Assembly: GCF_026341275.1 (NCBI RefSeq)
Contig: NZ_JAIFZO010000002.1
Span: forward strand, 5,672,118 to 5,736,117
DNA: 64,000 nt
From: Streptomyces ortus
GTDB lineage: Bacteria > Actinomycetota > Actinomycetes > Streptomycetales > Streptomycetaceae
Direction: 5' to 3'
Below the pieces are notes generated by a model, which had not been told where the DNA came from, ran no database searches, and worked only from the letters and a program-made list of their open reading frames with translations. Both the position numbers and the translations under genes were made by a program. Positions 1-64,000 of this stretch are shown piece after piece. Every line of letters begins with the position of its first letter. Position 1 is the stretch's first letter.

Positions 1-1
1 G

Positions 2-904
2 ACCGCGTACGAGGCGACCGCGTACGAGGCGACCGCGCACGACGGGACTCCGCACGACGAGCCCCCGTACGACCAGACCGCCTCCGGCGGCATCGACGCG
101 CTGCTCGTCGCGATCACGGACGAGCCCCTGCCCGCCGGCGCGCGGGACGACCCGCGGTTCATGGCTCGGCACCGGTCGGCGGTCGCGGACGTGGCCCTGC
201 TGAGGGAACAGCTGCGCGTCATCGGCGACACCCTGGCCGACGACGGACCGCGGGCCGCGCGGGCCCCGTCGCCCGGCCGACCGGCGCCCCGCGCGCCCGC
301 GCCGCCGGGAGCGCCGAAACAGCCGACCGCGCCCCACAGGCCCCACCGCTCCCGGCGCTACGCGGGAGCGGCCGTGGGCGCCCTCGTGATCGCCGCGGGC
401 ACGACGCTGCTCGGCGGACTGGTGTGGCTCGGCGTGCAGGGCGGCGGGGGCGGCGCCGCGGACAGTGACGCCGGTGCCAAGAGCGACTCCTCGGCCGGCC
501 GGAGCGAGGACAGCGGGGGCGACACGTCGTCGCTCTCGCCCGAGATGCGCCTCGCGTGCTCCAAGGTCCTCGCCGAGGGGACCGTACGGAGTGTCACGTC
601 CACGGGCGAGGGGAACGTACGCGTCGTGCTGGAGGTGCGGCGCTACTACCGGCCCGAGCAGCCGGTGGCGGACCACCCGACGGTCACCGTCACGTTGCCC
701 GGGGCGGCGCGGGAGGACCTGAAGCCCGGCACGTACGCCCTGGTGCGCGTGCCGCTGTATCCGCGGGACCCGCTGGACGACGAGACCGGCCGGCCGGACT
801 ACGAGACCGGCCGGGGGGTCGGCGACGCCCGCGAGGAGATCGTCGGGGCCCTGTCGGGAGCGCGCGGCCTGGAGTGCGCGGGCCCGGAGGGCGACCGGGG
901 CTGA
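2..904 (+). CDS. Hypothetical single-pass membrane protein, 5'-truncated by window edge
   Basis: The reading frame is already open at base 2 and has no clear start in the window. An ATG at 161 exists but lies inside an open frame with acidic, repeat-like coding (ATAYE twice), so the real start is probably upstream. A Pro/Ala-rich cytoplasmic segment leads to one hydrophobic helix (around YAGAAVGALVIAAGTTLLGG), then a Ser/Asp-rich linker and an extracellular domain of about 120 residues starting near LACSKVLAEGTVRSV. I do not recognise the family. The architecture fits a Streptomyces membrane-anchored sensor or accessory protein. It converges with the subtilase gene, and a hairpin lies between them. 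Confidence 0.7.
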   Translation, partial: TAYEATAYEATAHDGTPHDEPPYDQTASGGIDALLVAITDEPLPAGARDDPRFMARHRSAVADVALLREQLRVIGDTLADDGPRAARAPSPGRPAPRAPAPPGAPKQPTAPHRPHRSRRYAGAAVGALVIAAGTTLLGGLVWLGVQGGGGGAADSDAGAKSDSSAGRSEDSGGDTSSLSPEMRLACSKVLAEGTVRSVTSTGEGNVRVVLEVRRYYRPEQPVADHPTVTVTLPGAAREDLKPGTYALVRVPLYPRDPLDDETGRPDYETGRGVGDAREEIVGALSGARGLECAGPEGDRG

Positions 905-926
905 GCGGGCCGGTGCGGGGAACGCG

Positions 927-963
927 GAGGGCGGGCGCCCGGTCGAACCGGACGCCCGCCCTC
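927..963. terminator. Bidirectional hairpin terminator
   Basis: Two 17-nt arms (927-943 and 947-963) with one mismatch and a 3-nt loop lie between two converging genes. It probably ends transcription from both sides. There is no long T-tract, as is usual in Streptomyces. Confidence 0.7.
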
Positions 964-984
964 TGTGCCAGTGCCTGCCGAAGG

Positions 985-3900
985 CTACGGCGTGACCTTC
1001 TCGATCAGGACGCTGCCCGTTCCGGCCGCGGTGCCCCGCGCGTTCACGAGCTGCACGCGCCCGAAGAACGTACGGCCGGCCGGCGGCGCCGCGTTCGCGA
1101 CGACCTGCGCGGAGACCGACGTCGACGCGCCGGAGGCGAGCTTCACCGGAGTCGCGGCGACCTCCACCTGTCCGAGCGAGGGCGCGAAGTACACGTCCAG
1201 GTAGTCGTACGCGGTGGTGCCCGCCGGAACCGAGTAGCCGGCGATCAGCACGGTGTACGTGCCGGCGGCGGGCGACGGCACGGAGACGGCCTCCTCCGAG
1301 TCGCCGTCCGCGGACGAACCGACCTCGTTGCCCTGCGCGTCGTAGACGGACAGGTCGAGGTCGGCGGCGGCGTCGGAGACGTTGCCGATGCTCACGTCGA
1401 GCGACTCGGCGCCCGCGGGCACGTCCACCGTGACGGTGTCCGTGGCGCCCTCGGCGATGGTCGGCCGGGTGCTCTTGGAGGAGCCGAGCGGACCGCCCTT
1501 GAGCGAACCGTCGACCGCGGCGAGCTTGTTCGTCACCTTCCAGGAGGCCGGGGTCGGCGTACCGACCTTGGCGTCGGGGACGGTCACGACGGCCGGGTCG
1601 AACTCGGCGCCCAGCACCTCGACGTTCAGCTTGTACGGGTTGTCGAGCAGCGGTGACGTACGGCGCGACTCGACCTCGATCTCCCAGACGCCCGGCTGCG
1701 GGTCGCTGTAGGACCGCAGGTCGGGGCGGCAGCCGTTGCCGTCGAGGTAGTTGTTGTAGCAGTACGGCGTCGACGTGTTGTCGATCGGGACGCCGTACGG
1801 GTGGATGGCGATGAACCGGGTCTGGCTGCCGGTCTTCAGCCCGCCGATCGCGACCTCGAGGTTCTTGGCGCCCTCGGGGACGGTCACGAAGTACGACGTG
1901 GAGGAGTTGCGCTGGACCTTGCCGGACGCCGCGTAGGCGTACTTCTGCGCGGCGGACAGCGGGGCGGAGACCACCACGGTGGTCAGGATCTGCTTGTCGA
2001 CGCCCTCGGTGCGCGGGTCGTCGACCTCCAGGATCGCGCTGCTCAGCCCGGCGCTGCCCGGCCTCGCCTCGACCTTCACCGTCACCGGCTTGTTCAGCGG
2101 CAGCGAGACCGTGTTCCTGCCGACGATCCGGAACGTGTCGTCCCAGTTGTTCGCCAGGCGAAGCGTGTGCCGGACCGGACGGTCCACACCCGTGGTGCGG
2201 GTCACGGTGACGTCGTACGTCTTCTTCTGGCCGGCCTTCAGGCCGCCTTCGCGGTCGTAGAGGCCGGTGCCGAAGCCCGGGGTCTTGAGCGCGAAGTCGA
2301 TCGCGGTGTCGACCGGGGCCTTCACCGCGTAGTCGGAAGGCGCTGTCCGGTGCGCGCCGGCGGTGCGCCGGATCGAGTCCCAGGCGGCCTCGATGTCCAT
2401 GAGGCCCGCGCCCTCCGCGTACGCCTGCGTGCCACTGATGTGGTCGGCGGTGGAGGTCAGCGCGGTGCGCAGCTTCGCGGGCGTCAGGCTGACGCCCTTC
2501 TGCTTCGCTGCGCTGAGCAGCAGCGCGGACGCGCCAGCGGCCTGCGGGGACGCCATCGAGGTGCCCTGCAGCATCGAGTAGCCGGGCGGCAGGGAGTAGC
2601 CCGCCTCGGCGACCGGGCCGCCGGGGAACCAGGTCTGCGTGGTGTTGATGGAGGCGCCGGGCGCGGTCAGCGTCGGCGTGAAGCCGCCGTCCTCACGCGG
2701 GCCCCGCGAGGAGAAGGGCAGCATCGCGTACTTCTTCTCCACGGCCGAGCCGTAGTTGGCGGCCCAGGTCTCCTTGGAGATGGACGCGCCGACCGAGATG
2801 ACCTTGTCGGCCAGGCCGGGGTCGCCGATCGTGTTGGCGCCGGGGCCCGAGTTGCCGGCCGAGATGACCAGCTGGACGCCGTAGGTGTCGATGAGACGCG
2901 TGTAGAGCTCGGCGCGCGCGTTGTTGCCGTCGTTCAGCGCGGGCAGACCGCCGATCGACATGTTCACGATGTCGACCCCGCGGTTCGCGACCAGGTCGAT
3001 CATGCCCTCGGTGAGCGCGACGTTGGTGCAGCCGCCGCTCCAGGTGCAGGCGCGCGAGGAGACGAGCTTGGCGCCGGGCGCCGCGCCGTTCATCTTGCCG
3101 CCGAACAGCTTGTTGGCGGCGGTGATGCCGGCGACGTGCGTGCCGTGCTCGGACTCGATGATGCCGATGTTGACGAAGTCGGACTTCTTGCCGACCCAGT
3201 CGCCGCCCAGCGGGTCCATCGGGACGTCCTTGCGGATCTCCACGACGAACGGCACACGCTCGGCGATCTCGGTGGCCGGGTCGTCGGTACCGAAGTAACC
3301 GATCTGGTAGCCGTCCTTGTACGGCTTCATCGCCGCGTCGTCCGTGAAGTCGTTGTTGTCGTTCAGGTCGACGCGGACCGTCCCCGCGGCGGCGTCGTAG
3401 AGCACGCCCCAGCTGTCGGTCGTGTCGCCGTCGCGGTTCAGGTCGCCGTTCGCGTCGCCGCCGGTGGACGCGGACTCGCGGAAGCGGCTGACCGCGTAGT
3501 CGCCGGCCGGGGCCTTCCAGCTCTCGCCGTCGTAGGTGAAGACGGGGCCCGAGCGGGCGTTGACCATCGCGCGCCAGGTCGCGTCGCCGTCGACCAGCGG
3601 GTCGGTCGCCGTCACCCAGTCGACGATCTTGCGCTCGCCGGTCGTCGTCTTCTGCAGCGCGGGGTGCGCCACGTCGACACCGGAGTCGAGGATGCCGATG
3701 GTGATGCCCCGGCCGTCCGCCTTCGGGTTCTTCTTCACGAAGTCGACGGCACCCGTCTCGAAGGACGGGTTGTACGGGTTCTCGGCGGGGGTGTTCCTGC
3801 CGGGCGCCGGATACGTGCCCGCCGTCGGGGTCTTCCCGGCATTCTTGGCGGTGTCGGCGGACGGGGTCGGGTCGTCCAGCACGATCTCCTGGCGCAGGTC

Positions 3901-4317
3901 GATGCCGTGCACGGAGGAGAGCTTGGAGGCCGCCGCGATGGCCGCTTCGGCCCTGGCGGTCGGAACGGTCGCGCGGACGTAACCGAGCTTGTCGTAGGTG
4001 CGGCCGACCGAGCCGCCCTTCACCGCGTCGAGCTGCCCCGCGACCTGTTCGGTCTGCCCCGGCGCGGTGGCGATCATCATCGTGACGTTCTTGTCGCCGG
4101 CCGCCTGGGCCTGGGCGAGGAGATCGGCGTCGGCCGAACCGAGCTTGCCGCCGGCCGACTTGACCGGTGTGCCGGCGGGGGTGCCCGGGTCGTCCGCGGA
4201 GAAGGCCATGGGTATCGGCCCGGCCGCGGAGAGGGCGGCCACGAGTCCGGCGGCGACGGCTATGCGTGCCGCGCGTCTCGCCCCGCTGATCGGAGCGCGC
4301 TGAGAGTTGAGGGTCAT
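985..4317 (-). CDS. Secreted S8 (subtilisin-family) serine protease
   Basis: Large exported subtilase. Numbering from an ATG two codons upstream, the catalytic residues are Asp213 (GILDSGVD), His393 (EHGTHVAGI) and Ser589 (GTSMASP), with oxyanion Asn491 (SAGNSG). An N-terminal signal peptide is followed by an inhibitor-like propeptide. About 180 residues separate Asp and His, and this insert has Asp/Asn-rich EF-hand-like loops (GDANGDLNRDGD, DLNDNNDFTD), suggesting calcium binding. The C-terminal half holds beta domains, including a pre-peptidase-type segment near DLSVYDAQGNEVGSS. I place the start at 4317 because AAGG (4324-4327) is 6 nt from that ATG but abuts the ATG at 4323. Substrates are unknown; a nutritional or maturation protease is likely. 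Confidence 0.95.
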   Translation of the reverse strand: MTLNSQRAPISGARRAARIAVAAGLVAALSAAGPIPMAFSADDPGTPAGTPVKSAGGKLGSADADLLAQAQAAGDKNVTMMIATAPGQTEQVAGQLDAVKGGSVGRTYDKLGYVRATVPTARAEAAIAAASKLSSVHGIDLRQEIVLDDPTPSADTAKNAGKTPTAGTYPAPGRNTPAENPYNPSFETGAVDFVKKNPKADGRGITIGILDSGVDVAHPALQKTTTGERKIVDWVTATDPLVDGDATWRAMVNARSGPVFTYDGESWKAPAGDYAVSRFRESASTGGDANGDLNRDGDTTDSWGVLYDAAAGTVRVDLNDNNDFTDDAAMKPYKDGYQIGYFGTDDPATEIAERVPFVVEIRKDVPMDPLGGDWVGKKSDFVNIGIIESEHGTHVAGITAANKLFGGKMNGAAPGAKLVSSRACTWSGGCTNVALTEGMIDLVANRGVDIVNMSIGGLPALNDGNNARAELYTRLIDTYGVQLVISAGNSGPGANTIGDPGLADKVISVGASISKETWAANYGSAVEKKYAMLPFSSRGPREDGGFTPTLTAPGASINTTQTWFPGGPVAEAGYSLPPGYSMLQGTSMASPQAAGASALLLSAAKQKGVSLTPAKLRTALTSTADHISGTQAYAEGAGLMDIEAAWDSIRRTAGAHRTAPSDYAVKAPVDTAIDFALKTPGFGTGLYDREGGLKAGQKKTYDVTVTRTTGVDRPVRHTLRLANNWDDTFRIVGRNTVSLPLNKPVTVKVEARPGSAGLSSAILEVDDPRTEGVDKQILTTVVVSAPLSAAQKYAYAASGKVQRNSSTSYFVTVPEGAKNLEVAIGGLKTGSQTRFIAIHPYGVPIDNTSTPYCYNNYLDGNGCRPDLRSYSDPQPGVWEIEVESRRTSPLLDNPYKLNVEVLGAEFDPAVVTVPDAKVGTPTPASWKVTNKLAAVDGSLKGGPLGSSKSTRPTIAEGATDTVTVDVPAGAESLDVSIGNVSDAAADLDLSVYDAQGNEVGSSADGDSEEAVSVPSPAAGTYTVLIAGYSVPAGTTAYDYLDVYFAPSLGQVEVAATPVKLASGASTSVSAQVVANAAPPAGRTFFGRVQLVNARGTAAGTGSVLIEKVTP

Positions 4318-4536
4318 CAGCATCCTTGTGAGTAAAGGAAAAGTCCGTTCACGATCGGATCGACATCGGACCGATCGCGTCAGTCCGGAATGTGAACCCG
4401 GATGACCGCTCAGCTTTACGTAAGAAACGGAAGTTTGGGGAGAGCTGACCGAGACGTGAACTGTTCATGGCGTAATTCCGCCATACGTCATGCGGCCGAT
4501 CTCCGGCCAAACCGGGACGTGCGGGTGCCCCTGACG

Positions 4537-4542
4537 TAACGT
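4537..4542 (+). promoter_or_regulatory. -10 element of a probable leaderless Nudix gene
   Basis: TAACGT lies exactly 6 bp before the ATG at 4549, and no Shine-Dalgarno sequence precedes the start. This geometry predicts that transcription starts at the A of the ATG. No good -35 is visible. Confidence 0.45.
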
Positions 4543-4548
4543 CTGCCC

Positions 4549-5016
4549 ATGCAGAAGGAGTTGAGGGTGGCGGCCTACGCCGTGTGCGTGCGGGACGGAC
4601 GGATACTTCTCGCGCGCTGGGTGGCGAGGGACGGCGGCAGGCGCTGGACCCTGCCGGGCGGCGGCATGGACCACGGCGAGGACCCGTACGACACCGTGAT
4701 CAGGGAGGCCGAGGAGGAGACCGGCTACACGGTCGAACCCCTCTCCCTCCTCGGCGTCGACTCGATACGGCGGACCCACCCGCGCCGCCTGGGCGCCGAC
4801 GTGGACTTCTACGGCCTGGGGATCGTCTACGAGGCCCGCGTCACCGACGGTGAACTGCGCCACGAGACCGACGGCTCGACCGACATGGCGGCCTGGTACC
4901 CCCTCGAAGAGGTGCCCGCCCTGGAACGGGTGGGACTCGTCGACGTGGGGCTCGCGCTGTGGCGGGAGCGGCCCGCGGTCGGGCGGGTCCTACCCCGTCA
5001 GATGAACATGGAGTGA
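4549..5016 (+). CDS. Nudix (MutT-like) hydrolase
   Basis: 155-residue cytoplasmic Nudix protein, the usual length for the family. The Nudix box is intact: G-x5-E-x7-REAEEETGY starting near GGMDHGED, with the metal-binding REAEEE core. The N-terminal strand (ELRVAAYAVCVRDGRILL) and C-terminal WYPLEEVPAL helix are typical. Members hydrolyse nucleoside diphosphates linked to another moiety; the sequence does not show which substrate. It stands alone between the divergent subtilase and the phosphoesterase, and is probably translated from a leaderless mRNA. Confidence 0.93.
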   Translation: MQKELRVAAYAVCVRDGRILLARWVARDGGRRWTLPGGGMDHGEDPYDTVIREAEEETGYTVEPLSLLGVDSIRRTHPRRLGADVDFYGLGIVYEARVTDGELRHETDGSTDMAAWYPLEEVPALERVGLVDVGLALWRERPAVGRVLPRQMNME

Positions 5017-5106
5017 CCGGCCCGCCTCCGTCCGACGAGGGCTCGGTGGACGCGGAGGGTAGTCCAAGATCGACGTACGGTGATCGGCGCTGCCCGTTGC
5101 CGTCCA

Positions 5107-5128
5107 GTTAACGCGCAGGTCATCCCCG
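5107..5128 (+). promoter_or_regulatory. Candidate PHO box (PhoP direct repeats)
   Basis: Two adjacent 11-nt units, GTTAACGCGCA and GGTCATCCCCG, resemble the Streptomyces PHO-box unit G(G/T)TCAYYYR(G/C)G. The second matches at 10 of 11 positions, the first at about 8. They sit about 90 bp before a phosphoesterase gene, a plausible phosphate-starvation target. This is inference from motif similarity only. Confidence 0.4.
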
Positions 5129-5217
5129 GTGCCAACCATCCAGTAAGAGCGGGAAGTTCGTGACAGCGAACCGCCCGCGACCACTGCTGACGCGTCCGCA
5201 CCAGGGGAGACCGCGCC

Positions 5218-6975
5218 ATGTCGCGCATACGCTCTGTCGCCACCGCCGCCCGTGACCGCCGAGCCTTCCTGGCCGCCACCGGGGCGGTGTCCCTCTCCGC
5301 GGGCATCGGCTTCGCGCTGCGCCCGGGAACGAGCGAGGCCGCCACCCACCCCGCCGCCGCACAGGGGCAGCCGATCGCCGTCTCCCGCAGGGCGCCGGCC
5401 GCACCCCTGGCCCCCTACACCCGGGGCACCACCCTCTCCTCCGTCGCCACCGCGCGCCCCGGCTCCGGGTACCGGCGGCTCGGCGACGGGCCCGCCTGGT
5501 CCCGCGTCGTCCGCGGCGACCTGGCCGCTCCCGCGTCCGGCCGGGCCGGGCGGCGCACCGCGCTCGCCGCGTTCGTACAGTTCACCGACCTGCACCTGGT
5601 CGACGTACAGCACCCGCTGCGGTACGAGTACCTGCGCGCCCAGACCGCCAGCGCCTGGCGTCCGCAGGAGTCCCTGTCGGTGGCGGGCGCGGTCTCGCTC
5701 GTCGAGCGGGTCAACGCGCTGCGCGGCGCCCCGGTCACCGGCTCCCCGCTGCACTTCGTGATGACCACGGGCGACAACACCGACAACAACGCCAAGACGG
5801 AACTGGACTGGTTCCTGAAGGTGATGAGCGGCGGTCGCATCACCCCGAACTCCGGTGACCCCGCCCGCTACGAAGGCGTCCAGAACAGCGACCTCAAGCT
5901 GTACTGGCAGCCCGACGCGGCCCTGCGCGACGCCGACAAACAGCTCGGCTTCCCGCGTATCGAGGGCTTCCTCGCCGCCGCGATCCGCGAGGTGCGCAGC
6001 CCCGGCCTCAACCTGCCCTGGTACTCCACGGTCGGCAACCACGACTCGCTGCCCGGCGGCTGCTACGCGCCCGGCGACTCCTTCTTCGCCGAGTTCGCCG
6101 TCGGCGGCAAGAAGCTGATGACGCTCGACGAGTCCGTCGGCACCGCCATCTGGAAGAACGTGAAGAAGGGCGGTGACCCCAAGGGCGCCGGCTTCAAGGA
6201 GATGCTCACGTCCCAGGCGCGCCGGATGCGTTCGGTCACCCCGGACGAGGCCCGCGCCCCCTTCACCCCCACCGAGTACCTCCAGGCCCACCTCGATCCG
6301 GCGCACACCGGCACGGGCCCCGTCGGACACGGCTACTCGCAGGCCAACCTCGCCGCGAAGACCCAGTACTACACGTTCCGCATCGCGGACGACGTGCTCG
6401 GCGTCAGCCTCGACACCACCGACCCGGGCGGCCACTACGAGGGCTCGCTCGGCACGGCCCAACTGCGGTGGCTGGAGCGCACGCTGAAGGCGGCGGACAG
6501 GGACAACGAACATGTCGTCGTCTTCAGCCACCACACCAGCAAAACGATGCGCAACCTCCGCGAGGACCCCGCGCACCCGGGGGAGCGGCGGCACGGCGGC
6601 GACGAGGTGCTCTCCGTGCTCGGCGCCCACCGCCCGGTGCTGGCCTGGGTCAACGGCCACAGCCACAAGAACGCCGTCACCCCGCACGCCGGCTCGGACG
6701 GCCGCTCCTTCTGGGAGATCTCCACGGCCTCCCACGTCGACTTCCCGCAGCTCGCCCGAGTGATCGAGATCGCCGACAACCACGACGGCACGATCTCCCT
6801 CTTCACCACCCTCATCGAGTCCGCGGCCCCCCACGAGGCGGACTTCACGGACCTCTCCCAGACGGGCCTGGCGGCCCTGTACCGAGAACTGAGCCTCAAC
6901 GCCCCGGGCGCCCGAACGGACCTGAGCGGCACCCCGGCGGACCGCAACACGGAACTGATCCTGAAGAAGGGCTGA
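5218..6975 (+). CDS. Tat-exported metallophosphoesterase (TIGR03767-type)
   Basis: 585-residue calcineurin-like phosphoesterase. The N-terminus has a twin-arginine signal (RDRRAFLAATGAVSLSAG), so the folded, metal-loaded enzyme is probably exported. Metal-binding blocks appear in order: FTDLHLVD, TTGDNTDNNAKTELDW, TVGNHDS, FSHHTSK and NGHSHKN. The layout fits the actinobacterial PPA1498-like family (TIGR03767), whose substrate is not established. A phosphomonoester- or diester-scavenging role is inferred, supported by the candidate PHO box upstream. RBS-like GGGGAG is present just before the ATG. A gene for a secreted serine hydrolase follows 139 bp downstream on the same strand. Confidence 0.9.
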   Translation: MSRIRSVATAARDRRAFLAATGAVSLSAGIGFALRPGTSEAATHPAAAQGQPIAVSRRAPAAPLAPYTRGTTLSSVATARPGSGYRRLGDGPAWSRVVRGDLAAPASGRAGRRTALAAFVQFTDLHLVDVQHPLRYEYLRAQTASAWRPQESLSVAGAVSLVERVNALRGAPVTGSPLHFVMTTGDNTDNNAKTELDWFLKVMSGGRITPNSGDPARYEGVQNSDLKLYWQPDAALRDADKQLGFPRIEGFLAAAIREVRSPGLNLPWYSTVGNHDSLPGGCYAPGDSFFAEFAVGGKKLMTLDESVGTAIWKNVKKGGDPKGAGFKEMLTSQARRMRSVTPDEARAPFTPTEYLQAHLDPAHTGTGPVGHGYSQANLAAKTQYYTFRIADDVLGVSLDTTDPGGHYEGSLGTAQLRWLERTLKAADRDNEHVVVFSHHTSKTMRNLREDPAHPGERRHGGDEVLSVLGAHRPVLAWVNGHSHKNAVTPHAGSDGRSFWEISTASHVDFPQLARVIEIADNHDGTISLFTTLIESAAPHEADFTDLSQTGLAALYRELSLNAPGARTDLSGTPADRNTELILKKG

Positions 6976-7114
6976 CGGGCTTCCAGGAGCGCGGGGAGCC
7001 GCGCGAGCAAAAGGCGGCCGGATCAGGCCCAACCACCCCGGCCCAAGGCAACCCCCACACCCCACCCCCAGGTCACTCCCGTCGACACACCCGCGACGGA
7101 AGGCGTGACCCGAC

Positions 7115-8275
7115 ATGACCGCACCCCGCACCCTCCGCCTGGCCCTCACCACCGCGGCAACACTCGCGGCAGCCGCGCTGGCGACCCCGGCGGCCCTGGC
7201 GGACGCCCCGCCCCGGGCGAGAGAACACACCGCGACCCAGCGGGCGATGGACGCGGCGGTCAAGGACGGAGTCCCCGGAGTCGCAGCCCAGGCCGACAAG
7301 AACCACACCACCTGGAAGGCCACCGCGGGCGTGGGCAGCCTCAAGACGAAGAAGCCCCGCTCGGCAGAGGACCACTTTCGGGTAGGCAGCATCACGAAGA
7401 CCTTCACGGCGACGGTCGTACTCCAGCTGGAAGCAGAACGCGTGCTCTCACTGGACGACACCGTCGACAAGTGGCTGCCCGGCGTCGTCCACGGCAACGG
7501 CCACGACGGCCGCCACATCACGCTCCGCCAACTCCTCAACCACACGAGCGGCATCTACGACTACACGACGGACGACACCTTCGCCCGCACCTACCTCCTG
7601 AAGGACGGCTTCTTCGAGCACCGCTTCGACGAGCTGTCGCCCCGCGACCTCGTGAAGATCGCGACGTCCCACGCGCCGGACTTCGCGCCGGGCACCTCGT
7701 GGAACTACTCCAACACCAACTACGTCCTGGCCGGCATGGTGATCGAGAAGGCCACGGGCCACACGTACGGCGACGAGATCCGGCAGCGGATCATCCAGCC
7801 GCTCGGCCTGAACGCCACCCTCGTCCCGGGCACGTACCCGAAGGTGCCGAAGCCCAGCAGCCGGGCGTACGGAAAGCTCGCCGAGACGGCCACCGGCCCG
7901 ACCTACGACGTCACGGAACTCAACCCCGCCCTCGCTTCCGCGGCGGGCGAGATGATCTCCGACCCGGGTGACCTCAACCGCTTCTACTCGGCGCTGCTGC
8001 GCGGCAAGGTCCTGCCGAAGAAGCAGCTCGCCGAGATGAAGACCACGGTCGAGGTCGCCGCGATCCCGAACGCCCGTTACGGCCTCGGCCTCATCGAACG
8101 GAAGCTGAGCTGCGGTGTCGTCGTCTGGGGCCACGGCGGAGGCATCCACGGCTCCACCTCGGAGGCGGTCACCACGGTGGACGGCCGCCACTCGCTCGCC
8201 TTCAACTTCAACGGCGACTGGTCGGGGAAGCCCAACGCGGTGATCGAGGCCGAGTACTGCCCGAACCCGAAGTAG
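7115..8275 (+). CDS. Secreted serine hydrolase, class C beta-lactamase / DD-peptidase-like
   Basis: 386 residues with a Sec signal peptide (LALTTAATLAAAALATPAALA). The three penicillin-recognising motifs are visible: SxxK as SITK (VGSITKTF), YxN as YSN (YSNTNY), and a C-terminal HGG (GHGGGIHG) in the KTG position. It resembles the Streptomyces R61 DD-peptidase group more than true AmpC. Roles in the family range from D,D-carboxypeptidase to esterase, so peptidoglycan trimming is likely but not certain. It follows the phosphoesterase on the same strand and converges with the DUF559-like gene 6 bp beyond its stop. Confidence 0.92.
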   Translation: MTAPRTLRLALTTAATLAAAALATPAALADAPPRAREHTATQRAMDAAVKDGVPGVAAQADKNHTTWKATAGVGSLKTKKPRSAEDHFRVGSITKTFTATVVLQLEAERVLSLDDTVDKWLPGVVHGNGHDGRHITLRQLLNHTSGIYDYTTDDTFARTYLLKDGFFEHRFDELSPRDLVKIATSHAPDFAPGTSWNYSNTNYVLAGMVIEKATGHTYGDEIRQRIIQPLGLNATLVPGTYPKVPKPSSRAYGKLAETATGPTYDVTELNPALASAAGEMISDPGDLNRFYSALLRGKVLPKKQLAEMKTTVEVAAIPNARYGLGLIERKLSCGVVVWGHGGGIHGSTSEAVTTVDGRHSLAFNFNGDWSGKPNAVIEAEYCPNPK

Positions 8276-8281
8276 CAGGCC

Positions 8282-9328
8282 CTACCTGGGCAGCACCACC
8301 ACATACGCCGCCGGATCGCGGTCCCCCGACGCCATCAGAGCCGTACGGACGACGGTCGCCTGCTGTTCCATCGAGTCCCGCAGCTTCTTCGGTGTCACAT
8401 GGACGACCGTGATGCCGAGGCGCTCCAGGTGCTCGCGCTTGCGGGCGTACTCGGACCACATCGCGTCGTCGTCGTGGCGCGGGGCCCGGGTGTCGAGTTC
8501 GAGGGCGACGGCGTGTTCGGGCCAGTACGCGTCGAGGCCGCCGAGGAGGGGACCGCCGGGCAGCCGCAGCTCCACGTTCCAGACCGGGTCGGGCAGACCG
8601 TGTTCCCTGACCAGCCGGTAGAGCCGGTCCTCGGCGATGGCCCGGCCCTCCGCGAGGAGGGAGTCGACGGCGTCCACCACGTGCGGCCGGCTCAGCAGCC
8701 GGGCCTGGGTCAGCTCCCGTACGACCGCGGCGGGTTCGCAGTGCCCGCCGCGCACCGCCTCGGTGAGGAGCCGGCGTACGACTCCCGCGTCCGTGATGTC
8801 GGCGACCGCGTCGGCCAGCGCACGCGGCACGGGCGCCACGGGGATCCCGCCCAGCCGCACGGGCTCCGGCATCCCCGGCGTACGGACGATACGGACGCAG
8901 CCCGTCGAGCGCAGTCGTCGCAGCCGCGGGACGAGGACGTCGACGCGGTCCAGGGAGAGCAGCGGGGGAGCGGCCGCGAAGCGGTGCAGGGCGAGTGCCG
9001 CGAGGCCGGTGATCATCGCGTCGGTGTACCCCTGCGGGGCGTGCGGTTCCGCGGCGCCCGGCTGGGCGGGCACGGCCGGTTCCGTGACGGGGCAGCGGGC
9101 CGCGTACATGAGGACCGCGTGCAGCCGCTCCTCGCCGGTGGCGGGCCCCGGGCGGAGCAGGTAGACCCCCGGCAGGAGCTGCTGCCAGGAACCGCCCGGC
9201 CGGCACTGCGCGTTGATGTCGGCGGTGCTCACGCCCCTCGACCGCAGCTGCGCGGTGGTCATGACGCGCTGCTGGACGTCGGACAGGTGGCGGAGGGGCC
9301 GGGGGGAGAGCGGGGTGTTGTGGTTCAT
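8282..9328 (-). CDS. DUF559/AbiEi-like protein with endonuclease-fold C-terminus
   Basis: 348 residues from ATG 9328. The frame extends upstream to 9472, but the N-terminus MNHNTPLSPRPLRHLSD fits better. The N-terminal section (QRVMTTAQLRSRGVST, LLPGVYLLRPG) looks like the AbiEi-type antitoxin winged helix. The C-terminal 110 residues (LDAYWPEHAVALELDTRAP, KREHLERLGITVVHVTP) look like a DUF559/Vsr-type nuclease fold with a D-x(n)-E-x-D core. Such fused proteins are common single genes in actinobacteria and their function is unproven. No partner toxin gene is adjacent. A weak promoter (TTGACG at 9387-9382, TAGGCA near 9362-9357) would give a short leader. Confidence 0.75.
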   Translation of the reverse strand: MNHNTPLSPRPLRHLSDVQQRVMTTAQLRSRGVSTADINAQCRPGGSWQQLLPGVYLLRPGPATGEERLHAVLMYAARCPVTEPAVPAQPGAAEPHAPQGYTDAMITGLAALALHRFAAAPPLLSLDRVDVLVPRLRRLRSTGCVRIVRTPGMPEPVRLGGIPVAPVPRALADAVADITDAGVVRRLLTEAVRGGHCEPAAVVRELTQARLLSRPHVVDAVDSLLAEGRAIAEDRLYRLVREHGLPDPVWNVELRLPGGPLLGGLDAYWPEHAVALELDTRAPRHDDDAMWSEYARKREHLERLGITVVHVTPKKLRDSMEQQATVVRTALMASGDRDPAAYVVVLPR

Positions 9329-9540
9329 GACGTCGAATCTGCCGCGCCTGATCCGCTGCCTAACCGCTGTTACAAGTCCGTCGTCAAAACCGGACAACCC
9401 CGCTCTAAAGTCCGCCCCTCGAACTGCCGAAACCCCCTGGTCCGTCAGGGGGTCACGGCTCCGATTACCCACATTCCGTAACTGTTATGGACGCCCGCAA
9501 AGTCAACACGCCAAGCCCCGTCCCCCTATAGGGGCACGGG

Positions 9541-12123
9541 TCAGGGGCGTGGTGCGGCCCCGTCACACGCCTGTCCCCGCAGCGCCCGCCCGAGGTCGTC
9601 CCTCGCCTCCGACACCAGCCGCCGCAGCGCGGGCGCGGCCTGCCCGTGCGAGGCGAGCCACGCGTCGGCAGCCGCGAGGGTCCCGGCGGAGTCCTGCAGC
9701 GAGGGGAACAGCCCCCGCACCACGTCCATCCCGATCTGGATCGACCGCTCCTCCCACACCCGCTCGATCACGTCGAAGTACTTCGACGCGTAGGGAGCGG
9801 CCAGCTCCCGGTGGGACGCCTGCGCGAAGCCCCCGATCGTCGCCTCCACCAGCGCGTTGGACAGCGAGTCCGACTCCACCACGGCGGCCCACGCCTGCGC
9901 CTTGACCGCCGCGGACGGCCGGGCGGCCAGACACCGCACCTGATGCCGCTTCCCGGACGCGGTGTCGTCGCGGGCCAGCTCCGCCGCCAGCACGGCCTCG
10001 TCCACCACCCCGTGCGCGGCGAGCGGCTCCAGGAACGCCCACCGCAGCTCCTGGTCCACATCGAGCCCGTCGACCTTCTCCGTCCCCTCCAGCAGCTCCC
10101 GCAGCAGCCGCAGCTCGTCCTCGCCGGAGGCGACCGCCGCGAAGAACCGCGCCCAGGTCAGCTGGTGCTGGCTGCCGGGCCCGGCGGACCGCAGCTCCCG
10201 CAGCGCGCCCTCGGCGAGCAGCCGCCCGCCGGTGGCCCGCCACTCGGGTGCCGCGTAGAAGGTGAGCGCGGAGTTCGCCCACGCGTGGAGCGTCTGCAGC
10301 ACGCCGATGTCGGACTCGCGGCCCGCGAAGCGCAGCACGAGGTCGACGAAGTCCCGCGCGGGCATGAGCGCGTCGCGGGTCAGGTTCCACAGCGCCGACC
10401 AGCACAGCGCACGGGCCAGCGGGTCGGTGAGGTCGCCGAGACGGGCCCGCAGCGTGTCCAGCGACCCCTCGTCGAAGCGGATCTTGCAGTACGTGAGGTC
10501 GTCGTCGTTGACGAGGACCAGCTCGGGGGCGTCGGCCCCGGCCAGCTCACCGACGACCGTGCGCGGCCCGTCGACGTCCACCTCGGCCCGCGCGTACCGC
10601 ACGAGTGAACCGTCCGCGCCCTCCCGCCGGTACAGCCCGACCGCGACCCGGTGCGGCCGGAGCTCGGGATGCGACTCGGCGGCCTCCTGGAGGACCGTCA
10701 GCTCATCGACCCGGCCCTCCGCGTCGAGGAGCACCTGCGGGGTGAGGGAGTTGACGCCGGCGGTCTGCAGCCAGGACCGCGACCAGGCCGCCATGTCCCG
10801 CCCGCTCGTCTCCTCCAGGACCGCCAGCAGGTCACCGAGGCGCGTGTTCCCGTACGCGTGCCGCTTGAAGTAGCGGCGGGCGCCCTCCAGGAACGCGTCC
10901 CGTCCGGCGTAGGCGACCAGCTGCTTGAGGACGGCCGCGCCCTTGGCGTACGTGATCCCGTCGAAGTTGAGCTTGGCGTCCTCCAGGTCGCGGATGTCGG
11001 CCGTGACCGGGTGCGTGGAGGGCAGCTGGTCGGCGCGGTACGCCCACGCCTTGCGGTTGTTGGCGAAGGTGACCCAGCCGTTGGTGAAGCGGGTCGCCTC
11101 GACCATGGAGAACGTGCCCATGAAGTCCGCGAAGGACTCCTTGAGCCACAGGTCGTCCCACCACACCATGGTCACCAGGTCGCCGAACCACATGTGGGCC
11201 ATCTCGTGCAGGATCACGTTCGCCCGGCGCTCGTACGACGCCTGCGTCACGTTGCCGCGGAAGATGAACTCCTCGCGGAAGGTCACACAGCCCGGGTTCT
11301 CCATCGCGCCGAGGTTGTACTCGGGCACGAACGCCTGGTCGTACTTCCCGAACGGGTACGGGTAGTCGAAGTGGTCGTGGAAGAAGTCGAGGCCCTGCTT
11401 GGTGACGCGGAAGACGTCGTCGGCGTCGAAGTGCCTGGCCAGGCCCTTGCGGCAGAGCGCGCCGAGCGGGATCTCCAGCCGCGTGCCGTCGGCGAGGACC
11501 CGCTCGTACGAGTCGGTCACGTAGTGGTACGGACCGGCGACGACGGCCGTGATGTACGTCGAGATGGGCTTGGTGCCGGCGAACTTCCACACCCCTTCGG
11601 TCAGTTCACCGACGCCGTTGCTCCACACCACCCAGCCCTCGGGGGCGCGCACCTCGAAGCGGAACGGCGCCTTGAGGTCGGGCTGCTCGAAGTTGGCGAA
11701 GACGCGGCGGGAGTCGGCCGGCTCGTACTGCGTGTAGAGATAGACCTCGCCGTCCTCGGGATCGACGAAGCGGTGCATCCCCTCACCCGTGCGGCTGTAC
11801 GCGCACTGGGCGTCCACCACCAGTTCGTTGTCCTCGGCCAGGTCCTCCAGGAGGATGCGGGAGCCGTCGAAGACCGCGCCCGGATCGAGGTCCCTGCCGT
11901 TCAGCGAGACGGCCGTGACGCTCGGCGCGATCAGGTCCGCGAAGCTCGTGGCGCCCGGCTCCGCGCTGCGGAACCGGATGGTCGTCACCGACCGGAACGT
12001 ACGCGGCCCGCTGTCGGTCCCGCCCACCGCGGAGCGCAGGTCCAGGGACACCTCGTACTCCTCGACGGACAGCAGCGCCGCCCGCTCGCGGGCCTCGTCG
12101 CGGGACAGATTCTCACCGGGCAC
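9541..12123 (-). CDS. pepN: Aminopeptidase N (M1 family)
   Basis: Zinc metalloaminopeptidase of about 860 residues that removes N-terminal amino acids from peptides in the cytoplasm. GAMEN (residues 272-276) and HEMAH (306-310) with the distal zinc ligand in KESFADF (E329) are intact, followed by the ERAP1-like helical C-terminal domain. The start is chosen at the GTG at 12123. The GAGGGA Shine-Dalgarno is 9 nt away from it but directly touches the alternative GTG at 12132, and the N-terminus MPGENLSRDEARERA matches the family as I know it. It diverges from the nitroreductase gene. Confidence 0.95.
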   Translation of the reverse strand: MPGENLSRDEARERAALLSVEEYEVSLDLRSAVGGTDSGPRTFRSVTTIRFRSAEPGATSFADLIAPSVTAVSLNGRDLDPGAVFDGSRILLEDLAEDNELVVDAQCAYSRTGEGMHRFVDPEDGEVYLYTQYEPADSRRVFANFEQPDLKAPFRFEVRAPEGWVVWSNGVGELTEGVWKFAGTKPISTYITAVVAGPYHYVTDSYERVLADGTRLEIPLGALCRKGLARHFDADDVFRVTKQGLDFFHDHFDYPYPFGKYDQAFVPEYNLGAMENPGCVTFREEFIFRGNVTQASYERRANVILHEMAHMWFGDLVTMVWWDDLWLKESFADFMGTFSMVEATRFTNGWVTFANNRKAWAYRADQLPSTHPVTADIRDLEDAKLNFDGITYAKGAAVLKQLVAYAGRDAFLEGARRYFKRHAYGNTRLGDLLAVLEETSGRDMAAWSRSWLQTAGVNSLTPQVLLDAEGRVDELTVLQEAAESHPELRPHRVAVGLYRREGADGSLVRYARAEVDVDGPRTVVGELAGADAPELVLVNDDDLTYCKIRFDEGSLDTLRARLGDLTDPLARALCWSALWNLTRDALMPARDFVDLVLRFAGRESDIGVLQTLHAWANSALTFYAAPEWRATGGRLLAEGALRELRSAGPGSQHQLTWARFFAAVASGEDELRLLRELLEGTEKVDGLDVDQELRWAFLEPLAAHGVVDEAVLAAELARDDTASGKRHQVRCLAARPSAAVKAQAWAAVVESDSLSNALVEATIGGFAQASHRELAAPYASKYFDVIERVWEERSIQIGMDVVRGLFPSLQDSAGTLAAADAWLASHGQAAPALRRLVSEARDDLGRALRGQACDGAAPRP

Positions 12124-12288
12124 GGGCGGCACTCCCTCGTGGCGTCATGGGTACGTGTGAACAGGACCGATCCTGCCATGTGCCCCTGACACGGGGCACC
12201 CGGGAATGGCACGAGTGACCGATCGCGTTGAACATGAGCCCGGTGGCTTCGAGGTGCCGGGCGCCGGCGTCCCCCAACGAGGAGAAGC

Positions 12289-12945
12289 ATGTCTGAGCAG
12301 AGTTCCGCCAAGACGCCCGTCGACTTCTGGTTCGACCCGCTGTGCCCGTGGGCGTGGATGACCTCGCGCTGGGTCCTGGAGGTGGAGAAGGTCCGGGACA
12401 TCGAGGTCCGCTGGCACATCATGAGCCTCGCCGTACTGAACGAGCCGAAGCTGGACGAGCTGCCCGACGAGTACCGCGAGCTGCTGTCCACCAAGGCCTG
12501 GCAGCCGATCCGCGTGGTGACCGCGGCCTGGCAGAAGCACGGCGACGACATCCTCGGCCCGCTCTACACCGCGCTCGGCAACCGCATCCACAACGGCGGC
12601 CTCGGCCCCACACGGGAGGCGATCGTCGGCGCGCTCGACGAGGTCGGCCTCCCCGCGGACCTGATCGACTACGCGGACCAGGAGGACTTCGAGTTCGACG
12701 CCCAGCTGCGTGCCTCCCACAAGGAGGGCATCGACAAGGTCGGCCAGGACGTCGGCACGCCCGTCATCGCGGTTCCCGGCGCCGACGGCGAGCAGATCGC
12801 CTTCTTCGGCCCCGTCGTCACCCCGGCCCCCAAGGGCGAGGACGCCGCCAGGCTGTGGGACGGCACGCTGCTCGTCGCCTCGGTACAGGGCTTCTACGAA
12901 CTGAAGCGCACCCGCACGAAGGGCCCGGACTTCAGCAACCTGTAG
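12289..12945 (+). CDS. Mycothiol-dependent nitroreductase, Rv2466c-type (DsbA-like)
   Basis: 218-residue thioredoxin-fold protein with the active-site motif CPWAW (DPLCPWAWMTSRW) near residue 21 and a cis-Pro segment (GTPVIAVPG). This combination is diagnostic of the Rv2466c/DsbA-like mycothiol-dependent family, which reduces disulphides or nitro-compounds with mycothiol and so marks an actinobacterium. AGGAG lies 6 nt before the ATG. It diverges from pepN and converges with the next small gene, 21 bp away. Confidence 0.9.
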   Translation: MSEQSSAKTPVDFWFDPLCPWAWMTSRWVLEVEKVRDIEVRWHIMSLAVLNEPKLDELPDEYRELLSTKAWQPIRVVTAAWQKHGDDILGPLYTALGNRIHNGGLGPTREAIVGALDEVGLPADLIDYADQEDFEFDAQLRASHKEGIDKVGQDVGTPVIAVPGADGEQIAFFGPVVTPAPKGEDAARLWDGTLLVASVQGFYELKRTRTKGPDFSNL

Positions 12946-12966
12946 TCCGGCACGGGCCGGTGGGCG

Positions 12967-13194
12967 TCACTCCGGCTCGGGCAGCCGCAGGGGCTCCCTG
13001 AAGGGCCTCTCGACGTAGAACCTACGCACGTTGCGGCACTGCTCGGCCCCGTCGTCCAGCGGGGCCAAGCACACCAGGTACTCGTCGACGTTCTTCACGT
13101 CCAGGTGCTTCTTGAGCCAGGCCGCTTCCTTGGGCTTCAGGAAGCGGTGCTCCTCCTCGGGGCTCTTGCAGGTGACGCAACTCCTCATCGGCAT
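12967..13194 (-). CDS. Small conserved protein of unknown function, Cys-containing
   Basis: 75 residues beginning MPMRSCVTCKSPEEEH. An N-terminal CxxC and two later cysteines (VCLAPLDD, EQCRNV) suggest a small metal site. The C-terminus is rich in Arg, Glu and Pro. Codon use is normal for the chromosome. I believe similar proteins occur next to pepN in other Streptomyces, but I cannot name a family. It converges with the nitroreductase gene. Confidence 0.7.
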   Translation of the reverse strand: MPMRSCVTCKSPEEEHRFLKPKEAAWLKKHLDVKNVDEYLVCLAPLDDGAEQCRNVRRFYVERPFREPLRLPEPE

Positions 13195-13239
13195 CCCTCA
13201 CCATCACCCGGAGCCGCCCGTACCGGAAGGCCCCGAACA

Positions 13240-13278
13240 GGAAGGCCCCCGCGAGTCACGTCCTCGCGGGGGCCTTCC
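13240..13278. terminator. Strong hairpin terminator between divergent genes
   Basis: Perfect 16-bp arms (13240-13255 and 13263-13278) with a 7-nt loop. The flanking genes point away from it, so it terminates neither. It looks like the leftover end of a lost gene. Confidence 0.7.
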
Positions 13279-13335
13279 GTCCATCCGCCCGCCCCGCGTG
13301 AAAGGTGAGAAGACGATCACGAGGCCGAGCCCTTG

Positions 13336-13352
13336 TTGCAAGTCTCTTGCAA
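13336..13352. promoter_or_regulatory. Palindromic operator-like site TTGCAAG-N3-CTTGCAA
   Basis: A perfect 7+7 bp palindrome with a 3-bp centre, followed by half-site-like TGCAG and GCAAGAG. It resembles the TTGCAA/CTTGCA repeats found at Streptomyces alpha-amylase and maltose promoters (LacI-family MalR). No sugar gene follows. The rest of 13279-13640 holds no gene that I can support. Confidence 0.4.
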
Positions 13353-13640
13353 ATGCAGCCTGACAGCAAGAGTGCGGAGCGGTGTGTTCCTCCAGCGCAA
13401 CCGCAGGCGTGAGCGACGGGAGCGAGGAGGGTGTGCGGCGGGTCACGACGAGCCGCGGCCGGATCACCTCCCCTCCGTGACCAGCATCACGCCCCGACAG
13501 GTGTACGGCGCATCCTTTGTCGAAGGTGCACCAACCCCCGCCGATCCCCTTTGTCGACCACTGACGGAGAGACGCACAACCCCCCTGGGATAGCGTCACA
13601 ACGACCCCCGCCCTCACCCTCACCCTTCGCCGGAGCCCCG

Positions 13641-14222
13641 ATGACCACCGCCGTCGCCCAGACAACCCCGCGCCAGGTCCTCGCCGACCTCCTTCCCGCC
13701 TCCCGCGTCAGGGACATCGCACTCGTGGCGGGCGGCGCCGCGCTCACCGGCCTCGCCGCCCAGATCGCGGTGCCCGTCCCGGGCTCTCCGGTCCCGGTCA
13801 CCGGCCAGACCTTCGCCGCCCTCCTCGTGGGCACCGCGCTCGGCGCGGGCCGGGGCCTCGCCTCCCTCGCCCTGTACGCGCTGCTCGGCCTGGCCGGTCT
13901 GCCGTGGTTCGCCGAGGGCTCCTCCGGCGCCACCGCCTCCTTCGGCTACATCCTCGGCATGCTGCTCGCCGCGACCGTCGTGGGCGCCCTCGCCCGCCGC
14001 GGAGCCGACCGCTCGGTGGTCCGCATGGCGGGCGCGATGCTGCTGGGCGAGGCGGTCATCTACGCGATCGGCGTCCCGTACCTGGCCGTCGTCGCCGACC
14101 TGACGCCGGCCCAGGCCGTGGCGGCGGGCCTGACCCCGTTCCTCATCGGCGACGCCCTCAAGGCCGCCCTGGCCATGGGCGTGCTCCCGGCCGCCTGGAA
14201 GCTCGTCAAGCGCGAGAGCTGA
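13641..14222 (+). CDS. bioY: Biotin transporter BioY
   Basis: 193-residue S-component (substrate-binding membrane subunit) of an ECF-type biotin transporter, the usual length. About six hydrophobic segments are visible, with the BioY signature region GSPVPVTGQTFAALLVGTAL and the glycine-rich GRGLASLALYALLGLAGLPW. The start at 13641 gives MTTAVAQTTPRQVL. The frame is open upstream but has no RBS or coding character there. The ATP-binding and transmembrane partners BioM and BioN are not adjacent. A possible -10 (TAGCGT, 13591-13596) lies upstream. Confidence 0.92.
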   Translation: MTTAVAQTTPRQVLADLLPASRVRDIALVAGGAALTGLAAQIAVPVPGSPVPVTGQTFAALLVGTALGAGRGLASLALYALLGLAGLPWFAEGSSGATASFGYILGMLLAATVVGALARRGADRSVVRMAGAMLLGEAVIYAIGVPYLAVVADLTPAQAVAAGLTPFLIGDALKAALAMGVLPAAWKLVKRES

Positions 14223-14295
14223 CGGCCGCCACACCGTAGTTCCCCTGGAAGAGGTTCGCCGGGTCGTACTCCGGCCGCAGTCCGGCGAGCCTCTT
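14206..14295 (-). pseudogene. 3' remnant of a FAD-linked (berberine-bridge-like) oxidase gene
   Basis: The minus strand encodes KRLAGLRPEYDPANLFQGNY followed by a few residues and a stop. This is the characteristic C-terminal end of the BBE domain of FAD-binding oxidases (consensus like YDPxNLFRxNxNI). Nothing upstream on this strand continues the protein, so only the last 30 or so codons survive. The stop lies inside the 3' end of bioY. Confidence 0.6.
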
Positions 14296-14341
14296 CCGCG
14301 TCCGCGTCCGCCTCAGCGGGCCGTGAACGACGCCGGCAGGA

Positions 14342-15106
14342 TCAGGACTCGCTCCTTCGCCCGTCGCGCCGCTGCGTCCACCACAGCCCCGCCACCCCCG
14401 CGGAGATGAGCGCGGCGCCCGCCGCGCCGAGCGGCAGCACCTGGTCGGCGGGACCGGTCCTGGGCAGCTCCTGGCCACCTGACTTGTCCCCCGAGGAGTC
14501 ACCGGCCTTGTCGCCGCCCGGGGTGACGGGGCTGTTGTCGGTGCCGAGCAGGAGAGGCGTCGCCGGAGCGTTCGGCGAGGGGTTGTTGGCCCCGAACGGG
14601 ACCGGGCCCTGCTGCCAGAACGTCTTCTTGCCGTCGGCGGCCTGGACGGGCAGACAGATCTTTCCCTCCTTCTTCAGATCGAACGTCGCGTCCACGGCGT
14701 ACGACTTCGACTTGCCGGCGCCCAGCGTGTCGATGGCGCAGGCGAAGCCGCTGTTCGACCCCTCGGGGAGATCTTTCTTGGCGATTTCCGAACAACCTTT
14801 GACGCTTTTGACCGAGAGGCCGTCAAAACCGACCACGAGCAGTTGAATCGCACCGCTCTCCTTTGTTCCCCCGTTCTTCACCGTGGCGGTGATCGCCGTC
14901 TTCTGCGAACCGTTGTCGACGCTGATCTTCTCGGGCAGCGAGGTCGTCAGCTTGACACCCGCCGGTGCTCCGTCAACGGCCTTTCCCCCCTTGTCGCTCA
15001 TCGGTCCCGGCTCGTCCGCCGTGGCGGAGAAGGAAAGGATCATCACCGCGGAAAAAGATGCGGTGAGCAGTGATCCTGTGGCGATCGTCCTACGACGAGA
15101 ACTCAT
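14342..15106 (-). CDS. LPXTG-anchored surface protein
   Basis: 254-residue exported protein. It has a signal peptide (IATGSLLTASFSAVMILSFS), an extracellular beta-rich domain (KISVDNGSQKTAITATVKNG), a Gly/Asp/Ser-rich spacer and a cell-wall sorting signal: LPRTG, then a hydrophobic helix (VLPLGAAGAALISAGVAGLW) and RRDGRR. A sortase would link it to peptidoglycan. Two pairs of cysteines could form disulphides. The ligand is unknown. The start at 15106 has AAGGGGG just upstream and avoids an unlikely 21-residue extension. It diverges from the kinase gene. Confidence 0.88.
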   Translation of the reverse strand: MSSRRRTIATGSLLTASFSAVMILSFSATADEPGPMSDKGGKAVDGAPAGVKLTTSLPEKISVDNGSQKTAITATVKNGGTKESGAIQLLVVGFDGLSVKSVKGCSEIAKKDLPEGSNSGFACAIDTLGAGKSKSYAVDATFDLKKEGKICLPVQAADGKKTFWQQGPVPFGANNPSPNAPATPLLLGTDNSPVTPGGDKAGDSSGDKSGGQELPRTGPADQVLPLGAAGAALISAGVAGLWWTQRRDGRRSES

Positions 15107-15255
15107 GTCCGTCCCCCTTGTAACCCCGTGACTGCGCCTGAATTCGCAGTACTTGAAGAGGTACCACAAGATTTCTCCGCACTATGCTGGGCGGCACGAA
15201 GTTGTGGCCGTAGTGCTTCTTTTCGGTTCTTCTGTGGCAGGTGTTGAAGGGGGGC

Positions 15256-17253
15256 ATGGGGGTGCCGGAAATGACAAGGGGCGGTATTCCGGGATTGCTG
15301 GTTACAGGTCGGTACCGCTTGGTCGAAAGTATTGGACAAGGCGGAATGGGGCGGGTGTGGCGGGCCGCCGACGAAACGCTGGACCGGCAGGTGGCCGTCA
15401 AGGAGATGCGCATAGACGGCATGGACCAGGAGGACGCCAGAACGCGCCGCGAACGGACCCTGCGCGAGGCCAGGGCCACCGCCCGGATCGACCACCCCAA
15501 TGTGGTGCGCGTGTACGACGTCGTGGACGAGGGCGAGCGTCTGTGGATCGTGATGGAGCTGGTCGACGGCCGCTCCCTCGAACGGGTCGTGGCGGAGGAC
15601 GGGCCGCTGAGCCCGCGCGCCGCGGCCCGGATCGGGCTCGAACTGGTGGCGGCGCTCGACCAGGTGCACGCGGGCGGTGTCCTGCACCGGGACATCAAAC
15701 CGGCCAACGTCCTGATCGAACGGCGGGCCGGCCGGGTCGTCCTCACCGACTTCGGCATCGCCGCCATCCAGAACGCGGAAGCCCTCACGATGGCCGGCAT
15801 GCTGGTCGGCTCCCCCGACTACATGGCGCCCGAGCGCGTCTCCGGCCGCCCGCAGGGCCCGCCGTCCGACCTCTGGTCCCTGGGCGCGACCCTCTGCGCG
15901 GCACTGGGCGGCCGGTCCCCGTTCTCCCGCGCGACGACCCTCGCGACCCTGCACGCCGTGCTGTACGAGGAGCCCGAGATCCCGGCCGCGGCGGGGGAGG
16001 GGGAGTTGCGGGACGCGCTCACGGCCCTGCTCCTGAAGGACCCCGCGGACCGCCCCGCGCTGGAGGACCTGGCCGCGATCCTCGGCCCGGCCGCGGACGG
16101 CACCGCGGGGACGGCGGCGCTGACGGTCCCGGTCACGGCCCCCGGCGCCGAGGAAGCCGTACCGGAAGCCGCTCCGGAGGCGACCCCGGACACGTCACCG
16201 GAAGCGACCCCGGAAGCGACACCGGGATCGGGCCCCGCCCCCCTCCCGGAGCCCGACGAACCGGCCGCGCGGGCGGCGACCACCCCCGCGCCCCCACGGG
16301 TCGAGCGCACGACCCCCCTGTACGTACGCATCCCGCCCCCGGAGCCGGTGGAGGACGCGGTACCGGCCGGGCACGCCCCGACCCGGGAGGCACCCCCCTC
16401 CGAACCACTCCCGAACGTGGAGAACACGTCCTCGGAAGCCCCTCGCGAGGGCACGCCCGAACTCCCCTCCGAGGGCGCGGCACCCGGACAGGCGTTCCGC
16501 GCACCGGGCGTCCGGCTGGAGCGGCACAAGCCCCCGCCCCCAGCACCACGGCCACCACAGCCGAAGTCGGAGCCGCAGCCGCAGCCGGTGCCGGAGCTGA
16601 AGCCGGAGTCGGAGCCGGAAGGGAATGCCGAGCCGCCCACGAGGCCCGGGAGCACCCCGGCCCCGTCCGTACTCCGCAAGGGCCTGATCACCGCCGGGGG
16701 CGTGGTCGTCGCCGGGGCACTCGCCGCCCTGCTCATCCCGATGCTCGGCGGCTCATCCGGCGACAAGGACCACGCGGGCCCCTCCGCGGCGTCGTCCCCC
16801 ACCGTCGCGGGTACCGCCCGCCCGCCGAGCCTCCCGGCGGGCTCCCGCACGGAGGCCGGTATGTACGCCTGGGTGCCGCCCGACGGCTGGGACCGGGTCG
16901 CGCAGAGCGGCGCCGAGGTCCACTACACGTCACCCGACCGCAAGCAGGAGATCCTGGCCAACGCCTCCCCGGCCCGCGGTGACCTGCTGGAACAGTGGAA
17001 GAAGACGGAGGTGACCACCAGCGAGGGCCTCGACTACCAGCGGATACGGCTGGAGGAGACCACGTTCCGGGGGGCGCCCGCCGTCGTCTGGGAGTACACG
17101 GTCACGGCCAAGGGACTGCCCTGGCACGCCCGGCTGCTCGGCTTCGACGTCGACGGCAAGACGTACGAGGTCACCACCTGGTACCAACCGGACGTGGAGG
17201 ATCGGGCACTGCGGGTCTACGAGAACCTCAAGAAGACCTTCACTCCCCTGTGA
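15256..17253 (+). CDS. Membrane Ser/Thr protein kinase (PknB-type)
   Basis: 665-residue Hanks-type kinase. The catalytic domain has the glycine loop GQGGMGRVW, the VAVKEM lysine, catalytic HRDIKPANVL, DFG (LTDFGIAA) and an APE motif (MAPERVSG). A long Pro/Glu/Ala-rich linker with imperfect PEATPE repeats leads to one transmembrane helix (GVVVAGALAALLIPMLGG). The extracellular domain of about 160 residues (from YAWVPPDGWDRV to the end) is not PASTA and probably senses something outside the cell. The start is ATG 15256 behind AAGGGGGG; an in-frame GTG at 15241 is the alternative. A strong terminator follows. Confidence 0.93.
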   Translation: MGVPEMTRGGIPGLLVTGRYRLVESIGQGGMGRVWRAADETLDRQVAVKEMRIDGMDQEDARTRRERTLREARATARIDHPNVVRVYDVVDEGERLWIVMELVDGRSLERVVAEDGPLSPRAAARIGLELVAALDQVHAGGVLHRDIKPANVLIERRAGRVVLTDFGIAAIQNAEALTMAGMLVGSPDYMAPERVSGRPQGPPSDLWSLGATLCAALGGRSPFSRATTLATLHAVLYEEPEIPAAAGEGELRDALTALLLKDPADRPALEDLAAILGPAADGTAGTAALTVPVTAPGAEEAVPEAAPEATPDTSPEATPEATPGSGPAPLPEPDEPAARAATTPAPPRVERTTPLYVRIPPPEPVEDAVPAGHAPTREAPPSEPLPNVENTSSEAPREGTPELPSEGAAPGQAFRAPGVRLERHKPPPPAPRPPQPKSEPQPQPVPELKPESEPEGNAEPPTRPGSTPAPSVLRKGLITAGGVVVAGALAALLIPMLGGSSGDKDHAGPSAASSPTVAGTARPPSLPAGSRTEAGMYAWVPPDGWDRVAQSGAEVHYTSPDRKQEILANASPARGDLLEQWKKTEVTTSEGLDYQRIRLEETTFRGAPAVVWEYTVTAKGLPWHARLLGFDVDGKTYEVTTWYQPDVEDRALRVYENLKKTFTPL

Positions 17254-17301
17254 CCGCACACCGCACACCGCACACCGCGCATCACACATCACACATCACA
17301 C
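17254..17301. repeat. Compound 7-bp microsatellite
   Basis: CCGCACA is repeated three times from 17254, then after 6 bp ATCACAC is repeated three times (17281-17301). The array directly follows the kinase stop and runs into the terminator stem. Confidence 0.8.
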
Positions 17302-17347
17302 ACGACGGCGCCTCCGCGGAAGGGAACCGCGGAGGCGCCGTCGTGTG
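17299..17347. terminator. Bidirectional terminator
   Basis: Perfect 21-bp arms (17299-17319 and 17327-17347) with a 7-nt loop lie between the convergent kinase and permease genes. Confidence 0.85.
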
Positions 17348-17358
17348 CGGAACAGCGG

Positions 17359-18840
17359 TCAGACCTGCTCGGTGTCCGACGTCTCCCGCGGTCGTGCGTC
17401 CCCGCCGCGCCGCACCTTCTCCAGTACCAGCGAGATGCCCACGACCACGCCGGCCACCAGCAGTGACAGCAGCACGGTCTGCCGGCCGTCGTGCTCGGTG
17501 TCGGTGAGCATGTAGCCGAGGACGAAGACGATCAGTGCGATCGTCGCCCACGTCAGATACGGGTACAGCCACATCCGTACGACCAGTTTCTCCGGCGTCT
17601 CGCGCTCGATGATCTTCCGCATGCGCAGCTGCGAGAGACAGATGACGAGCCAGACGAACAGGGCGACCGCGCCGGAGGAGTTGACGAGGAAGAGGAAGAC
17701 CGAGTCGGGGAACTCGTAGTTGAAGAACACGGCGACGAAGCCGAAGGCGACCGACGCGAGGATCGCGGTCATCGGGACGCCACGGCCCGTGGTGCGGGCG
17801 AAGGCCTTGGGCGCGTCACCGCGCCGGCCGAGCGAGAAGGCCATGCGGGAGGCCGTGTAGAGGCCGGAGTTGAGACACGACAGGACGGACGTCAGCACGA
17901 TGAACTTCATGATCTCGCCGGCGTTGGCGATACCGAGCGAGTTCAGGGCGGCGACGTACGAACCGTCCTTCTGGATGGACTCGGAGTCCCACGGCAGCAG
18001 CGTGACGACGACGAAGATCGAGCCGAGGTAGAAGACGCCGATCCGCCAGATGACGCTGTTGGTGGACTTGGTGACGGCGCGCTGCGGGTTCTCGGACTCG
18101 CCGGCCGCGAGGGTGGCGATCTCGCTGCCCATGAAGGAGAAGACGACGAGCAGGATGCCGGTGAGGATCGAGCCGGGTCCGTGCGGCAGGAAGCCGCCGT
18201 GCTCCGTGAGGTTCCCGAGCCCGGCGCTGTCGGTGTCGGCGCCCGGCAGCAGACCGAAGACGGCGAGCCCGCCGATGACGATGAAGGCGCCGATGGCGAC
18301 GACCTTGATCCCGGCGAACCAGAACTCGAACTCGCCGTACGAGCCGACGGAGCCGAGGTTCGTCGCGGTCAGCACCAGCATGACGATGAGCGCCCAGCCC
18401 CACTGCGGTACGGCCGGGACCCAGCTCTCCAGGATCACCGCGCCCGCGGTGGCCTCGATCGCGAGCACGACGACCCAGAAGAACCAGTAGAGCCAGCCGA
18501 TGGAGAAGCCCGCCCAGCGGCCGAGCGCCCGGTCGGCGTGCGCGGAGAACGAGCCCGAGGTCGGATTCGCGGCGGACATCTCGCCGAGCATCCGCATCAC
18601 GAGGACGACCATGGTGCCGACGAGGAAGTACGACAGCAGGATGCCGGGGCCCGCGGTGGCGATACCGGTGCTGGAGCCGACGAAGAGGCCGGCGCCGATG
18701 ACCCCGCCGATCGCGATCATCGACAGATGCCGGTTCTTGAGCCCGGCCTGGAGTCCGCCGTCGGGTTCTCCGGGGGTTCCGGGCCCTCCTGGGCCCTCGG
18801 GGCCGTTACCGGCCTTCGACAGAGTCGGCTGCGAGGTCAT
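17359..18840 (-). CDS. Amino-acid permease (APC family, GABA/aromatic permease type)
   Basis: 493-residue cytoplasmic-membrane transporter with about 12 hydrophobic segments. The AAT signature near the start (HLSMIAIGGVIGAGLFVGSS) and the SFMGSEIATLAAGESENPQR block mark the amino-acid/proton symporter family that includes GabP, AroP and AnsP; the exact substrate cannot be read. A Gly/Pro-rich hydrophilic N-terminal tail of about 35 residues precedes helix 1. It ends at the shared terminator. Three GTGAAY repeats lie in its promoter region. Confidence 0.92.
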   Translation of the reverse strand: MTSQPTLSKAGNGPEGPGGPGTPGEPDGGLQAGLKNRHLSMIAIGGVIGAGLFVGSSTGIATAGPGILLSYFLVGTMVVLVMRMLGEMSAANPTSGSFSAHADRALGRWAGFSIGWLYWFFWVVVLAIEATAGAVILESWVPAVPQWGWALIVMLVLTATNLGSVGSYGEFEFWFAGIKVVAIGAFIVIGGLAVFGLLPGADTDSAGLGNLTEHGGFLPHGPGSILTGILLVVFSFMGSEIATLAAGESENPQRAVTKSTNSVIWRIGVFYLGSIFVVVTLLPWDSESIQKDGSYVAALNSLGIANAGEIMKFIVLTSVLSCLNSGLYTASRMAFSLGRRGDAPKAFARTTGRGVPMTAILASVAFGFVAVFFNYEFPDSVFLFLVNSSGAVALFVWLVICLSQLRMRKIIERETPEKLVVRMWLYPYLTWATIALIVFVLGYMLTDTEHDGRQTVLLSLLVAGVVVGISLVLEKVRRGGDARPRETSDTEQV

Positions 18841-18916
18841 GGGGGGATTCCTTTACGCCGGGGACTGTGGGGACGTTGGGACAGTGGCGAGTGGGGGGGC
18901 TCGGCGAGCCGGTCCA

Positions 18917-18945
18917 GTGAATCCCAGGTGAATGGATTCGTGAAC
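18917..18945. promoter_or_regulatory. Triple GTGAAY repeat in the permease promoter region
   Basis: GTGAAT at 18917, GTGAAT at 18928 and GTGAAC at 18940 are spaced 11 and 12 bp. On the permease coding strand they read ATTCAC, ATTCAC and GTTCAC. Such helically phased repeats suit a response regulator (PhoP- or GlnR-like), but the 12-bp gap departs from a strict PHO box. Confidence 0.35.
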
Positions 18946-19082
18946 CTTTGAATCCAGATCGTTATTTGAGGTTTCTCTGAGGTTCTGTAGTGTTGCTGGT
19001 GCTTTTCCGGGAACCACCCCGGAGAGTTTCCCGCGCCTGCCCCGACGGGGCCGATCCGAAACGGCCGTGTCACACTCGGACC

Positions 19083-19568
19083 ATGCGCGTGTACCTCGGT
19101 TCCGACCATGCCGGTTTCGAACTCAAGAACCACCTCGTCGAGTGGCTCAAGTCCGCCGGGCACGAGCCCGTCGACTGCGGGCCCCTCATTTACGACGCCC
19201 AGGACGACTACCCGCCGTTCTGCCTGCGTGCCGCCGAGCGTGCCGCGGCCGACCCCGAGGGGCTGGGCATCGTGATCGGCGGGTCCGGGAACGGCGAGCA
19301 GATCGCCGCGAACAAGGTGGCGGGGGTGCGGGCGGCTCTCGCGTGGAGCGTGGAGACCGCGGCGCTCGGGCGGCAGCACAATGACGCCAATGTCGTGGCC
19401 GTGGGGGCGCGGATGCACTCCGAGGAGGAGGCGACGAAGTTCGTCGAGACCTTCCTGAACACGCCGTTCTCGGGTGATGAGCGGCACGTTCGGCGGATCG
19501 ACATGCTGTCGGCGTACGAGTCGACCGGGGACCTCCCCGCGATCCCGGCGCACCACCCGCAGGGCTAG
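19083..19568 (+). CDS. rpiB: Ribose-5-phosphate isomerase B
   Basis: 161 residues, typical of the RpiB/LacAB family that interconverts ribose-5-phosphate and ribulose-5-phosphate in the pentose phosphate pathway. Characteristic blocks are GSDHAGFELK, the phosphate-binding GGSGNGEQIAANK and RHVRRIDML. The actinobacterial type lacks the catalytic Cys loop of E. coli RpiB. The start is ATG 19083. A -10-like CACACT lies exactly 6 bp before it and no Shine-Dalgarno is seen, so the mRNA is probably leaderless. Confidence 0.92.
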   Translation: MRVYLGSDHAGFELKNHLVEWLKSAGHEPVDCGPLIYDAQDDYPPFCLRAAERAAADPEGLGIVIGGSGNGEQIAANKVAGVRAALAWSVETAALGRQHNDANVVAVGARMHSEEEATKFVETFLNTPFSGDERHVRRIDMLSAYESTGDLPAIPAHHPQG

Positions 19569-19628
19569 AACTTTATTCGCCCCCGCCGCCCCTACCTCGG
19601 GGGCGCTACCCCCGAACCCCCGGTCCGC

Positions 19629-19670
19629 AAACGCCGGACGGGCTGAAGCATTTCAGCCCGTCCGGCGTTT
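19629..19670. repeat. REP-like palindrome / terminator (CGCCGGACGGGCTG family)
   Basis: Perfect 19-bp arms (19629-19647 and 19652-19670) around a 4-nt loop. It follows rpiB and probably works as its terminator. The same sequence family recurs near 26873, 52743 and 53504. Confidence 0.75.
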
Positions 19671-19755
19671 GAGGACGAGCGCGTCAGCGCGACAGGGGGT
19701 CCGGGGGCGCAGCCCCCGGTTTCGGGAAGGGGCGGGGCTGGGGAGGAGAACCCCC

Positions 19756-19934
19756 CTAGGGTCTGTCTGACAATTCCCGTCTGCCGCGCGACGCCATGCA
19801 CGCACTCTCGCCGCACCGGGCGCAGAGCCAAGTACGTCCAGTACGAGGCTCTACGCCCGGCACACCGAGAGCACGCACCTGACGCCGCGCAGCCGCCCTA
19901 CGGGCGACGACGGGAATTGTCAGACAGACCCTAG
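19756..19934. mobile_element. MITE-like palindromic element with 26-bp terminal inverted repeats
   Basis: A 179-bp element whose ends are perfect 26-bp inverted copies (19756-19781 and 19909-19934), beginning CTAGGGTCTGTCTGACAATT. The inner sequence is also a long imperfect palindrome centred near 19846. No protein is encoded. The terminal CTAG could be a duplicated target. The right end forms part of the AGGAGGA ribosome site of the next gene. Confidence 0.7.
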
Positions 19935-19942
19935 GAGGACCC

Positions 19943-20752
19943 GTGCCGGAGGGGCACACCATCCACCGCCTGGCCGAGGACTACCTCCGCGCGTTCGGCG
20001 ACCGCAAGGCCCACGTGACCAGCCCCCAGGGCAAGTTCACGGCCGCCGCCGCCCTCCTGGACGGCACGACCCTCACCACCGCCGAGGCCCACGGAAAGCA
20101 CCTCTTCCTCCGCTTCGAGACGGAGGACTGGATCCACATCCACCTCGGCCTCTTCGGCAAGGTCGCCTTCGGCGGATCCCCCGCGCTCCCGCCCACCGAC
20201 ACGGTCCGCCTGAGGCTCAGGAACGACACCGCGTACGTGGACCTCCGCGGCCCCACGACCTGCACCCTGATCACGGACGCGGAGAAGCAGGCGATACACG
20301 CCCGCCTGGGCCCCGACCCGCTGCGCGAGGACGCCGAGCCGGAGCGGGCGTACGAGCGCGTCTCCCGCAGCCGTACGACGATCGCCGCCCTGCTCATGGA
20401 CCAGAAGGTCATCGCGGGCGTCGGCAACGTCTACCGCGCCGAGGTCCTCTTCCGGCACGGCATCGACCCGTACCGGCCGGGCCGGGGCGTCACGCGCGCC
20501 GAGTGGGACGCGATGTGGGCGGACCTGGTGGCGCTCATGCGCGAGGGGGTCCGCAACAACCGGATCGACACGGTCCGGCCGGAGCACGAGCCGGAGGCGA
20601 TGGGCCGCCCGCCGCGCAAGGACGACCACGGCGGCGAGGTCTACGTGTACCGCAGGGCCACCCTGCCCTGCCACGTCTGTGGCGGCGAGATCCGCACCGC
20701 CGGTCTCGCCGCCCGCAACCTCTTCTGGTGCCCTACCTGTCAGAAGGCGTGA
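19943..20752 (+). CDS. Fpg/Nei-family DNA glycosylase (endonuclease VIII-like)
   Basis: 269-residue base-excision repair enzyme. After processing, Pro2 and Glu3 (MPEGHTIHRLAE) are the catalytic nucleophile and acid. A helix-two-turn-helix segment (DQKVIAGVGNVYRAEVLF) and a C-terminal zinc finger (CHVCGGEIRTAG...CPTC) follow. The EGHT start rather than ELPE points to the Nei/Nei2 side of the family, which removes oxidised pyrimidines. The GTG start has AGGAGGA 3 nt upstream, and this ribosome site overlaps the end of the palindromic element, so the element may have displaced the native promoter. Confidence 0.93.
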   Translation: MPEGHTIHRLAEDYLRAFGDRKAHVTSPQGKFTAAAALLDGTTLTTAEAHGKHLFLRFETEDWIHIHLGLFGKVAFGGSPALPPTDTVRLRLRNDTAYVDLRGPTTCTLITDAEKQAIHARLGPDPLREDAEPERAYERVSRSRTTIAALLMDQKVIAGVGNVYRAEVLFRHGIDPYRPGRGVTRAEWDAMWADLVALMREGVRNNRIDTVRPEHEPEAMGRPPRKDDHGGEVYVYRRATLPCHVCGGEIRTAGLAARNLFWCPTCQKA

Positions 20753-20762
20753 GCACCGGCCC

Positions 20763-21962
20763 TCATTCGAAGGAGTCGAGGGAGATGGTCGCGTCCTTCG
20801 GGTCGCCGTCGTGCACCAGCGACTCGTGGTTGCCGACGTCGTCGAACGCGAAGGCGTACGCCTGCCCGTTCTGCATCTGCTCGTGGACCAGCCGGGCGTA
20901 GTGGTTGGTGACGCCGTCCTGGTAGAAGCCGGACGCGTCGGCGTCGGGCTGCTCGGAGTTGCTGAGCAGGGTCGACCGGTTGTACGCGGCGCACAGGGTG
21001 CGTGAAATGGGGCCGCGGACCTGGTCGTTGGGGGCGTCCAGCTTGTTGTAGCAGCCGAACACGGAGTCCGAGTCGGGCTTGTCGAAGGACGTCACGACGG
21101 CACCCGTACCGTCGGTGAAGTCCATCTTGTCGCCGTTGACCTTGCCCTGGAACTTCTTGTCGGGCTGGTCCTTGAACGGGGTCACCGTGAGCGTGTCGGT
21201 GGCGTACTTCGTCCAGACCCGGTCGATGTAGTCGTTCATCACATCCGCCGGGATGGCACCCGAGCCGATGGCGTGGCCCGGGGCGAGCACCCGCAGCGGT
21301 GTGCCGTCGCCGCGGGACTCGACCAGTCCCTCCCAGCCGCCGCCCTGTGCCTTCAGCCCGTCGACGACGGCCCGGTAGCCGCCCGGCTTGAGCTTGCCGG
21401 TCTCCTTGGTGGAGCCGTCGCCGGCGGTGAGCCCCACGGAGTAGGGGGCGGAGAACATGTCGACCTGGGTGGAGTTCAGCCACAGACCGGAGTCGTTGAG
21501 CGTGTACTCGGTCCAGTTGAACAGGGTGTCGTGGTTGGGGTCCGAGGCGTTCTGCACGGCGGGCTGCACGAGTCCACCGTCGGCGAGCCTGAAGTCCAGC
21601 TTCTGGCCGTACGAGAAGTAGACGCGGCCGGAGAACTTCGGGAGCCGGACGGTCTTGGACGCGCCGTCGGCGGGCCCGGCGAACGAGGCGTCGGGGGCCG
21701 GGACGGGCGGGGCGCCACCAGCCGGCCAGGCGTGGAAGGTGCCGGTCTCGTCGGCGTATCCCTGCTTGCCGGAGGCGAGTTCGGTGCCGATCACGTACAC
21801 GTACACCTGCTCGCCGCTGCCCGAGGTGTTCTTCAGGGTGAGCGGGATGGTGTCCGCGACGGCGGAGGCCCGGTCGGCCGGTCCTGCGACGATGGCGACG
21901 GCGCCGAGCGCCGCCGCGACGGCCAGGGACGCCGTCAGCTTGCGGGGGGAGAGCAGATTCAT
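20763..21962 (-). CDS. Secreted GH64 beta-1,3-glucanase (laminaripentaose-producing type)
   Basis: 399 residues with a signal peptide (LTASLAVAAALGAVAIVAG) cleaved near ASAVADT. The rest matches the GH64 thaumatin-like fold, with TIPLTLKNTSGSGEQVYVYV at the start and FSGRVYFSYGQKLDF, FNWTEYTLND and VDMFSAPYSVGL blocks. The enzyme would cut fungal or algal beta-1,3-glucan outside the cell. It is the last gene of a leftward run with a chitinase and an LPMO (gaps of 99 and 50 bp), probably one operon aimed at fungal cell walls. Confidence 0.9.
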   Translation of the reverse strand: MNLLSPRKLTASLAVAAALGAVAIVAGPADRASAVADTIPLTLKNTSGSGEQVYVYVIGTELASGKQGYADETGTFHAWPAGGAPPVPAPDASFAGPADGASKTVRLPKFSGRVYFSYGQKLDFRLADGGLVQPAVQNASDPNHDTLFNWTEYTLNDSGLWLNSTQVDMFSAPYSVGLTAGDGSTKETGKLKPGGYRAVVDGLKAQGGGWEGLVESRGDGTPLRVLAPGHAIGSGAIPADVMNDYIDRVWTKYATDTLTVTPFKDQPDKKFQGKVNGDKMDFTDGTGAVVTSFDKPDSDSVFGCYNKLDAPNDQVRGPISRTLCAAYNRSTLLSNSEQPDADASGFYQDGVTNHYARLVHEQMQNGQAYAFAFDDVGNHESLVHDGDPKDATISLDSFE

Positions 21963-22061
21963 GCGGTCCTCGTCAGTGGGGTGAGGGGGGATGGAGGGCG
22001 GGCGGGTGCCGCTCGGTCCGGGTGGGGCCGGAGCCGAGCGGCCAGGGGCTCGGCCCCGGGG

Positions 22062-22796
22062 TCAGCAGCTGAGGTTGCCGCCGGGCTCGACGCCGAGCAG
22101 TTGCGTGAAGCGCTGGTAGTTGTCGATCCGGCTCTGGACCTGGCCCGGGTTGCCGCCGTCGCACTCCAGGCTGCCGTTGATCGAGCGGATGGTCTCGCCG
22201 AATCCGGCGCCGTCGACCATGGCGTCGTGCGGCGTCATGGTGCCGGGCCCGGTCTGGGTGTTCCAGTACCACAGGCCCGTCTTCCAGGCGACGGCCGCGT
22301 CGTTCTGCACGAGGTCGGGGTTGTTGAGCAGGTCGATGCCGAGGGCGTCGCCCGCGGCCTTGTAGTTGAAGTTCCAGCTGAGCTGGACCGGGCCCCGGCC
22401 GTAGTACTTGTCGTTGCCGGCCGGGCAGCCGTACGGCTGCCCGGTGTCGCAGTAGTGCGGGTAGTTGGCGGTGTTCTGCTCCACCACGTACTGCAGGCCG
22501 CCGGTCTCGTGGCCGACGTTGGCGAGGAAGGCGGCGGCCTCCTGCTTCTTCACCGTGTCGCTGCCCGTGGTGCCGAAGCCCGGGTAGGCGTCGAGCGCGG
22601 CGGTGAGACCGCTGTACGTGTAGAACGAGTTGCGGCCCGGGAACATGGCGTCGAACTGGGCCTCGCTGACCACGAACGCGGCGGCCGAGGTGTTGTCGCC
22701 GGCCTTCTGCGCCGAGGCCGTCGGGGCGAGGGTGAGCGTGCAGAGGGCGGCGGCAGCGCCGGTGGCGGTCAGCAGTCCGAGTATGCGTCGGTGCAC
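22062..22796 (-). CDS. Secreted GH19 chitinase
   Basis: 244 residues from the GTG at 22796, which has AGGAG upstream. It has a signal peptide (LLTATGAAAALCTLTLAPTASA) and the GH19 catalytic core with catalytic Glu in GHETGG, plus YYGRGPVQLSWNFNYKAAG and NPDLVQNDAAVAWKTGLWYW. No carbohydrate-binding module is present, so it is a single-domain enzyme like Streptomyces ChiF/ChiG types. GH19 chitinases hydrolyse chitin by inversion and often inhibit fungi. It sits between the LPMO and GH64 genes. Confidence 0.93.
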   Translation of the reverse strand: MHRRILGLLTATGAAAALCTLTLAPTASAQKAGDNTSAAAFVVSEAQFDAMFPGRNSFYTYSGLTAALDAYPGFGTTGSDTVKKQEAAAFLANVGHETGGLQYVVEQNTANYPHYCDTGQPYGCPAGNDKYYGRGPVQLSWNFNYKAAGDALGIDLLNNPDLVQNDAAVAWKTGLWYWNTQTGPGTMTPHDAMVDGAGFGETIRSINGSLECDGGNPGQVQSRIDNYQRFTQLLGVEPGGNLSC

Positions 22797-22846
22797 GGTA
22801 CGACTCCTGTGGGGTGGGAGTGAGGTGTGGGGGGACGCGCGGCCCG

Positions 22847-23365
22847 TCAGCCGCCGACGTTGACGTCGATGCAGGCGTAGAAGGCGTTGTCGGTGTCGGC
22901 CACGTTCCAGACGGCCAGGACCTTCTGCTTGCCGGTGAGGCCGCCGAAGTCGACCTGGTGGTTCACCACCGCGTCCGGCTGGGCCCCGCCGTCGTCGAAC
23001 CGCGCGATCCGCGAGCCGCCGACGTAGTAGTCCCAGGTGCTGGTGGAGTGCCGGGCGGTCAGCTTCCACGAGAACGTCGCGTTCTTCGGCACCGGCGTGA
23101 CGGTCCAGCCCCTGCTGTCGTCGTCCAGGTCGGAGAAGCGGCTGTTGCCGCCACTGCAGCTGGTCAGGCCCTTGGGGCCCTCGACGCTCTGCGGCTCGTA
23201 GGTGATGTCCCCGCAGGACACCGTGCCCGCGGCGCACTGCGCCTGGCGGCTGGGCGGATCGGAGATGTAGCCGTGGGCGCTCGCCGACCCGGCGGGCAGG
23301 CTCACGGCGATGACGGGGGCGAGTACGGCACCTATGAGGGCAGCCGTCTTCCTGCTGGCGTGCAT
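22847..23365 (-). CDS. AA10 lytic polysaccharide monooxygenase (chitin-active)
   Basis: 172 residues. The signal peptide ends ASA before His31, which becomes the mature N-terminus. His31 and His106 (TARHSTSTWDYY) form the copper histidine brace of AA10 enzymes (formerly CBM33). Cysteine pairs (QCAAGTVSCGD, SCSGG, YACID) fit the usual disulphides. The enzyme cleaves crystalline chitin oxidatively and so helps the chitinase encoded next. Being first behind the DasR-like site and promoter, it leads the operon. Confidence 0.93.
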   Translation of the reverse strand: MHASRKTAALIGAVLAPVIAVSLPAGSASAHGYISDPPSRQAQCAAGTVSCGDITYEPQSVEGPKGLTSCSGGNSRFSDLDDDSRGWTVTPVPKNATFSWKLTARHSTSTWDYYVGGSRIARFDDGGAQPDAVVNHQVDFGGLTGKQKVLAVWNVADTDNAFYACIDVNVGG

Positions 23366-23545
23366 GGGGACTCCTTCACATCAGGCCTTCCCGGGCACGC
23401 ACGGCTGTGTGGGGGACCGTACGTGACGGGACCGGCCTCTCGTGGGTGGGGGGCCAAGAGGCTCGAAGGGGAACCGCTGCGGCCGTTCACGCAGGGTAGG
23501 TTGCTCCAGCGAAGGGCCAACTCCCCGAACGGAACGGCGCGTTCT

Positions 23546-23561
23546 GTTGGCCTAGACCATA
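23546..23561. promoter_or_regulatory. DasR-responsive element (dre)
   Basis: GTTGGCCTAGACCATA matches the dre consensus A(C/G)TGGTCTAGACCA(G/C)T in its core TGGYCTAGACCA. In Streptomyces the GntR repressor DasR binds such sites and is released by amino-sugar phosphates, controlling chitin use. Here it overlaps the predicted -10 of the LPMO operon. Confidence 0.75.
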
Positions 23562-23586
23562 CAAGTGGCTCGTCGCGATGTGTCAA
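23556..23586 (-). promoter_or_regulatory. Predicted promoter of the LPMO-GH19-GH64 operon
   Basis: On the minus strand, TTGACA (23586-23581) and TATGGT (23561-23556) are separated by 19 bp. The -10 lies within the dre, which suits repression by steric block. The leader would be about 180 nt. Confidence 0.5.
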
Positions 23587-23978
23587 GGGCGGGAGAAGGC
23601 ACCGCCTGGGGATGTCCGGCGGTCCGTGCCCCGACACGGGCCCACCCCCGCGGCGGTGTCACGCGGGGGTGCGGTACGTGCGGGGGGCGAAGGTTTCCGC
23701 AGGTGACGGAGGCGACGGGACGGCGGACGCGGGGCCGGGCGGGCCCCTCCGCCCGGAACGGACCACCGCACCGCACGGGCAGCTGAAAATTTCTGGGCCC
23801 GCCGATGGGATCGACTCGCCGCGCATACGATCGGCCGACCGGGGTACGCGCGACGTCATCGGGCCCTCCACGGCCCAACCGGACCTGCCCGCCCGGAGGT
23901 TCACGACGGCACAGAGGACGTATGCGGACGACGGATGCGCGGGGCCGGTTCGTCGGAGGGCCGGTTCACGGGACGGAC
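23587..23978. other. Intergenic region with no recognised feature
   Basis: I see no convincing coding region, RNA gene or strong hairpin here. Frames open on both strands are the usual high-GC artefacts. Confidence 0.6.
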
Positions 23979-25214
23979 TCAGAAGCCGTGCGGCAGCCAG
24001 GGCGCGACGACGGAGGCGAAGCCGGGCGCGGCCTCCCCGAGGGCGCCCCGGCGCAGTTCCCGCACCCGGCCCGCCGCGGCCAGCGAGACGAGGGAGACGC
24101 CGCCGAGGTAGGCCGCCCCCAAGTCCCTTACGGACAGGGCGATGTCGGCCGGGTCGGTGGTCCGCGCGCAGGACGCGCTCTTCGCGTCGCCGGACAGCCG
24201 CCAACGCCCCTCGTTCCAGGGACAGAAGGCGTCCTCGACCTCGAACACCACATCCACCGGCGCCTGGTACGTCCGCGCCTCCAGCGCCGCGCCGACCTCG
24301 ACGAGCCGCACATGGAGCGAGTCGCGCGGCGCCAGGTCGCACCGCCGGGTGTCGGAGACGAGGTGCTGCCAGGCGTCGTCCAGGGGCCTGTTCCACAGCT
24401 TGATCCTCGACGTCAGGTCGATACCGAAGAGGTGCCGCCACAGCGCCGCGTACGCGGCCGGGTCCAGCGCCTCCAGATCGCGCACCTCGACCGTGCCCTT
24501 CGGCCCGGCCGGCTCCCAGTCCGGCTTGATGAAGTAGCGCGCGTAGCCCACGACTTCGTCCCCCCGCCGCGCGAGCACGCACTGCAGGGGCGAGGTGCCC
24601 TTGCGGTCGCTCTCCGGGTCGAGCAGCGGCAGCCGCTCCCAGCCGGGCCGCCGCGCCAGCATCCCGGGCCGCTCCGCCACATGACGCGCGTACACCGCCT
24701 CGCAGGCCTCGGGAACCCCCGGCGCGGCCGGCTTCACGAGCCGCAGGCGTACGTCGTCCGTGCCGTCCGGCACCGACAGGCGCACCCGGGCCGTGTCGAT
24801 CTCGGCGCGCAGTTGCTGGGTCGCGATGCCGTAGCCGAAACGCCCGTAGATGGCCGGTTCGGACGCCGTCAGGGCGGCGAGCGGTTCACCCCAGGACCGT
24901 ACGTCGTCCAGTTGGCGACGCATCATCGAGGTGAGCACCCCGCGCCTGCGGTGCGTCGAGGCGACGCTCACCATCGTGACGCCGGCGGTCGGTACGGACG
25001 CGCCGCCCGGCACCGTGAGCCGGAAGGAGAAGGCGCCGGCCGTGCCCACGCACTCGTCACCGTCCCAGACCCCGAGGGAGCGGTCGTACTCCGTGAGATC
25101 GCTCCACAGGGCGCGCTCCTCGGCCGATTCCGGGACGCCGCCGAACGCGAGCTCCAGTTTCCCGTACCACGCGTCCCAGTCGGCGGGGGTCAGCGCGCGC
25201 AAGTCTGTCGTCAT
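23979..25214 (-). CDS. Eis-like GNAT N-acetyltransferase
   Basis: 411 residues, matching the Eis family (two GNAT-like domains plus a sterol-carrier-like C-terminal domain). The acetyl-CoA loop VASTHRRRGVLTSMMRRQ is in the first domain, and the protein ends in Phe (WLPHGF), whose carboxylate is the general base in Eis. Mycobacterial Eis acetylates amines of aminoglycosides at several positions; the Streptomyces substrate is unknown. The start at 25214 (MTTDLRALTPADW) is preferred over upstream in-frame starts that add 45 low-quality residues. It diverges from the PP2C gene. Confidence 0.9.
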   Translation of the reverse strand: MTTDLRALTPADWDAWYGKLELAFGGVPESAEERALWSDLTEYDRSLGVWDGDECVGTAGAFSFRLTVPGGASVPTAGVTMVSVASTHRRRGVLTSMMRRQLDDVRSWGEPLAALTASEPAIYGRFGYGIATQQLRAEIDTARVRLSVPDGTDDVRLRLVKPAAPGVPEACEAVYARHVAERPGMLARRPGWERLPLLDPESDRKGTSPLQCVLARRGDEVVGYARYFIKPDWEPAGPKGTVEVRDLEALDPAAYAALWRHLFGIDLTSRIKLWNRPLDDAWQHLVSDTRRCDLAPRDSLHVRLVEVGAALEARTYQAPVDVVFEVEDAFCPWNEGRWRLSGDAKSASCARTTDPADIALSVRDLGAAYLGGVSLVSLAAAGRVRELRRGALGEAAPGFASVVAPWLPHGF

Positions 25215-25400
25215 GTCCCCATGCCTACCAGGGCAATCCGGGATGAGCGACCGGATTTCTCCCGGGCGGGCGGTGCCGGGTCCCCTTCCGGCCGTACGCT
25301 CTGCGATGACCGGGCTTCCCTGTGACTTCCGTCCCCGGACGGGGGACAAGTGGGACCTCCCGTGCCAAGCACCTGGTCCGATGGATAGGGTCCCGAACTA

Positions 25401-26582
25401 ATGGCAGCAGGACGAGAGCGGCGCGCAGAAGCCGATACGTTCACGGCCCGGTTGAAGAAGCAAGTACACCGGGTCCGCACAGGGCTGCGCAGATCCGCCG
25501 TCGACTACTTCCGCGGCGACGGCTCCGACTGGGTCGCGCTGGCCCTGCTCCTGATGACCATTCCCGTGCTCGCCGGCGTCACACTCATGAACTCCGTCTG
25601 GTGCTCGCCGGCGTTGCTCGTCCTGCCGATCGTCGCGGGCGGCCTCCTGCTGCGCCCCTCCAGCCTGCTCAGCCTGTACGCCGCTGCCGCCACCGCGCTG
25701 ATCGTCGAGTCCGTGAGGCTCGGCCCGTACACCGAAGGCCCCTCCCGGGTGACACCGGGCATCGTGCTGGTCGTCGCCGCGTGCGGATTCTTCGGCCTGC
25801 TGATCGCCCAGTTCCGCAGCCGGGTCGGGGTGCCGTGGCGGCGCGGCGGGACGATGCTGTTCGACCTGCGTGAACGGATCCGGGTGCAGAGCAAGCTGCC
25901 GAAGCTGCCGGCGGGCTGGCACCGGGAGATGGCGCTGCGGCCGGCCGGCGGTCAGTCGTTCTCCGGCGACTTCGTCGTCGCGGCGCGTACGAACGGCGGG
26001 CGCACACTGGAGGTCGTCCTGACCGACGTCTCCGGCAAGGGCATGGACGCGGGGTCGCGTGCGCTGCTCCTGTCCGGCGCGTTCGGGGGGCTGCTGGGGT
26101 CCCTGCCGCCGCACGCCTTCCTGCCCGCGGCGAACGGCTATCTGCTCCGCCAGGACTGGGACGAGGGCTTCGCCACGTCCATCCACCTGGTCCTCGACCT
26201 GGACTCGGGCGACTACGAACTCTTCTCCGCCGGACATCCGCCGGGCCTTCAGCTCAGCGCGGGCAACGGGCGCTGGGAGGAGAAGGTCGCGGAAGGGCCG
26301 CTGCTCGGGGTGTACGGCGGGGCGCAGTTCGACTCGGTCAAGGGCTCTCTGCGTCCCGGTGACGTCCTCATGCTGTTCACGGACGGCCTGGTGGAGACGT
26401 CCGAGCGGGACATCGTCGAGGGCATCGACCGGCTTACGGGGGAGGCGGACCGGTATGTGGCCGGTGGTTTCCACGGGGCGGCCTGGCATCTGATCGAGGC
26501 GGTGGCGAAGGACGTGAACGATGACAGGGCGTTGCTGCTGATCTGCCGGGAGGGCGCGACGACGGGTCCCGCGACCCTCTGA
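25401..26582 (+). CDS. Membrane PP2C (SpoIIE-type) phosphatase
   Basis: 393 residues. The N-terminal 150 residues hold about four membrane helices (WVALALLLMTIPVLAGVTLM, VTPGIVLVVAACGFFGLL). The C-terminal PPM/SpoIIE phosphatase domain shows SGDF (metal), TDVSGKGMDAG, SAGHPPGL and LFTDGLVE with the expected acidic metal ligands. Such proteins dephosphorylate anti-sigma antagonists in partner-switching pathways. No anti-sigma or antagonist gene is adjacent, so the target is unknown. Confidence 0.9.
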   Translation: MAAGRERRAEADTFTARLKKQVHRVRTGLRRSAVDYFRGDGSDWVALALLLMTIPVLAGVTLMNSVWCSPALLVLPIVAGGLLLRPSSLLSLYAAAATALIVESVRLGPYTEGPSRVTPGIVLVVAACGFFGLLIAQFRSRVGVPWRRGGTMLFDLRERIRVQSKLPKLPAGWHREMALRPAGGQSFSGDFVVAARTNGGRTLEVVLTDVSGKGMDAGSRALLLSGAFGGLLGSLPPHAFLPAANGYLLRQDWDEGFATSIHLVLDLDSGDYELFSAGHPPGLQLSAGNGRWEEKVAEGPLLGVYGGAQFDSVKGSLRPGDVLMLFTDGLVETSERDIVEGIDRLTGEADRYVAGGFHGAAWHLIEAVAKDVNDDRALLLICREGATTGPATL

Positions 26583-26965
26583 CCCCGGGCGGGGCTGCGC
26601 CCCACCGCCCCGCCACGTGGCGAGCCTTGAAGCCGGGCGGTTCCGGGCCCCTTGCCCCCCAGCCGGGCGGTGCCTTGCGTTCCTGAGGGGGCGTCACGCC
26701 GGGCTTCCCTCTGCGCAGTTCCCCGCGCCCCTGAGGGCGGGGCTGCGCCCCGATGCCCGGCCAGGTGGTTCTTGCGTTCCTGAGGGGGGTCATGTTTGCG
26801 CTTCCGTTTGCGCAGTTCCCCGCGCCCCTGAGGGCGGGGTTGCGCCCCCCGGCCCCCCTGCCGGGTTTTTCAGCCTGTCCGGCGTTTGAGGACATGGGGG
26901 GGCGGGGGCGTAGCCCCCGAATGGGGACGGGAACGGGTAGGGGCGGCGGGGGCGAGAGGGGTTTC
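26583..26965. repeat. REP-like repeat cluster
   Basis: A gene-free stretch with two copies of GCGCAGTTCCCCGCGCCCCT (26713-26732 and 26810-26829), several GCGGGGCTGCGCCCC-like hairpins, and a TCAGCCTGTCCGGCGTTTGA copy near 26873. These are the two repeat families seen elsewhere in the window. It may also serve as terminator DNA between the convergent PP2C and antiporter genes. Confidence 0.75.
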
Positions 26966-28147
26966 TCAGGCGACCGGTGTCGGCTCCTGCGGCTCAGGGG
27001 TCCGCTCGCTCTTCCCGCCGGGGAGCACCCGCGCCAGCCACCCCGACCGCCCCGCGGCCAACGGCCCCAGCACGGCCAGCACCAGCACATACCCCGCGAT
27101 GAACGGCGACAGCCGCTCATCGAGCCCCGCCACCGCGGCCATCGTCGCAAGGATCAACGCGAACTCCCCCCGAGCCAGCAACGTGGTCGAGATGTTCGCG
27201 GCGGGCCCCGCCCCGAACCCGTAGATCCGCGCCGCCCCCAACCCCGCCAGCACATTCATGACCAGCGTCAGCGCGACCGCCGCCAGCACCGGCCACAACA
27301 CGGTCGGCAGATCCCCCGGATCGATGGACAGGCCGAACGCGAAGAAGAACATCGCCCCGAAGGCGTCCCGCAGCGGATGCACCAGCTTGAGGATCCGCGG
27401 CCCCGACGTCGTGCTGCCGAGCATCAGACCCACCATGAACGCCCCGATCGCGTCCGCCACTCCGAACCACTCCGAGACCCCCGCCATGAACACGGCCGCA
27501 CCGAGGAAGGAGATGACGAGCAGTTCGTCGTCCCTGGTGTCGAAGAGCCGCCCCACGATCCGCGTACCGAAGCGCGCGGCGAGCGCCAGCAGCAGCAGGA
27601 AGGCGAAGGCCTTCCCCCCGTCCAGGACCGCCGAGCCGAGTGAGTCGGCGCCGGACAGGATCGGCTGGAGGGCCGCCAGGTACAGGGCGAGGAAGATGTC
27701 CTCCACCACGATGATGCCGAGGATCGGCTTGGTCTCGGGATTGCCGAGCCGCCCCGTGTCGACCAGCACCTTCGTGACGATCGCCGACGAGGAGATACCG
27801 AGCACACCGGCGAGCACCAGCGCCTCGGACGTACCCCAGCCGAGGGCGAAGCCGAAGCCCAGGCCCGCGCCGACGTTCAGGGCGAGGTAGGTCCCTCCGG
27901 AGAGCGCCATCCGGCGCCCGCCCGCCTTGAGGTCGTCCATGTGGAATTCGAGGCCGAGGTAGAAGAGCAGCAGCACCAGGCCGAGCGCGGAGAGCATCTC
28001 CATCTCGTGCGGGTCCGAGACGAGCACGAAGCCGGGCGTGTGGGGGCCGAGGAGTATCCCGGCCAGGATGAAGAGAGGGATGGTGGGGAGCCCGATCCGG
28101 GCACCCACGCGGGCGAGAACGGCGGCGGCCAGAAAGGCGCCGCCCAT
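26966..28147 (-). CDS. Cation:proton antiporter (CPA2/KefB type)
   Basis: At least 393 residues and about 12 membrane helices, with typical blocks LPTIPLFILAGILLGPHTPG, FYLGLEFHMDDLKAGGRRM, GISSSAIVTKVLVD and EDIFLALYL. It exchanges K+ or Na+ for protons in the cytoplasmic membrane. No TrkA-N regulatory domain is present. The first ATG (28147) has no ribosome site. Coding continues upstream for 9 codons (GHAELLIA...) to an ATC at 28174-28172 that sits 8 nt from AAGGA (28187-28183), so the true start may be a rare AUC codon. Confidence 0.9.
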   Translation of the reverse strand: MGGAFLAAAVLARVGARIGLPTIPLFILAGILLGPHTPGFVLVSDPHEMEMLSALGLVLLLFYLGLEFHMDDLKAGGRRMALSGGTYLALNVGAGLGFGFALGWGTSEALVLAGVLGISSSAIVTKVLVDTGRLGNPETKPILGIIVVEDIFLALYLAALQPILSGADSLGSAVLDGGKAFAFLLLLALAARFGTRIVGRLFDTRDDELLVISFLGAAVFMAGVSEWFGVADAIGAFMVGLMLGSTTSGPRILKLVHPLRDAFGAMFFFAFGLSIDPGDLPTVLWPVLAAVALTLVMNVLAGLGAARIYGFGAGPAANISTTLLARGEFALILATMAAVAGLDERLSPFIAGYVLVLAVLGPLAAGRSGWLARVLPGGKSERTPEPQEPTPVA

Positions 28148-28354
28148 GGCGATCAGAAGCTCTGCGTGTCCGATGGGCCCGTTCCTTCGTGGTCGAGGGG
28201 GAGGGAGTGGTCCGCTGAATAAAGACGAGTCAAGAGAACGTCAAGAAAGCGTCAGTACTTAGTTTACCAAACGATCACGCGGGGTCGATAAGTGTGGGCT
28301 TCTCCCCGCCTGGGGCGGGACGGACGGAACCTCACAGCAGGGCACACTCGACGC

Positions 28355-28831
28355 ATGACCGACAACGAGCCCCGCCCACCGCTGACCCTCACCGAGGTCG
28401 AGGCCCTGGCGCGCGACGCGCACGCCGCCCAGACCGACAAGGCGGGCCGCCCGTACGTCGAGCATCTGCGGGCGGTGGCCGAGGGGGTGCGCGTCCGCGG
28501 CGGCGACGAGGACCAGATCGCCGCGGCCTGGCTGCACGACTCCGTGGAGGACGACGCGCTCTCGGAGGACTGGCTGCGCGAGGCCGCGCTGTCCGCTCGT
28601 ACGAAGGCCATCGTGCTGGCGGTCACCAAGCGGCCGGGCGAGTCCCCGCAGGCGTACGCGGCCCGCATCCTCGCCACGCCCGGCGCACTCCTGGTGAAGG
28701 AGTCGGACCTGGCCCACAACGCGAACCCGGAGAGGCTGGCGGCGCTGGACACCCCCACCCGCACACGCCTGACAGAGAAGTACAAAAAGATGCACGAACT
28801 CCTGGACCTACAAAACCCCCCACGCCCCTGA
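28355..28831 (+). CDS. HD-domain phosphohydrolase
   Basis: 158 residues of the HD_4 (RelA/SpoT-hydrolase-like) fold. The metal-site motifs are H in YVEHLRAV, HD in AAWLHDSVEDD, and a distal D in KESDLAHNAN. It lacks synthetase and regulatory domains, so it could be a small alarmone- or nucleotide-phosphate hydrolase; the substrate is not evident. A CACACT -10-like hexamer lies exactly 6 bp before the ATG and there is no Shine-Dalgarno, suggesting a leaderless mRNA. Confidence 0.85.
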   Translation: MTDNEPRPPLTLTEVEALARDAHAAQTDKAGRPYVEHLRAVAEGVRVRGGDEDQIAAAWLHDSVEDDALSEDWLREAALSARTKAIVLAVTKRPGESPQAYAARILATPGALLVKESDLAHNANPERLAALDTPTRTRLTEKYKKMHELLDLQNPPRP

Positions 28832-28849
28832 GACACCCCTCGCAGGGGC

Positions 28850-29095
28850 GCCCCCAAGGGGCGCGGGGGAACGCCGCACCGAGCGACGACAAACCCGCAG
28901 GTTGCCTTTCAGGGGCGCGGGGAACGGCGCACCGAGCCATGACAGACCCGCACGATTGCCTTTCAGGGGCGCGGGGAACGGCGCACCGAGCCATGACAGA
29001 CCCGCAGGTTGCCTTTCAGGGGCGCGGGGAACGGCGCACCCAGCGACGACAGACCCGCAGGATTGCCTTCAAGGGGCGCGGGGAACGGCGCAGTC
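28850..29095. repeat. 53-54-bp tandem repeats built on a GC palindrome
   Basis: Units starting GCCTTTCAGGGGCGCGGGG occur at 28904, 28958, 29011 and 29065 (spacings 54, 53 and 54), with a degenerate first copy near 28850. The core is the reverse complement of the GCGCAGTTCCCCGCGCCCCT family. The array fills the gap between the HD gene and the convergent acyltransferase gene. Confidence 0.85.
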
Positions 29096-29174
29096 CCGTC
29101 CACAGCGGAACCGCAGCCGACCCGCTACCCCAGCAGCCGCACCGGTACGCGCACGAGCCGAGCGGCCCAAGCCC

Positions 29175-30347
29175 TCAGGACTTGGCCCGCTCGCGGGCAA
29201 CCTCCGTGGCGTCCCGCCGGAACGCCCACTCCATCTTCGGCTCCATCGCGAAGCGGAACATCCGCTGCACCAGGGGCGTGCACAGCGCGGTGATGACCGC
29301 CGCCGCGAAGACGGACACCAACACCTCGCCGACGGGATGGCTCAGCCAGGTGTACTCGTCGTACCAGCCCCAGAAACGGGACCCCTTGGCCAGGAACCCG
29401 TGCAGCAGATAGCCGTACAGCGTGCCCGCGCCGAGAACCGTGAACCACATCTTGCGCCGAGGCACCCACGCGAAGAAGCACGACGTGAGCACCATCGAGC
29501 AGCCGAACATCGCGAGCGTCATCACGACACCGGCCCACCAGGGCGCGCCCAGCTCCTGCGCACTGTCACGGTGGTAGAACCAGGCCGAGTTCATCCGCGG
29601 CCCCGCCCAGTACGCGAAGGCCAGCGTGAGCGCGAGGACCGGCACCGACAGGATCCGGACCTCGCGGCGCCGCATCATCTGGAAGTGCTCGGGCTTCATG
29701 AACAGGCCCACGACGAAGAACGGCAGGAATTGCAGGACCCGTTGGAGGTCCAGGTCGTCGCCGATGTCGGGGGAGACGGAGGCGAGGACGGCGATGGCGA
29801 GCGCGAGCGGTACGGGCCAGCGCACGACCTTCCACAGCGGGACGGTCATCCGCCACACGAAGAGCGCGACCAGGAACCACGTCAGATACCAGGGGTCCAG
29901 CAGGCTGATGGGGTGGCTCGGATCGTCGTCGGCCCACCTCTTGAAGAAGGAGTACGCCACCTCGAAGAGGACGTACGGCACGACGACACCCGTGATCAGT
30001 CGGCGCAGCCGGTCGGGGCGCATGTCGAAACTGCGGGAGAAGTAGCCGGAGATGATGATGAAGGCCGGCATGTGGAAGGTGTAGACGACCATGTAGAGCG
30101 CCTCGGCGGCGCGGCTGTGGTCGGTCAGCGGTTCCCAGGCGTGGCCCATCGCGACGAAGACGATCGCGAGGTACTTGGCGTTGTCGAAGAACGCGTCACG
30201 CTGTTTGGCGGGTCTGACGTCCGGCGCGGCGGCGGTGCCCGCGTGCGGTGTTCCTGAGGGTCGCGGACTCGGTACTCCCGGAGCCGGAGACTGTGCCGGT
30301 GGGAGTGGAGCCCTCTGTTGGCCGTGCGGACGGAGCGAGTTCGTCAC
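29175..30347 (-). CDS. Acyltransferase 3 family membrane protein
   Basis: About 390 residues with 10 or more membrane helices. The N-terminal R/D-x(n)-H-type block (RDAFFDNAKYLAIVFVAMGH) and FHMPAFIIISGYFSR are characteristic of the acyltransferase-3/OafA-NodX fold, which O-acylates cell-surface sugars or other acceptors. A variable Pro-rich N-terminal tail precedes helix 1. I chose GTG 30347 (MTNSLRPHGQQ) with GGAGG 4 nt upstream; ATG 30398 would add 17 unconvincing residues. It converges with the HD gene. Confidence 0.88.
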   Translation of the reverse strand: MTNSLRPHGQQRAPLPPAQSPAPGVPSPRPSGTPHAGTAAAPDVRPAKQRDAFFDNAKYLAIVFVAMGHAWEPLTDHSRAAEALYMVVYTFHMPAFIIISGYFSRSFDMRPDRLRRLITGVVVPYVLFEVAYSFFKRWADDDPSHPISLLDPWYLTWFLVALFVWRMTVPLWKVVRWPVPLALAIAVLASVSPDIGDDLDLQRVLQFLPFFVVGLFMKPEHFQMMRRREVRILSVPVLALTLAFAYWAGPRMNSAWFYHRDSAQELGAPWWAGVVMTLAMFGCSMVLTSCFFAWVPRRKMWFTVLGAGTLYGYLLHGFLAKGSRFWGWYDEYTWLSHPVGEVLVSVFAAAVITALCTPLVQRMFRFAMEPKMEWAFRRDATEVARERAKS

Positions 30348-30936
30348 AGACCCTCCCACCAGGAGCCGGGGGAGACGATCCGCGACCTCGCCGCACATGC
30401 GGGGGACGAGGCGGCGTAGGACATCTGGAGCACCCTAGCGTTGTCTGCGGGATTCCGTGAAACCCCTGAGGCGAATCCTGCTTATCGTCCCTCGGGTACC
30501 CAGGATTTCGTGAAGTTGACATGGCAACGACTATGGCGGGCGCCACATTCGGCCGGATGTTACGTCCTGATTCGTCATGACTAAACATCGCATACCACCC
30601 GCGGGCGACTCTGGTGGAATGTCCGATCGAGTCGGCTTTAGTGCCCTGTTAGTGCCCCGCCCGACGGTGTGCCGGTGTGCCTGTGCCAACAATTCGAATT
30701 ACCTGCGAACAGGTTGTGTGCACAGGTGTGTGGACATGGAAACGATCTTTCTGAATTACTCGTGCGGGGGATGCGTCGAATTGCCGTGCGGGGCCCGGCC
30801 GTTCACGCCGCCGACTGATGGATGCCTCACCTGCCGCATACGGGGGCCCTGTTGGTGGCACGATGGTTCTGGCGGGGGTGTGCGGGGTTGCACCTCCGGG
30901 CGGGAGAGCGGAACCGACCGTAGGGTGTGATCAGTT
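30348..30936. other. Long intergenic region with short direct repeats
   Basis: No gene is supported. The region is less GC-rich than its surroundings and contains a tandem TTAGTGCCC pair near 30640-30660 and a related ACAGGTKGTGTG pair near 30713-30733. A -10-like TAGGGT (30921-30926) lies 10 bp before the next start. An open frame from 30577 is Cys-rich but lacks a ribosome site and family features. Confidence 0.5.
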
Positions 30937-31131
30937 GTGGCCATTTCGCTGTCAGTGGTGCTGCTGTTGGCGATCGTCCTGGTGGTGTTGATCCGGGGCG
31001 GATCGATCAAGGCGGGGCCGGCGGTAGTCGCCGTGCTCTTCGGCTTCTTCCTGGCCTCCACAGGCATGGCGGACGACATCCAGCGCTTCCTCAACTCGAT
31101 AGCGGAGACCATCAACTCGATCCAGTTCTGA
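30937..31131 (+). CDS. Small membrane protein of unknown function
   Basis: 64 residues from GTG 30937. Two hydrophobic helices (SLSVVLLLAIVLVVLIRGG and VVAVLFGFFLASTGMA) flank a basic turn, then an amphipathic tail (DDIQRFLNSIAETINSIQF) follows. I recall near-identical short proteins in many Streptomyces but know no function. TAGGGT at 30921-30926 is a good -10, so the leader is only a few bases. Confidence 0.75.
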   Translation: MAISLSVVLLLAIVLVVLIRGGSIKAGPAVVAVLFGFFLASTGMADDIQRFLNSIAETINSIQF

Positions 31132-31370
31132 GCGGGCGCACGGCCCCGGCGAACCACGGGCGCGCGGCGCGGGAGCGGACGGGGCGGCACTGCCCGGACC
31201 CGTCGCCCGGCGAAATCCGCGCACGGCCCCCCTGCCGACGACCCCGGAATCGGCTCTTCGGCTTCGCTATTGCCACCGCTTCTGGCACTGCTGCAGGCAC
31301 CGCTACCGCCGCGGTCGCGTTCGCGGCCGACGCACGGCGATCCGGCGATCCGGCGAAGGAGCGCACCGAC

Positions 31371-32210
31371 GTGAACGGGAAGACCGCCTGGCTGTTGCGG
31401 GAGAGCTGGGAGAGCCCGAACGGGACCCTCCGGTGGGACCGCCTCGGACCGCGGGACGGCCCCCCGGTGGTGCTGCTGCACGGCACCCCGTTCTCCTCGT
31501 ACGTATGGCACGAGATCGCCCCCGCCCTGGCCGCCGAGGGACACCGGGTCCACGTCTGGGACATGCCGGGTTACGGCGGCTCCGCGAAGACCCACGGCCA
31601 GGACGTCTCCCTGAAGGCTCAGGGGGAGGTGTTCGCCGGGCTCCTCGACTTCTGGGGGCTCACGCGGCCCTCGGTGATCGCGCACGACTTCGGAGGCTGC
31701 GTCTCCCTGCGCGCGCATCTGCTCCACGGGGCCGACTACGGGCGGCTCGCGCTGGTCGACCCGGTCGCGCTGGCCCCCTGGGGCTCGCCCTTCTTCCGCC
31801 TGGTCGCCGACCACGCCGACGTCTTCGAGCGGCTCCCGGCCCCGCTGCACGAGGCCCTGGTCCGTGAGTACGTGAGCTCCGCGAGCCATCGCGGACTGCG
31901 CCCCGACGTCCTGACCGGACTGGTCGCCCCCTGGGCGGGAGAGGTCGGGCAGGCGGCCTTCTACCGCCAGATCGCCCAGGCCGACCAGGCCCACACCGAC
32001 GAGATCCAGGGCCTGTACCCCTCGATGGACCTGCCCGTCACGGTCTGCTGGGGTACGGAGGACACCTGGATCCCGCCCGCCAGGGGCGAGGAACTGGCCA
32101 CCCTGATCCCCGGCGCCCACCTGCGTACGATCCCGGACGCGGGCCACCTGGTCCCCCTGGACGCCCCGGCCCAACTCCTCGCCCCCCTGCTGACGTTCCT
32201 CGCCACGTGA
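31371..32210 (+). CDS. Alpha/beta hydrolase with Asp nucleophile (haloalkane dehalogenase/epoxide hydrolase-like)
   Basis: 279 residues. HGTP (LLHGTPFSSYVW) gives the oxyanion loop. The nucleophile elbow AHDFGGC has Asp where lipases have Ser, as in haloalkane dehalogenases and epoxide hydrolases. The catalytic acid is probably in WGTEDTWIP and the base His is in DAGHLVPLD. The substrate is unknown. AAGGAG lies 10 nt before GTG 31371; the frame is open far upstream but without coding signs. It is the last chromosomal gene before the integrated element. Confidence 0.85.
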   Translation: MNGKTAWLLRESWESPNGTLRWDRLGPRDGPPVVLLHGTPFSSYVWHEIAPALAAEGHRVHVWDMPGYGGSAKTHGQDVSLKAQGEVFAGLLDFWGLTRPSVIAHDFGGCVSLRAHLLHGADYGRLALVDPVALAPWGSPFFRLVADHADVFERLPAPLHEALVREYVSSASHRGLRPDVLTGLVAPWAGEVGQAAFYRQIAQADQAHTDEIQGLYPSMDLPVTVCWGTEDTWIPPARGEELATLIPGAHLRTIPDAGHLVPLDAPAQLLAPLLTFLAT

Positions 32211-32242
32211 CGGCCGCCCCCCTGGTCGCGCCCCGCAACGAA

Positions 32243-32284
32243 GTAGGGCCAGGTCAGAGGAGTGATCCTCTGACCTGGCCCTAC
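32243..32284. terminator. Hairpin terminator, originally of the tRNA-Gly gene
   Basis: Perfect 19-bp arms (32243-32261 and 32266-32284) with a GTGA loop, placed just beyond the tRNA 3' fragment of attL. Before integration it would have ended the leftward tRNA-Gly transcript. It also ends the hydrolase gene. Confidence 0.8.
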
Positions 32285-32290
32285 GTCATC

Positions 32291-32335
32291 TGGAGCGGGC
32301 GACGGGAATCGAACCCGCGTAGCTAGTTTGGAAGA
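32291..32335. other. attL: direct repeat of the tRNA-Gly 3' half
   Basis: 45 bp identical to 41662-41706. The similarity continues outward for 19 bp with one mismatch (32271-32290 against 41642-41661). The rest of the tRNA is missing here, so this copy is non-functional. Confidence 0.93.
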
Positions 32336-32476
32336 TCGCGTAACCGGGTCCCCGCTGACCTGGTGAAGTGCTGACCTGCGCGTTCGTCGGCTGCTTACCG
32401 GGGTTCCCCGTTGTTCCCCACCGGTGTCTGCTCGGTCGGGCACGTTCGGGGCACGGGCTGTGTCTCACGCTGTGAT

Positions 32477-32941
32477 CTACGAATCGCCCCAGTAGGGGCA
32501 CATCATGCGGTGAGCCGGCACAACGGGCTCGCCGGGCAGTGGATCGATTCCACGGACCCGTACAGCCACGATATCGGTGACGACGTGGAATGGGTCCGGG
32601 AGCCGCATCAAGCGCCACCTGTGAGGCTCAGGAACGTCTTTGGCGGGCAGTTCCGTGGTGTCGAGGCTGACCCATCGGTCATAGCTGGTCGGGCATAGGC
32701 GGATCAATGATCCGCACTCGGGGCAAACTGGCGGCTCGATCCATGAAGGGTCGTCAGGATCTGGCTCAGGCCTCGGGGCGGCCGTGGCTCCATCGGCTTC
32801 GGCCATCTCGTTGGCGAAGACGTTCCAGCAGGTCTCGCAGAGTCTGTTCATGAGATCGATCCGGCCTCGATCGCGCACAGTGGGATTGGCCTCCCCGCAC
32901 TGATCGCACAAGTACCGCTCGTGGCCCCTTATCGCCCCCAT
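32477..32941 (-). CDS. DUF6083-like zinc-ribbon protein (AICE cargo)
   Basis: 154 residues with three CxxC pairs: CDQCGEANP, CETCWN and CPECGSLIRLC, followed by a conserved section (DRWVSLDTTELPAKDVPEPH, AVRVRGIDPLPGEPVVPAHR) and a terminal MMCPYWGDS. I believe this matches DUF6083, an actinobacterial family of unknown function that often rides on mobile elements. It lies at the attL end and faces outwards, away from the transfer genes, so it is likely cargo. The start is ATG 32941. Confidence 0.75.
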   Translation of the reverse strand: MGAIRGHERYLCDQCGEANPTVRDRGRIDLMNRLCETCWNVFANEMAEADGATAAPRPEPDPDDPSWIEPPVCPECGSLIRLCPTSYDRWVSLDTTELPAKDVPEPHRWRLMRLPDPFHVVTDIVAVRVRGIDPLPGEPVVPAHRMMCPYWGDS

Positions 32942-33040
32942 GTGTCCGAGTGTGAGCGAATCTGACCGGGTTGTAGTAGGTCGCGATTTGGCCTTATTTG
33001 CGGATCACGCGAGCGTGCGGCAGTTGGGCCGGAGAGAGCC

Positions 33041-33247
33041 CTACAGCTTGTCGTCGCGTGCCAGGATCAGGCTGATCGAGCCGTCTTCGAGGTTGATGCC
33101 GGGGTCAAGGTGCTCGTGGTATCCGTCCCGGAGTTCGGGGCTGGCGAGACCGGTGAGGCGTTCGGCCAGTTCCTTCAGCCCTGCGGCATTGGCCGAGACG
33201 GTAATTTCGGTGGCTGAGCCGTACACCTTGATCTTGGGTTCATCCAT
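33041..33247 (-). CDS. Small Imm32-like protein (AICE cargo)
   Basis: 68 residues: KIKVYGSATEITVSANAAGL, KELAERLTGLASP, and ending GSISLILARDDKL. The strand-helix-strand pattern resembles the Imm32 family of small predicted immunity proteins, but there is no toxin gene nearby and I hold this loosely. Base composition is lower in GC than the chromosome. It lies 99 bp from the DUF6083-like gene on the same strand. Confidence 0.6.
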   Translation of the reverse strand: MDEPKIKVYGSATEITVSANAAGLKELAERLTGLASPELRDGYHEHLDPGINLEDGSISLILARDDKL

Positions 33248-33719
33248 CCGGGCACGCTACAGCGGGACTTCGCGCCCACCTTCACCACCACCTACCCCAG
33301 CTTCCATCCCGTCCGCCGTCGACCCACACACCGTGGAGCGGGCGTGGTTCAGGGCGTCAAGGTGGAGCGCGCCACTGTACGAACGACCTTGACGCCCTGG
33401 GCCGCGACTGCTCGGCTCTGCCTGGGTCGATGGTGGTCGGGATGGAAGCTCCCCGCGCACGCCACTACGTTGCCGCAGCCGGCAACGGCGCCCCCTCTGC
33501 CCCGGTGCCGGCCGATCCCCCGCCGGAGGCATCGCCTTGACCGTGACGTGCTGCATGGTGATCAACCCATCGTCCGGCCTATCCACGCGTGGGCGCGCGT
33601 CGGCGGCGGCAGCGCCGAGCGGGCCGAAGGCAGGAGCGCGGGCGCAGCCAGAGCCGGGAAGCGCGCCCGGCGGAGCGGAGCGCAGCCGGACTTGATGAGG
33701 TAGAGAAACCTGTAACAGC
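33248..33719. other. Gene-free AICE segment with a 14-bp inverted repeat
   Basis: A perfect inverted repeat (33350-33363 and 33386-33399, arm CAGGGCGTCAAGGT) brackets 22 bp. The remainder is GC-rich with many short palindromes. No gene is supported. It lies between two leftward genes and may be a terminator or a cis site of the element. Confidence 0.5.
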
Positions 33720-34232
33720 TCAGGCGTCGGGCGAGACGTAGCAAATGGCGTCAACGCTCTCGCCGGCTCCGTAGTGATGCGATGTCCTGCCGATCGCTTG
33801 CCAGCCGAGACGTTCGTACAGGCGCATGGCGGAGGTGTCCTTGGTCATCACGTCAAGGACAAGTCGCAGCCCGTGCTCACGGCCGTAGCCCATCGCAGCT
33901 CGCGTGAGTGCTTCTCCGAGGGCGTGCTTCCTGGCGGCCTTCACGACGAACAGTCGAGCCAAGACGCCGATTCGCTCTTCCGGCTCGCCGCTCTGCTGCG
34001 TCCACATCGACACGGCGTCCTCGTCCCGCGGGCTCATCACCGCCACATGCCCGACGACGGCTCCGTCCAGCTCTCCCACCCATGCGGCCATCACGTCATC
34101 GGAGCGCAACCACACCTCGGGTTGCTCCACTCCCTCGACCGGATACCCATCCGTGGCGTGCACCTCGGTCAACGCTGCGGCGGCTTCGGCAAGGTCAGAA
34201 TCTTCGAAGGGTCGGATGACCGCAGACGGCAT
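33720..34232 (-). CDS. GNAT N-acetyltransferase in the repressor operon
   Basis: 170 residues. A single GNAT domain with the acetyl-CoA binding region LARLFVVKAARKHALGEALT and the downstream MRLYERLGWQAIGRTSHHYG block. The start is ATG 34232 (MPSAVIRPFEDSDL) behind GAGGAG. It begins 13 bp after the korSA stop on the same strand, so the two are co-transcribed. The substrate is unknown. GNAT genes next to the AICE repressor are common and may act on a host molecule or be a fitness gene. Confidence 0.87.
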   Translation of the reverse strand: MPSAVIRPFEDSDLAEAAAALTEVHATDGYPVEGVEQPEVWLRSDDVMAAWVGELDGAVVGHVAVMSPRDEDAVSMWTQQSGEPEERIGVLARLFVVKAARKHALGEALTRAAMGYGREHGLRLVLDVMTKDTSAMRLYERLGWQAIGRTSHHYGAGESVDAICYVSPDA

Positions 34233-34245
34233 GGGCAACTCCTCG

Positions 34246-35019
34246 TTACTCGACGGGCAGCTCGTAGAGCAGTCCGGTTTGGTCGGCTCGGTGTACGTAG
34301 CGGGAGACCTCGAAAGGCGTCCCGTTCTGGTCGAAGCTCGTGTGCAGCACTTCAAGAACCGGAACGCCAGGCAGAAGCTCAAGAATCGCGGCTTCCTCGG
34401 GTGTGGGCATCCTGGCGCTGATTTCGTCGCGGACGCGCGTCATGACGTGTCCAAGATCCTCTAGGCGACCGTAGATGCCGTCTTTCCTGGTCTTCTGCTG
34501 CATTAGCAACGTTCCTTGTGCTTCATCCCACCGCAAGTAGGTTGAGACGACTTGCACCGGTTCGTCATCTGCGAAGTAGTGGTTTTCCCGGTGAACGACA
34601 CTCTCCTCGTCCGCGGGCACGTTCAGGCGGTCCGCGACGTCCGCCGGCGGCTTCTCGCGCGCGATGGACGGGACCTCGATCCGCGCCACCTTGCCTTGCC
34701 GCTTCGCTTCCAGCCGGAACGGGGTCAATCCGGTCTCGCGGTTCTTGAGCGAGTAGCGATCACTCCCGAAGCGGAACAGCCTCTGCGGTTCCCGTACGAA
34801 AACACCGCTGCCGTGCTTCGCGGTGACAAGCCCCTGCTCGGCGAGTATCCGAATGGCCTCACGAGCGGTGTTTCGTGCCGCGCCATGCGTCTCGGCTAGC
34901 GCGCGCTCGGACGGCAACTTGTCGCCGGGGCGCCACTTCCCAGACTCGATCTGACGTCGCAGTTCTTCGGCGATGCGACGGCTGGGTGGCTGTGGGGTCG
35001 AGGGGCGGACGGACATCAT
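34246..35019 (-). CDS. KorSA-type GntR/HutC transcriptional repressor
   Basis: 257 residues. The N-terminal GntR winged helix (WRPGDKLPSERALAETHG, EAIRILAEQGLVTAKHGSGV) is followed by a HutC-type UTRA effector domain (ETGLTPFRLEAKRQGKVARI to the end). In pSAM2 the KorSA regulator of this family silences transfer and replication. The divergent intergenic region has three identical-type palindromes that are probable binding sites, one inside the promoter of this gene. TATGCT (35031-35026) lies exactly 6 bp before ATG 35019, so the mRNA is probably leaderless. Confidence 0.9.
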   Translation of the reverse strand: MMSVRPSTPQPPSRRIAEELRRQIESGKWRPGDKLPSERALAETHGAARNTAREAIRILAEQGLVTAKHGSGVFVREPQRLFRFGSDRYSLKNRETGLTPFRLEAKRQGKVARIEVPSIAREKPPADVADRLNVPADEESVVHRENHYFADDEPVQVVSTYLRWDEAQGTLLMQQKTRKDGIYGRLEDLGHVMTRVRDEISARMPTPEEAAILELLPGVPVLEVLHTSFDQNGTPFEVSRYVHRADQTGLLYELPVE

Positions 35020-35036
35020 GTCGGCAGCATAGCAAC

Positions 35037-35109
35037 TGGCTCAAGCCACCTATTGACCCAAGGGTCCGCGTGTGCTCAACTGGCTTAAGCCAGTAAGTGG
35101 CTCAAGCCA
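35037..35109. promoter_or_regulatory. Divergent control region with three TGGCTYAAGCCA operators
   Basis: Palindromes TGGCTCAAGCCA (35037-35048), TGGCTTAAGCCA (35081-35092) and TGGCTCAAGCCA (35098-35109). The first lies in the spacer of the leftward promoter (-10 TATGCT, 35031-35026). The rightward promoter is TTGACC (35053-35058) N17 TCAACT (35076-35081), so the second operator covers its start point. The arrangement predicts that the GntR protein represses itself and the transfer/replication operon. Confidence 0.8.
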
Positions 35110-35149
35110 GTTGGCGCACCGAAAGTGCGCCTCGACTGAGGAGTGACGC

Positions 35150-35479
35150 ATGCCGTCCTTCAAGATTGATCTTTCGACTGCGGTCGTGATCGTGGCGACT
35201 GCCCCTGAGGCGAAGCTCGTCGACAAGCGCACGGGTGAGCGGGCCGTGGACCGGGATTCCGGTGCGGGTCTGTCCACGGTGGGTCTGGTGATCTCGGACG
35301 AGGGGGAGGGCAACCTCTACAAGGTCACCGTTCCGGAGACGGGTTACCCGGAGGGTCTTCAGCCGGGCTCGATCGTGCGCGTGGTGGGCCTGAAGGCGCG
35401 TGACTGGGAGAACGAGTTCAACGGCCAGAAGCGTCACGGCATCTCGTTCCGCGCGGTCGCGATCACGCCGGCGGCCTGA
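35150..35479 (+). CDS. SCO3933-family regulatory protein (first gene of the transfer operon)
   Basis: 109 residues (KIDLSTAVVIVATAPEAKLV, TVGLVISDEGEGNLYKVTVP, GLQPGSIVRVVGLKARDWEN, HGISFRAVAITP). The all-beta pattern looks like an OB-fold and matches proteins annotated as SCO3933-family regulatory proteins on actinomycete plasmids and AICEs. The role is not established; DNA binding is plausible. GAGGAG precedes ATG 35150. The FtsK-like gene begins 3 bp after its stop. Confidence 0.8.
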   Translation: MPSFKIDLSTAVVIVATAPEAKLVDKRTGERAVDRDSGAGLSTVGLVISDEGEGNLYKVTVPETGYPEGLQPGSIVRVVGLKARDWENEFNGQKRHGISFRAVAITPAA

Positions 35480-35481
35480 CC

Positions 35482-36822
35482 ATGACCGACATCGTGACGT
35501 GGTTCGAGCTGGGTGGTGCTGCCGCTGGTGCCGGCGGTCTCGGCTACGCGAAGGTACGTGCTCCTCGCGTGTACTGGTCGCTGGTGGGGATGCCGGTCAC
35601 CTGGGGCCGGTTCACCTGGACGTACCGCTCGACGATGGATGTGTGCGGGCTGACGGTGCAGCCGTCCGGCATGCGGGCCTTCATGACCCGCAACGTGGCT
35701 CGCCGTGAGGTGCGGCCGGTGGCGCCCAAGGTCCGCCGGGTCCGGGGAACCTCGACCGGTCTGCGCGTCACTCTCCGTCTGCCCGCCGGCCTGGAGCCTG
35801 CCGACATCGCCGCATCGTCCGAGCGCCTGCGCCACGCCTGGGGAGTCCGCTCGATCATCGTGGCGGAGACCAAGCCCGGTTATGTCGAACTGCGGATGAC
35901 CGGCTACGACGTCCTCAAGCGGGTCACGATGCCGCGCAAGGCCAAGCCTCGTGACCTGGTGATTCCGGTGGCGCTGCGCGAGGACGGCACGGTCTTCGAG
36001 CGGGACTACCGAAAGGTCCCCATGGCCCTGACGCTCGGCGCGAACCAGTCCGGCAAGTCGATGTATCAGCGCAACCTGATCAAGGGGCTGGCCCAGCTCC
36101 CGGTCGGATTGATCGGGATCGACTGCAAGCGCGGTGTCGAGCACAGCCGCTACGCGTCCCGGCTGTCGGCGCTGGCGACCACTGCGGACATTGCCGGGCA
36201 GTTGATCGATGTGCTGGTCACGGAGATGGAAGAGCGCTTCGACCTGCTCGCCCTGTATGGGGTCTCGGACCTGTGGGAGCTGCCGGAGCACGTGCGGCCG
36301 GTGCCCCTGGTGGTGCTGATCGATGAGGTGGCGGAACTGTTCCTGGTCACCTCCAAGAAGGATGAGCCGGCCCGCGACCGCACGGTCATGCAGCTCGTGC
36401 GCTTGGGGCAGATGGCCCGTGCGATCGGCATCTATCTGGAGGTGTGCGGGCAGCGCTTCGGATCCGACCTCGGCAGGGGCGCCACCGCGCTGCGCGCTCA
36501 GCTCACCGGCCGTGTGGTGCACCGCGTCAACGACAAGCAGACCGCCGACATGGGATTGGGCGACATCGCCCCGGACGCGGTGGTCGCGGTGACCTCGATC
36601 GCTCCGGATCGCCCCGGGGTCGCGGTGGCCGGTGACACCTCCGGCGGCTGGTCCCGTATCCGCACCCCCGAGACGACCCCGGACGAAGTAGCAGCGGTGT
36701 GCCGCGACTTCGCGCACCTCACCCCGGAGCCGCCGTTCCTGGCGCCGTTCCGACCCGTCAGCAGGGCCGTGCCGCCGATGCCGGCCGCACCGCCGCTGAT
36801 GGTCCCGCAGCAGACCCCCTGA
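35482..36822 (+). CDS. FtsK/SpoIIIE-like DNA translocase (TraSA/TraB-type)
   Basis: 446 residues. A short hydrophobic N-terminus (ELGGAAAGAGGLGYAKV) is followed by the motor domain with Walker A GANQSGKS at 186-193 and Walker B PLVVLIDEVAEL near 275-285. The sequence ends soon after the RecA-like core. In Streptomyces a single hexameric protein of this type moves double-stranded DNA between hyphae, so this is the conjugation motor of the element. It is translationally close to the upstream gene (3-bp gap). Confidence 0.92.
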   Translation: MTDIVTWFELGGAAAGAGGLGYAKVRAPRVYWSLVGMPVTWGRFTWTYRSTMDVCGLTVQPSGMRAFMTRNVARREVRPVAPKVRRVRGTSTGLRVTLRLPAGLEPADIAASSERLRHAWGVRSIIVAETKPGYVELRMTGYDVLKRVTMPRKAKPRDLVIPVALREDGTVFERDYRKVPMALTLGANQSGKSMYQRNLIKGLAQLPVGLIGIDCKRGVEHSRYASRLSALATTADIAGQLIDVLVTEMEERFDLLALYGVSDLWELPEHVRPVPLVVLIDEVAELFLVTSKKDEPARDRTVMQLVRLGQMARAIGIYLEVCGQRFGSDLGRGATALRAQLTGRVVHRVNDKQTADMGLGDIAPDAVVAVTSIAPDRPGVAVAGDTSGGWSRIRTPETTPDEVAAVCRDFAHLTPEPPFLAPFRPVSRAVPPMPAAPPLMVPQQTP

Positions 36823-36894
36823 TCCTCGCCCCACCCACCGCACGTGCGCCATGTCCCTACCCGCGCCATGCCGAAATCCGGAAGGAGATCACTC

Positions 36895-37062
36895 ATGGCC
36901 CGCAAGACCGCCAAGCCCTCCGTGAAGCCGTGCTCGCCCTGCGGTGGCACCGGAGAGGTCTCCCGGACCGTCCGTGTCGGCCGCAAGCAACGGGTCGTGG
37001 GCCAGCAGACCGGCCTGTGCCTGAGCTGCCTGGGCGCCGGCGAACTTCCCGCTGACGACTGA
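36895..37062 (+). CDS. Small protein with two CxxCxGxG zinc motifs
   Basis: 55 residues from ATG 36895, which has AAGGAG 7 nt upstream. The motifs CSPCGGTG and CLSCLGAG are the DnaJ-type zinc half-sites, here as a single pair linked by a basic stretch (TVRVGRKQRVVGQQ). It probably binds one zinc ion. It sits in the transfer operon between the translocase and SpdB-like genes, a position usually filled by spread accessory genes. Function unknown. Confidence 0.8.
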   Translation: MARKTAKPSVKPCSPCGGTGEVSRTVRVGRKQRVVGQQTGLCLSCLGAGELPADD

Positions 37063-37139
37063 ATCCCGCCGGGGACGGGGCGACCGGACACAGTTCCTCG
37101 CCCCGCCCCCGGCCCAAGCCCTGTGAAGGAGGTGAGGAC

Positions 37140-37823
37140 ATGCCCCGCTCGATCCGCGTGGACGCCGTGCTCGTACAGGCCGTCATCGCCGGCGCGCTGT
37201 CCTTCGCCCACCTGCACGACCTTGCCGACGCTGCCGGACAGACCGGCTGGAAGGCCTGGGCCTACCCGGTCTCGGTGGACCTGCTGCTCGTCGCCGCGTG
37301 GCGCCGACTCCGGACCGCCCGCCGGGACCGCTCGGCCTGGATCTGGTTCGTGATCGCCCTGGTGGCCTCGCTCGGCGCGAACATCGCCACCGCCGGACTC
37401 CTCGACCTGGAACACGTCCCCGACTGGCTGCGCATCCTCGTCGCCGGCTGGCCCGCGCTCGCCTTCCTCGGCGGCACGCTCCTGGTCCACGCCCCCGACA
37501 AGACCCCGGCCCCGCCCGAGGTGTCCACACAGCCTGTGGACACAGCCCCGGCCCCCTCGGTCGACGTCCACCGCGACGACACACCCGAGAGCGTTCCGGC
37601 CCCGGTCACTGCCCCAGTGCCCGAACTCGACCCCGCACCCGCGCCCCCTCCGGCCGACGACCGGCCTGCGGTACCGGCCGCGCTGCTGGACCACGCACGA
37701 AAGCTCGCAGAGACGCACCGTGCCTCGACCGGCTCCCCGATGCCTGCCGAGGTGCTGTCGGCCCGACTCCAACTGCCCGCACCGATGACCAGCGCCATCG
37801 CCGCAGAACTCCAACTCACCTGA
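37140..37823 (+). CDS. DUF2637 membrane protein (SpdB-like)
   Basis: 227 residues. The N-terminal half has about four hydrophobic helices (AVIAGALSFAHLHDLAD, WAYPVSVDLLLVAAWRRL, WFVIALVASLGANIATAG, ILVAGWPALAFLGGTLLVH), the DUF2637 pattern. A long Pro/Ala/Asp-rich linker then leads to a small helical domain (LLDHARKLAETHRASTGSPM). SpdB proteins help plasmid spread along the recipient mycelium and may form channels in septal cross-walls. GGAGG precedes the ATG. Confidence 0.88.
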   Translation: MPRSIRVDAVLVQAVIAGALSFAHLHDLADAAGQTGWKAWAYPVSVDLLLVAAWRRLRTARRDRSAWIWFVIALVASLGANIATAGLLDLEHVPDWLRILVAGWPALAFLGGTLLVHAPDKTPAPPEVSTQPVDTAPAPSVDVHRDDTPESVPAPVTAPVPELDPAPAPPPADDRPAVPAALLDHARKLAETHRASTGSPMPAEVLSARLQLPAPMTSAIAAELQLT

Positions 37824-37839
37824 CAGGAGGTCTCATCCC

Positions 37840-38022
37840 GTGCGCCCGAACCGCTTTTACGACGTGATCCGCATCGGTCCCGTCAAGGTCGGCACCTTCA
37901 ACAACGGACGCGGCCAGACCCGCCACACCGCCGCCTGCACCGCCCCCGCCTGCGGGTTCTCCACCGAGCACCGCGACCGCTCGGCTGCCGAACTCGCCGC
38001 CCGTACCCACCGCTGCATCTGA
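37840..38022 (+). CDS. Mobile element transfer protein (SpdA-like, zinc-finger)
   Basis: 60 residues from GTG 37840 with AGGAGG upstream. It begins RPNRFYDVIRIGPVKVGTFN and has AACTAPACGFSTEHRDRS followed by ARTHRCI, so two Cys pairs or Cys/His form a probable zinc finger. It matches short proteins annotated as mobile element transfer proteins on Streptomyces AICEs. It follows the DUF2637 gene by 16 bp. Confidence 0.82.
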   Translation: MRPNRFYDVIRIGPVKVGTFNNGRGQTRHTAACTAPACGFSTEHRDRSAAELAARTHRCI

Positions 38023-38037
38023 GAGGAGGAGACCGCC

Positions 38038-38313
38038 ATGCAGCTCCCAGAGGACCAGATGCGCGCCGGTCACATCCCCGCCGACCTGTACCGGCAGATC
38101 CCGCCCGGCACGGATGTGCGCAGGGTCGTGATCGTCCAAGAGGCTCCGCGCTCCTACACGGGTCCGATCGTCCTGACCCTGGTCGTGGCCGCCGGGTCCG
38201 TCGCGGTGCTGCTGGTCATCGCCTTCGTCGTCCAGGTCATCGCCGGCGCGGCCGTCGCCATCCTGTCGGCCACCGGCGGACTCACCTACACGATCAACCG
38301 CTACCGCAAGTAA
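38038..38313 (+). CDS. SpdD-like spread membrane protein
   Basis: 91 residues. A soluble N-terminus (LPEDQMRAGHIPADLYRQIP) is followed by two closely spaced hydrophobic helices (IVLTLVVAAGSVAVLLVIAF, VIAGAAVAILSATGGL) and a basic end NRYRK. This matches SpdD of pSAM2-type elements, involved in intramycelial spread. GAGGAG lies before ATG 38038. It is 15 bp downstream of the SpdA-like gene. Confidence 0.82.
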   Translation: MQLPEDQMRAGHIPADLYRQIPPGTDVRRVVIVQEAPRSYTGPIVLTLVVAAGSVAVLLVIAFVVQVIAGAAVAILSATGGLTYTINRYRK

Positions 38314-38404
38314 CCCTCCGGGGCGGCCTCTACCGCCAAGTATCCGCCGCCCCGGACGGCTGCACCTCTTCCCGATCTTCCGATCCGAAAGGGCTCCGTC
38401 CATC

Positions 38405-38584
38405 ATGCCTGCCTCCAACTCGAACCGTCCGATCTGCCGTGACTGCGGCGGCTTCCCTGTCGTCTCGATCACTACCGGCGCCCGTCACCGCGACGGCTCC
38501 CGCGTCCTCCTGCGCGCCGTCTGCCGGGCCTGCAACGGCATCGGTCACCCCACCCCCGCTGCCGCTCTCTCCGCCCGCAGGTGA
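38405..38584 (+). CDS. Very small zinc-ribbon protein (59 aa)
   Basis: A 59-codon gene: MPASNSNRPICRDCGGFPVV, then SITTGARHRDGSRVLL, and RAVCRACNGIGHP near the end. CRDCGG and CRACNGIG make a two-knuckle zinc ribbon, the second of CxxCxGxG type like the 55-residue protein upstream. AAAGGG lies about 10 nt before the ATG. Its stop overlaps a possible GTG start of the next gene. Codon use fits its neighbours. Function unknown. Confidence 0.7.
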   Translation: MPASNSNRPICRDCGGFPVVSITTGARHRDGSRVLLRAVCRACNGIGHPTPAAALSARR

Positions 38585-38589
38585 CCGCC

Positions 38590-38835
38590 ATGGGATTCCT
38601 GAACTGGAACTCCGGCGAGCACTTCGACCACCGCGGCGACTGCCCGTGCACCCAGTGCGGCAAGCCCACCCCGCTGCGCTCCCACGACGGAGAGTCCGTC
38701 CACAAGGTCTGTGCCGAGGACTGGAACGACCGCACCCCCACCGCACCTCGCTTCGAGCACGAGGGCCGCGACCTCGGCACCGCCCGCTACCACTCCGACC
38801 CGCCGCGCAAGAGCCGCAAGGACGGTGCTCGATGA
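38590..38835 (+). CDS. Small Cys-containing protein before rep
   Basis: 81 residues from ATG 38590 (MGFLNWNSGEHFDHRGDCPC). A GTG at 38581 that overlaps the previous stop would add three residues and allow coupled translation. CPCTQCGKPT and a later VHKVCAEDW give a likely metal site; the tail is basic. Its stop overlaps the rep start (ATGA at 38832-38835), so it is translated together with the replication gene. Function unknown. Confidence 0.72.
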   Translation: MGFLNWNSGEHFDHRGDCPCTQCGKPTPLRSHDGESVHKVCAEDWNDRTPTAPRFEHEGRDLGTARYHSDPPRKSRKDGAR

Positions 38836-40235
38836 CCGACACCGCCACCCTGGCGGGTCTCGACCCGGCCACCCTCACCGATGTGCTGAGGGTGGCCGGC
38901 GCCGATGATTTCGACCGCTGGCACGAACAGATCAAGCGCACGGGCGGCTGCTCCGACCCGATCCGCCTCACCGGCGCCACGAAGACCATCGACCCGACCA
39001 CGAAAACCGTCCTGCACGCCTACTCGACCGAGCACGAGCCGGGCGGCATGCTCCGCATCGCCTGCGGCAACCGCCGCGCCTCGCGCTGCCCGGCCTGCGC
39101 CTGGACCTACGCCGGCGACACCTACCACCTCATCCGCGCCGGGCTCGTCGGTGACCCGGCCAAGGGCACCCCGCACACCGTGCGCGAGCACCCCCGCGTC
39201 TTCGCCACCCTCACCGCACCCTCGTTCGGACCCGTCCACAACCGGCCCGGCAACCGGCCGTGCCGCTGCGGGGTCCGGCACGAGGAAGAAAACCCAGTAT
39301 TGGGTACGCCTGTTGCCCCTGAGACGTACGACTACGCGGGCGCGGTGCTGTGGAACAACCACGCCTCCGACCTGTGGCGCTACTTCACGATCTACCTCCG
39401 CCGCGAGATCGCCAAGCGGGCCGGCCTCACCCAGAAGGACGCCCGCGAACAGTCCCGGCTGTCCTTCGGGAAGGTCGCGGAGTACCAGAAGCGCGGTGCC
39501 GTCCACTTCCACGCGGTGATCCGCTTCGACGGACCGGACGGGCCCGACTCCCCGCCCCCGCACTGGGCCGGCATCGGCCTGCTCACGGACGCCATCCATG
39601 CCGCTGCCGCTCGAGTAGCGGTCGACGTCGCACCCGCGGGGGACCAACCCGCTCGCACCCTGCGGTGGGGCACACAGCTCGACGTCCAGCCGATCGGCGC
39701 GTTCGGCAACGGCGAAGACCTCACGGAACAGGCCGTTGCCTCCTACGTCGCCAAATACGCCACGAAGGCGGCAGAGACGACCGGCACCGTCGACCGCCGG
39801 GTCGGCAACAAAGAGGCGCTGATCCTGCTCGGCGTGCCCGACCACCCCCGCCGGCTGATTGAAGCGTGCCTAGACCTCCACGCGCTCTACCCGGAACGCA
39901 AGCTCCGCGACTGGGCTCACATGCTCGGCTTCCGCGGCCACTTCTCCACGAAGTCCCGCCGCTACTCGACCACCCTCGGCGCCCTCCGACAGGCCCGTGC
40001 CGACTACCGCGCGGCCCAGCAACGCGCCTCCCTCGGCCTGCCCGACCCCGACGACCACCCGGAGGCAACCACCCTCGTGCTCTCCCACTGGACCTACGCA
40101 GGCCACGGCTACACCCCCGGCGAATCCTGGTTCGCAGCCAACATCCGCCGGGACATCCAACAGAACCGCGAGACCGCACGTGAAGCTCTGCAAGATTCCA
40201 ACGCCCAGGGGGAGGACGCGTCATGGATCGGCTGA
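38832..40235 (+). CDS. RepSA-type HUH rolling-circle replication initiator
   Basis: 467 residues. A zinc-ribbon-like segment (CGNRRASRCPACAWTYAGDT) is followed by the HUH motif HFH at 225-227 (GAVHFHAVIRF) and a tyrosine motif (VASYVAKYATKAAE) near 300. This is the RepSA family that nicks the double-strand origin of pSAM2-like elements after excision. The start is the ATG at 38832, overlapping the previous stop; the open frame further upstream is not coding. The last 13 bp overlap the excisionase gene. Confidence 0.9.
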   Translation: MTDTATLAGLDPATLTDVLRVAGADDFDRWHEQIKRTGGCSDPIRLTGATKTIDPTTKTVLHAYSTEHEPGGMLRIACGNRRASRCPACAWTYAGDTYHLIRAGLVGDPAKGTPHTVREHPRVFATLTAPSFGPVHNRPGNRPCRCGVRHEEENPVLGTPVAPETYDYAGAVLWNNHASDLWRYFTIYLRREIAKRAGLTQKDAREQSRLSFGKVAEYQKRGAVHFHAVIRFDGPDGPDSPPPHWAGIGLLTDAIHAAAARVAVDVAPAGDQPARTLRWGTQLDVQPIGAFGNGEDLTEQAVASYVAKYATKAAETTGTVDRRVGNKEALILLGVPDHPRRLIEACLDLHALYPERKLRDWAHMLGFRGHFSTKSRRYSTTLGALRQARADYRAAQQRASLGLPDPDDHPEATTLVLSHWTYAGHGYTPGESWFAANIRRDIQQNRETAREALQDSNAQGEDASWIG

Positions 40236-40429
40236 TGGACGTGGAGCAAGTCGCGGAACGGTTGGGAACGACGGTGCGCTTCCCTCGGCGGCTGATCGAG
40301 GAACGGCGTATCGAGTACGTGAAGGTCGGGCGGCACGTTCGCATACGAGAGAGCGTCGTAGAGGCGTACATGGCGGCCAACACGGTGCAACCCCGCCGCT
40401 CCTCGACGGCTCTGCGGGCGGTCGCCTGA
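40223..40429 (+). CDS. xis: Excisionase (Xis), MerR/HTH_17-like
   Basis: 68 residues of the small winged-helix type: MDVEQVAERLGTTVRFPRRL, IEERRIEYVKVGRHVRIRES, VVEAYMAANT. Such proteins bend DNA at att and direct the integrase toward excision. It overlaps the rep 3' end by 13 bp, and its stop overlaps the integrase start (TGATG at 40427-40431), so rep, xis and int are translationally coupled. Confidence 0.9.
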   Translation: MDRLMDVEQVAERLGTTVRFPRRLIEERRIEYVKVGRHVRIRESVVEAYMAANTVQPRRSSTALRAVA

Positions 40430-41595
40430 TGGCCGGGCGTCGACAGTTCGGCCGTGTCCGCAAGCTCCCGTCCGGGCGCTACCAGGCCCGTTACGCCGGT
40501 CCTGACGGACAGCTCCGCCCGGCCCCGGAGACCTTCCGCACGAAGCGGGACGCGGATGACTGGCTGGCCGACAAGCAGACGGAGCTACGCCGTGGGGACT
40601 GGCACGACCCGGACGCGGGAAAGGTGGAGTTCGGTCCGTACGCCGCTGCCTGGATCATGGAACGGGAGCTGACCACGACCACCCGGCAGCTCTACCGCTC
40701 CCTCCTGCGGCACCACCTCGAACCGACCTTCGGGGCGGTCAACGTCGCGGACATCTCGCCCCCGTTCGTGCGACGTTGGCGGGCCGAGAAACTCGCTGCC
40801 GGCACCGGCCCGACCACGGTGGCCAAGGCGTACGCCCTGCTGCGCGCGATCCTGGGCACCGCCGTGGCCGACCAGATGATCAGGCGCAACCCGTGCACGA
40901 TCAAGGGCGCGAGCACCGTGCACACCCCGGAGCGGCCCACCGCCACCGTGCAGGAGGTCTACGCCCTGGCGGACGCGATCCAGCCTCGCTACCGGGCGCT
41001 CGTGCTCATGGCCGGCTTCCTGGGCCTGCGCTGGGGAGAGCTGATCGGTCTGCATCGCCGTGACGTGGATCTCGACCACGGAGCCGTACGCGTCCGCCGT
41101 GCCGTTGCCGAGCTGAACAACGGACAGCGCGAGATCAAGGCGCCCAAGAGCGCTGCGGGCAAACGCACTGTGGCCATTCCGTCCGCGATCATCCCGGACA
41201 TCCGCGTCCACCTGGCCGTGTACGCCGAACACGGAGCTGATGGCCGGGTCTTCATCGGCGCCAAGAAGGCGACTCCGCGGCGGAACCACTTCAATCGGCT
41301 GTGGCACAAGGCGTGCTCGGACGCCGACGTCAAGGGCCTGCACTTCCACGATCTCCGGCACACGGGCAACACCCTTGCCGCGTCGACCGGCGCGAGCACG
41401 CGAGAGCTGATGTCCCGGATGGGCCACAGCACCGCCCGCGCGGCACTGATCTATCAGCACGCGAGCGTCGACCGTGACCGGCTGATCGCCGATGCGGTGA
41501 GCGGCCTTGTCGACAAGAGCCGAAAGAAGACTCGGAAGGCCAAGAAGAAGCAAGATCGAAAGTCGAAGGGGCACGCGGGGGACACGTCGGACTGA
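40429..41595 (+). CDS. int: Site-specific tyrosine recombinase (integrase)
   Basis: 388 residues. An AP2-like arm-binding N-terminus (GRVRKLPSGRYQARYAGPDG) and a SAM-like core-binding domain precede the catalytic domain with R201 (LGLRWGELIGL), H307 and R310 (HDLRHTG), H333 (MGHS) and nucleophile Y342 (YQHAS). All catalytic residues are present. It would recombine attP with the tRNA-Gly gene. The basic tail is Lys/Arg-rich. The stop lies 66 bp from the attR core. Confidence 0.95.
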   Translation: MAGRRQFGRVRKLPSGRYQARYAGPDGQLRPAPETFRTKRDADDWLADKQTELRRGDWHDPDAGKVEFGPYAAAWIMERELTTTTRQLYRSLLRHHLEPTFGAVNVADISPPFVRRWRAEKLAAGTGPTTVAKAYALLRAILGTAVADQMIRRNPCTIKGASTVHTPERPTATVQEVYALADAIQPRYRALVLMAGFLGLRWGELIGLHRRDVDLDHGAVRVRRAVAELNNGQREIKAPKSAAGKRTVAIPSAIIPDIRVHLAVYAEHGADGRVFIGAKKATPRRNHFNRLWHKACSDADVKGLHFHDLRHTGNTLAASTGASTRELMSRMGHSTARAALIYQHASVDRDRLIADAVSGLVDKSRKKTRKAKKKQDRKSKGHAGDTSD

Positions 41596-41617
41596 ACGGT
41601 GCCCCCGGAAACGACAA

Positions 41618-41652
41618 GGGCCAGGCGGAGGGATTTACCTCTGACCTGGCCC
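41618..41652. terminator. Element-borne hairpin replacing the tRNA terminator
   Basis: Arms 41618-41631 and 41638-41652 pair over 8 + 4 bp with a small internal loop. The right arm is identical to the chromosomal terminator at attL. It now lies just downstream of the reconstituted tRNA-Gly gene and also ends int. Confidence 0.75.
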
Positions 41653-41661
41653 TACGTCATT

Positions 41662-41706
41662 TGGAGCGGGCGACGGGAATCGAACCCGCGTAGCTAGTTT
41701 GGAAGA
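41662..41706. other. attR: 45-bp core within the intact tRNA-Gly gene
   Basis: Identical to attL (32291-32335). Here it is continuous with the 5' half of the tRNA, so the gene was restored on integration. The core spans the CCA end to the anticodon loop. Confidence 0.93.
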
Positions 41707-41735
41707 CTAGTGCTCTACCATTGAGCTACGCCCGC
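41662..41735 (-). tRNA. tRNA-Gly(UCC)
   Basis: 74 nt including an encoded CCA (41664-41662). The acceptor stem GCGGGCG pairs with CGCCCGC. The D-arm is GCTC...GAGC, the anticodon stem CTAGT/ACTAG carries loop CTTCCAA with anticodon TCC, and the T-arm has TTCGATT. It reads GGA/GGG codons. It is the integration target of the adjacent element. Confidence 0.97.
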
Positions 41736-41888
41736 ACAGCACGCACCGCAGGTCAGTGACCCGCGGCACTGAAGCATCGTAGCGGGTCGTACGCCCTCGC
41801 CGCACACCCCGTTCCGGCGGGCGGCGGCGCCCCGGGAAATGCGGGCGTGGCACGGTCCGCGGGCATGTACCCTACGTGACGCACCAGA

Positions 41889-41965
41889 CGGGGTGTGGCG
41901 CAGCTTGGTAGCGCGTCCGCTTTGGGAGCGGAAGGCCGTGGGTTCAAATCCCGCCACCCCGACCA
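41889..41965 (+). tRNA. tRNA-Pro(UGG)
   Basis: 77 nt including CCA. The acceptor CGGGGTG pairs with CACCCCG, the anticodon loop is TTTGGGA (anticodon TGG), and the T-loop is TTCAAAT. A short GCCGG/CCGGC hairpin and a T-rich run (41970-41997) follow as a likely terminator. pSAM2 itself uses a tRNA-Pro gene, but this one is unoccupied. Confidence 0.97.
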
Positions 41966-41994
41966 CCGTGCCGGACCACCGGCGAGATCACCTT

Positions 41995-42024
41995 TTTGGG
42001 GCGTGTACCGCCTGCGGCTAGTAT
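41995..42024 (+). promoter_or_regulatory. Predicted promoter of tig
   Basis: TTTGGG (41995-42000), an 18-bp spacer and TAGTAT (42019-42024). The leader would be about 120 nt. Confidence 0.45.
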
Positions 42025-42152
42025 GCAAACTGCGCGCCCGTGTGTCTGCATTTTTACGTCCCTCAAGGGCCGCCAGTCCGCTGAGGCCCCGCCGTTTCCG
42101 GTAGGGACCGTCAGTAGAACCCAAAGAAGTCAGCCCCCAAGGAGACCGAACC

Positions 42153-43571
42153 GTGAAGAGCGCCGTGGAGACCCTGAACCCGACCCGGGTTCGGCTCAGC
42201 ATCGAGGTGCCCTTCGAGGAGCTCAAGGACAGCCTCGACGCGGCGTACAAGAAGATCAACCAGCAGGTCACGGTGAAGGGGTTCCGGAAGGGCAAGATTC
42301 CGGCTCGCGTCATCGACCAGCGGTTCGGCCGCGGTGCGGTTCTCGAGGAAGCGGTCAACGACGCGCTTCCGAAGTTCTACACCGACGCGGTCAACGAAGC
42401 CGAGCTGAACGTCCTCGGCCAGCCCGAGGTCGACATCACGGAGCTGAAGGACGGCGAGACGCTGAACTTCACCGCCGAGGTCGACGTCCGCCCGACGATC
42501 GAGATCCCGGACTACTCCGGCATCGAGGTCGAGGTCGACGCCGTCGAGGTCAGCGAGGAGGACGTCGACAAGGCCGTCGAGGAGCTGCGTGAGCGCTTCG
42601 CCTCGACCGCCCCCGTCGAGCGTGCCGCCGAGGACGGCGACGTCGTCACCCTCGACCTGGAGGCCAAGGTCGACGGCGAGGTCCTGGAGGACGGCGTCGC
42701 GAGCGGCGTCTCCTACACCATCGGCTCCGGTGAGCTGCTGGACGGCATCGACGACGCCGTGAAGGGCCTGGAGGCCGGTGGCGAGGCCACCTTCGCCTCC
42801 GAGCTCAAGGGCGGCTCGGCGGCCGGCAAGGAGTCCGAGGTCACCGTCAAGGTCAGCCAGGTCGCCAAGCGCGAGCTGCCCGAGCTGGACGACGACTTCG
42901 CGCAGCTCGCGTCGGAGTTCGACACCCTCGAAGAGCTGCGTGCCGACAGCCGCAAGCGCCTTGAGAACATGAAGCAGTACGACCAGGCCACGCAGGCCCA
43001 GGAGCGAGTCCTGGAGAAACTGCTGGAGCTCGTCGAGGTGCCCGTCCCCGAGAAGCTGCTCGAGGACGAGATCAACACCCGCAAGCACAACCTGGAGCAC
43101 CACCAGCTCGGCCAGATGGGCCTCGACCTCGAGAAGTACCTGGAGATCCAGGGCAAGACGGCCGAGGAGTTCGACGCCGAGACCAAGGAAGCCGCGGTCA
43201 AGGGCATCAAGACGCAGTTCGTCCTGGACGAGCTCGTCAACAAGGAGAAGCTGAACGTCAGCCAGGAGGAGCTCACCGAGCACCTCATGCGGCGTGCGGC
43301 CTCCTCGAACATGTCTCCCGACCAGTTCGCCCAGGCGGTCGTCGAGGGCGGCCAGGTTCCGATGCTGGTCGGCGAGGTCGCCCGCGGCAAGGCTCTTGCC
43401 GTGGTCGTCGAGGCCGCCACCGTCAAGGACACGAACGGCGAGGTCGTGGACCTCGACGACGAGGACGAGGACGAGGCCTCCACGGAGACCTCGACCGAGG
43501 CCGCCGCCGAGAGCACGACCGAGGAGGCCCCCGAGGCCGCCCCGGAGAAGACCGAGAAGACCGAGGCCTGA
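42153..43571 (+). CDS. tig: Trigger factor
   Basis: 472 residues. It is the ribosome-bound chaperone and peptidyl-prolyl isomerase that meets nascent chains. The N-terminal ribosome-binding domain has the signature loop GFRKGKIP ([13 protein letters not shown]). The central FKBP-like PPIase domain runs around residues 160-250, followed by the helical C-terminal arms and a very acidic tail ([14 protein letters not shown]). GTG start with AAGGAG upstream. A terminator follows, then the clpP1P2-clpX genes, a conserved order. Confidence 0.97.
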
Positions 43572-43587
43572 TCGCCTCGCGGTACGC

Positions 43588-43627
43588 GGCTGCGGGCCCC
43601 CAGGACACGTCCTGGGGGCCCGCAGCC
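43588..43627 (+). terminator. Terminator of tig
   Basis: Perfect 18-bp arms (43588-43605 and 43610-43627) with a CACG loop, 17 bp after the tig stop. Confidence 0.88.
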
Positions 43628-43787
43628 CTCTCTCCGGCCCCCCGCCGGGTCGCAGTCGCGGCTGCCTCCCGAGAGGGCTCCGGAGGGGTGTCGGCGGGTG
43701 CGGCCCGTGGTGGGTCGCCCGTGCGGCTCCGCGCGCCCCTGAGAGGGGGCGCGGGCGGTGAATTCCCTGCTCGACCCGGCGGAGCAC

Positions 43788-43848
43788 ATGCGCTCACAGC
43801 GAACAGTTCCTTCTGCGGGATTCCCCGGAGGGACCCGCGCGTTAGGGT
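43788..43848 (+). promoter_or_regulatory. clpP1 promoter region with ClgR-like site
   Basis: ATGCGC-N5-GCGAAC (43788-43804) resembles the ClgR operator GTTCGC-N5-GCGAAC, with a perfect right half. A -10 TAGGGT lies at 43843-43848 with only a poor -35, which fits an activated promoter. ClgR is known to activate clpP1P2 in Streptomyces. The remainder of 43628-43971 holds GC-rich repeat remnants and no gene. Confidence 0.55.
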
Positions 43849-43971
43849 CCATGAGTACGAGGGCAGGGGAGTCCCCGGAGCCGTCCGACACGGCACGCAC
43901 ACGGGGTCCCACGCCCCCAGCAGAAGACGTGTAGACGGCCCGGCGCCGTCGTAAGACGAGCAGGTGGATAC

Positions 43972-44589
43972 GTGACGAATCTGATGCCCACAGCCGCCGG
44001 CGACCCCATCGGTGGTGGCCTCGGCGACCAGGTCTACAACCGGCTGCTCGGCGAGCGGATCATCTTCCTCGGCCAGGCGGTCGACGACGACATCGCCAAC
44101 AAGATCACCGCACAGCTGCTGCTCCTTGCCTCCGACCCGGAGAAGGACATCTACCTCTACATCAACAGCCCCGGCGGCTCGATCACCGCCGGCATGGCGA
44201 TCTACGACACCATGCAGTACATCAAGAACGACGTGGTGACGATCGCGATGGGCATGGCGGCCTCCATGGGCCAGTTCCTGCTGAGCGCGGGCACTCCGGG
44301 CAAGCGCTTCGCGCTGCCGAACGCGGAGATCCTGATCCACCAGCCCTCGGCCGGTCTCGCCGGTTCCGCGTCGGACATCAAGATCCACGCCGAGCGGCTG
44401 CTGCACACCAAGAAGCGGATGGCGGAGCTGACCTCGTTCCACACCGGCCAGACGGTGGAGCAGGTCACCCGCGACTCCGACCGGGACCGCTGGTTCGACC
44501 CGATCGAGGCCAAGGAGTACGGCCTCATCGACGACATCATGCCCACCGCTGCCGGTATGCCGGGCGGCGGCGGCACCGGGGCGGCCTAG
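43972..44589 (+). CDS. clpP1: ATP-dependent Clp protease subunit ClpP1
   Basis: 205 residues from GTG 43972. It forms the serine-protease chamber that works with ClpX or ClpC. The catalytic triad is Ser in GMAASMGQF, His in LIHQPSAG and Asp in [10 protein letters not shown]. The [12 protein letters not shown] oxyanion strand is intact. It is the first of two adjacent clpP genes, which in actinobacteria form a mixed ClpP1P2 complex that degrades regulators such as ClgR. The C-terminal tail is Gly-rich. Confidence 0.96.
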
Positions 44590-44690
44590 GGCGGCCCGAG
44601 CGCCGACCCGGTGCCGGCCCAGGCCGACGCCCGCCGCTCCGAGACCCCAGCCGACCGCCCCAGCCCTTATCAGGCTCTTCAGGAGACACA

Positions 44691-45371
44691 GTGAACGACT
44701 TCCCCGGCAGCGGACTGCACGACCGCGCGCAGGCCGAGTACACGGGTCCTCGCGCGGAGTCCCGCTACGTCATCCCCCGCTTCGTCGAGCGCACCTCGCA
44801 GGGCGTGCGTGAGTACGACCCGTACGCGAAGCTGTTCGAGGAGCGCGTCATCTTCCTCGGCGTGCAGATCGACGACGCTTCCGCCAACGACGTCATGGCG
44901 CAGCTGCTGTGCCTGGAGTCGATGGACCCCGACCGTGACATCTCGGTCTACATCAACAGCCCCGGCGGCTCCTTCACGGCGCTCACGGCGATCTACGACA
45001 CGATGCAGTTCGTGAAGCCGGACATCCAGACTGTTTGCATGGGTCAGGCCGCCTCGGCCGCCGCGATCCTCCTGGCGGCCGGAACGCCGGGCAAGCGCAT
45101 GGCACTTCCGAACGCCCGCGTGCTGATCCACCAGCCCTATAGCGAGACCGGCCGCGGCCAGGTCTCGGACCTCGAGATCGCCGCGAACGAGATCCTTCGG
45201 ATGCGCGGTCAGCTGGAAGACATGCTGGCCAAGCACTCGACGACGCCGATCGAGAAGATCCGCGAGGACATCGAGCGCGACAAGATCCTCACGGCCGAGG
45301 ACGCCCTCGCGTACGGTCTGGTCGACCAGATCATCTCGACCCGGAAGATGAACAACGCCGCGGTCGCGTGA
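44691..45371 (+). CDS. clpP2: ATP-dependent Clp protease subunit ClpP2
   Basis: 226 residues from GTG 44691 with AGGAG upstream. The triad is Ser in [11 protein letters not shown], His in LIHQPYSE and Asp in [10 protein letters not shown]. The N-terminal extension (about 30 residues, ending [19 protein letters not shown]) is longer than in ClpP1, as is typical, and is probably cleaved during maturation. It lies 101 bp after clpP1 on the same strand and is co-transcribed. Confidence 0.96.
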
Positions 45372-45395
45372 CGCATCGCTGTATCGTCTGCCGCT

Positions 45396-45433
45396 CCTTG
45401 ACGCGGTTCACGACAAAGTGAACCGCGCCAAGG
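45396..45433 (+). promoter_or_regulatory. Inverted repeat between clpP2 and clpX
   Basis: 16-nt arms (45396-45411 and 45418-45433) pair at 15 of 16 positions around GACAAA. A TTGACG inside the left arm (45399-45404) could be a -35. It may be an attenuator or an operator that sets clpX apart from clpP1P2. Confidence 0.5.
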
Positions 45434-45531
45434 GGGGCCCGAACGGGGGGCTCGGCAAGGTACCGTCGGACATAAGGCAGCACCAGGAGCCGCTGTACCT
45501 AGGCGTCTCCCAGGCGAAGGGGAAGCACACC

Positions 45532-46818
45532 GTGGCACGCATCGGTGACGGCGGCGATCTGCTCAAGTGCTCGTTCTGTGGCAAGAGCCAGAAGCAGGTC
45601 AAGAAGCTCATCGCAGGCCCTGGTGTGTACATCTGCGACGAGTGCATCGATCTCTGCAACGAGATCATCGAGGAAGAGCTCGCTGAGACGAGCGAGGTGC
45701 GCTGGGAGGAACTTCCCAAACCCCGGGAGATCTACGAGTTCCTCGAGGGTTACGTCGTAGGCCAGGAGTCCGCCAAAAAGGCCCTCTCGGTCGCGGTGTA
45801 CAACCACTACAAGCGGGTCCAGGCCGGCGAGAACAGCACGGGTCAGAACCGCGAGGACGCCATCGAGTTGGCGAAGTCCAACATCCTGCTGCTGGGCCCC
45901 ACGGGCTCGGGCAAGACGCTGCTCGCCCAGACGCTGGCCCGCATGCTGAACGTCCCGTTCGCCATCGCGGACGCGACGGCGCTGACGGAGGCGGGGTATG
46001 TCGGCGAGGACGTCGAGAACATCCTGCTGAAGCTCATCCAGGCGGCGGACTACGACGTCAAGAAGGCCGAGACCGGCATCATCTACATCGACGAGATCGA
46101 CAAGGTGGCTCGCAAGAGCGAGAACCCCTCGATCACGCGCGATGTGTCGGGCGAGGGCGTCCAGCAGGCCCTGCTGAAGATCCTGGAGGGCACCACGGCC
46201 TCCGTGCCTCCACAGGGCGGACGCAAGCACCCGCACCAGGAGTTCATCCAGATCGACACGACGAACGTCCTGTTCATCGTGGGCGGTGCCTTCGCGGGCC
46301 TGGAGAAGCTCGTCGAGTCCCGTGCGGGTGCCAAGGGCATCGGCTTCGGCGCGACGATCCGCTCCAAGAAGGAACTCGAGGCGAAGGACCGCTTCGAGGA
46401 CGTCATGCCCGAGGACCTGGTGAAGTTCGGGATGATCCCCGAGTTCATCGGCCGCCTCCCCGTCATCACGTCGGTCCACAACCTCGACCGCGAGGCCCTC
46501 CTGCAGATCCTGGTGGAGCCGCGCAACGCACTGGTGAAGCAGTACCAGCGCCTGTTCGAACTGGACGGCGTGGAGCTGGACTTCGAGCGCGAGGCCCTCG
46601 AAGCCATCGCGGACCAGGCCATCCTCCGCCAGACCGGCGCGCGCGGCCTGCGCGCCATCATGGAGGAGGTCCTCCAAGCGGTGATGTACGAGGTCCCGTC
46701 CCGCAAGGACGTGGCCCGCGTCGTCATCACCTCGGAGGTGGTCCGCTCGAACGTGAACCCGACGCTCATTCCGCGGGACGCGCGGGGCCGGGGACCGGGC
46801 GAGCAGAAGACGGCGTAG
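45532..46818 (+). CDS. clpX: ATP-dependent protease ATPase subunit ClpX
   Basis: 428 residues from GTG 45532 ([20 protein letters not shown]), the expected length. It has an N-terminal C4 zinc domain (CSFC and CDECIDLC), an AAA+ module with Walker A GPTGSGKT and Walker [10 protein letters not shown], and the IGF loop that docks on ClpP ([13 protein letters not shown]). It unfolds tagged substrates and feeds them to ClpP1P2. AAGGGG is 8 nt from the GTG. The frame is open upstream to 45418 but the zinc domain sets the start. Confidence 0.96.
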
Positions 46819-46842
46819 CCGTCACGCACGGACGCGAGGTAC

Positions 46843-46879
46843 GGCGAAGGGCCCCGGTCACCGACCGGGGCCCTTCGCC
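46843..46879. terminator. Bidirectional terminator after clpX
   Basis: Perfect 17-bp arms (46843-46859 and 46863-46879) with a 3-nt loop lie between clpX and the convergent membrane-protein gene. Confidence 0.87.
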
Positions 46880-46898
46880 CTTGCGCGTGCCGCGTCAC

Positions 46899-47822
46899 TC
46901 AGAGCTTGACGCGGACCTCCTTGCGCACCTTGGCGGTGGTCTCGGCCACCTCCGCCGGGTCCGAGCTCTTGCCCGCCGCGGCGTCGGAGAACTCGATGGG
47001 CAGTACGAAGCCGAGCGTGCTGTGGTCCGCCCAGGCGCAGTACGTCACGTTCATCTCCTTGGGCTCGCCCGTGCTGCCGCCGGAGTTGTCGATCTTCGCC
47101 TGCTGGCACTTCAGGACGGCGCCCTCCAGCGAGCTGGGCTCGTAGGCCTTCGAGCTGCCGACGAAGGTGACGTCCTCGTCCTTGGCGTCCTTCTCCATGA
47201 AGGCGAAGAAATCGTCCACCGCCTTCTCCGGGTCGTCGATCTCCCCGTACACCCCGCCGAAGCTGAGCAGCTTGCCGGCCAGCGGGTTGTCCTTGTCGCC
47301 GGACTGGTAGGAGGCGCTGACGTCCTTGGGGTTCTTCACACCCCAGGACTCGGCGTCCTTCAGGTCGGACTTGGACATGCCGTCCCCGGAGCCCTCGCTC
47401 TTCTTGTACTCGGTGAGCAAGGTCGCCGGCGTCGTCAGCTTGTGGGGGCCGTCGTTCGCGACGTCCGCGGAGCCGCCGTTGCTGCCGCCGATGACGAAGT
47501 ACGCGCCCACCGCGATCGCGGCCACGACCGCCACCGCGCCGATGATCAGGCCCGTCTTCTTCTTGCCCCCGCCGGGCGCCGGCGGCATCGGGGCGCCGTA
47601 GGGGGCGCCGGGCGGCTGCTGGCCGTAGCCGGGCTGCTGCGGCGGGACGCCGGGAGGGGCCTGCTGGGGGTACCCGTAGCCGGGCTGCGGCGGCGGAGCC
47701 TGCTGCGGGTAGCCGTAGCCGGGCTGGGGGGCCTGCGGCTGCTGGCCGTAAGGACCCGGCTGACCGTACGGCCCGGGCTGCTGAGGCTGCCCGCCGTACG
47801 GGCCCGGCTGGTTGTAGCTCAT
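46899..47822 (-). CDS. Membrane protein with Pro/Gly/Tyr/Gln-rich N-terminus
   Basis: 307 residues. The first 85 are low-complexity PGYGYPQQ/QPGPYGQ repeats, followed by KKK and one transmembrane helix (GLIIGAVAVVAAIAVGAYFV). The outer domain of about 190 residues (KLTTPATLLTEYKKSEGSG onwards) has two Cys (LKCQQAKID, TYCAWAD) likely in a disulphide. This tail-plus-helix layout is frequent in Streptomyces and resembles proteins with unknown sensory or envelope roles. No named family. It diverges from valS. Confidence 0.85.
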   Translation of the reverse strand: MSYNQPGPYGGQPQQPGPYGQPGPYGQQPQAPQPGYGYPQQAPPPQPGYGYPQQAPPGVPPQQPGYGQQPPGAPYGAPMPPAPGGGKKKTGLIIGAVAVVAAIAVGAYFVIGGSNGGSADVANDGPHKLTTPATLLTEYKKSEGSGDGMSKSDLKDAESWGVKNPKDVSASYQSGDKDNPLAGKLLSFGGVYGEIDDPEKAVDDFFAFMEKDAKDEDVTFVGSSKAYEPSSLEGAVLKCQQAKIDNSGGSTGEPKEMNVTYCAWADHSTLGFVLPIEFSDAAAGKSSDPAEVAETTAKVRKEVRVKL

Positions 47823-47945
47823 TCTGGGTTCCCCTCCAGATACTTATGTGGTGCGAACATCCTCACCCAGGCCGAGGGGCGCCGGAGCGGCGGGGGCCGC
47901 ACCGTTACCAAGTAATCGGGTTTCGGAGCGAGGCTGTGACACCTC

Positions 47946-47951
47946 TAAACT
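47946..47951 (+). promoter_or_regulatory. -10 element of a probable leaderless valS
   Basis: TAAACT ends exactly 6 bp before GTG 47958. A weak TTCGGA (47922-47927) is 18 bp upstream. No T-box leader can therefore exist between this promoter and the gene. Confidence 0.55.
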
Positions 47952-47957
47952 GGGCGG

Positions 47958-50588
47958 GTGACCGACAACGCTCAGCAGCAGCCATCAGCCAACGCCCCCG
48001 AACTGCCGACCCAGTACGCGCCGGCCGAGGTAGAGGGGAAGCTGTACGAGCGCTGGGTCGAGCGGGGTTACTTCACCGCCGACGCGAACAGCGACAAGCC
48101 GCCGTACACCATCGTCATTCCGCCGCCGAACGTCACCGGGTCCCTGCACCTGGGGCATGCCTTCCAGCACACGCTCATGGACGCTCTCACCCGCCGCAAG
48201 CGCATGCAGGGCTTCGAGGCGCTGTGGCTGCCCGGCATGGACCACGCCGGTATCGCCACCCAGAACAAGGTCGAGCAGCAGCTCGCCGAGGAGGGCAAGT
48301 CGCGGCAGGACCTCGGGCGCGAGGAGTTCGTCGAGCGCGTCTGGCAGTGGAAGGAGGAGTACGGCGGCAAGATCCTCGGCCAGATGCGCCGGCTCGGGGA
48401 CGGTGTCGACTGGGACCGCGAGCGGTTCACCATGGACGAGGGCCTGTCCAAGGCCGTCCAGACCATCTTCAAGAAGCTGTACGACGACGAGCTGATCTAC
48501 CGCGCCGAGCGCATCATCAACTGGTGCCCGCGCTGTCTGACGGCCATCTCGGACATCGAGGTGAACTACCAGGAGGACGACGGCGAGCTCGTCTCCATCC
48601 GGTACGGGGAGGGCGACGAGACCCTCGTCGTCGCCACCACGCGTGCCGAGACGATGCTCGGTGACACCGCCGTCGCCGTCCACCCCGACGACGAGCGCTA
48701 CCGCCACCTCGTCGGCAAGCGCATCAAGCTCCCGCTGACCGACCGCACCATCCCGGTCGTCGCGGACCACCACGTCGACCCCGAGTTCGGCACGGGTGCC
48801 GTCAAGGTCACCCCCGCCCACGACCCGAACGACTTCGCCATCGGGCAGCGCCACGGCCTGGAGTCGCTGACGATCATGGACGAGCGGGCGGTCATCACCG
48901 TCCACGGCCCCTTCGAGGGACTCGACCGCTACGAGGCCCGTTCCGCCGTCGTCGGCGCACTGCGCTCGCAGGGCCGGATCGTCGCCGAGAAGCGCCCGTA
49001 CGTCCACAGCGTCGGACACTGCTCGCGCTGCAGCACCACCATCGAGCCGCGGCAGTCCCTGCAGTGGTGGGTCAAGGTCGGCCCGCTCGCGAAGGCCGCC
49101 GGTGACGCGGTCCGCGACGGCCGGGTGAAGATCCACCCCGAGGACATGTCGAAGCGGTACTTCGACTGGGTCGACAACCTCAACGACTGGAACATCTCGC
49201 GTCAGCTGTGGTGGGGCCACCGCATCCCCATCTGGTACGGCCCGAACGGCGAGACGGTCTGCGTCGGCCCCGACGAGCAGCCGCCCGGCACGGAGGCCGA
49301 GGGCTGGAGGCAGGACACCGACGTCCTCGACACCTGGTTCTCGTCCGGCCTGTGGCCGTTCTCCACGCTCGGCTGGCCCGAACAGACCCCGGACCTCCGG
49401 AAGTTCTATCCGACGGACGTCCTGCTCACCGGCCACGACATCATCTTCTTCTGGGTCGCCCGGATGATGATGTTCGGTCTGTACGCGATGGACGGCGAGG
49501 TCCCCTTCAAGACCATCGCGCTGACCGGTCTGGTCCGTGACGAGCGCGGCAAGAAGATGTCGAAGTCGTTCGGCAACGTCGTCGACCCGCTCGACTGGAT
49601 GGACAGGTACGGCTCGGACGCCGTCCGGTTCACCCTGGCCAAGGGCGCCAACCCCGGTACGGACGTGCCGATCGGCGAGGACTGGGTCCAGGCGGCCCGT
49701 AACTTCGCCAACAAGATCTGGAACGCGACGCGGTTCGCGCTGATGAACGGCGCGACGGTCGAGGGGCCGCTGCCGGACGCGTCCGCGATGTCGGCGACGG
49801 ACCGGTGGATCCTGTCCCGCCTCAACGAGACCGTCGCGGAAGTCGACGCGTACTACGAGGACTTCCAGTTCGCGAAGCTCTCCGACGCGCTGTACCACTT
49901 CGCGTGGGACGAGGTCTTCGACTGGTACGTCGAGCTGTCGAAGACGACGTTCATGGCGGGCGGGCCCGCGGCCGAGGTCAGCAAGCGGGTCCTCGGCGAG
50001 GTCCTGGACGTCACGCTGCGGCTGCTGCACCCGGTCGTGCCGTTCGTCACGGAGACGCTCTGGACGACCCTCACGGGCGGTGAGTCCGTCGTGATCGCCG
50101 ACTGGCCCGCGGACAGCGGTTTCCGGGACGCGGGCGCCGAGCGGGAGATCGAGGCGCTGCAGCAGGTCATCACGGAGGTCCGTCGCTTCCGCGCCGATCA
50201 GGGGCTGCAGCCGGGGCAGCGGGTGCCGGCGCGGCTGTCCCTGGAGGGGACCGCGTTCGCTCCGCACGAGGCGGCCATCCGGCAGCTGCTGCGGCTGCAG
50301 CCGGAGGGGGACGACTTCTCGGCCACGGCGACGCTGCCGGTCGCGGGGGCGTCCGTCGCGCTCGACCTCTCGGGCACGATCGATGTGGCGGCCGAGCGGA
50401 AGCGGCTTGCCAAGGATCTTGGCGCCGCGGAGAAGGAGAAGGCGGCGGCGAACGCCAAGCTCGGCAACGAGGCGTTTCTCGCCAAGGCGCCGGATCAGGT
50501 CGTGGACAAGATCCGGGGGCGGCTCGCGAAGGCGGACGAGGACATTGCGCGGCTCTCGGCGCAGTTGGAGGCGTTGCCGCGGGTGTAG
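47958..50588 (+). CDS. valS: Valyl-tRNA synthetase
   Basis: 876-residue class I synthetase that charges tRNA-Val. The HIGH motif appears as HLGH ([13 protein letters not shown]), the editing CP1 domain holds [18 protein letters not shown], and the KMSKS motif is in [12 protein letters not shown]. The C-terminal coiled coil ([20 protein letters not shown]) is complete, so the length is normal. The GTG start lies directly at the predicted transcription start. Confidence 0.97.
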
Positions 50589-50632
50589 TGGGGGTGGTCC
50601 TGGCGGACGGCTGAGCCCACCTGGGGCGGGAT

Positions 50633-50788
50633 GTCGGGTGCGGGTCGGTCGGTATGGGCCGCGCAGTTCCCCGCGCCCCTCGGGAGGGCTGCGCCGCTCC
50701 CGGGAGGGTTGTCGGGTGCAGGTGGGTCGGTGTGGGCCGCGCAGTTCCCCGCGCCCCTTGGGAGGGCTGCGCCGCTCCCGGGAGGGTT
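50633..50788. repeat. 78-bp tandem duplication carrying GC-rich palindromes
   Basis: Two copies start at 50633 and 50711. Each contains GCGCAGTTCCCCGCGCCCCT (50661 and 50739) and a CTCCCGGGAGG palindrome. The array fills the gap between valS and folC and may act as a terminator. Confidence 0.85.
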
Positions 50789-50821
50789 GCGCCCTCCCAC
50801 AGCGGGCGTGGGTGGGCTCCG

Positions 50822-50827
50822 TAGACT
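50822..50827 (+). promoter_or_regulatory. -10 element of a probable leaderless folC
   Basis: TAGACT ends 6 bp before GTG 50834. The six bases between are all G, so a Shine-Dalgarno role would be too close to the start. Confidence 0.45.
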
Positions 50828-50833
50828 GGGGGG

Positions 50834-52348
50834 GTGAGTGAGCTTCCGCAGGACAGCAGTGGGTCCGATCCGTTCGATCCGTTCGATGCGATCGTCGAGG
50901 CCGAGACGGAGCGCGATCCCGATCTCGCCGTGATCGAGGCCGGCAGCCGCACCCTGCGCACGCAGGGCCCCGCGCCGCAGTCCGACATTCCCGCGCGCCC
51001 GGACGACCCCGAGGCCGACAAGGCCCTGCGCCAGGTCGAGACCGAGCTGGCCACGCGGTGGGGCGAGACCAAGCTGGAGCCGTCCGTGGCCCGGATCTCC
51101 GCGCTCATGGACGTGCTCGGCGAGCCGCAGCGCGCGTACCCCTCGATCCACATCACGGGGACCAACGGCAAGACGTCCACCGCCCGCATGATCGAGGCCC
51201 TGCTCGGCGCCTTCGACCTGCGCACCGGCCGGTACACCTCGCCCCACGTCCAGTCGATCACCGAGCGGATCAGCCTGGACGGGGCGGCGATCCCGGCCGA
51301 GCGGTTCGTGGAGACGTACCAGGACATCAAGCCGTACGTCGAGATGGTCGACGCGGCCCAGGAGTACCGGCTCTCCTTCTTCGAGGTGCTCACGGGCATG
51401 GCGTACGCGGCCTTCGCGGACGCGCCCGTCGACGTGGCCGTCGTGGAGGTCGGCATGGGCGGCAGCTGGGACGCCACGAACGTGATCGACGGCGATGTCG
51501 CCGTGGTGACCCCCATCGACCTGGACCACACGGACCGGCTCGGCGGGACCCCGGGGGAGATCGCCAAGGAGAAGGCCGGGATCGTCAAGCAGGACGCGAC
51601 GGTCATCCTGGCCCAGCAGCCCGTCGACGCCGCGCAGGTGCTGCTCAAGAAGGCCGTCGAGGTCGACGCCACCGTGGCCCGCGAGGGGCTGGAGTTCGGT
51701 GTGGTGAGCCGGCGGGTCGCGGTCGGCGGGCAGCTGCTGACGCTCCGCGGTCTCGGCGGGGAGTACGAAGAGGTGTACATCCCGCTGCACGGGGCGTACC
51801 AGGCGCACAACGCGGCCGTGGCGCTCGCCGCCGTGGAGGCGTTCTTCGGCGTCGGGTCCCAGCGGCCCGAGCCGCTCGACATCGACACGGTCCGCAAGGC
51901 CTTCGCGTCGGTCACCTCGCCCGGCCGTCTCGAGGTCGTCCGCAAGTCGCCGACCGTCGTCCTGGACGCCGCGCACAACCCGGCGGGCGCCCGCGCCACC
52001 GCCGAGGCGGTCCAGGAGGTCTTCGACTTCAGCCGGCTGATCGGCGTCGTCGGCGCGAGCGGCGACAAGAACGTACGGGGGCTGCTCGAAGCGTTCGAGC
52101 CGATCTTCACCGAGGTCGTCGTGACCCAGAACTCCAGCCACCGCGCGATGGACGTGGACGAGCTGGCGGGTATCGCCGTCGAGGTGTTCGGGGACGACCG
52201 CGTGCAGGTGGAGCCCCGGCTGGACGACGCGCTGGAGGCCGCGATCACGCTGGCCGAGGAAGAGGCCGAGTACGCGGGCGGCGGCGTCCTCGTGACCGGT
52301 TCCGTCATCACGGTCGGCGAGGCCCGGCTGCTGCTGGGAAGGGGCTGA
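50834..52348 (+). CDS. folC: Bifunctional folylpolyglutamate/dihydrofolate synthase
   Basis: 504 residues. The ATP-binding Mur-ligase P-loop ITGTNGKTSTARM and the SPGRLEVV and VLDAAHNPAGARATAEAV blocks define FolC, which adds glutamates to folates. The first 100 residues are an acidic extension common in Streptomyces (QDSSGSDPFDPFDAIVE). It is followed 5 bp later by the DUF4233 gene, so the two form an operon, with ndk downstream in the conserved order. Confidence 0.95.
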   Translation: MSELPQDSSGSDPFDPFDAIVEAETERDPDLAVIEAGSRTLRTQGPAPQSDIPARPDDPEADKALRQVETELATRWGETKLEPSVARISALMDVLGEPQRAYPSIHITGTNGKTSTARMIEALLGAFDLRTGRYTSPHVQSITERISLDGAAIPAERFVETYQDIKPYVEMVDAAQEYRLSFFEVLTGMAYAAFADAPVDVAVVEVGMGGSWDATNVIDGDVAVVTPIDLDHTDRLGGTPGEIAKEKAGIVKQDATVILAQQPVDAAQVLLKKAVEVDATVAREGLEFGVVSRRVAVGGQLLTLRGLGGEYEEVYIPLHGAYQAHNAAVALAAVEAFFGVGSQRPEPLDIDTVRKAFASVTSPGRLEVVRKSPTVVLDAAHNPAGARATAEAVQEVFDFSRLIGVVGASGDKNVRGLLEAFEPIFTEVVVTQNSSHRAMDVDELAGIAVEVFGDDRVQVEPRLDDALEAAITLAEEEAEYAGGGVLVTGSVITVGEARLLLGRG

Positions 52349-52353
52349 GAGCC

Positions 52354-52698
52354 GTGCGGACGCTCTGTGCTTCGACGCTGATCGGTGAGTTCTTCGTGAT
52401 CGGGTTCGCCGGGCTCGTGGCGATGAAGGATCCCGATCTGTCCATGGCCACGGTCTGGACGGTGTGCGGGATCGCGATGGTGCTGTGCCTGCTCCTGTGC
52501 GGGGTGATCACGCGGCCGGGGGGTGTGCAGCTGGGCTGGGCCCTGCAGGTGCTGCTGATCGCGAGCGGGTTCGTGGTGCCGGTGATGTTCTTCCTCGGCG
52601 CGGTGTTCGCCGCGCTGTGGTGGGCGTCCGTGCACTACGGGCGGAAGGTGGAGGAGGCGAAGGCGCGGTTCGCCGCGCAGGCGGAGGTGGGGGGATAG
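52354..52698 (+). CDS. DUF4233 membrane protein
   Basis: 114 residues from GTG 52354. Three hydrophobic segments (IGEFFVIGFAGLVAMK, VWTVCGIAMVLCLLLCGVI, VLLIASGFVVPVMFFLGAVF) and a charged tail match DUF4233, an actinobacterial family invariably found after folC. Its function is unknown. The 5-bp gap to folC means co-transcription. Confidence 0.87.
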   Translation: MRTLCASTLIGEFFVIGFAGLVAMKDPDLSMATVWTVCGIAMVLCLLLCGVITRPGGVQLGWALQVLLIASGFVVPVMFFLGAVFAALWWASVHYGRKVEEAKARFAAQAEVGG

Positions 52699-52750
52699 GG
52701 CGGGGTTCCGTCGTTTCCTCGGGGTTCCCCCGGGCCCCCCTTGTCCTCAG

Positions 52751-52910
52751 GCGCCGGACGGGCTGAGCGGTTTCGGGTGGGGGCGCCGGACGGGGTGAGT
52801 GGGTTCGGCGGGGGGCGTCGGACGGGCTGGGTGGGTTCGGCGGGGGGCGTCGGACGGGCTGGGTGGGTTCGGCCGTGGGCGCCGGACGAGCTGCGTAGTT
52901 TCGATGGTGG
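52751..52910. repeat. 32-bp tandem repeat, five copies
   Basis: Units start at 52751, 52783, 52815, 52847 and 52879, each beginning GCGCCGGACGGGCTG or a close variant and continuing with a TTCGG core. The spacing is exactly 32 bp throughout. The first unit is part of a REP-like palindrome copy (52743-52765). Confidence 0.9.
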
Positions 52911-52970
52911 GCCTCTGCGGGTGCTGGCCGCGCAGTTCCCCGCGCCCCTGAAAGACGGGGCTCCGCCCCT

Positions 52971-53498
52971 GTCTTCCAGCCGCGCCGCGCCTCTGTCTTT
53001 GAGACGGGCTGGGCGTTTGTCTTTCAGTCGCGCCGCGCCCCTGTCTTCCAGCCGCGTCGCGCGCCTGTCTTTGAGACGGGCTGGGCGTTTGTCTTTCAGT
53101 CGCGCCGCGCCCCTGTCTTCCAGCCGCGCCGCGCGCCTGTCTTCGAGACGGGCTGGGTGCTTGTCTTTCAGTCGCGCCACGCGCCTGTCTTCGAAACGGG
53201 CTGGGCGCTTGTCTTCCAGCCGCGCCGCGCGCCTGTCTTTGAGACGGGCTGGGCGTTTGGCTTTAAGTCGCGCCGCGCCCCTGTCTTCCAGCCGCGCCGC
53301 GCCCCTGTCTTCGAAACGGGCTGGGCGCTTGTCTTCCACCCGCGCCGCGCGCCTGTCTTTGAGACGGGCTGGGCGTTTGGCTTTAAGTCGCGCCGCGCCC
53401 CTGTCTTCCAGCCGCGCCGCGCGCCTGTCTTCGAAACGGGCTGGGCGCTTGTCTTCCAGCCGCGCCGCGCGCCTGTCTTTCGGGCGGGCCGTGCCCCC
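52971..53498. repeat. 24-bp minisatellite, 22 units of three types
   Basis: Every 24 bp from 52971 begins GTCTT or GGCTT. Type A is GTCTTCCAGCCGCGCCGCGC plus four bases, B is GTCTTTGAGACGGGCTGGGC plus four, and C is GTCTTTCAGTCGCGCCGCGC plus four. The order is ABCABCABCBABCABABCABA plus a last divergent unit, and then the array runs into a REP copy at 53499. No base is gained or lost across 528 bp. All frames stay open because 24 is a multiple of 3. Confidence 0.93.
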
Positions 53499-53723
53499 GT
53501 CTTTCAGCCCGTCCGGCGTTTGAGGACAAGCGCGTCAGCGCGAACGGGGCCGAGGGCGGAGCCCGCGAACTGAGTCGGCGGGCGAGCCCGCGAACCGGGC
53601 CGGGGCGGAGCCCGTGAAGGGGGGCCGGGGTGGGGCCCTGAACGGGGCCGGGGGCGGAGCCCCCAGGAGGGCGCCCTGTAGCCTCGTCATCCGCACATTC
53701 GTGACCCTGAAGGAGCCACCACC

Positions 53724-54137
53724 GTGAGCCAGCGCACCCTCGTCCTTCTCAAGCCCGACGCGGTCCGTCGCGGCCTGACCGGCGAGATCATCAGCCGTAT
53801 CGAGCGCAAGGCCGGCTGGCAGATCACCGCGCTGGAGCTGCGCACCCTGGACCAGGAGACGCTGGAGCAGCACTACGGCGAGCACCAGGGCAAGCCCTTC
53901 TACGAGCCGCTGGTCACCTTCATGGCGTCCGGCCCGGTCGTGGCGCTGGTCGTCGAGGGCGAGCGCGTCATCGAGGGCGTACGGGCGCTCGCTGGCCCGA
54001 CCGACCCGATCGCCGCCGCCCCCGGCTCCATCCGCGGTGACTTCGGTGTGATCGTCCGCGAGAACCTGATCCACGCCTCGGACTCCGAGGAGTCCGCCGA
54101 GCGCGAGCTGAAGATCTTCTTCCCCGGTCTGGCGTAA
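53724..54137 (+). CDS. ndk: Nucleoside diphosphate kinase
   Basis: 137 residues from GTG 53724, the normal size. It swaps gamma-phosphates among nucleotides. The catalytic His lies in ENLIHASDS near the C-terminus, and the N-terminal TLVLLKPDAVRRGLTGEIIS and KPFYEPLVTFMASGPVVALV blocks are intact. AGGAGCC lies upstream. It is preceded by about 1 kb of repeats rather than following the DUF4233 gene closely. Confidence 0.96.
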   Translation: MSQRTLVLLKPDAVRRGLTGEIISRIERKAGWQITALELRTLDQETLEQHYGEHQGKPFYEPLVTFMASGPVVALVVEGERVIEGVRALAGPTDPIAAAPGSIRGDFGVIVRENLIHASDSEESAERELKIFFPGLA

Positions 54138-54302
54138 TCGCGGGACCGGCCGGGGCCGCCTCGCCCGGAGGCGGACCCGGCCCCGGTGAAAATCTTGTGA
54201 AGCGAAAATCCCCTGAAGCTCTGTCAGACAGGTAGCGTCTGACCTGCGGTCCGCACACAATGGGACGCACAATGAGGGCCGTCTGCGGGCATATGCGTGC
54301 CG

Positions 54303-54326
54303 ATCGGGGGAACGCGTTCCCCCGAT
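54303..54326. promoter_or_regulatory. 24-bp perfect palindrome upstream of mreB
   Basis: The sequence from 54303 to 54326 (half-site ATCGGGGGAACG) reads identically on both strands with no loop, so a protein site is more likely than a terminator. The whole 54138-54507 gap has no gene and also shows repeated CGCACAATG words near 54258-54276, consistent with a complex promoter region. Confidence 0.55.
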
Positions 54327-54507
54327 GGCCCGTCTCCACAAGCGAGGCGGCGCGTCTTCTGCTGACAATGGCGAAGACCCTCGCGCAGTGTTCGTGCAGG
54401 CGAGACTACGATGGAAGTCTTCACGTCACAGCGCTCACCCTCGCCATCCTGAAAAGCCATCAAAAGCTCCACTTGGGAAGGCCAGACGAATCCTGATGGG
54501 GAACTCA

Positions 54508-55527
54508 ATGTCGTTCATCGGCCGTGACATGGCTGTCGACCTCGGGACCGCCAACACGCTGGTGTACGTCAGGGGTCGCGGGATCGTACTCAACGAGCCG
54601 TCCGTCGTCGCGATCAACACCAACACCGGTGGCATCCTCGCGGTCGGCGCGGAAGCGAAGAAGATGATCGGGCGGACGCCGGGCAACATCGTTGCCGTGC
54701 GCCCGCTGAAGGACGGTGTCATCGCCGACTTCGAGATCACCGAGCGCATGCTCCGCTACTTCATCCTGAAGATCCACAAGCGGCGCTACCTCGCCCGTCC
54801 GCGCGTCGTCGTCTGTGTGCCCTCGGGCATCACGGGCGTCGAGCGCCGTGCCGTCATCGAGGCGTCGTCCCAGGCCGGCGCCCGTCAGGTGCACATCATC
54901 GAGGAGCCCATGGCCGCCGCCATCGGCTCCGGTCTGCCGGTCCACGAGGCCACCGGCAACATGGTGGTGGACATCGGCGGCGGCACCACCGAGGTCGCGG
55001 TCATCTCGCTCGGCGGAATCGTCACGGCACAGTCCATCCGGGTCGCCGGCGACGAGCTGGACAACGCGATCATCCAGCACATCAAGAAGGAGTACTCGCT
55101 CCTCCTCGGTGAGCGGACGGCCGAACAGATCAAGATCACGATCGGTTCCGCGTACGACCTCGACAATGACGAACACACCGAAATCCGCGGCCGGGACCTG
55201 GTCTCCGGCCTTCCGAAGACCGTCGTGATCTCGGCGGCCGAAGTCCGCAAGGCGATCGAGGAGCCGGTCAACTCGATCGTGGACGCCGTCAAGACCACCC
55301 TCGACAAGTGCCCGCCGGAGCTGTCCGGCGACGTCATGGACCGCGGGATCGTGCTCACCGGCGGCGGCGCCCTGCTGCGCGGCCTCGACGAGCGGCTGCG
55401 GCGCGAGACGGGCATGCCGATCCACATCGCCGAGGACCCGCTGGACAGCGTGGCCCTCGGGGCCGGCAAGTGCGTGGAGGAGTTCGAGGCGCTCCAGCAG
55501 GTGCTGGACGCCCAGCCGCGCAGATGA
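54508..55527 (+). CDS. mreB: Rod-shape determining actin homologue MreB
   Basis: 339 residues. Actin-fold ATPase with DLGTANT (phosphate 1), [14 protein letters not shown] (phosphate 2) and [13 protein letters not shown] (adenosine). In Streptomyces, MreB acts mainly in spore-wall and aerial hyphal integrity. I favour ATG 54508 because GGGGA lies 5 nt before it, though ATG 54496 (four residues longer) is possible. It heads the mreBCD-pbp2-rodA cluster. Confidence 0.96.
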
Positions 55528-55542
55528 CGTAACTCTTCGATT

Positions 55543-55576
55543 CCGCCGTACGAGATGATCCCTTCTCGTACGGCGG
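55543..55576 (+). terminator. Hairpin between mreB and mreC
   Basis: Perfect 13-bp arms (55543-55555 and 55564-55576) around 8 nt, 15 bp after the mreB stop. It may reduce read-through so that mreB is made in excess over mreC-rodA. Confidence 0.65.
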
Positions 55577-55760
55577 ATCGTTGATATTGAGGCATAAGCT
55601 CCCCCATACCACCGCGGGTGCCGCCCGATCGGGCGCCGACCCGGTGCCCGACCTGATGCTCCGGGGTTTCCTCAGGGTTCCCGGAGGTCGTCACGACTCC
55701 CGGGGAACCTGTTGGGTGAGCCATACATGAATTCCGACGAGGAAGGCACGGCCGTCGCAC

Positions 55761-56705
55761 GTGAGGGACACACGAGAGAGCCGGCTGCTCCTGGTGCTGC
55801 TGATCGCCATCGCGTTCGCCTTGATCACGGTGGACATCCGCGGGGGTGAGGACTCCCCGGTCGACGGTGCCCGCCGTGGCGCCGCCACGGTCTTCGGCCC
55901 GATCGAGGACGGGGTGTCGACCGCCGTCGACCCCGTCGGCAACGCGATCCAGGCCGTGAAGGACTCCGGTGACCGCCACGACCGCGTCACGCGACTGGAG
56001 CGCGACAACGCCGAGTTGAAGGCGAAACTGGGCAGCGACGACCGCAACCGCAGCCGCAGCGCGCAACTCGACAAGATGCTCAAGACGGCGGGCGCCGGGC
56101 AGTACGGCATCAAGGGCGCCGAGGTCATCGCCATAGGAGCGGCCCAGGGCTTCTCCTGGACCGTCACCATCGACGTCGGCGCGAACGACGGCATCAAGCG
56201 CGACATGACCGTCCTGAACGGAGACGGACTGGTCGGACGCGTCACCACGGTCGGCCCCGGCACCGCCACGGTCCTGCTCGCCAACGACCCCGACTTCACG
56301 GTCGGCACGCGCATGGAGTCCACCGACGAGCTCGGCTTCGCCTCCGGCCAGGGCGACCGCCCGCTGCGCGTGGAACTGCTCAACGGCAAGGCCAAGATCA
56401 AGAAGGGCGACCGGCTGGTCACCTTCGGCTCCCAGGCCGACAAGCCGTTCGTGCCCGGCGTGCCCGTCGGCCTGGTCTCCCGCGTCGACCCCTCCGGCGG
56501 CGACCTGACCCGCACGATCTACGTCACGCCGTTCGTGTCCTTCTCCAAGCTCGACATCGTCGGTGTCGTCGTCCAGGCCCCGCGCAAGGACCCGCGCGAC
56601 GAGGTGCTGCCCGCCAAACCCAAGCCCACGCCCACGCCGACCGTGACCGTCACGGTCACGCCCTCCGCGAACGCGCCCGCCGACGGCCTGCAGCAAGAGC
56701 AGTAG
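55761..56705 (+). CDS. mreC: Rod-shape determining protein MreC
   Basis: 314 residues. An N-terminal anchor (LLLVLLIAIAFALITVDI), a coiled coil (HDRVTRLERDNAELKAKL) and the beta-rich MreC domain (GFSWTVTIDVGANDGIKRDM, GLVSRVDPSGGDLTRTIYV) are in order. The Pro/Thr-rich tail is long. It scaffolds the lateral wall synthesis complex outside the membrane. The GTG start has AGGAAGG somewhat far upstream. mreD begins 14 bp after the stop. Confidence 0.94.
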   Translation: MRDTRESRLLLVLLIAIAFALITVDIRGGEDSPVDGARRGAATVFGPIEDGVSTAVDPVGNAIQAVKDSGDRHDRVTRLERDNAELKAKLGSDDRNRSRSAQLDKMLKTAGAGQYGIKGAEVIAIGAAQGFSWTVTIDVGANDGIKRDMTVLNGDGLVGRVTTVGPGTATVLLANDPDFTVGTRMESTDELGFASGQGDRPLRVELLNGKAKIKKGDRLVTFGSQADKPFVPGVPVGLVSRVDPSGGDLTRTIYVTPFVSFSKLDIVGVVVQAPRKDPRDEVLPAKPKPTPTPTVTVTVTPSANAPADGLQQEQ

Positions 56706-56719
56706 GAGCTGACTTCCCC

Positions 56720-57391
56720 ATGCGCTTCAACCGAATGCTGCTCTCCGCCACTTTGGTGATCGTTGCCCTGGTCATCCAGGTCAGCGTCCTGGCCCGGCTG
56801 CACCTGCCGGGCGCCGTACCGGACCTGCTGCTGCTCACCGTCCTCGGCCTCGCGCTGGTCTACGGCCACGTCGGCGGCGCCCTCGTCGGCTTCGGCGCGG
56901 GCCTGCTCGCCGACCTGGCCCCGCCCGCCGACCACGCCGCCGGCCGCTACGCCCTCGTGCTCTGCGTCATCGGCTACCTCGCCGGACTCGCCAAGCCCGA
57001 CAACGGCCAGCTCAAGTCCGCCACCGGCCCGATGGCCGTCGTGGTGGCCGCCTCGATCGGCTCCACCCTCCTGTACGCGGGAGTGGGCGCCCTCGTCGGC
57101 GACACCGCCGCCCGCCATGTGGGCCTCGGCGGTCTGCTGTTCACGGCCGCCCTGTACGACCTGCTGCTCGCGCCGTTCGTGGTCCCCGGCATCATGGCCC
57201 TGGCCCGGCGCGCCGAGAACGATCCGCTCGCCGACACCGGGGGGTCCGGCAAGTCGGCCGACGTCGCCGCGGGCTGGATCAGCTCAGGCACCGGCCTGCG
57301 CATCGGCAGCCAGCGCGGCGGACTGAGAGTGAAGGCCGCCAAGGCACGGATGGCCCGGGCGGGACGCATCAAGGGGGTCAAGCGACTGTGA
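56720..57391 (+). CDS. mreD: Rod-shape determining membrane protein MreD
   Basis: 223 residues with about five membrane helices (LVIVALVIQVSVLARLHLPG, LLLLTVLGLALVYGHVGGAL). The basic C-terminal tail (VKAAKARMARAGRIKGVKRL) is longer than in rods. It partners MreC. The stop overlaps the pbp2 GTG start by 4 bp (GTGA at 57388-57391), so translation is coupled. Confidence 0.92.
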   Translation: MRFNRMLLSATLVIVALVIQVSVLARLHLPGAVPDLLLLTVLGLALVYGHVGGALVGFGAGLLADLAPPADHAAGRYALVLCVIGYLAGLAKPDNGQLKSATGPMAVVVAASIGSTLLYAGVGALVGDTAARHVGLGGLLFTAALYDLLLAPFVVPGIMALARRAENDPLADTGGSGKSADVAAGWISSGTGLRIGSQRGGLRVKAAKARMARAGRIKGVKRL

Positions 57392-59646
57392 CCAACATTC
57401 CCGAGACCGGCCGGACCCCGCGGGTCCAGATCCGGCTCATCGTCATCCAGATCCTCGTCCTGTCCCTCCTCGGCACCCTCGGCGGACGGCTCTGGTACCT
57501 CCAGATCCGCAACGGCGACGAGTACGCCAAGGAGGCGTCGGGCAACCACGTCCAGCAGGTCGTCAGCCCCGCCGTGCGCGGCTCGATCCTGGACGCCCGC
57601 GGCGTGCCGATCGCCGACAACGAGACCCGGCTCGTGGTCTCCGCCTCCCGCACCGACCTGCTGAAGATGAAGGACGACGGCGACGCCGTCCTCGCCAAGC
57701 TCGCGGACGTCCTCGGCCTGAAGGCCGCGGACGTACGGGACAAGGTCCGGCTGTGCGACGCGAAGACGCCCCAGCCGTGCTGGAACGGCTCGCCCTACCA
57801 GCCGATCCCCATCACCGACGAGGCCACGCCCAAGCAGGCCCTGCAGATCCGCGAGCGCGCCGAGGACTTCCCCGGCATCACCGCGGAGCCGCAGGCCGTA
57901 CGCCGCTACGCCGCCCCCGGCAAGGCCAACACCGCCCAGGTCCTCGGTTACCTCTCGCCCGTCACCGACGAGGAGATCACCAAGGCCGAGGACACCGACT
58001 CGCCCTACCTGCGCTCCGACCAGGTCGGCCGCTCGGGCCTTGAGCGCCAGTACGACAAGCAGTTGCGCGGCAAGGCCGGCGTCACCCGCTACGAGGTCGA
58101 CAACCTCGGCCGGGTCATCGGCCAGGCCGAGAGCGACGAGGCCCAGCCCGGCGCGAACGTCGTCACCAGCATCGACTCCCGCGTCCAGCGCGTCGCCGAG
58201 TACGAACTGAACGAGGCGATGAAGGTCGCCCGTACCGAGTTCGACAAGAACACCGGGGAGAACTACAAGGCCGACTCCGGCGCGGTCGTCGTCATGGAGG
58301 CCAAGACCGGCCGGGTCGTGTCGATGGCGTCCAACCCGTCCTACGACCCGAACGCCTGGGTCGGCGGGATCTCCGGCAAGGACTACACGAACCTCACCGG
58401 CAAGGCCTCCAACTACCCGCTCCTGAACCGCGCGATCCAGGGCCAGTCGGCGCCCGGCTCGATCTTCAAGGTCGTCCCGACGGCCGCCGCCATAAACGCG
58501 GGCTACTCCTTCGACGGCCCCTACCAGTGCGGCGCCTCGTACTCCATCGGCGGCCAGGTCTTCAAGAACTTCGAGTCCAAGGGGTACGGCCCGATCAGCC
58601 TCGGCCGCGCCCTGGAGGTCTCCTGCGACACCGTCTTCTACAGCCTCTCCCACGAGGAGTGGAAGAAGGACGGCGGCATCAAGCCGAAGAAGAACGCCAA
58701 GGACTGGTTCTACAGGACGGCCCACCAGTTCGGCCTCGGCAAGGAGACCGGCATCGACCTGCCGAACGAGGTCACCGGCCGTGTCCCCGACCGCAAGTGG
58801 AAGTCGGACTACTGGAAGGCCAACAAGGACGCCTGGTGCAAGTACGGCAAGAAGGGCGGCTCGTACGCGCAGCAGATCGCGTACGAGAACTGCCTCGAAG
58901 GCAACCGGATGCGCGCCGGTGACTCCGTCAACTACTCGATCGGCCAGGGCGACACCCTCGTCACGCCGATACAGATGGCGACGATCTACGGGGCCATCTC
59001 CAACGGCGGCACGCTGTACAACCCGACCGTCGGCAAGGCGATCGTCAGCGCGGACGGCAAGTCCGTCCAGGAGATCGAGCCGAAGTCGCACGGCAAGCTG
59101 CCGATGACGAAGAAGACCCGCGACGCGATAGACGGTGCCCTCGCGGGAGTCGCGACCCGCGGTACGGCCGCCTGGCGGTTCGGCGGCTGGCCGCAGGACG
59201 AGATCCCGATGCACGCCAAGACGGGTACGGCCGAGGTCTACGGCAAGCAGACGACCTCGTGGTTCGCCACGTACACCAAGGACTACACGGTCATCATGAC
59301 CATCTCCCAGGGCGGTACGGGTTCCGGCGCCTCGGGCCCCGCCGTGCGCAAGATCTACAACGCGCTGTACGGGGTCTCCGAGGAAGGCAAGATCGACAAG
59401 AAGAAGGCGCTGCTCTACACGCCGCAGAAGAACCTGCCGAAGGTCGAGAAGGACGGGTCGATCGACTCCCCGAAGGCCGAGGAGTACCCGCCCAAGGCGG
59501 AGGAGCAGGCCACCGAGGAAGGGCAGCAGCAGGTGGCGTACGACAACCCGGCGGCCACCACGCGGAACCCCGGCACCGGCACCAACCGTGACACCCGCAG
59601 GCGCTCGGCGCGCCGCCCGAAGAAGAGGCGGGGGTCGCTCGTATGA
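57388..59646 (+). CDS. Penicillin-binding protein 2 (class B transpeptidase)
   Basis: 752 residues. One membrane anchor (LIVIQILVLSLLGTLGGRLW), a dimerisation domain (AVRGSILDARGVPIADNETR) and a transpeptidase domain with SxxK (SIFK in SAPGSIFKVV), SxN (SVN in GDSVNYSIGQ) and KTG (HAKTGTAEV). It cross-links peptidoglycan with the RodA partner. The tail after about residue 660 is Lys/Glu-rich. It is coupled both to mreD and to rodA (ATGA overlap at 59643-59646). Confidence 0.94.
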   Translation: MTNIPETGRTPRVQIRLIVIQILVLSLLGTLGGRLWYLQIRNGDEYAKEASGNHVQQVVSPAVRGSILDARGVPIADNETRLVVSASRTDLLKMKDDGDAVLAKLADVLGLKAADVRDKVRLCDAKTPQPCWNGSPYQPIPITDEATPKQALQIRERAEDFPGITAEPQAVRRYAAPGKANTAQVLGYLSPVTDEEITKAEDTDSPYLRSDQVGRSGLERQYDKQLRGKAGVTRYEVDNLGRVIGQAESDEAQPGANVVTSIDSRVQRVAEYELNEAMKVARTEFDKNTGENYKADSGAVVVMEAKTGRVVSMASNPSYDPNAWVGGISGKDYTNLTGKASNYPLLNRAIQGQSAPGSIFKVVPTAAAINAGYSFDGPYQCGASYSIGGQVFKNFESKGYGPISLGRALEVSCDTVFYSLSHEEWKKDGGIKPKKNAKDWFYRTAHQFGLGKETGIDLPNEVTGRVPDRKWKSDYWKANKDAWCKYGKKGGSYAQQIAYENCLEGNRMRAGDSVNYSIGQGDTLVTPIQMATIYGAISNGGTLYNPTVGKAIVSADGKSVQEIEPKSHGKLPMTKKTRDAIDGALAGVATRGTAAWRFGGWPQDEIPMHAKTGTAEVYGKQTTSWFATYTKDYTVIMTISQGGTGSGASGPAVRKIYNALYGVSEEGKIDKKKALLYTPQKNLPKVEKDGSIDSPKAEEYPPKAEEQATEEGQQQVAYDNPAATTRNPGTGTNRDTRRRSARRPKKRRGSLV

Positions 59647-60842
59647 CCGGCGGAAACGGTTTCTCCGTCTCCGGATACGGGCCCGAACGGGCCAGCTGGA
59701 CGCGGGTCTTCGCCCGTGACTCACTGGCCCGCAGGCTCGACTGGCCGATACTGTTCGCGGCCCTCGCGCTCTCCTTCGTCGGCGCGGCCCTCGTCTACTC
59801 GGCGACCCGCAACCGCACCGAGCTCAACCAGGGCGACCCGTACTACTTCCTGTTCCGGCATCTGCTCAACACGGGCATCGGGTTCGCCCTGATGATCGGC
59901 ACGGTCTGGCTCGGCCACCGCACCCTGCGCACGGCCGTACCGGTCCTCTACGGACTCTCGCTCCTCCTGGTCCTGCTGGTGCTGACCCCGCTCGGTGCGA
60001 CCGTCAACGGCGCCCACGCGTGGATCATCATCGGCGGCGGCTTCTCGCTCCAGCCCTCCGAGTTCGTGAAGATCACGATCATCCTGGGCATGGCGATGCT
60101 GCTCGCGGCCCGGGTCGACGCGGGCGACAAACCGCATCCCGACCACCGCACGGTCGTGCAGGCGCTCGGCCTCGCCGTCGTACCGATACTGATCGTCCTG
60201 CTCATGCCCGACCTCGGTTCGGTCATGGTCATGGTCATCATCGTGCTCGGCGTGCTGCTCGCCTCCGGCGCCTCCAACCGCTGGATCTTCGGTCTCATCG
60301 GGGCCGGTGCGCTCGGGGCGATCGCGGTCTGGCAGCTCAAGATCCTCGACGACTACCAGATCGCCCGCTTCGCCGCGTTCGCCAACCCCGCGCTGGACCC
60401 GGCGGGCGTCGGCTACAACACCAACCAGGCACGGATCGCGATCGGCTCCGGCGGACTGTTCGGCACGGGCCTCGGCAAGGGTTCGCAGACCACCGGCCAG
60501 TTCGTGCCCGAGCAGCAGACCGACTTCGTCTTCACGGTCGCCGGCGAGGAGCTGGGCTTCGTCGGCGCGGGGCTCATCCTGCTCCTGCTCGGCGTCGTCC
60601 TGTGGCGCGCCTGCCGCATCGCCCGCGAGACGACGGAGCTGTACGGCACGATCGTCGCCGCCGGGATCATCGCCTGGTTCGCCTTCCAGTCCTTCGAGAA
60701 CGTCGGCATGACCCTCGGCATCATGCCGGTGGCCGGGCTGCCGCTGCCCTTCGTCTCGTACGGAGGGTCGTCGATGTTCGCCGTGTGGGTAGCGGTGGGG
60801 CTGCTGCAGTCGATCAGGGTGCAGCGGCCCATGTCGGCGTAG
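59643..60842 (+). CDS. rodA: RodA/FtsW-family peptidoglycan glycosyltransferase (SEDS)
   Basis: 399 residues and about 10 membrane helices. SEDS signatures are GGGFSLQPSEFVKI, TDFVFTVAGEELGFVGAGLI and GIMPVAGLPLPFVSYGGSSM. The conserved Asp of the active site is probably in LMPDLGSVMV. It polymerises lipid II and works with the PBP2 encoded just before. It is the last gene of the cluster; a REP-like sequence (60917-60936) follows. Confidence 0.94.
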   Translation: MTGGNGFSVSGYGPERASWTRVFARDSLARRLDWPILFAALALSFVGAALVYSATRNRTELNQGDPYYFLFRHLLNTGIGFALMIGTVWLGHRTLRTAVPVLYGLSLLLVLLVLTPLGATVNGAHAWIIIGGGFSLQPSEFVKITIILGMAMLLAARVDAGDKPHPDHRTVVQALGLAVVPILIVLLMPDLGSVMVMVIIVLGVLLASGASNRWIFGLIGAGALGAIAVWQLKILDDYQIARFAAFANPALDPAGVGYNTNQARIAIGSGGLFGTGLGKGSQTTGQFVPEQQTDFVFTVAGEELGFVGAGLILLLLGVVLWRACRIARETTELYGTIVAAGIIAWFAFQSFENVGMTLGIMPVAGLPLPFVSYGGSSMFAVWVAVGLLQSIRVQRPMSA

Positions 60843-60984
60843 TCGTTCCACTGGGTTTGGCGTTGCCGGGAAGGGGCGGCCGCAGTTCTGCGGGTGCGGG
60901 TCCGTCGTGGCCGGCCGCGCAGTTCCCCGCGCCCCTTACGGTGCTCGGCCGCCCCGCCCCTTACGGGGGGTGGGGTGGTGCATC

Positions 60985-60990
60985 TAAATT
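60985..60990 (+). promoter_or_regulatory. -10 element of a probable leaderless CYTH-CHAD gene
   Basis: TAAATT ends 6 bp before ATG 60997, with TTACGG (60961-60966) 18 bp upstream as -35. No Shine-Dalgarno is present. Confidence 0.55.
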
Positions 60991-60996
60991 CAGGTC

Positions 60997-62511
60997 ATGG
61001 CGGACACCAAGCGCGAGATCGAGCGTAAGTACGAAGCCGATGAGAATGCCGGACTGTCGGATCTGCCGGACCTGACGCGCGTACCCGGCGTCTCGGCCGT
61101 CATCGACAAGGGCGTCGCCGAACTCGACGCCGTCTACTACGACACGGCCGACCAGCGCCTCGCCGCCGCGTCGCTCACCCTGCGCCGCCGCACCGGCGGC
61201 GACGACGCGGGCTGGCACCTGAAACTCCCCGTCTCCGACGGCGTACGCGACGAGATCCGCGCCCCGCTCTCCGACACCGTGCCCCGCGCCCTTGCCGGAC
61301 TCGTCCGCTCCCGGGTGCGCGACGCCGAACTCGTCCCCGTCGTGCGGCTGCTGTCCGCCCGCGACGTCCGGCACCTCGTCGACGGATCCGGGGGCCTGCT
61401 CGCCGAGGTCAGCGTCGACCGCGTACGGGCCGAGCGGCTCAGCGGCGGCGACGGCACCGCCGAGTGGACCGAGATCGAGGTCGAGCTGGCGGACGACGGC
61501 GACCCCGCCTTCCTGGACAAGGTCGAGAAGAAACTCCGCAAGGCCGGAGTCTCCCGCTCCACCTCCGCGTCCAAGCTGGTCAGAGCGTTGGACGAGACGG
61601 GCCGCAAGGCGCGCAAGGAGCCCGTCGTGGCGGCGCCGCCCGTCACCGCCGGCGACCACGTCCTCGCCTACGTCCGCGCCCAGCGCGACGCGATCGTCGA
61701 ACTGGACCCCGCCGTCCGCCGGGACGTCTTCGACGCCGTGCACAGCATGCGGGTCGCCACCCGCAGGCTCCGCAGCACGTTCCGCTCGTACGGCAACGTC
61801 CTGGACCGGGGCGTCACCGACCCGCTCCGCGACGAACTGAAATGGCTGGCGGGGGAGCTCGGGGTCGACCGCGACCAGGAGGTCCTGACCGAGCGGCTGA
61901 CGGCGGCACTGGCCGGACTGCCGCGCCCCCTGCTCGCCGGCCCCGTCCGCGGCCGGCTGCGCACCTGGGCGCACGCCCGCAGGGCCGGCTCCCGGCGCCG
62001 CCTGGTCGCGGTCCTCGACGGCGGCCGTTACCTGGACCTCCTCGTCTCCCTCGACGCGCTGCTCGCCACCCCGCCGCTGCGCGGGGCCGCCGCGGACACC
62101 ACCGGGAAGGCGGTCACCAAGGCCGTGCGCAAGGACTTCGACAAGCTGTCCGCACTGGTCGGGCGGGCCGTCGACCTGCCGCCGGGGGAGGGCCGCGACC
62201 TCGCGATCCACGAGGCCCGCAAGAAGACCAAGCGCACCCGTTACGCGGCCGAGCTCGCCACCGCGGTACTGGGCGGGCCCGCGAAGAGCCTGGCGGGCGA
62301 CATGAAGTCCCTCCAGGGCCTGCTCGGCGAACACCAGGACAGCGTGATGGCCCGGCTCACCCTGCGCGACCTGGCCGCCCAGGCCCACGCGGCGGCGGAG
62401 AGCGCCTTCACGTACGGGGTCCTGTACGGCCGGGAGGAGCGCCTCGCGGCCTCGGTGGAGGCCGCGCTGCCGGAGGCATGGGAGACGATCAGGAGCGGGA
62501 CGAGCGTCTAG
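60997..62511 (+). CDS. CYTH and CHAD domain-containing protein
   Basis: 504 residues. The N-terminal CYTH domain (1-200) shows the ExExK motif EIERKY and strand residues for triphosphate tunnel binding (TLRRRTGGDDAGWHLKLPV). The C-terminal CHAD domain (about 225-500) has conserved His-rich helices (DAVHSMRVATRRLRSTFRSY, AIHEARKKTKRTRYAAEL, LLGEHQDSVMARL). CHAD domains bind polyphosphate, so a phosphate-granule or triphosphate-related role is likely. The mRNA is probably leaderless. Confidence 0.93.
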   Translation: MADTKREIERKYEADENAGLSDLPDLTRVPGVSAVIDKGVAELDAVYYDTADQRLAAASLTLRRRTGGDDAGWHLKLPVSDGVRDEIRAPLSDTVPRALAGLVRSRVRDAELVPVVRLLSARDVRHLVDGSGGLLAEVSVDRVRAERLSGGDGTAEWTEIEVELADDGDPAFLDKVEKKLRKAGVSRSTSASKLVRALDETGRKARKEPVVAAPPVTAGDHVLAYVRAQRDAIVELDPAVRRDVFDAVHSMRVATRRLRSTFRSYGNVLDRGVTDPLRDELKWLAGELGVDRDQEVLTERLTAALAGLPRPLLAGPVRGRLRTWAHARRAGSRRRLVAVLDGGRYLDLLVSLDALLATPPLRGAAADTTGKAVTKAVRKDFDKLSALVGRAVDLPPGEGRDLAIHEARKKTKRTRYAAELATAVLGGPAKSLAGDMKSLQGLLGEHQDSVMARLTLRDLAAQAHAAAESAFTYGVLYGREERLAASVEAALPEAWETIRSGTSV

Positions 62512-62634
62512 GGGGCCTCGGTGGGCCCTCCTCGGTGGCACCCCCTCCCCGGAGGGGCGCGAACGCGTACGGGGCGGACCCCCGGGCACGTTACGCTTGA
62601 AAGTCATCCCCTGTCGCTCACAAAGGTTCGCGAG

Positions 62635-64000
62635 ATGTCTGCCGAAACCGCTGTGTCGGTCTTTCCACAGCTCGAAGCTCTGCTCCCGCATGTGCAGAAG
62701 CCGATCCAGTACGTCGGTGGAGAGCTCAACTCCACGGTGAAGCCCTGGGAGGAGTGCGACGTCCGCTGGGCGCTCATGTACCCGGACGCGTACGAGGTCG
62801 GACTGCCCAACCAGGGCGTCATGATCCTCTACGAGGTCCTGAACGAGCGCGAGGGCGTCCTCGCCGAGCGCACGTACAGCGTCTGGCCGGACCTCGAGGA
62901 GCTGATGCGCGAGCACGGCGTCCCGCAGTTCACGGTGGACGCCCACCGGCCCGTGAAGGCCTTCGACGTGTTCGGCCTCTCCTTCTCCACGGAGCTGGGC
63001 TACACGAACATGCTGGCGGCGCTCGACCTCGCCGGCATCCCGCTGGAGTCGAAGGACCGCGGTCTCGACGACCCGATCGTGCTGGCCGGCGGCCACGCGG
63101 CCTTCAACCCCGAGCCGATCGCCGACTTCATCGACGCGGCGATCATCGGCGACGGCGAGCAGGCCGTGCTCGACATGACCGAGATCATCCGCGCCTGGAA
63201 GGCGGAGGGCCGGCCCGGCGGGCGCGAGGAGGTCCTGTTCCGCCTCGCGAAGACCGGCGGTGTGTACATCCCGGCGTTCTACGACGTCGAGTACCTCCCC
63301 GACGGCCGTATCGGCCGCATGGTCCCCAACAAGTCGGGCGTCCCGTGGCGCGTGTCCAAGCACACCGTCATGGACCTGGACGAGTGGCCGTACCCGAAGC
63401 AGCCCCTCGTGCCGCTCGCCGAGACCGTCCACGAGCGCATGTCGGTGGAGATCTTCCGCGGCTGCACCCGCGGCTGCCGCTTCTGCCAGGCGGGCATGAT
63501 CACCCGCCCCGTCCGCGAGCGCTCCATCACGGGCATCGGCGAGATGGTCGACAAGGGCCTCAAGGCGACGGGCTTCGAGGAGGTGGGCCTGCTCTCCCTG
63601 TCCTCGGCGGACCACTCGGAGATCGGCGACATCGCCAAGGGCCTCGCGGACCGGTACGAGGAGGACAAGGTCGGCCTCTCGCTGCCCTCCACCCGCGTCG
63701 ACGCGTTCAACGTCGACCTGGCGAACGAGCTGACCCGCAACGGCCGCCGCTCCGGTCTGACCTTCGCCCCCGAGGGCGGCTCCGAGCGCATGCGCAAGGT
63801 CATCAACAAGATGGTCTCGGAAGAAGACCTGATCCGGACCGTCTCGACGGCGTACGGCAACGGCTGGCGCCAGGTCAAGCTGTACTTCATGTGCGGCCTG
63901 CCCACCGAGACCGACGAGGACGTCCTGCAGATCGCCGACATGGCGATGAACGTGATCGCCGAGGGCCGCAAGGTCTCCGGCCAGAACGACATCCGCTGCA
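62635..64000 (+). CDS. TIGR03960-family B12-binding radical SAM protein, 3'-truncated by window edge
   Basis: 455 codons are visible and the frame is open at the window end. The N-terminal part (YPDAYEVGLPNQGVMILYEV, GHAAFNPEPIADFIDAAIIG) is a B12-binding-like Rossmann domain. The radical SAM core follows with the CxxxCxxC cluster motif in RGCTRGCRFCQAG and SLPSTRVDAFNVDL. TIGR03960 proteins are usually paired with a TIGR03936 protein and found before rne/rng and ribosomal genes rplU/rpmA, which would lie beyond the window. The reaction is unknown. Confidence 0.92.
   Translation, partial: MSAETAVSVFPQLEALLPHVQKPIQYVGGELNSTVKPWEECDVRWALMYPDAYEVGLPNQGVMILYEVLNEREGVLAERTYSVWPDLEELMREHGVPQFTVDAHRPVKAFDVFGLSFSTELGYTNMLAALDLAGIPLESKDRGLDDPIVLAGGHAAFNPEPIADFIDAAIIGDGEQAVLDMTEIIRAWKAEGRPGGREEVLFRLAKTGGVYIPAFYDVEYLPDGRIGRMVPNKSGVPWRVSKHTVMDLDEWPYPKQPLVPLAETVHERMSVEIFRGCTRGCRFCQAGMITRPVRERSITGIGEMVDKGLKATGFEEVGLLSLSSADHSEIGDIAKGLADRYEEDKVGLSLPSTRVDAFNVDLANELTRNGRRSGLTFAPEGGSERMRKVINKMVSEEDLIRTVSTAYGNGWRQVKLYFMCGLPTETDEDVLQIADMAMNVIAEGRKVSGQNDIRC

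Follow-up and report, generated by a model that had tools for sequence, protein, structure and literature searches.

The window, the whole 64,000-nucleotide stretch of DNA that was analysed, contains a pSAM2-type AICE of 9.4 kb sited in a tRNA-Gly gene. A RepSA initiator, an FtsK-type Tra, Xis, and a tyrosine integrase are present together in this one element, which places it among the AICEs. Integration into a tRNA gene is evident from a 69-bp direct repeat, at 32267 and 41638, that overlaps tRNA-Gly. The features of the element are listed here by coordinates and strand.

32267..32335, no strand: left attachment-site copy, 69-bp direct repeat, 99% identity to 41638-41706
34246..35019, minus: GntR/UTRA regulator, KorSA/SCO3932-like (Pfam GntR 4.7e-22, UTRA 1.2e-30)
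35150..35479, plus: Pra/SCO3933 family regulator (NF051478, 5.1e-42)
35482..36822, plus: FtsK/SpoIIIE-type transfer protein, TraSA-like (PF01580, 3.2e-26)
36895..37062, plus: ZnA, 55-aa half-DnaJ-type predicted zinc protein, C-x2-C-x-G-x-G ... C-x2-C-x-G-x-G (DnaJ_CXXCXGXG 4e-5, below the Pfam cut-off)
37140..37823, plus: DUF2637 membrane protein in the SpdA position (PF10935, 1.3e-24)
37840..38022, plus: SpdB, 60 aa, C-x4-C ... H-x-C (PF05122, 1.5e-29, 102.5 bits vs a cut-off of 25)
38038..38313, plus: 91-aa membrane-type protein, end of the spd block (no family match; conserved in 29 loci)
38314..38359, plus: SL hairpin, apical loop CGCCAA at 38334-38339 (covariation; 75.2 bits with covariance model R1)
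38405..38584, plus: ZnB, 59-aa half-DnaJ-type predicted zinc protein, first gene 3' of SL (C11, C14, C40, C43, and G45 invariant)
38581..38835, plus: ZnC, C-x2-C-x14-H-x2-C, 84 aa from GTG 38581 or 81 aa from ATG 38590 (C20, C23, H38, and C41 invariant; no family)
38832..40235, plus: RepSA replication initiator (NF041486, 4.2e-247)
40223..40429, plus: excisionase, Xis (TIGR01764, 5.4e-15)
40420..41595, plus: tyrosine integrase (PF00589, 1.6e-17)
41638..41706, no strand: right attachment-site copy, overlaps tRNA-Gly(tcc) at 41662-41735

The initial annotation had singled out four ORFs of 55, 60, 59, and 81 aa, and these are present at 36895-37062, 37840-38022, 38405-38584, and 38590-38835. As it described, they alternate with membrane proteins (DUF2637 at 37140-37823 and the 91-aa membrane-type protein at 38038-38313), and the last small gene overlaps rep by ATGA, with the rep ATG at 38832. 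Paired CxxC motifs had been ascribed to all four proteins. This is correct for the 55- and 59-aa proteins but not for the 60-aa protein, which has C-x4-C ... H-x-C, or the 81-aa protein, which has C-x2-C-x14-H-x2-C. Of the CxxCxGxG motif ascribed to both the 55- and the 59-aa protein, the former has two complete copies and the latter one (CRDCGGF / CRACNGIG).

Two genes near the AICE's left end may be cargo, one (33044-33247, minus strand) for an orphan Imm32-type immunity protein (3.1e-15) and one (33723-34229, minus strand) for a GNAT acetyltransferase. The gap between ZnA and DUF2637 (37068-37125) contains a GC-rich inverted repeat, CCGGGGACGGGGCGA...TCGCCCCGCCCCCGG, seen by eye. A simple scan of the gene strand from 34900 to 38900 returned no sigma-70 promoter or T-run terminator. 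Elsewhere in this genome RepSA has further matches, among them C2:4367689-4368927 with its own ZnB homolog, and RepSA was found in 178 of 199 Streptomyces genomes.

Conservation and family relations of the small proteins

Using iterated profile searches, we compared the locus with about 100 RepSA-anchored stretches from other genomes and with loci found with ZnB. The RepSA-anchored loci are mostly best-scoring matches, one per genome, so proportions among them are not unbiased; across loci L041-L139, ZnB occurs in 30, SpdB is present in all 30 of these, and ZnA (13 loci) and ZnC (8 loci) fall entirely within the 30. The order is constant: Pra, Tra, ZnA, DUF2637, SpdB, membrane protein, ZnB, ZnC, Rep, and Xis. 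ZnA keeps its place between Tra and DUF2637 even in three RepSA elements from another family of the order.

The four small genes are real and conserved. Every homolog counted in the four families has the ligand pattern (22/22, 68/68, 47/47, and 15/15), which is more than chance would give, as the pattern occurs in 8 of the 194 other small ORFs found in this interval in related elements. The invariant residues are C13, C16, C42, and C45 in ZnA (n = 26 homologs), the C-x4-C...H-x-C ligands in SpdB (n = 34), C11, C14, C40, C43, and G45 in ZnB (56 homologs, with identity down to 34%), and C20, C23, H38, and C41 in ZnC (n = 16). From these invariant Cys and His ligands, we infer that ZnA, ZnB, ZnC, and SpdB bind zinc. 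Gene order and ligand residues are thus kept across Streptomyces elements, and the lack of conservation that the initial annotation had named as fatal to its proposal is not what we found.

The ratio pN/pS is 0.55 for ZnA, 0.56 for ZnC, and 0.56 for SpdB, and the ratios are higher in shifted frames. For ZnB, the value of 0.89 is not separable from shifted frames and is uninformative. Four-fold sites are very C-biased in both ZnB and SpdB, reaching 78% C in ZnB, and this strong bias toward C-ending codons may be the cause. We considered an overlapping constraint inside ZnB as a source of its low synonymous divergence; none is needed, since with four-fold sites at 78% C, like SpdB, the expected divergence is low.

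ZnB was found in 109 of 296 Streptomyces genomes. Beyond Streptomyces, a search of 296 phylum genomes gave six weak matches only, which we take to be unrelated: five are stretches of 28-30 residues in much longer frames, and one contains three stop codons. The 59-aa gene had been thought easy for annotation to miss, but its homologs on two plasmids are annotated as hypothetical proteins in the records checked.

The name "zinc knuckle" is wrong for this group, as ZnA and ZnB carry DnaJ-like halves, the 60-aa protein belongs to the known SpdB family (PF05122, over the Pfam cut-off), and ZnC is without a relative. Window ZnA scores 24.2 bits and window ZnB 14.6 bits against PF00684, both under the Pfam cut-off of 32.7. 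Weak contact with the same model at E values up to 0.1 is made by 25 of 26 ZnA and 54 of 56 ZnB members. DnaJ has four CxxCxGxG repeats, whereas ZnA has two and ZnB one and a half. The profiles of ZnA and ZnB share one 17-column CxxCxGxG half and nothing more. ZnC matches no known family, and its comparison with SpdB gave an hhalign probability of 0.2%. A common origin of all four small proteins is unsupported by these profile comparisons.

The nearest solved or curated relatives of ZnA and ZnB by sequence, all weak, are DnaJ, anti-TRAP, and phage Q antiterminators, raising the idea that both proteins regulate transcription in the way of anti-TRAP or Q antiterminators, with the element's own promoters or RNA polymerase as the target. 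Among solved structures, ZnA matches DnaJ at 1.1e-4, and every other match is marginal. Anti-TRAP (PF15777) is matched at E values up to 0.1 by 16 of 26 ZnA members (best 3.6e-4) and 36 of 56 ZnB members (best 1.8e-3), with window ZnA and window ZnB not among the matches listed. We consider such regulators quite unlikely, as no member does better than 3.6e-4 against the anti-TRAP family, the Q matches among solved structures are 0.38 or worse, and the likeness is limited to the CxxCxGxG halves.

A conserved hairpin ahead of the replication genes

The membrane protein and ZnB are separated by 91 nt (38314-38404), and in this gap lies a hairpin, SL, which is present in all ZnB elements with a readable gap. 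Both sides of its outer stem and 3-bp apical stem change together at 10 of 16 pairs. The covariation score is 0.315, compared with 0.118 for shuffled alignments (0/500) and at most 0.085 for slid partners, and it stays at 0.314 on a trimmed set. The loop CGCCAA is invariant in the alignment, whose members were picked by a pattern containing CGCCAA. The RNA fold of the window copy has a z of -3.8, and the DNA fold of SL has a z of -2.5. Rfam covariance models had no match at 38314-38359 up to an E value of 5, and a literature search found no described RNA motif at this place.

With the covariance model, the hairpin was found in 66 of 101 Streptomyces genomes (94 matches), while none of the other genera in a phylum sample of 149 genomes had it. 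Of the 94 matches, 47 adjoin ZnB, 40 lie before rep, and 2 are second copies before another small gene; of the 5 others, 3 look false, resembling ordinary GC-rich terminators. Counted from the gene, 44 of 47 ZnB genes checked have the hairpin upstream. A strict scan of the element loci for the CGCCAA hairpin gave 47 instances before ZnB, 2 before pra, and none elsewhere, compared with 0-1 for each permuted hexamer. A looser look brings the elements with a copy before pra to three: L006, L011, and L091 have a CGCCAA-loop hairpin with a 3-bp apical stem about 60 nt before pra. The strict pattern is absent from RepSA elements lacking SpdB apart from two exceptions, L110, which is truncated, and L056, where a chance-type match falls within rep. 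In the SpdB elements found without a ZnB gene, the hairpin is directly before rep. A linear plasmid with a different transfer system has the hairpin and a ZnB homolog, and neither RepSA nor SpdB is detectable on it.

The position is tightly kept: the preceding stop codon is 3-8 nt away, and the distance to the ZnB start is 42-66 nt with a median of 48. SL thus shows both marks of a structured leader, compensatory base changes and a fixed place before start codons. The main rival to this reading is that SL is a DNA element, either a single-strand origin or the double-strand origin of RepSA, in which case the CGCCAA loop would hold the nick site. On this view, ZnB and ZnC were inserted between origin and rep, and may help Rep at the origin. 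An origin fits a hairpin that adjoins rep in ZnB-carrying and ZnB-lacking elements alike, but not the near-constant spacing to a start codon or the copies before pra. The hairpin folds as single-stranded DNA, and its conserved one-strand loop is in keeping with rolling-circle origins; however, it is doubled in the same orientation in L117 and L177 (the second L117 copy is before a 67-aa ORF), and two such copies should split a rolling-circle replicon. Another RepSA clade, of the DUF2637-rep type (L045, L057, L078, L084, L107, and relatives), has its own, unrelated strong hairpin, GCCCCGAGCAGC...GCTGCTCGGGGC, shortly before rep, which also suits an origin, while the linear plasmid pairs SL with ZnB without detectable RepSA. 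A RepSA nick site was not found in our literature search. We regard an origin as somewhat unlikely, and favor an mRNA leader because the hairpin precedes several different start codons, doubles within elements, and travels with ZnB.

At the rep junction itself, all 8 elements counted with ZnC immediately ahead of rep have the -4 ATGA overlap. In several SpdB elements without ZnB (L090, L103, L106, L120, L133, L138, and L087), rep appears to be read from an ATC or ATT 3' of the hairpin, just after a good ribosome-binding site (GAAGGAGAA..CATCATCACC) and with no ATG or GTG there; this is possibly a weak start codon limiting RepSA. Other genes also occur near this junction. A different RepSA clade (L059:6186 and L073:5897, rep strand) has an unrelated ORF of 35-37 aa, CPxC...CRCCRGxG, shortly before rep. 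L005, L023, L075, and about 12 other loci have, just before rep, a further small family (62-73 aa) that combines C-x-C or C-x2-C with a tail conserved as HGPAH, and this is another candidate metal protein of the rep block. A GGDEF-motif protein of about 182 aa is inserted before the hairpin in L033, L068, L076, L081, L089, and L137, and a C5-methylase-like gene before rep in L061, L075, L079, and L092.

A two-block reading and its relation to known systems

The initial annotation had suggested that the four proteins may work together as adaptors, providing a link between RepSA, the FtsK-like translocase, and the Spd channels. All four do lie between tra and rep and are conserved there. However, they are not one set, because they fall into at least three unrelated families and the conserved hairpin parts the tra/spd block from the rep block. 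The small zinc-type proteins are accessories and not core joints of the machinery, since many elements with tra, spd, and rep have no ZnA, and the SpdB elements in which rep comes straight after the hairpin have no ZnB. Some elements with tra, spd, and rep lack ZnC as well, and the ZnB-hairpin pair also occurs on a plasmid without these partners. We find the adaptor proposal improbable. Still less probable is that the small genes are passengers or cargo, for example in counter-defence, with no role in transfer or replication. Their patchy presence and the other inserts at the same places (the GGDEF-type protein and the DNA C5-methylase) would agree with cargo, but their constant position over divergent elements, the ATGA coupling, and the association with the hairpin do not. 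PADLOC gave no match, which counts against a defence function.

Starting from the genes and their order, the conserved ligands, the covarying hairpin in its fixed place, and the overlap with rep, we tentatively prefer a two-block AICE with SL as an mRNA leader and ZnB and ZnC acting on replication, and give this a little less than an even chance. Block 1, tra-ZnA-DUF2637-SpdB-91-aa membrane protein, would serve transfer and spread, with ZnA and SpdB as its predicted small metal-binding accessories. Block 2, SL hairpin-ZnB-ZnC-repSA-xis-int, would serve replication and excision. In the mRNA, SL would be a leader limiting or permitting expression of the replication block; we infer this action at the RNA level, its direction, and any binding partner from sequence. 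ZnB, as the first product of the block, and ZnC, whose stop overlaps the rep start, may act on replication. A small zinc-folded protein could regulate either RepSA or the hairpin-led transcript, with anti-TRAP and pIJ101 SpdA2 as models. Neither is needed for RepSA, because many elements are without ZnB or ZnC. The rep, xis, and int genes of pSAM2 make up one operon, which Pra switches on and which is silenced through KorSA (PMC8584621, PMC3218068), and therefore a leader at the head of the block would be a natural control point. The hairpin probably controls when the element copies itself.

We hypothesize that ZnB binds its neighboring hairpin. In its fullest form, which is rather unlikely, the hairpin and ZnB would be a portable autoregulatory pair, in which ZnB would recognize the CGCCAA hairpin of its own leader, and in some elements that of the pra leader, thereby timing the excision and replication of an integrated element. 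The pair would have been carried to the linear plasmid with its unrelated replication system.

Elements of the pSAM2 type are common in Streptomyces, and their switch from the integrated to the replicating state is poorly known beyond KorSA and Pra. A hairpin heading the replication block, with a small zinc-type protein as the usual first gene, offers a compact and testable control point, and such a hairpin-led control point is not described in the literature we found. The element studied here has the same kinds of genes in the same order as pSAM2-type AICEs, to which we liken it on that ground (GntR, Pra, FtsK-type Tra, DUF2637, SpdB, RepSA, Xis, and Int), and the same tRNA integration; it differs in that ZnB, joined in some elements by ZnC, separates the hairpin from rep. 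The 60-aa protein belongs clearly to SpdB PF05122, with nothing notable different and with C-x4-C...H-x-C seen in the alignment. ZnA and ZnB have CxxC(xGxG) halves that resemble those of the DnaJ zinc domain (PF00684) and may resemble anti-TRAP (PF15777). They have two halves rather than four, with about 25 residues between them, no J domain, and window scores below the cut-off, and we do not file them as members. In function, the closest precedent for a small zinc-type protein that works on a dyad nearby is SpdA2 of pIJ101. This plasmid ORF, small and overlooked, has a zinc-finger motif; SpdA2 binds a palindrome in its own gene and affects stability, not spread (PMC4170104), and it is by this description that we liken it to ZnB.
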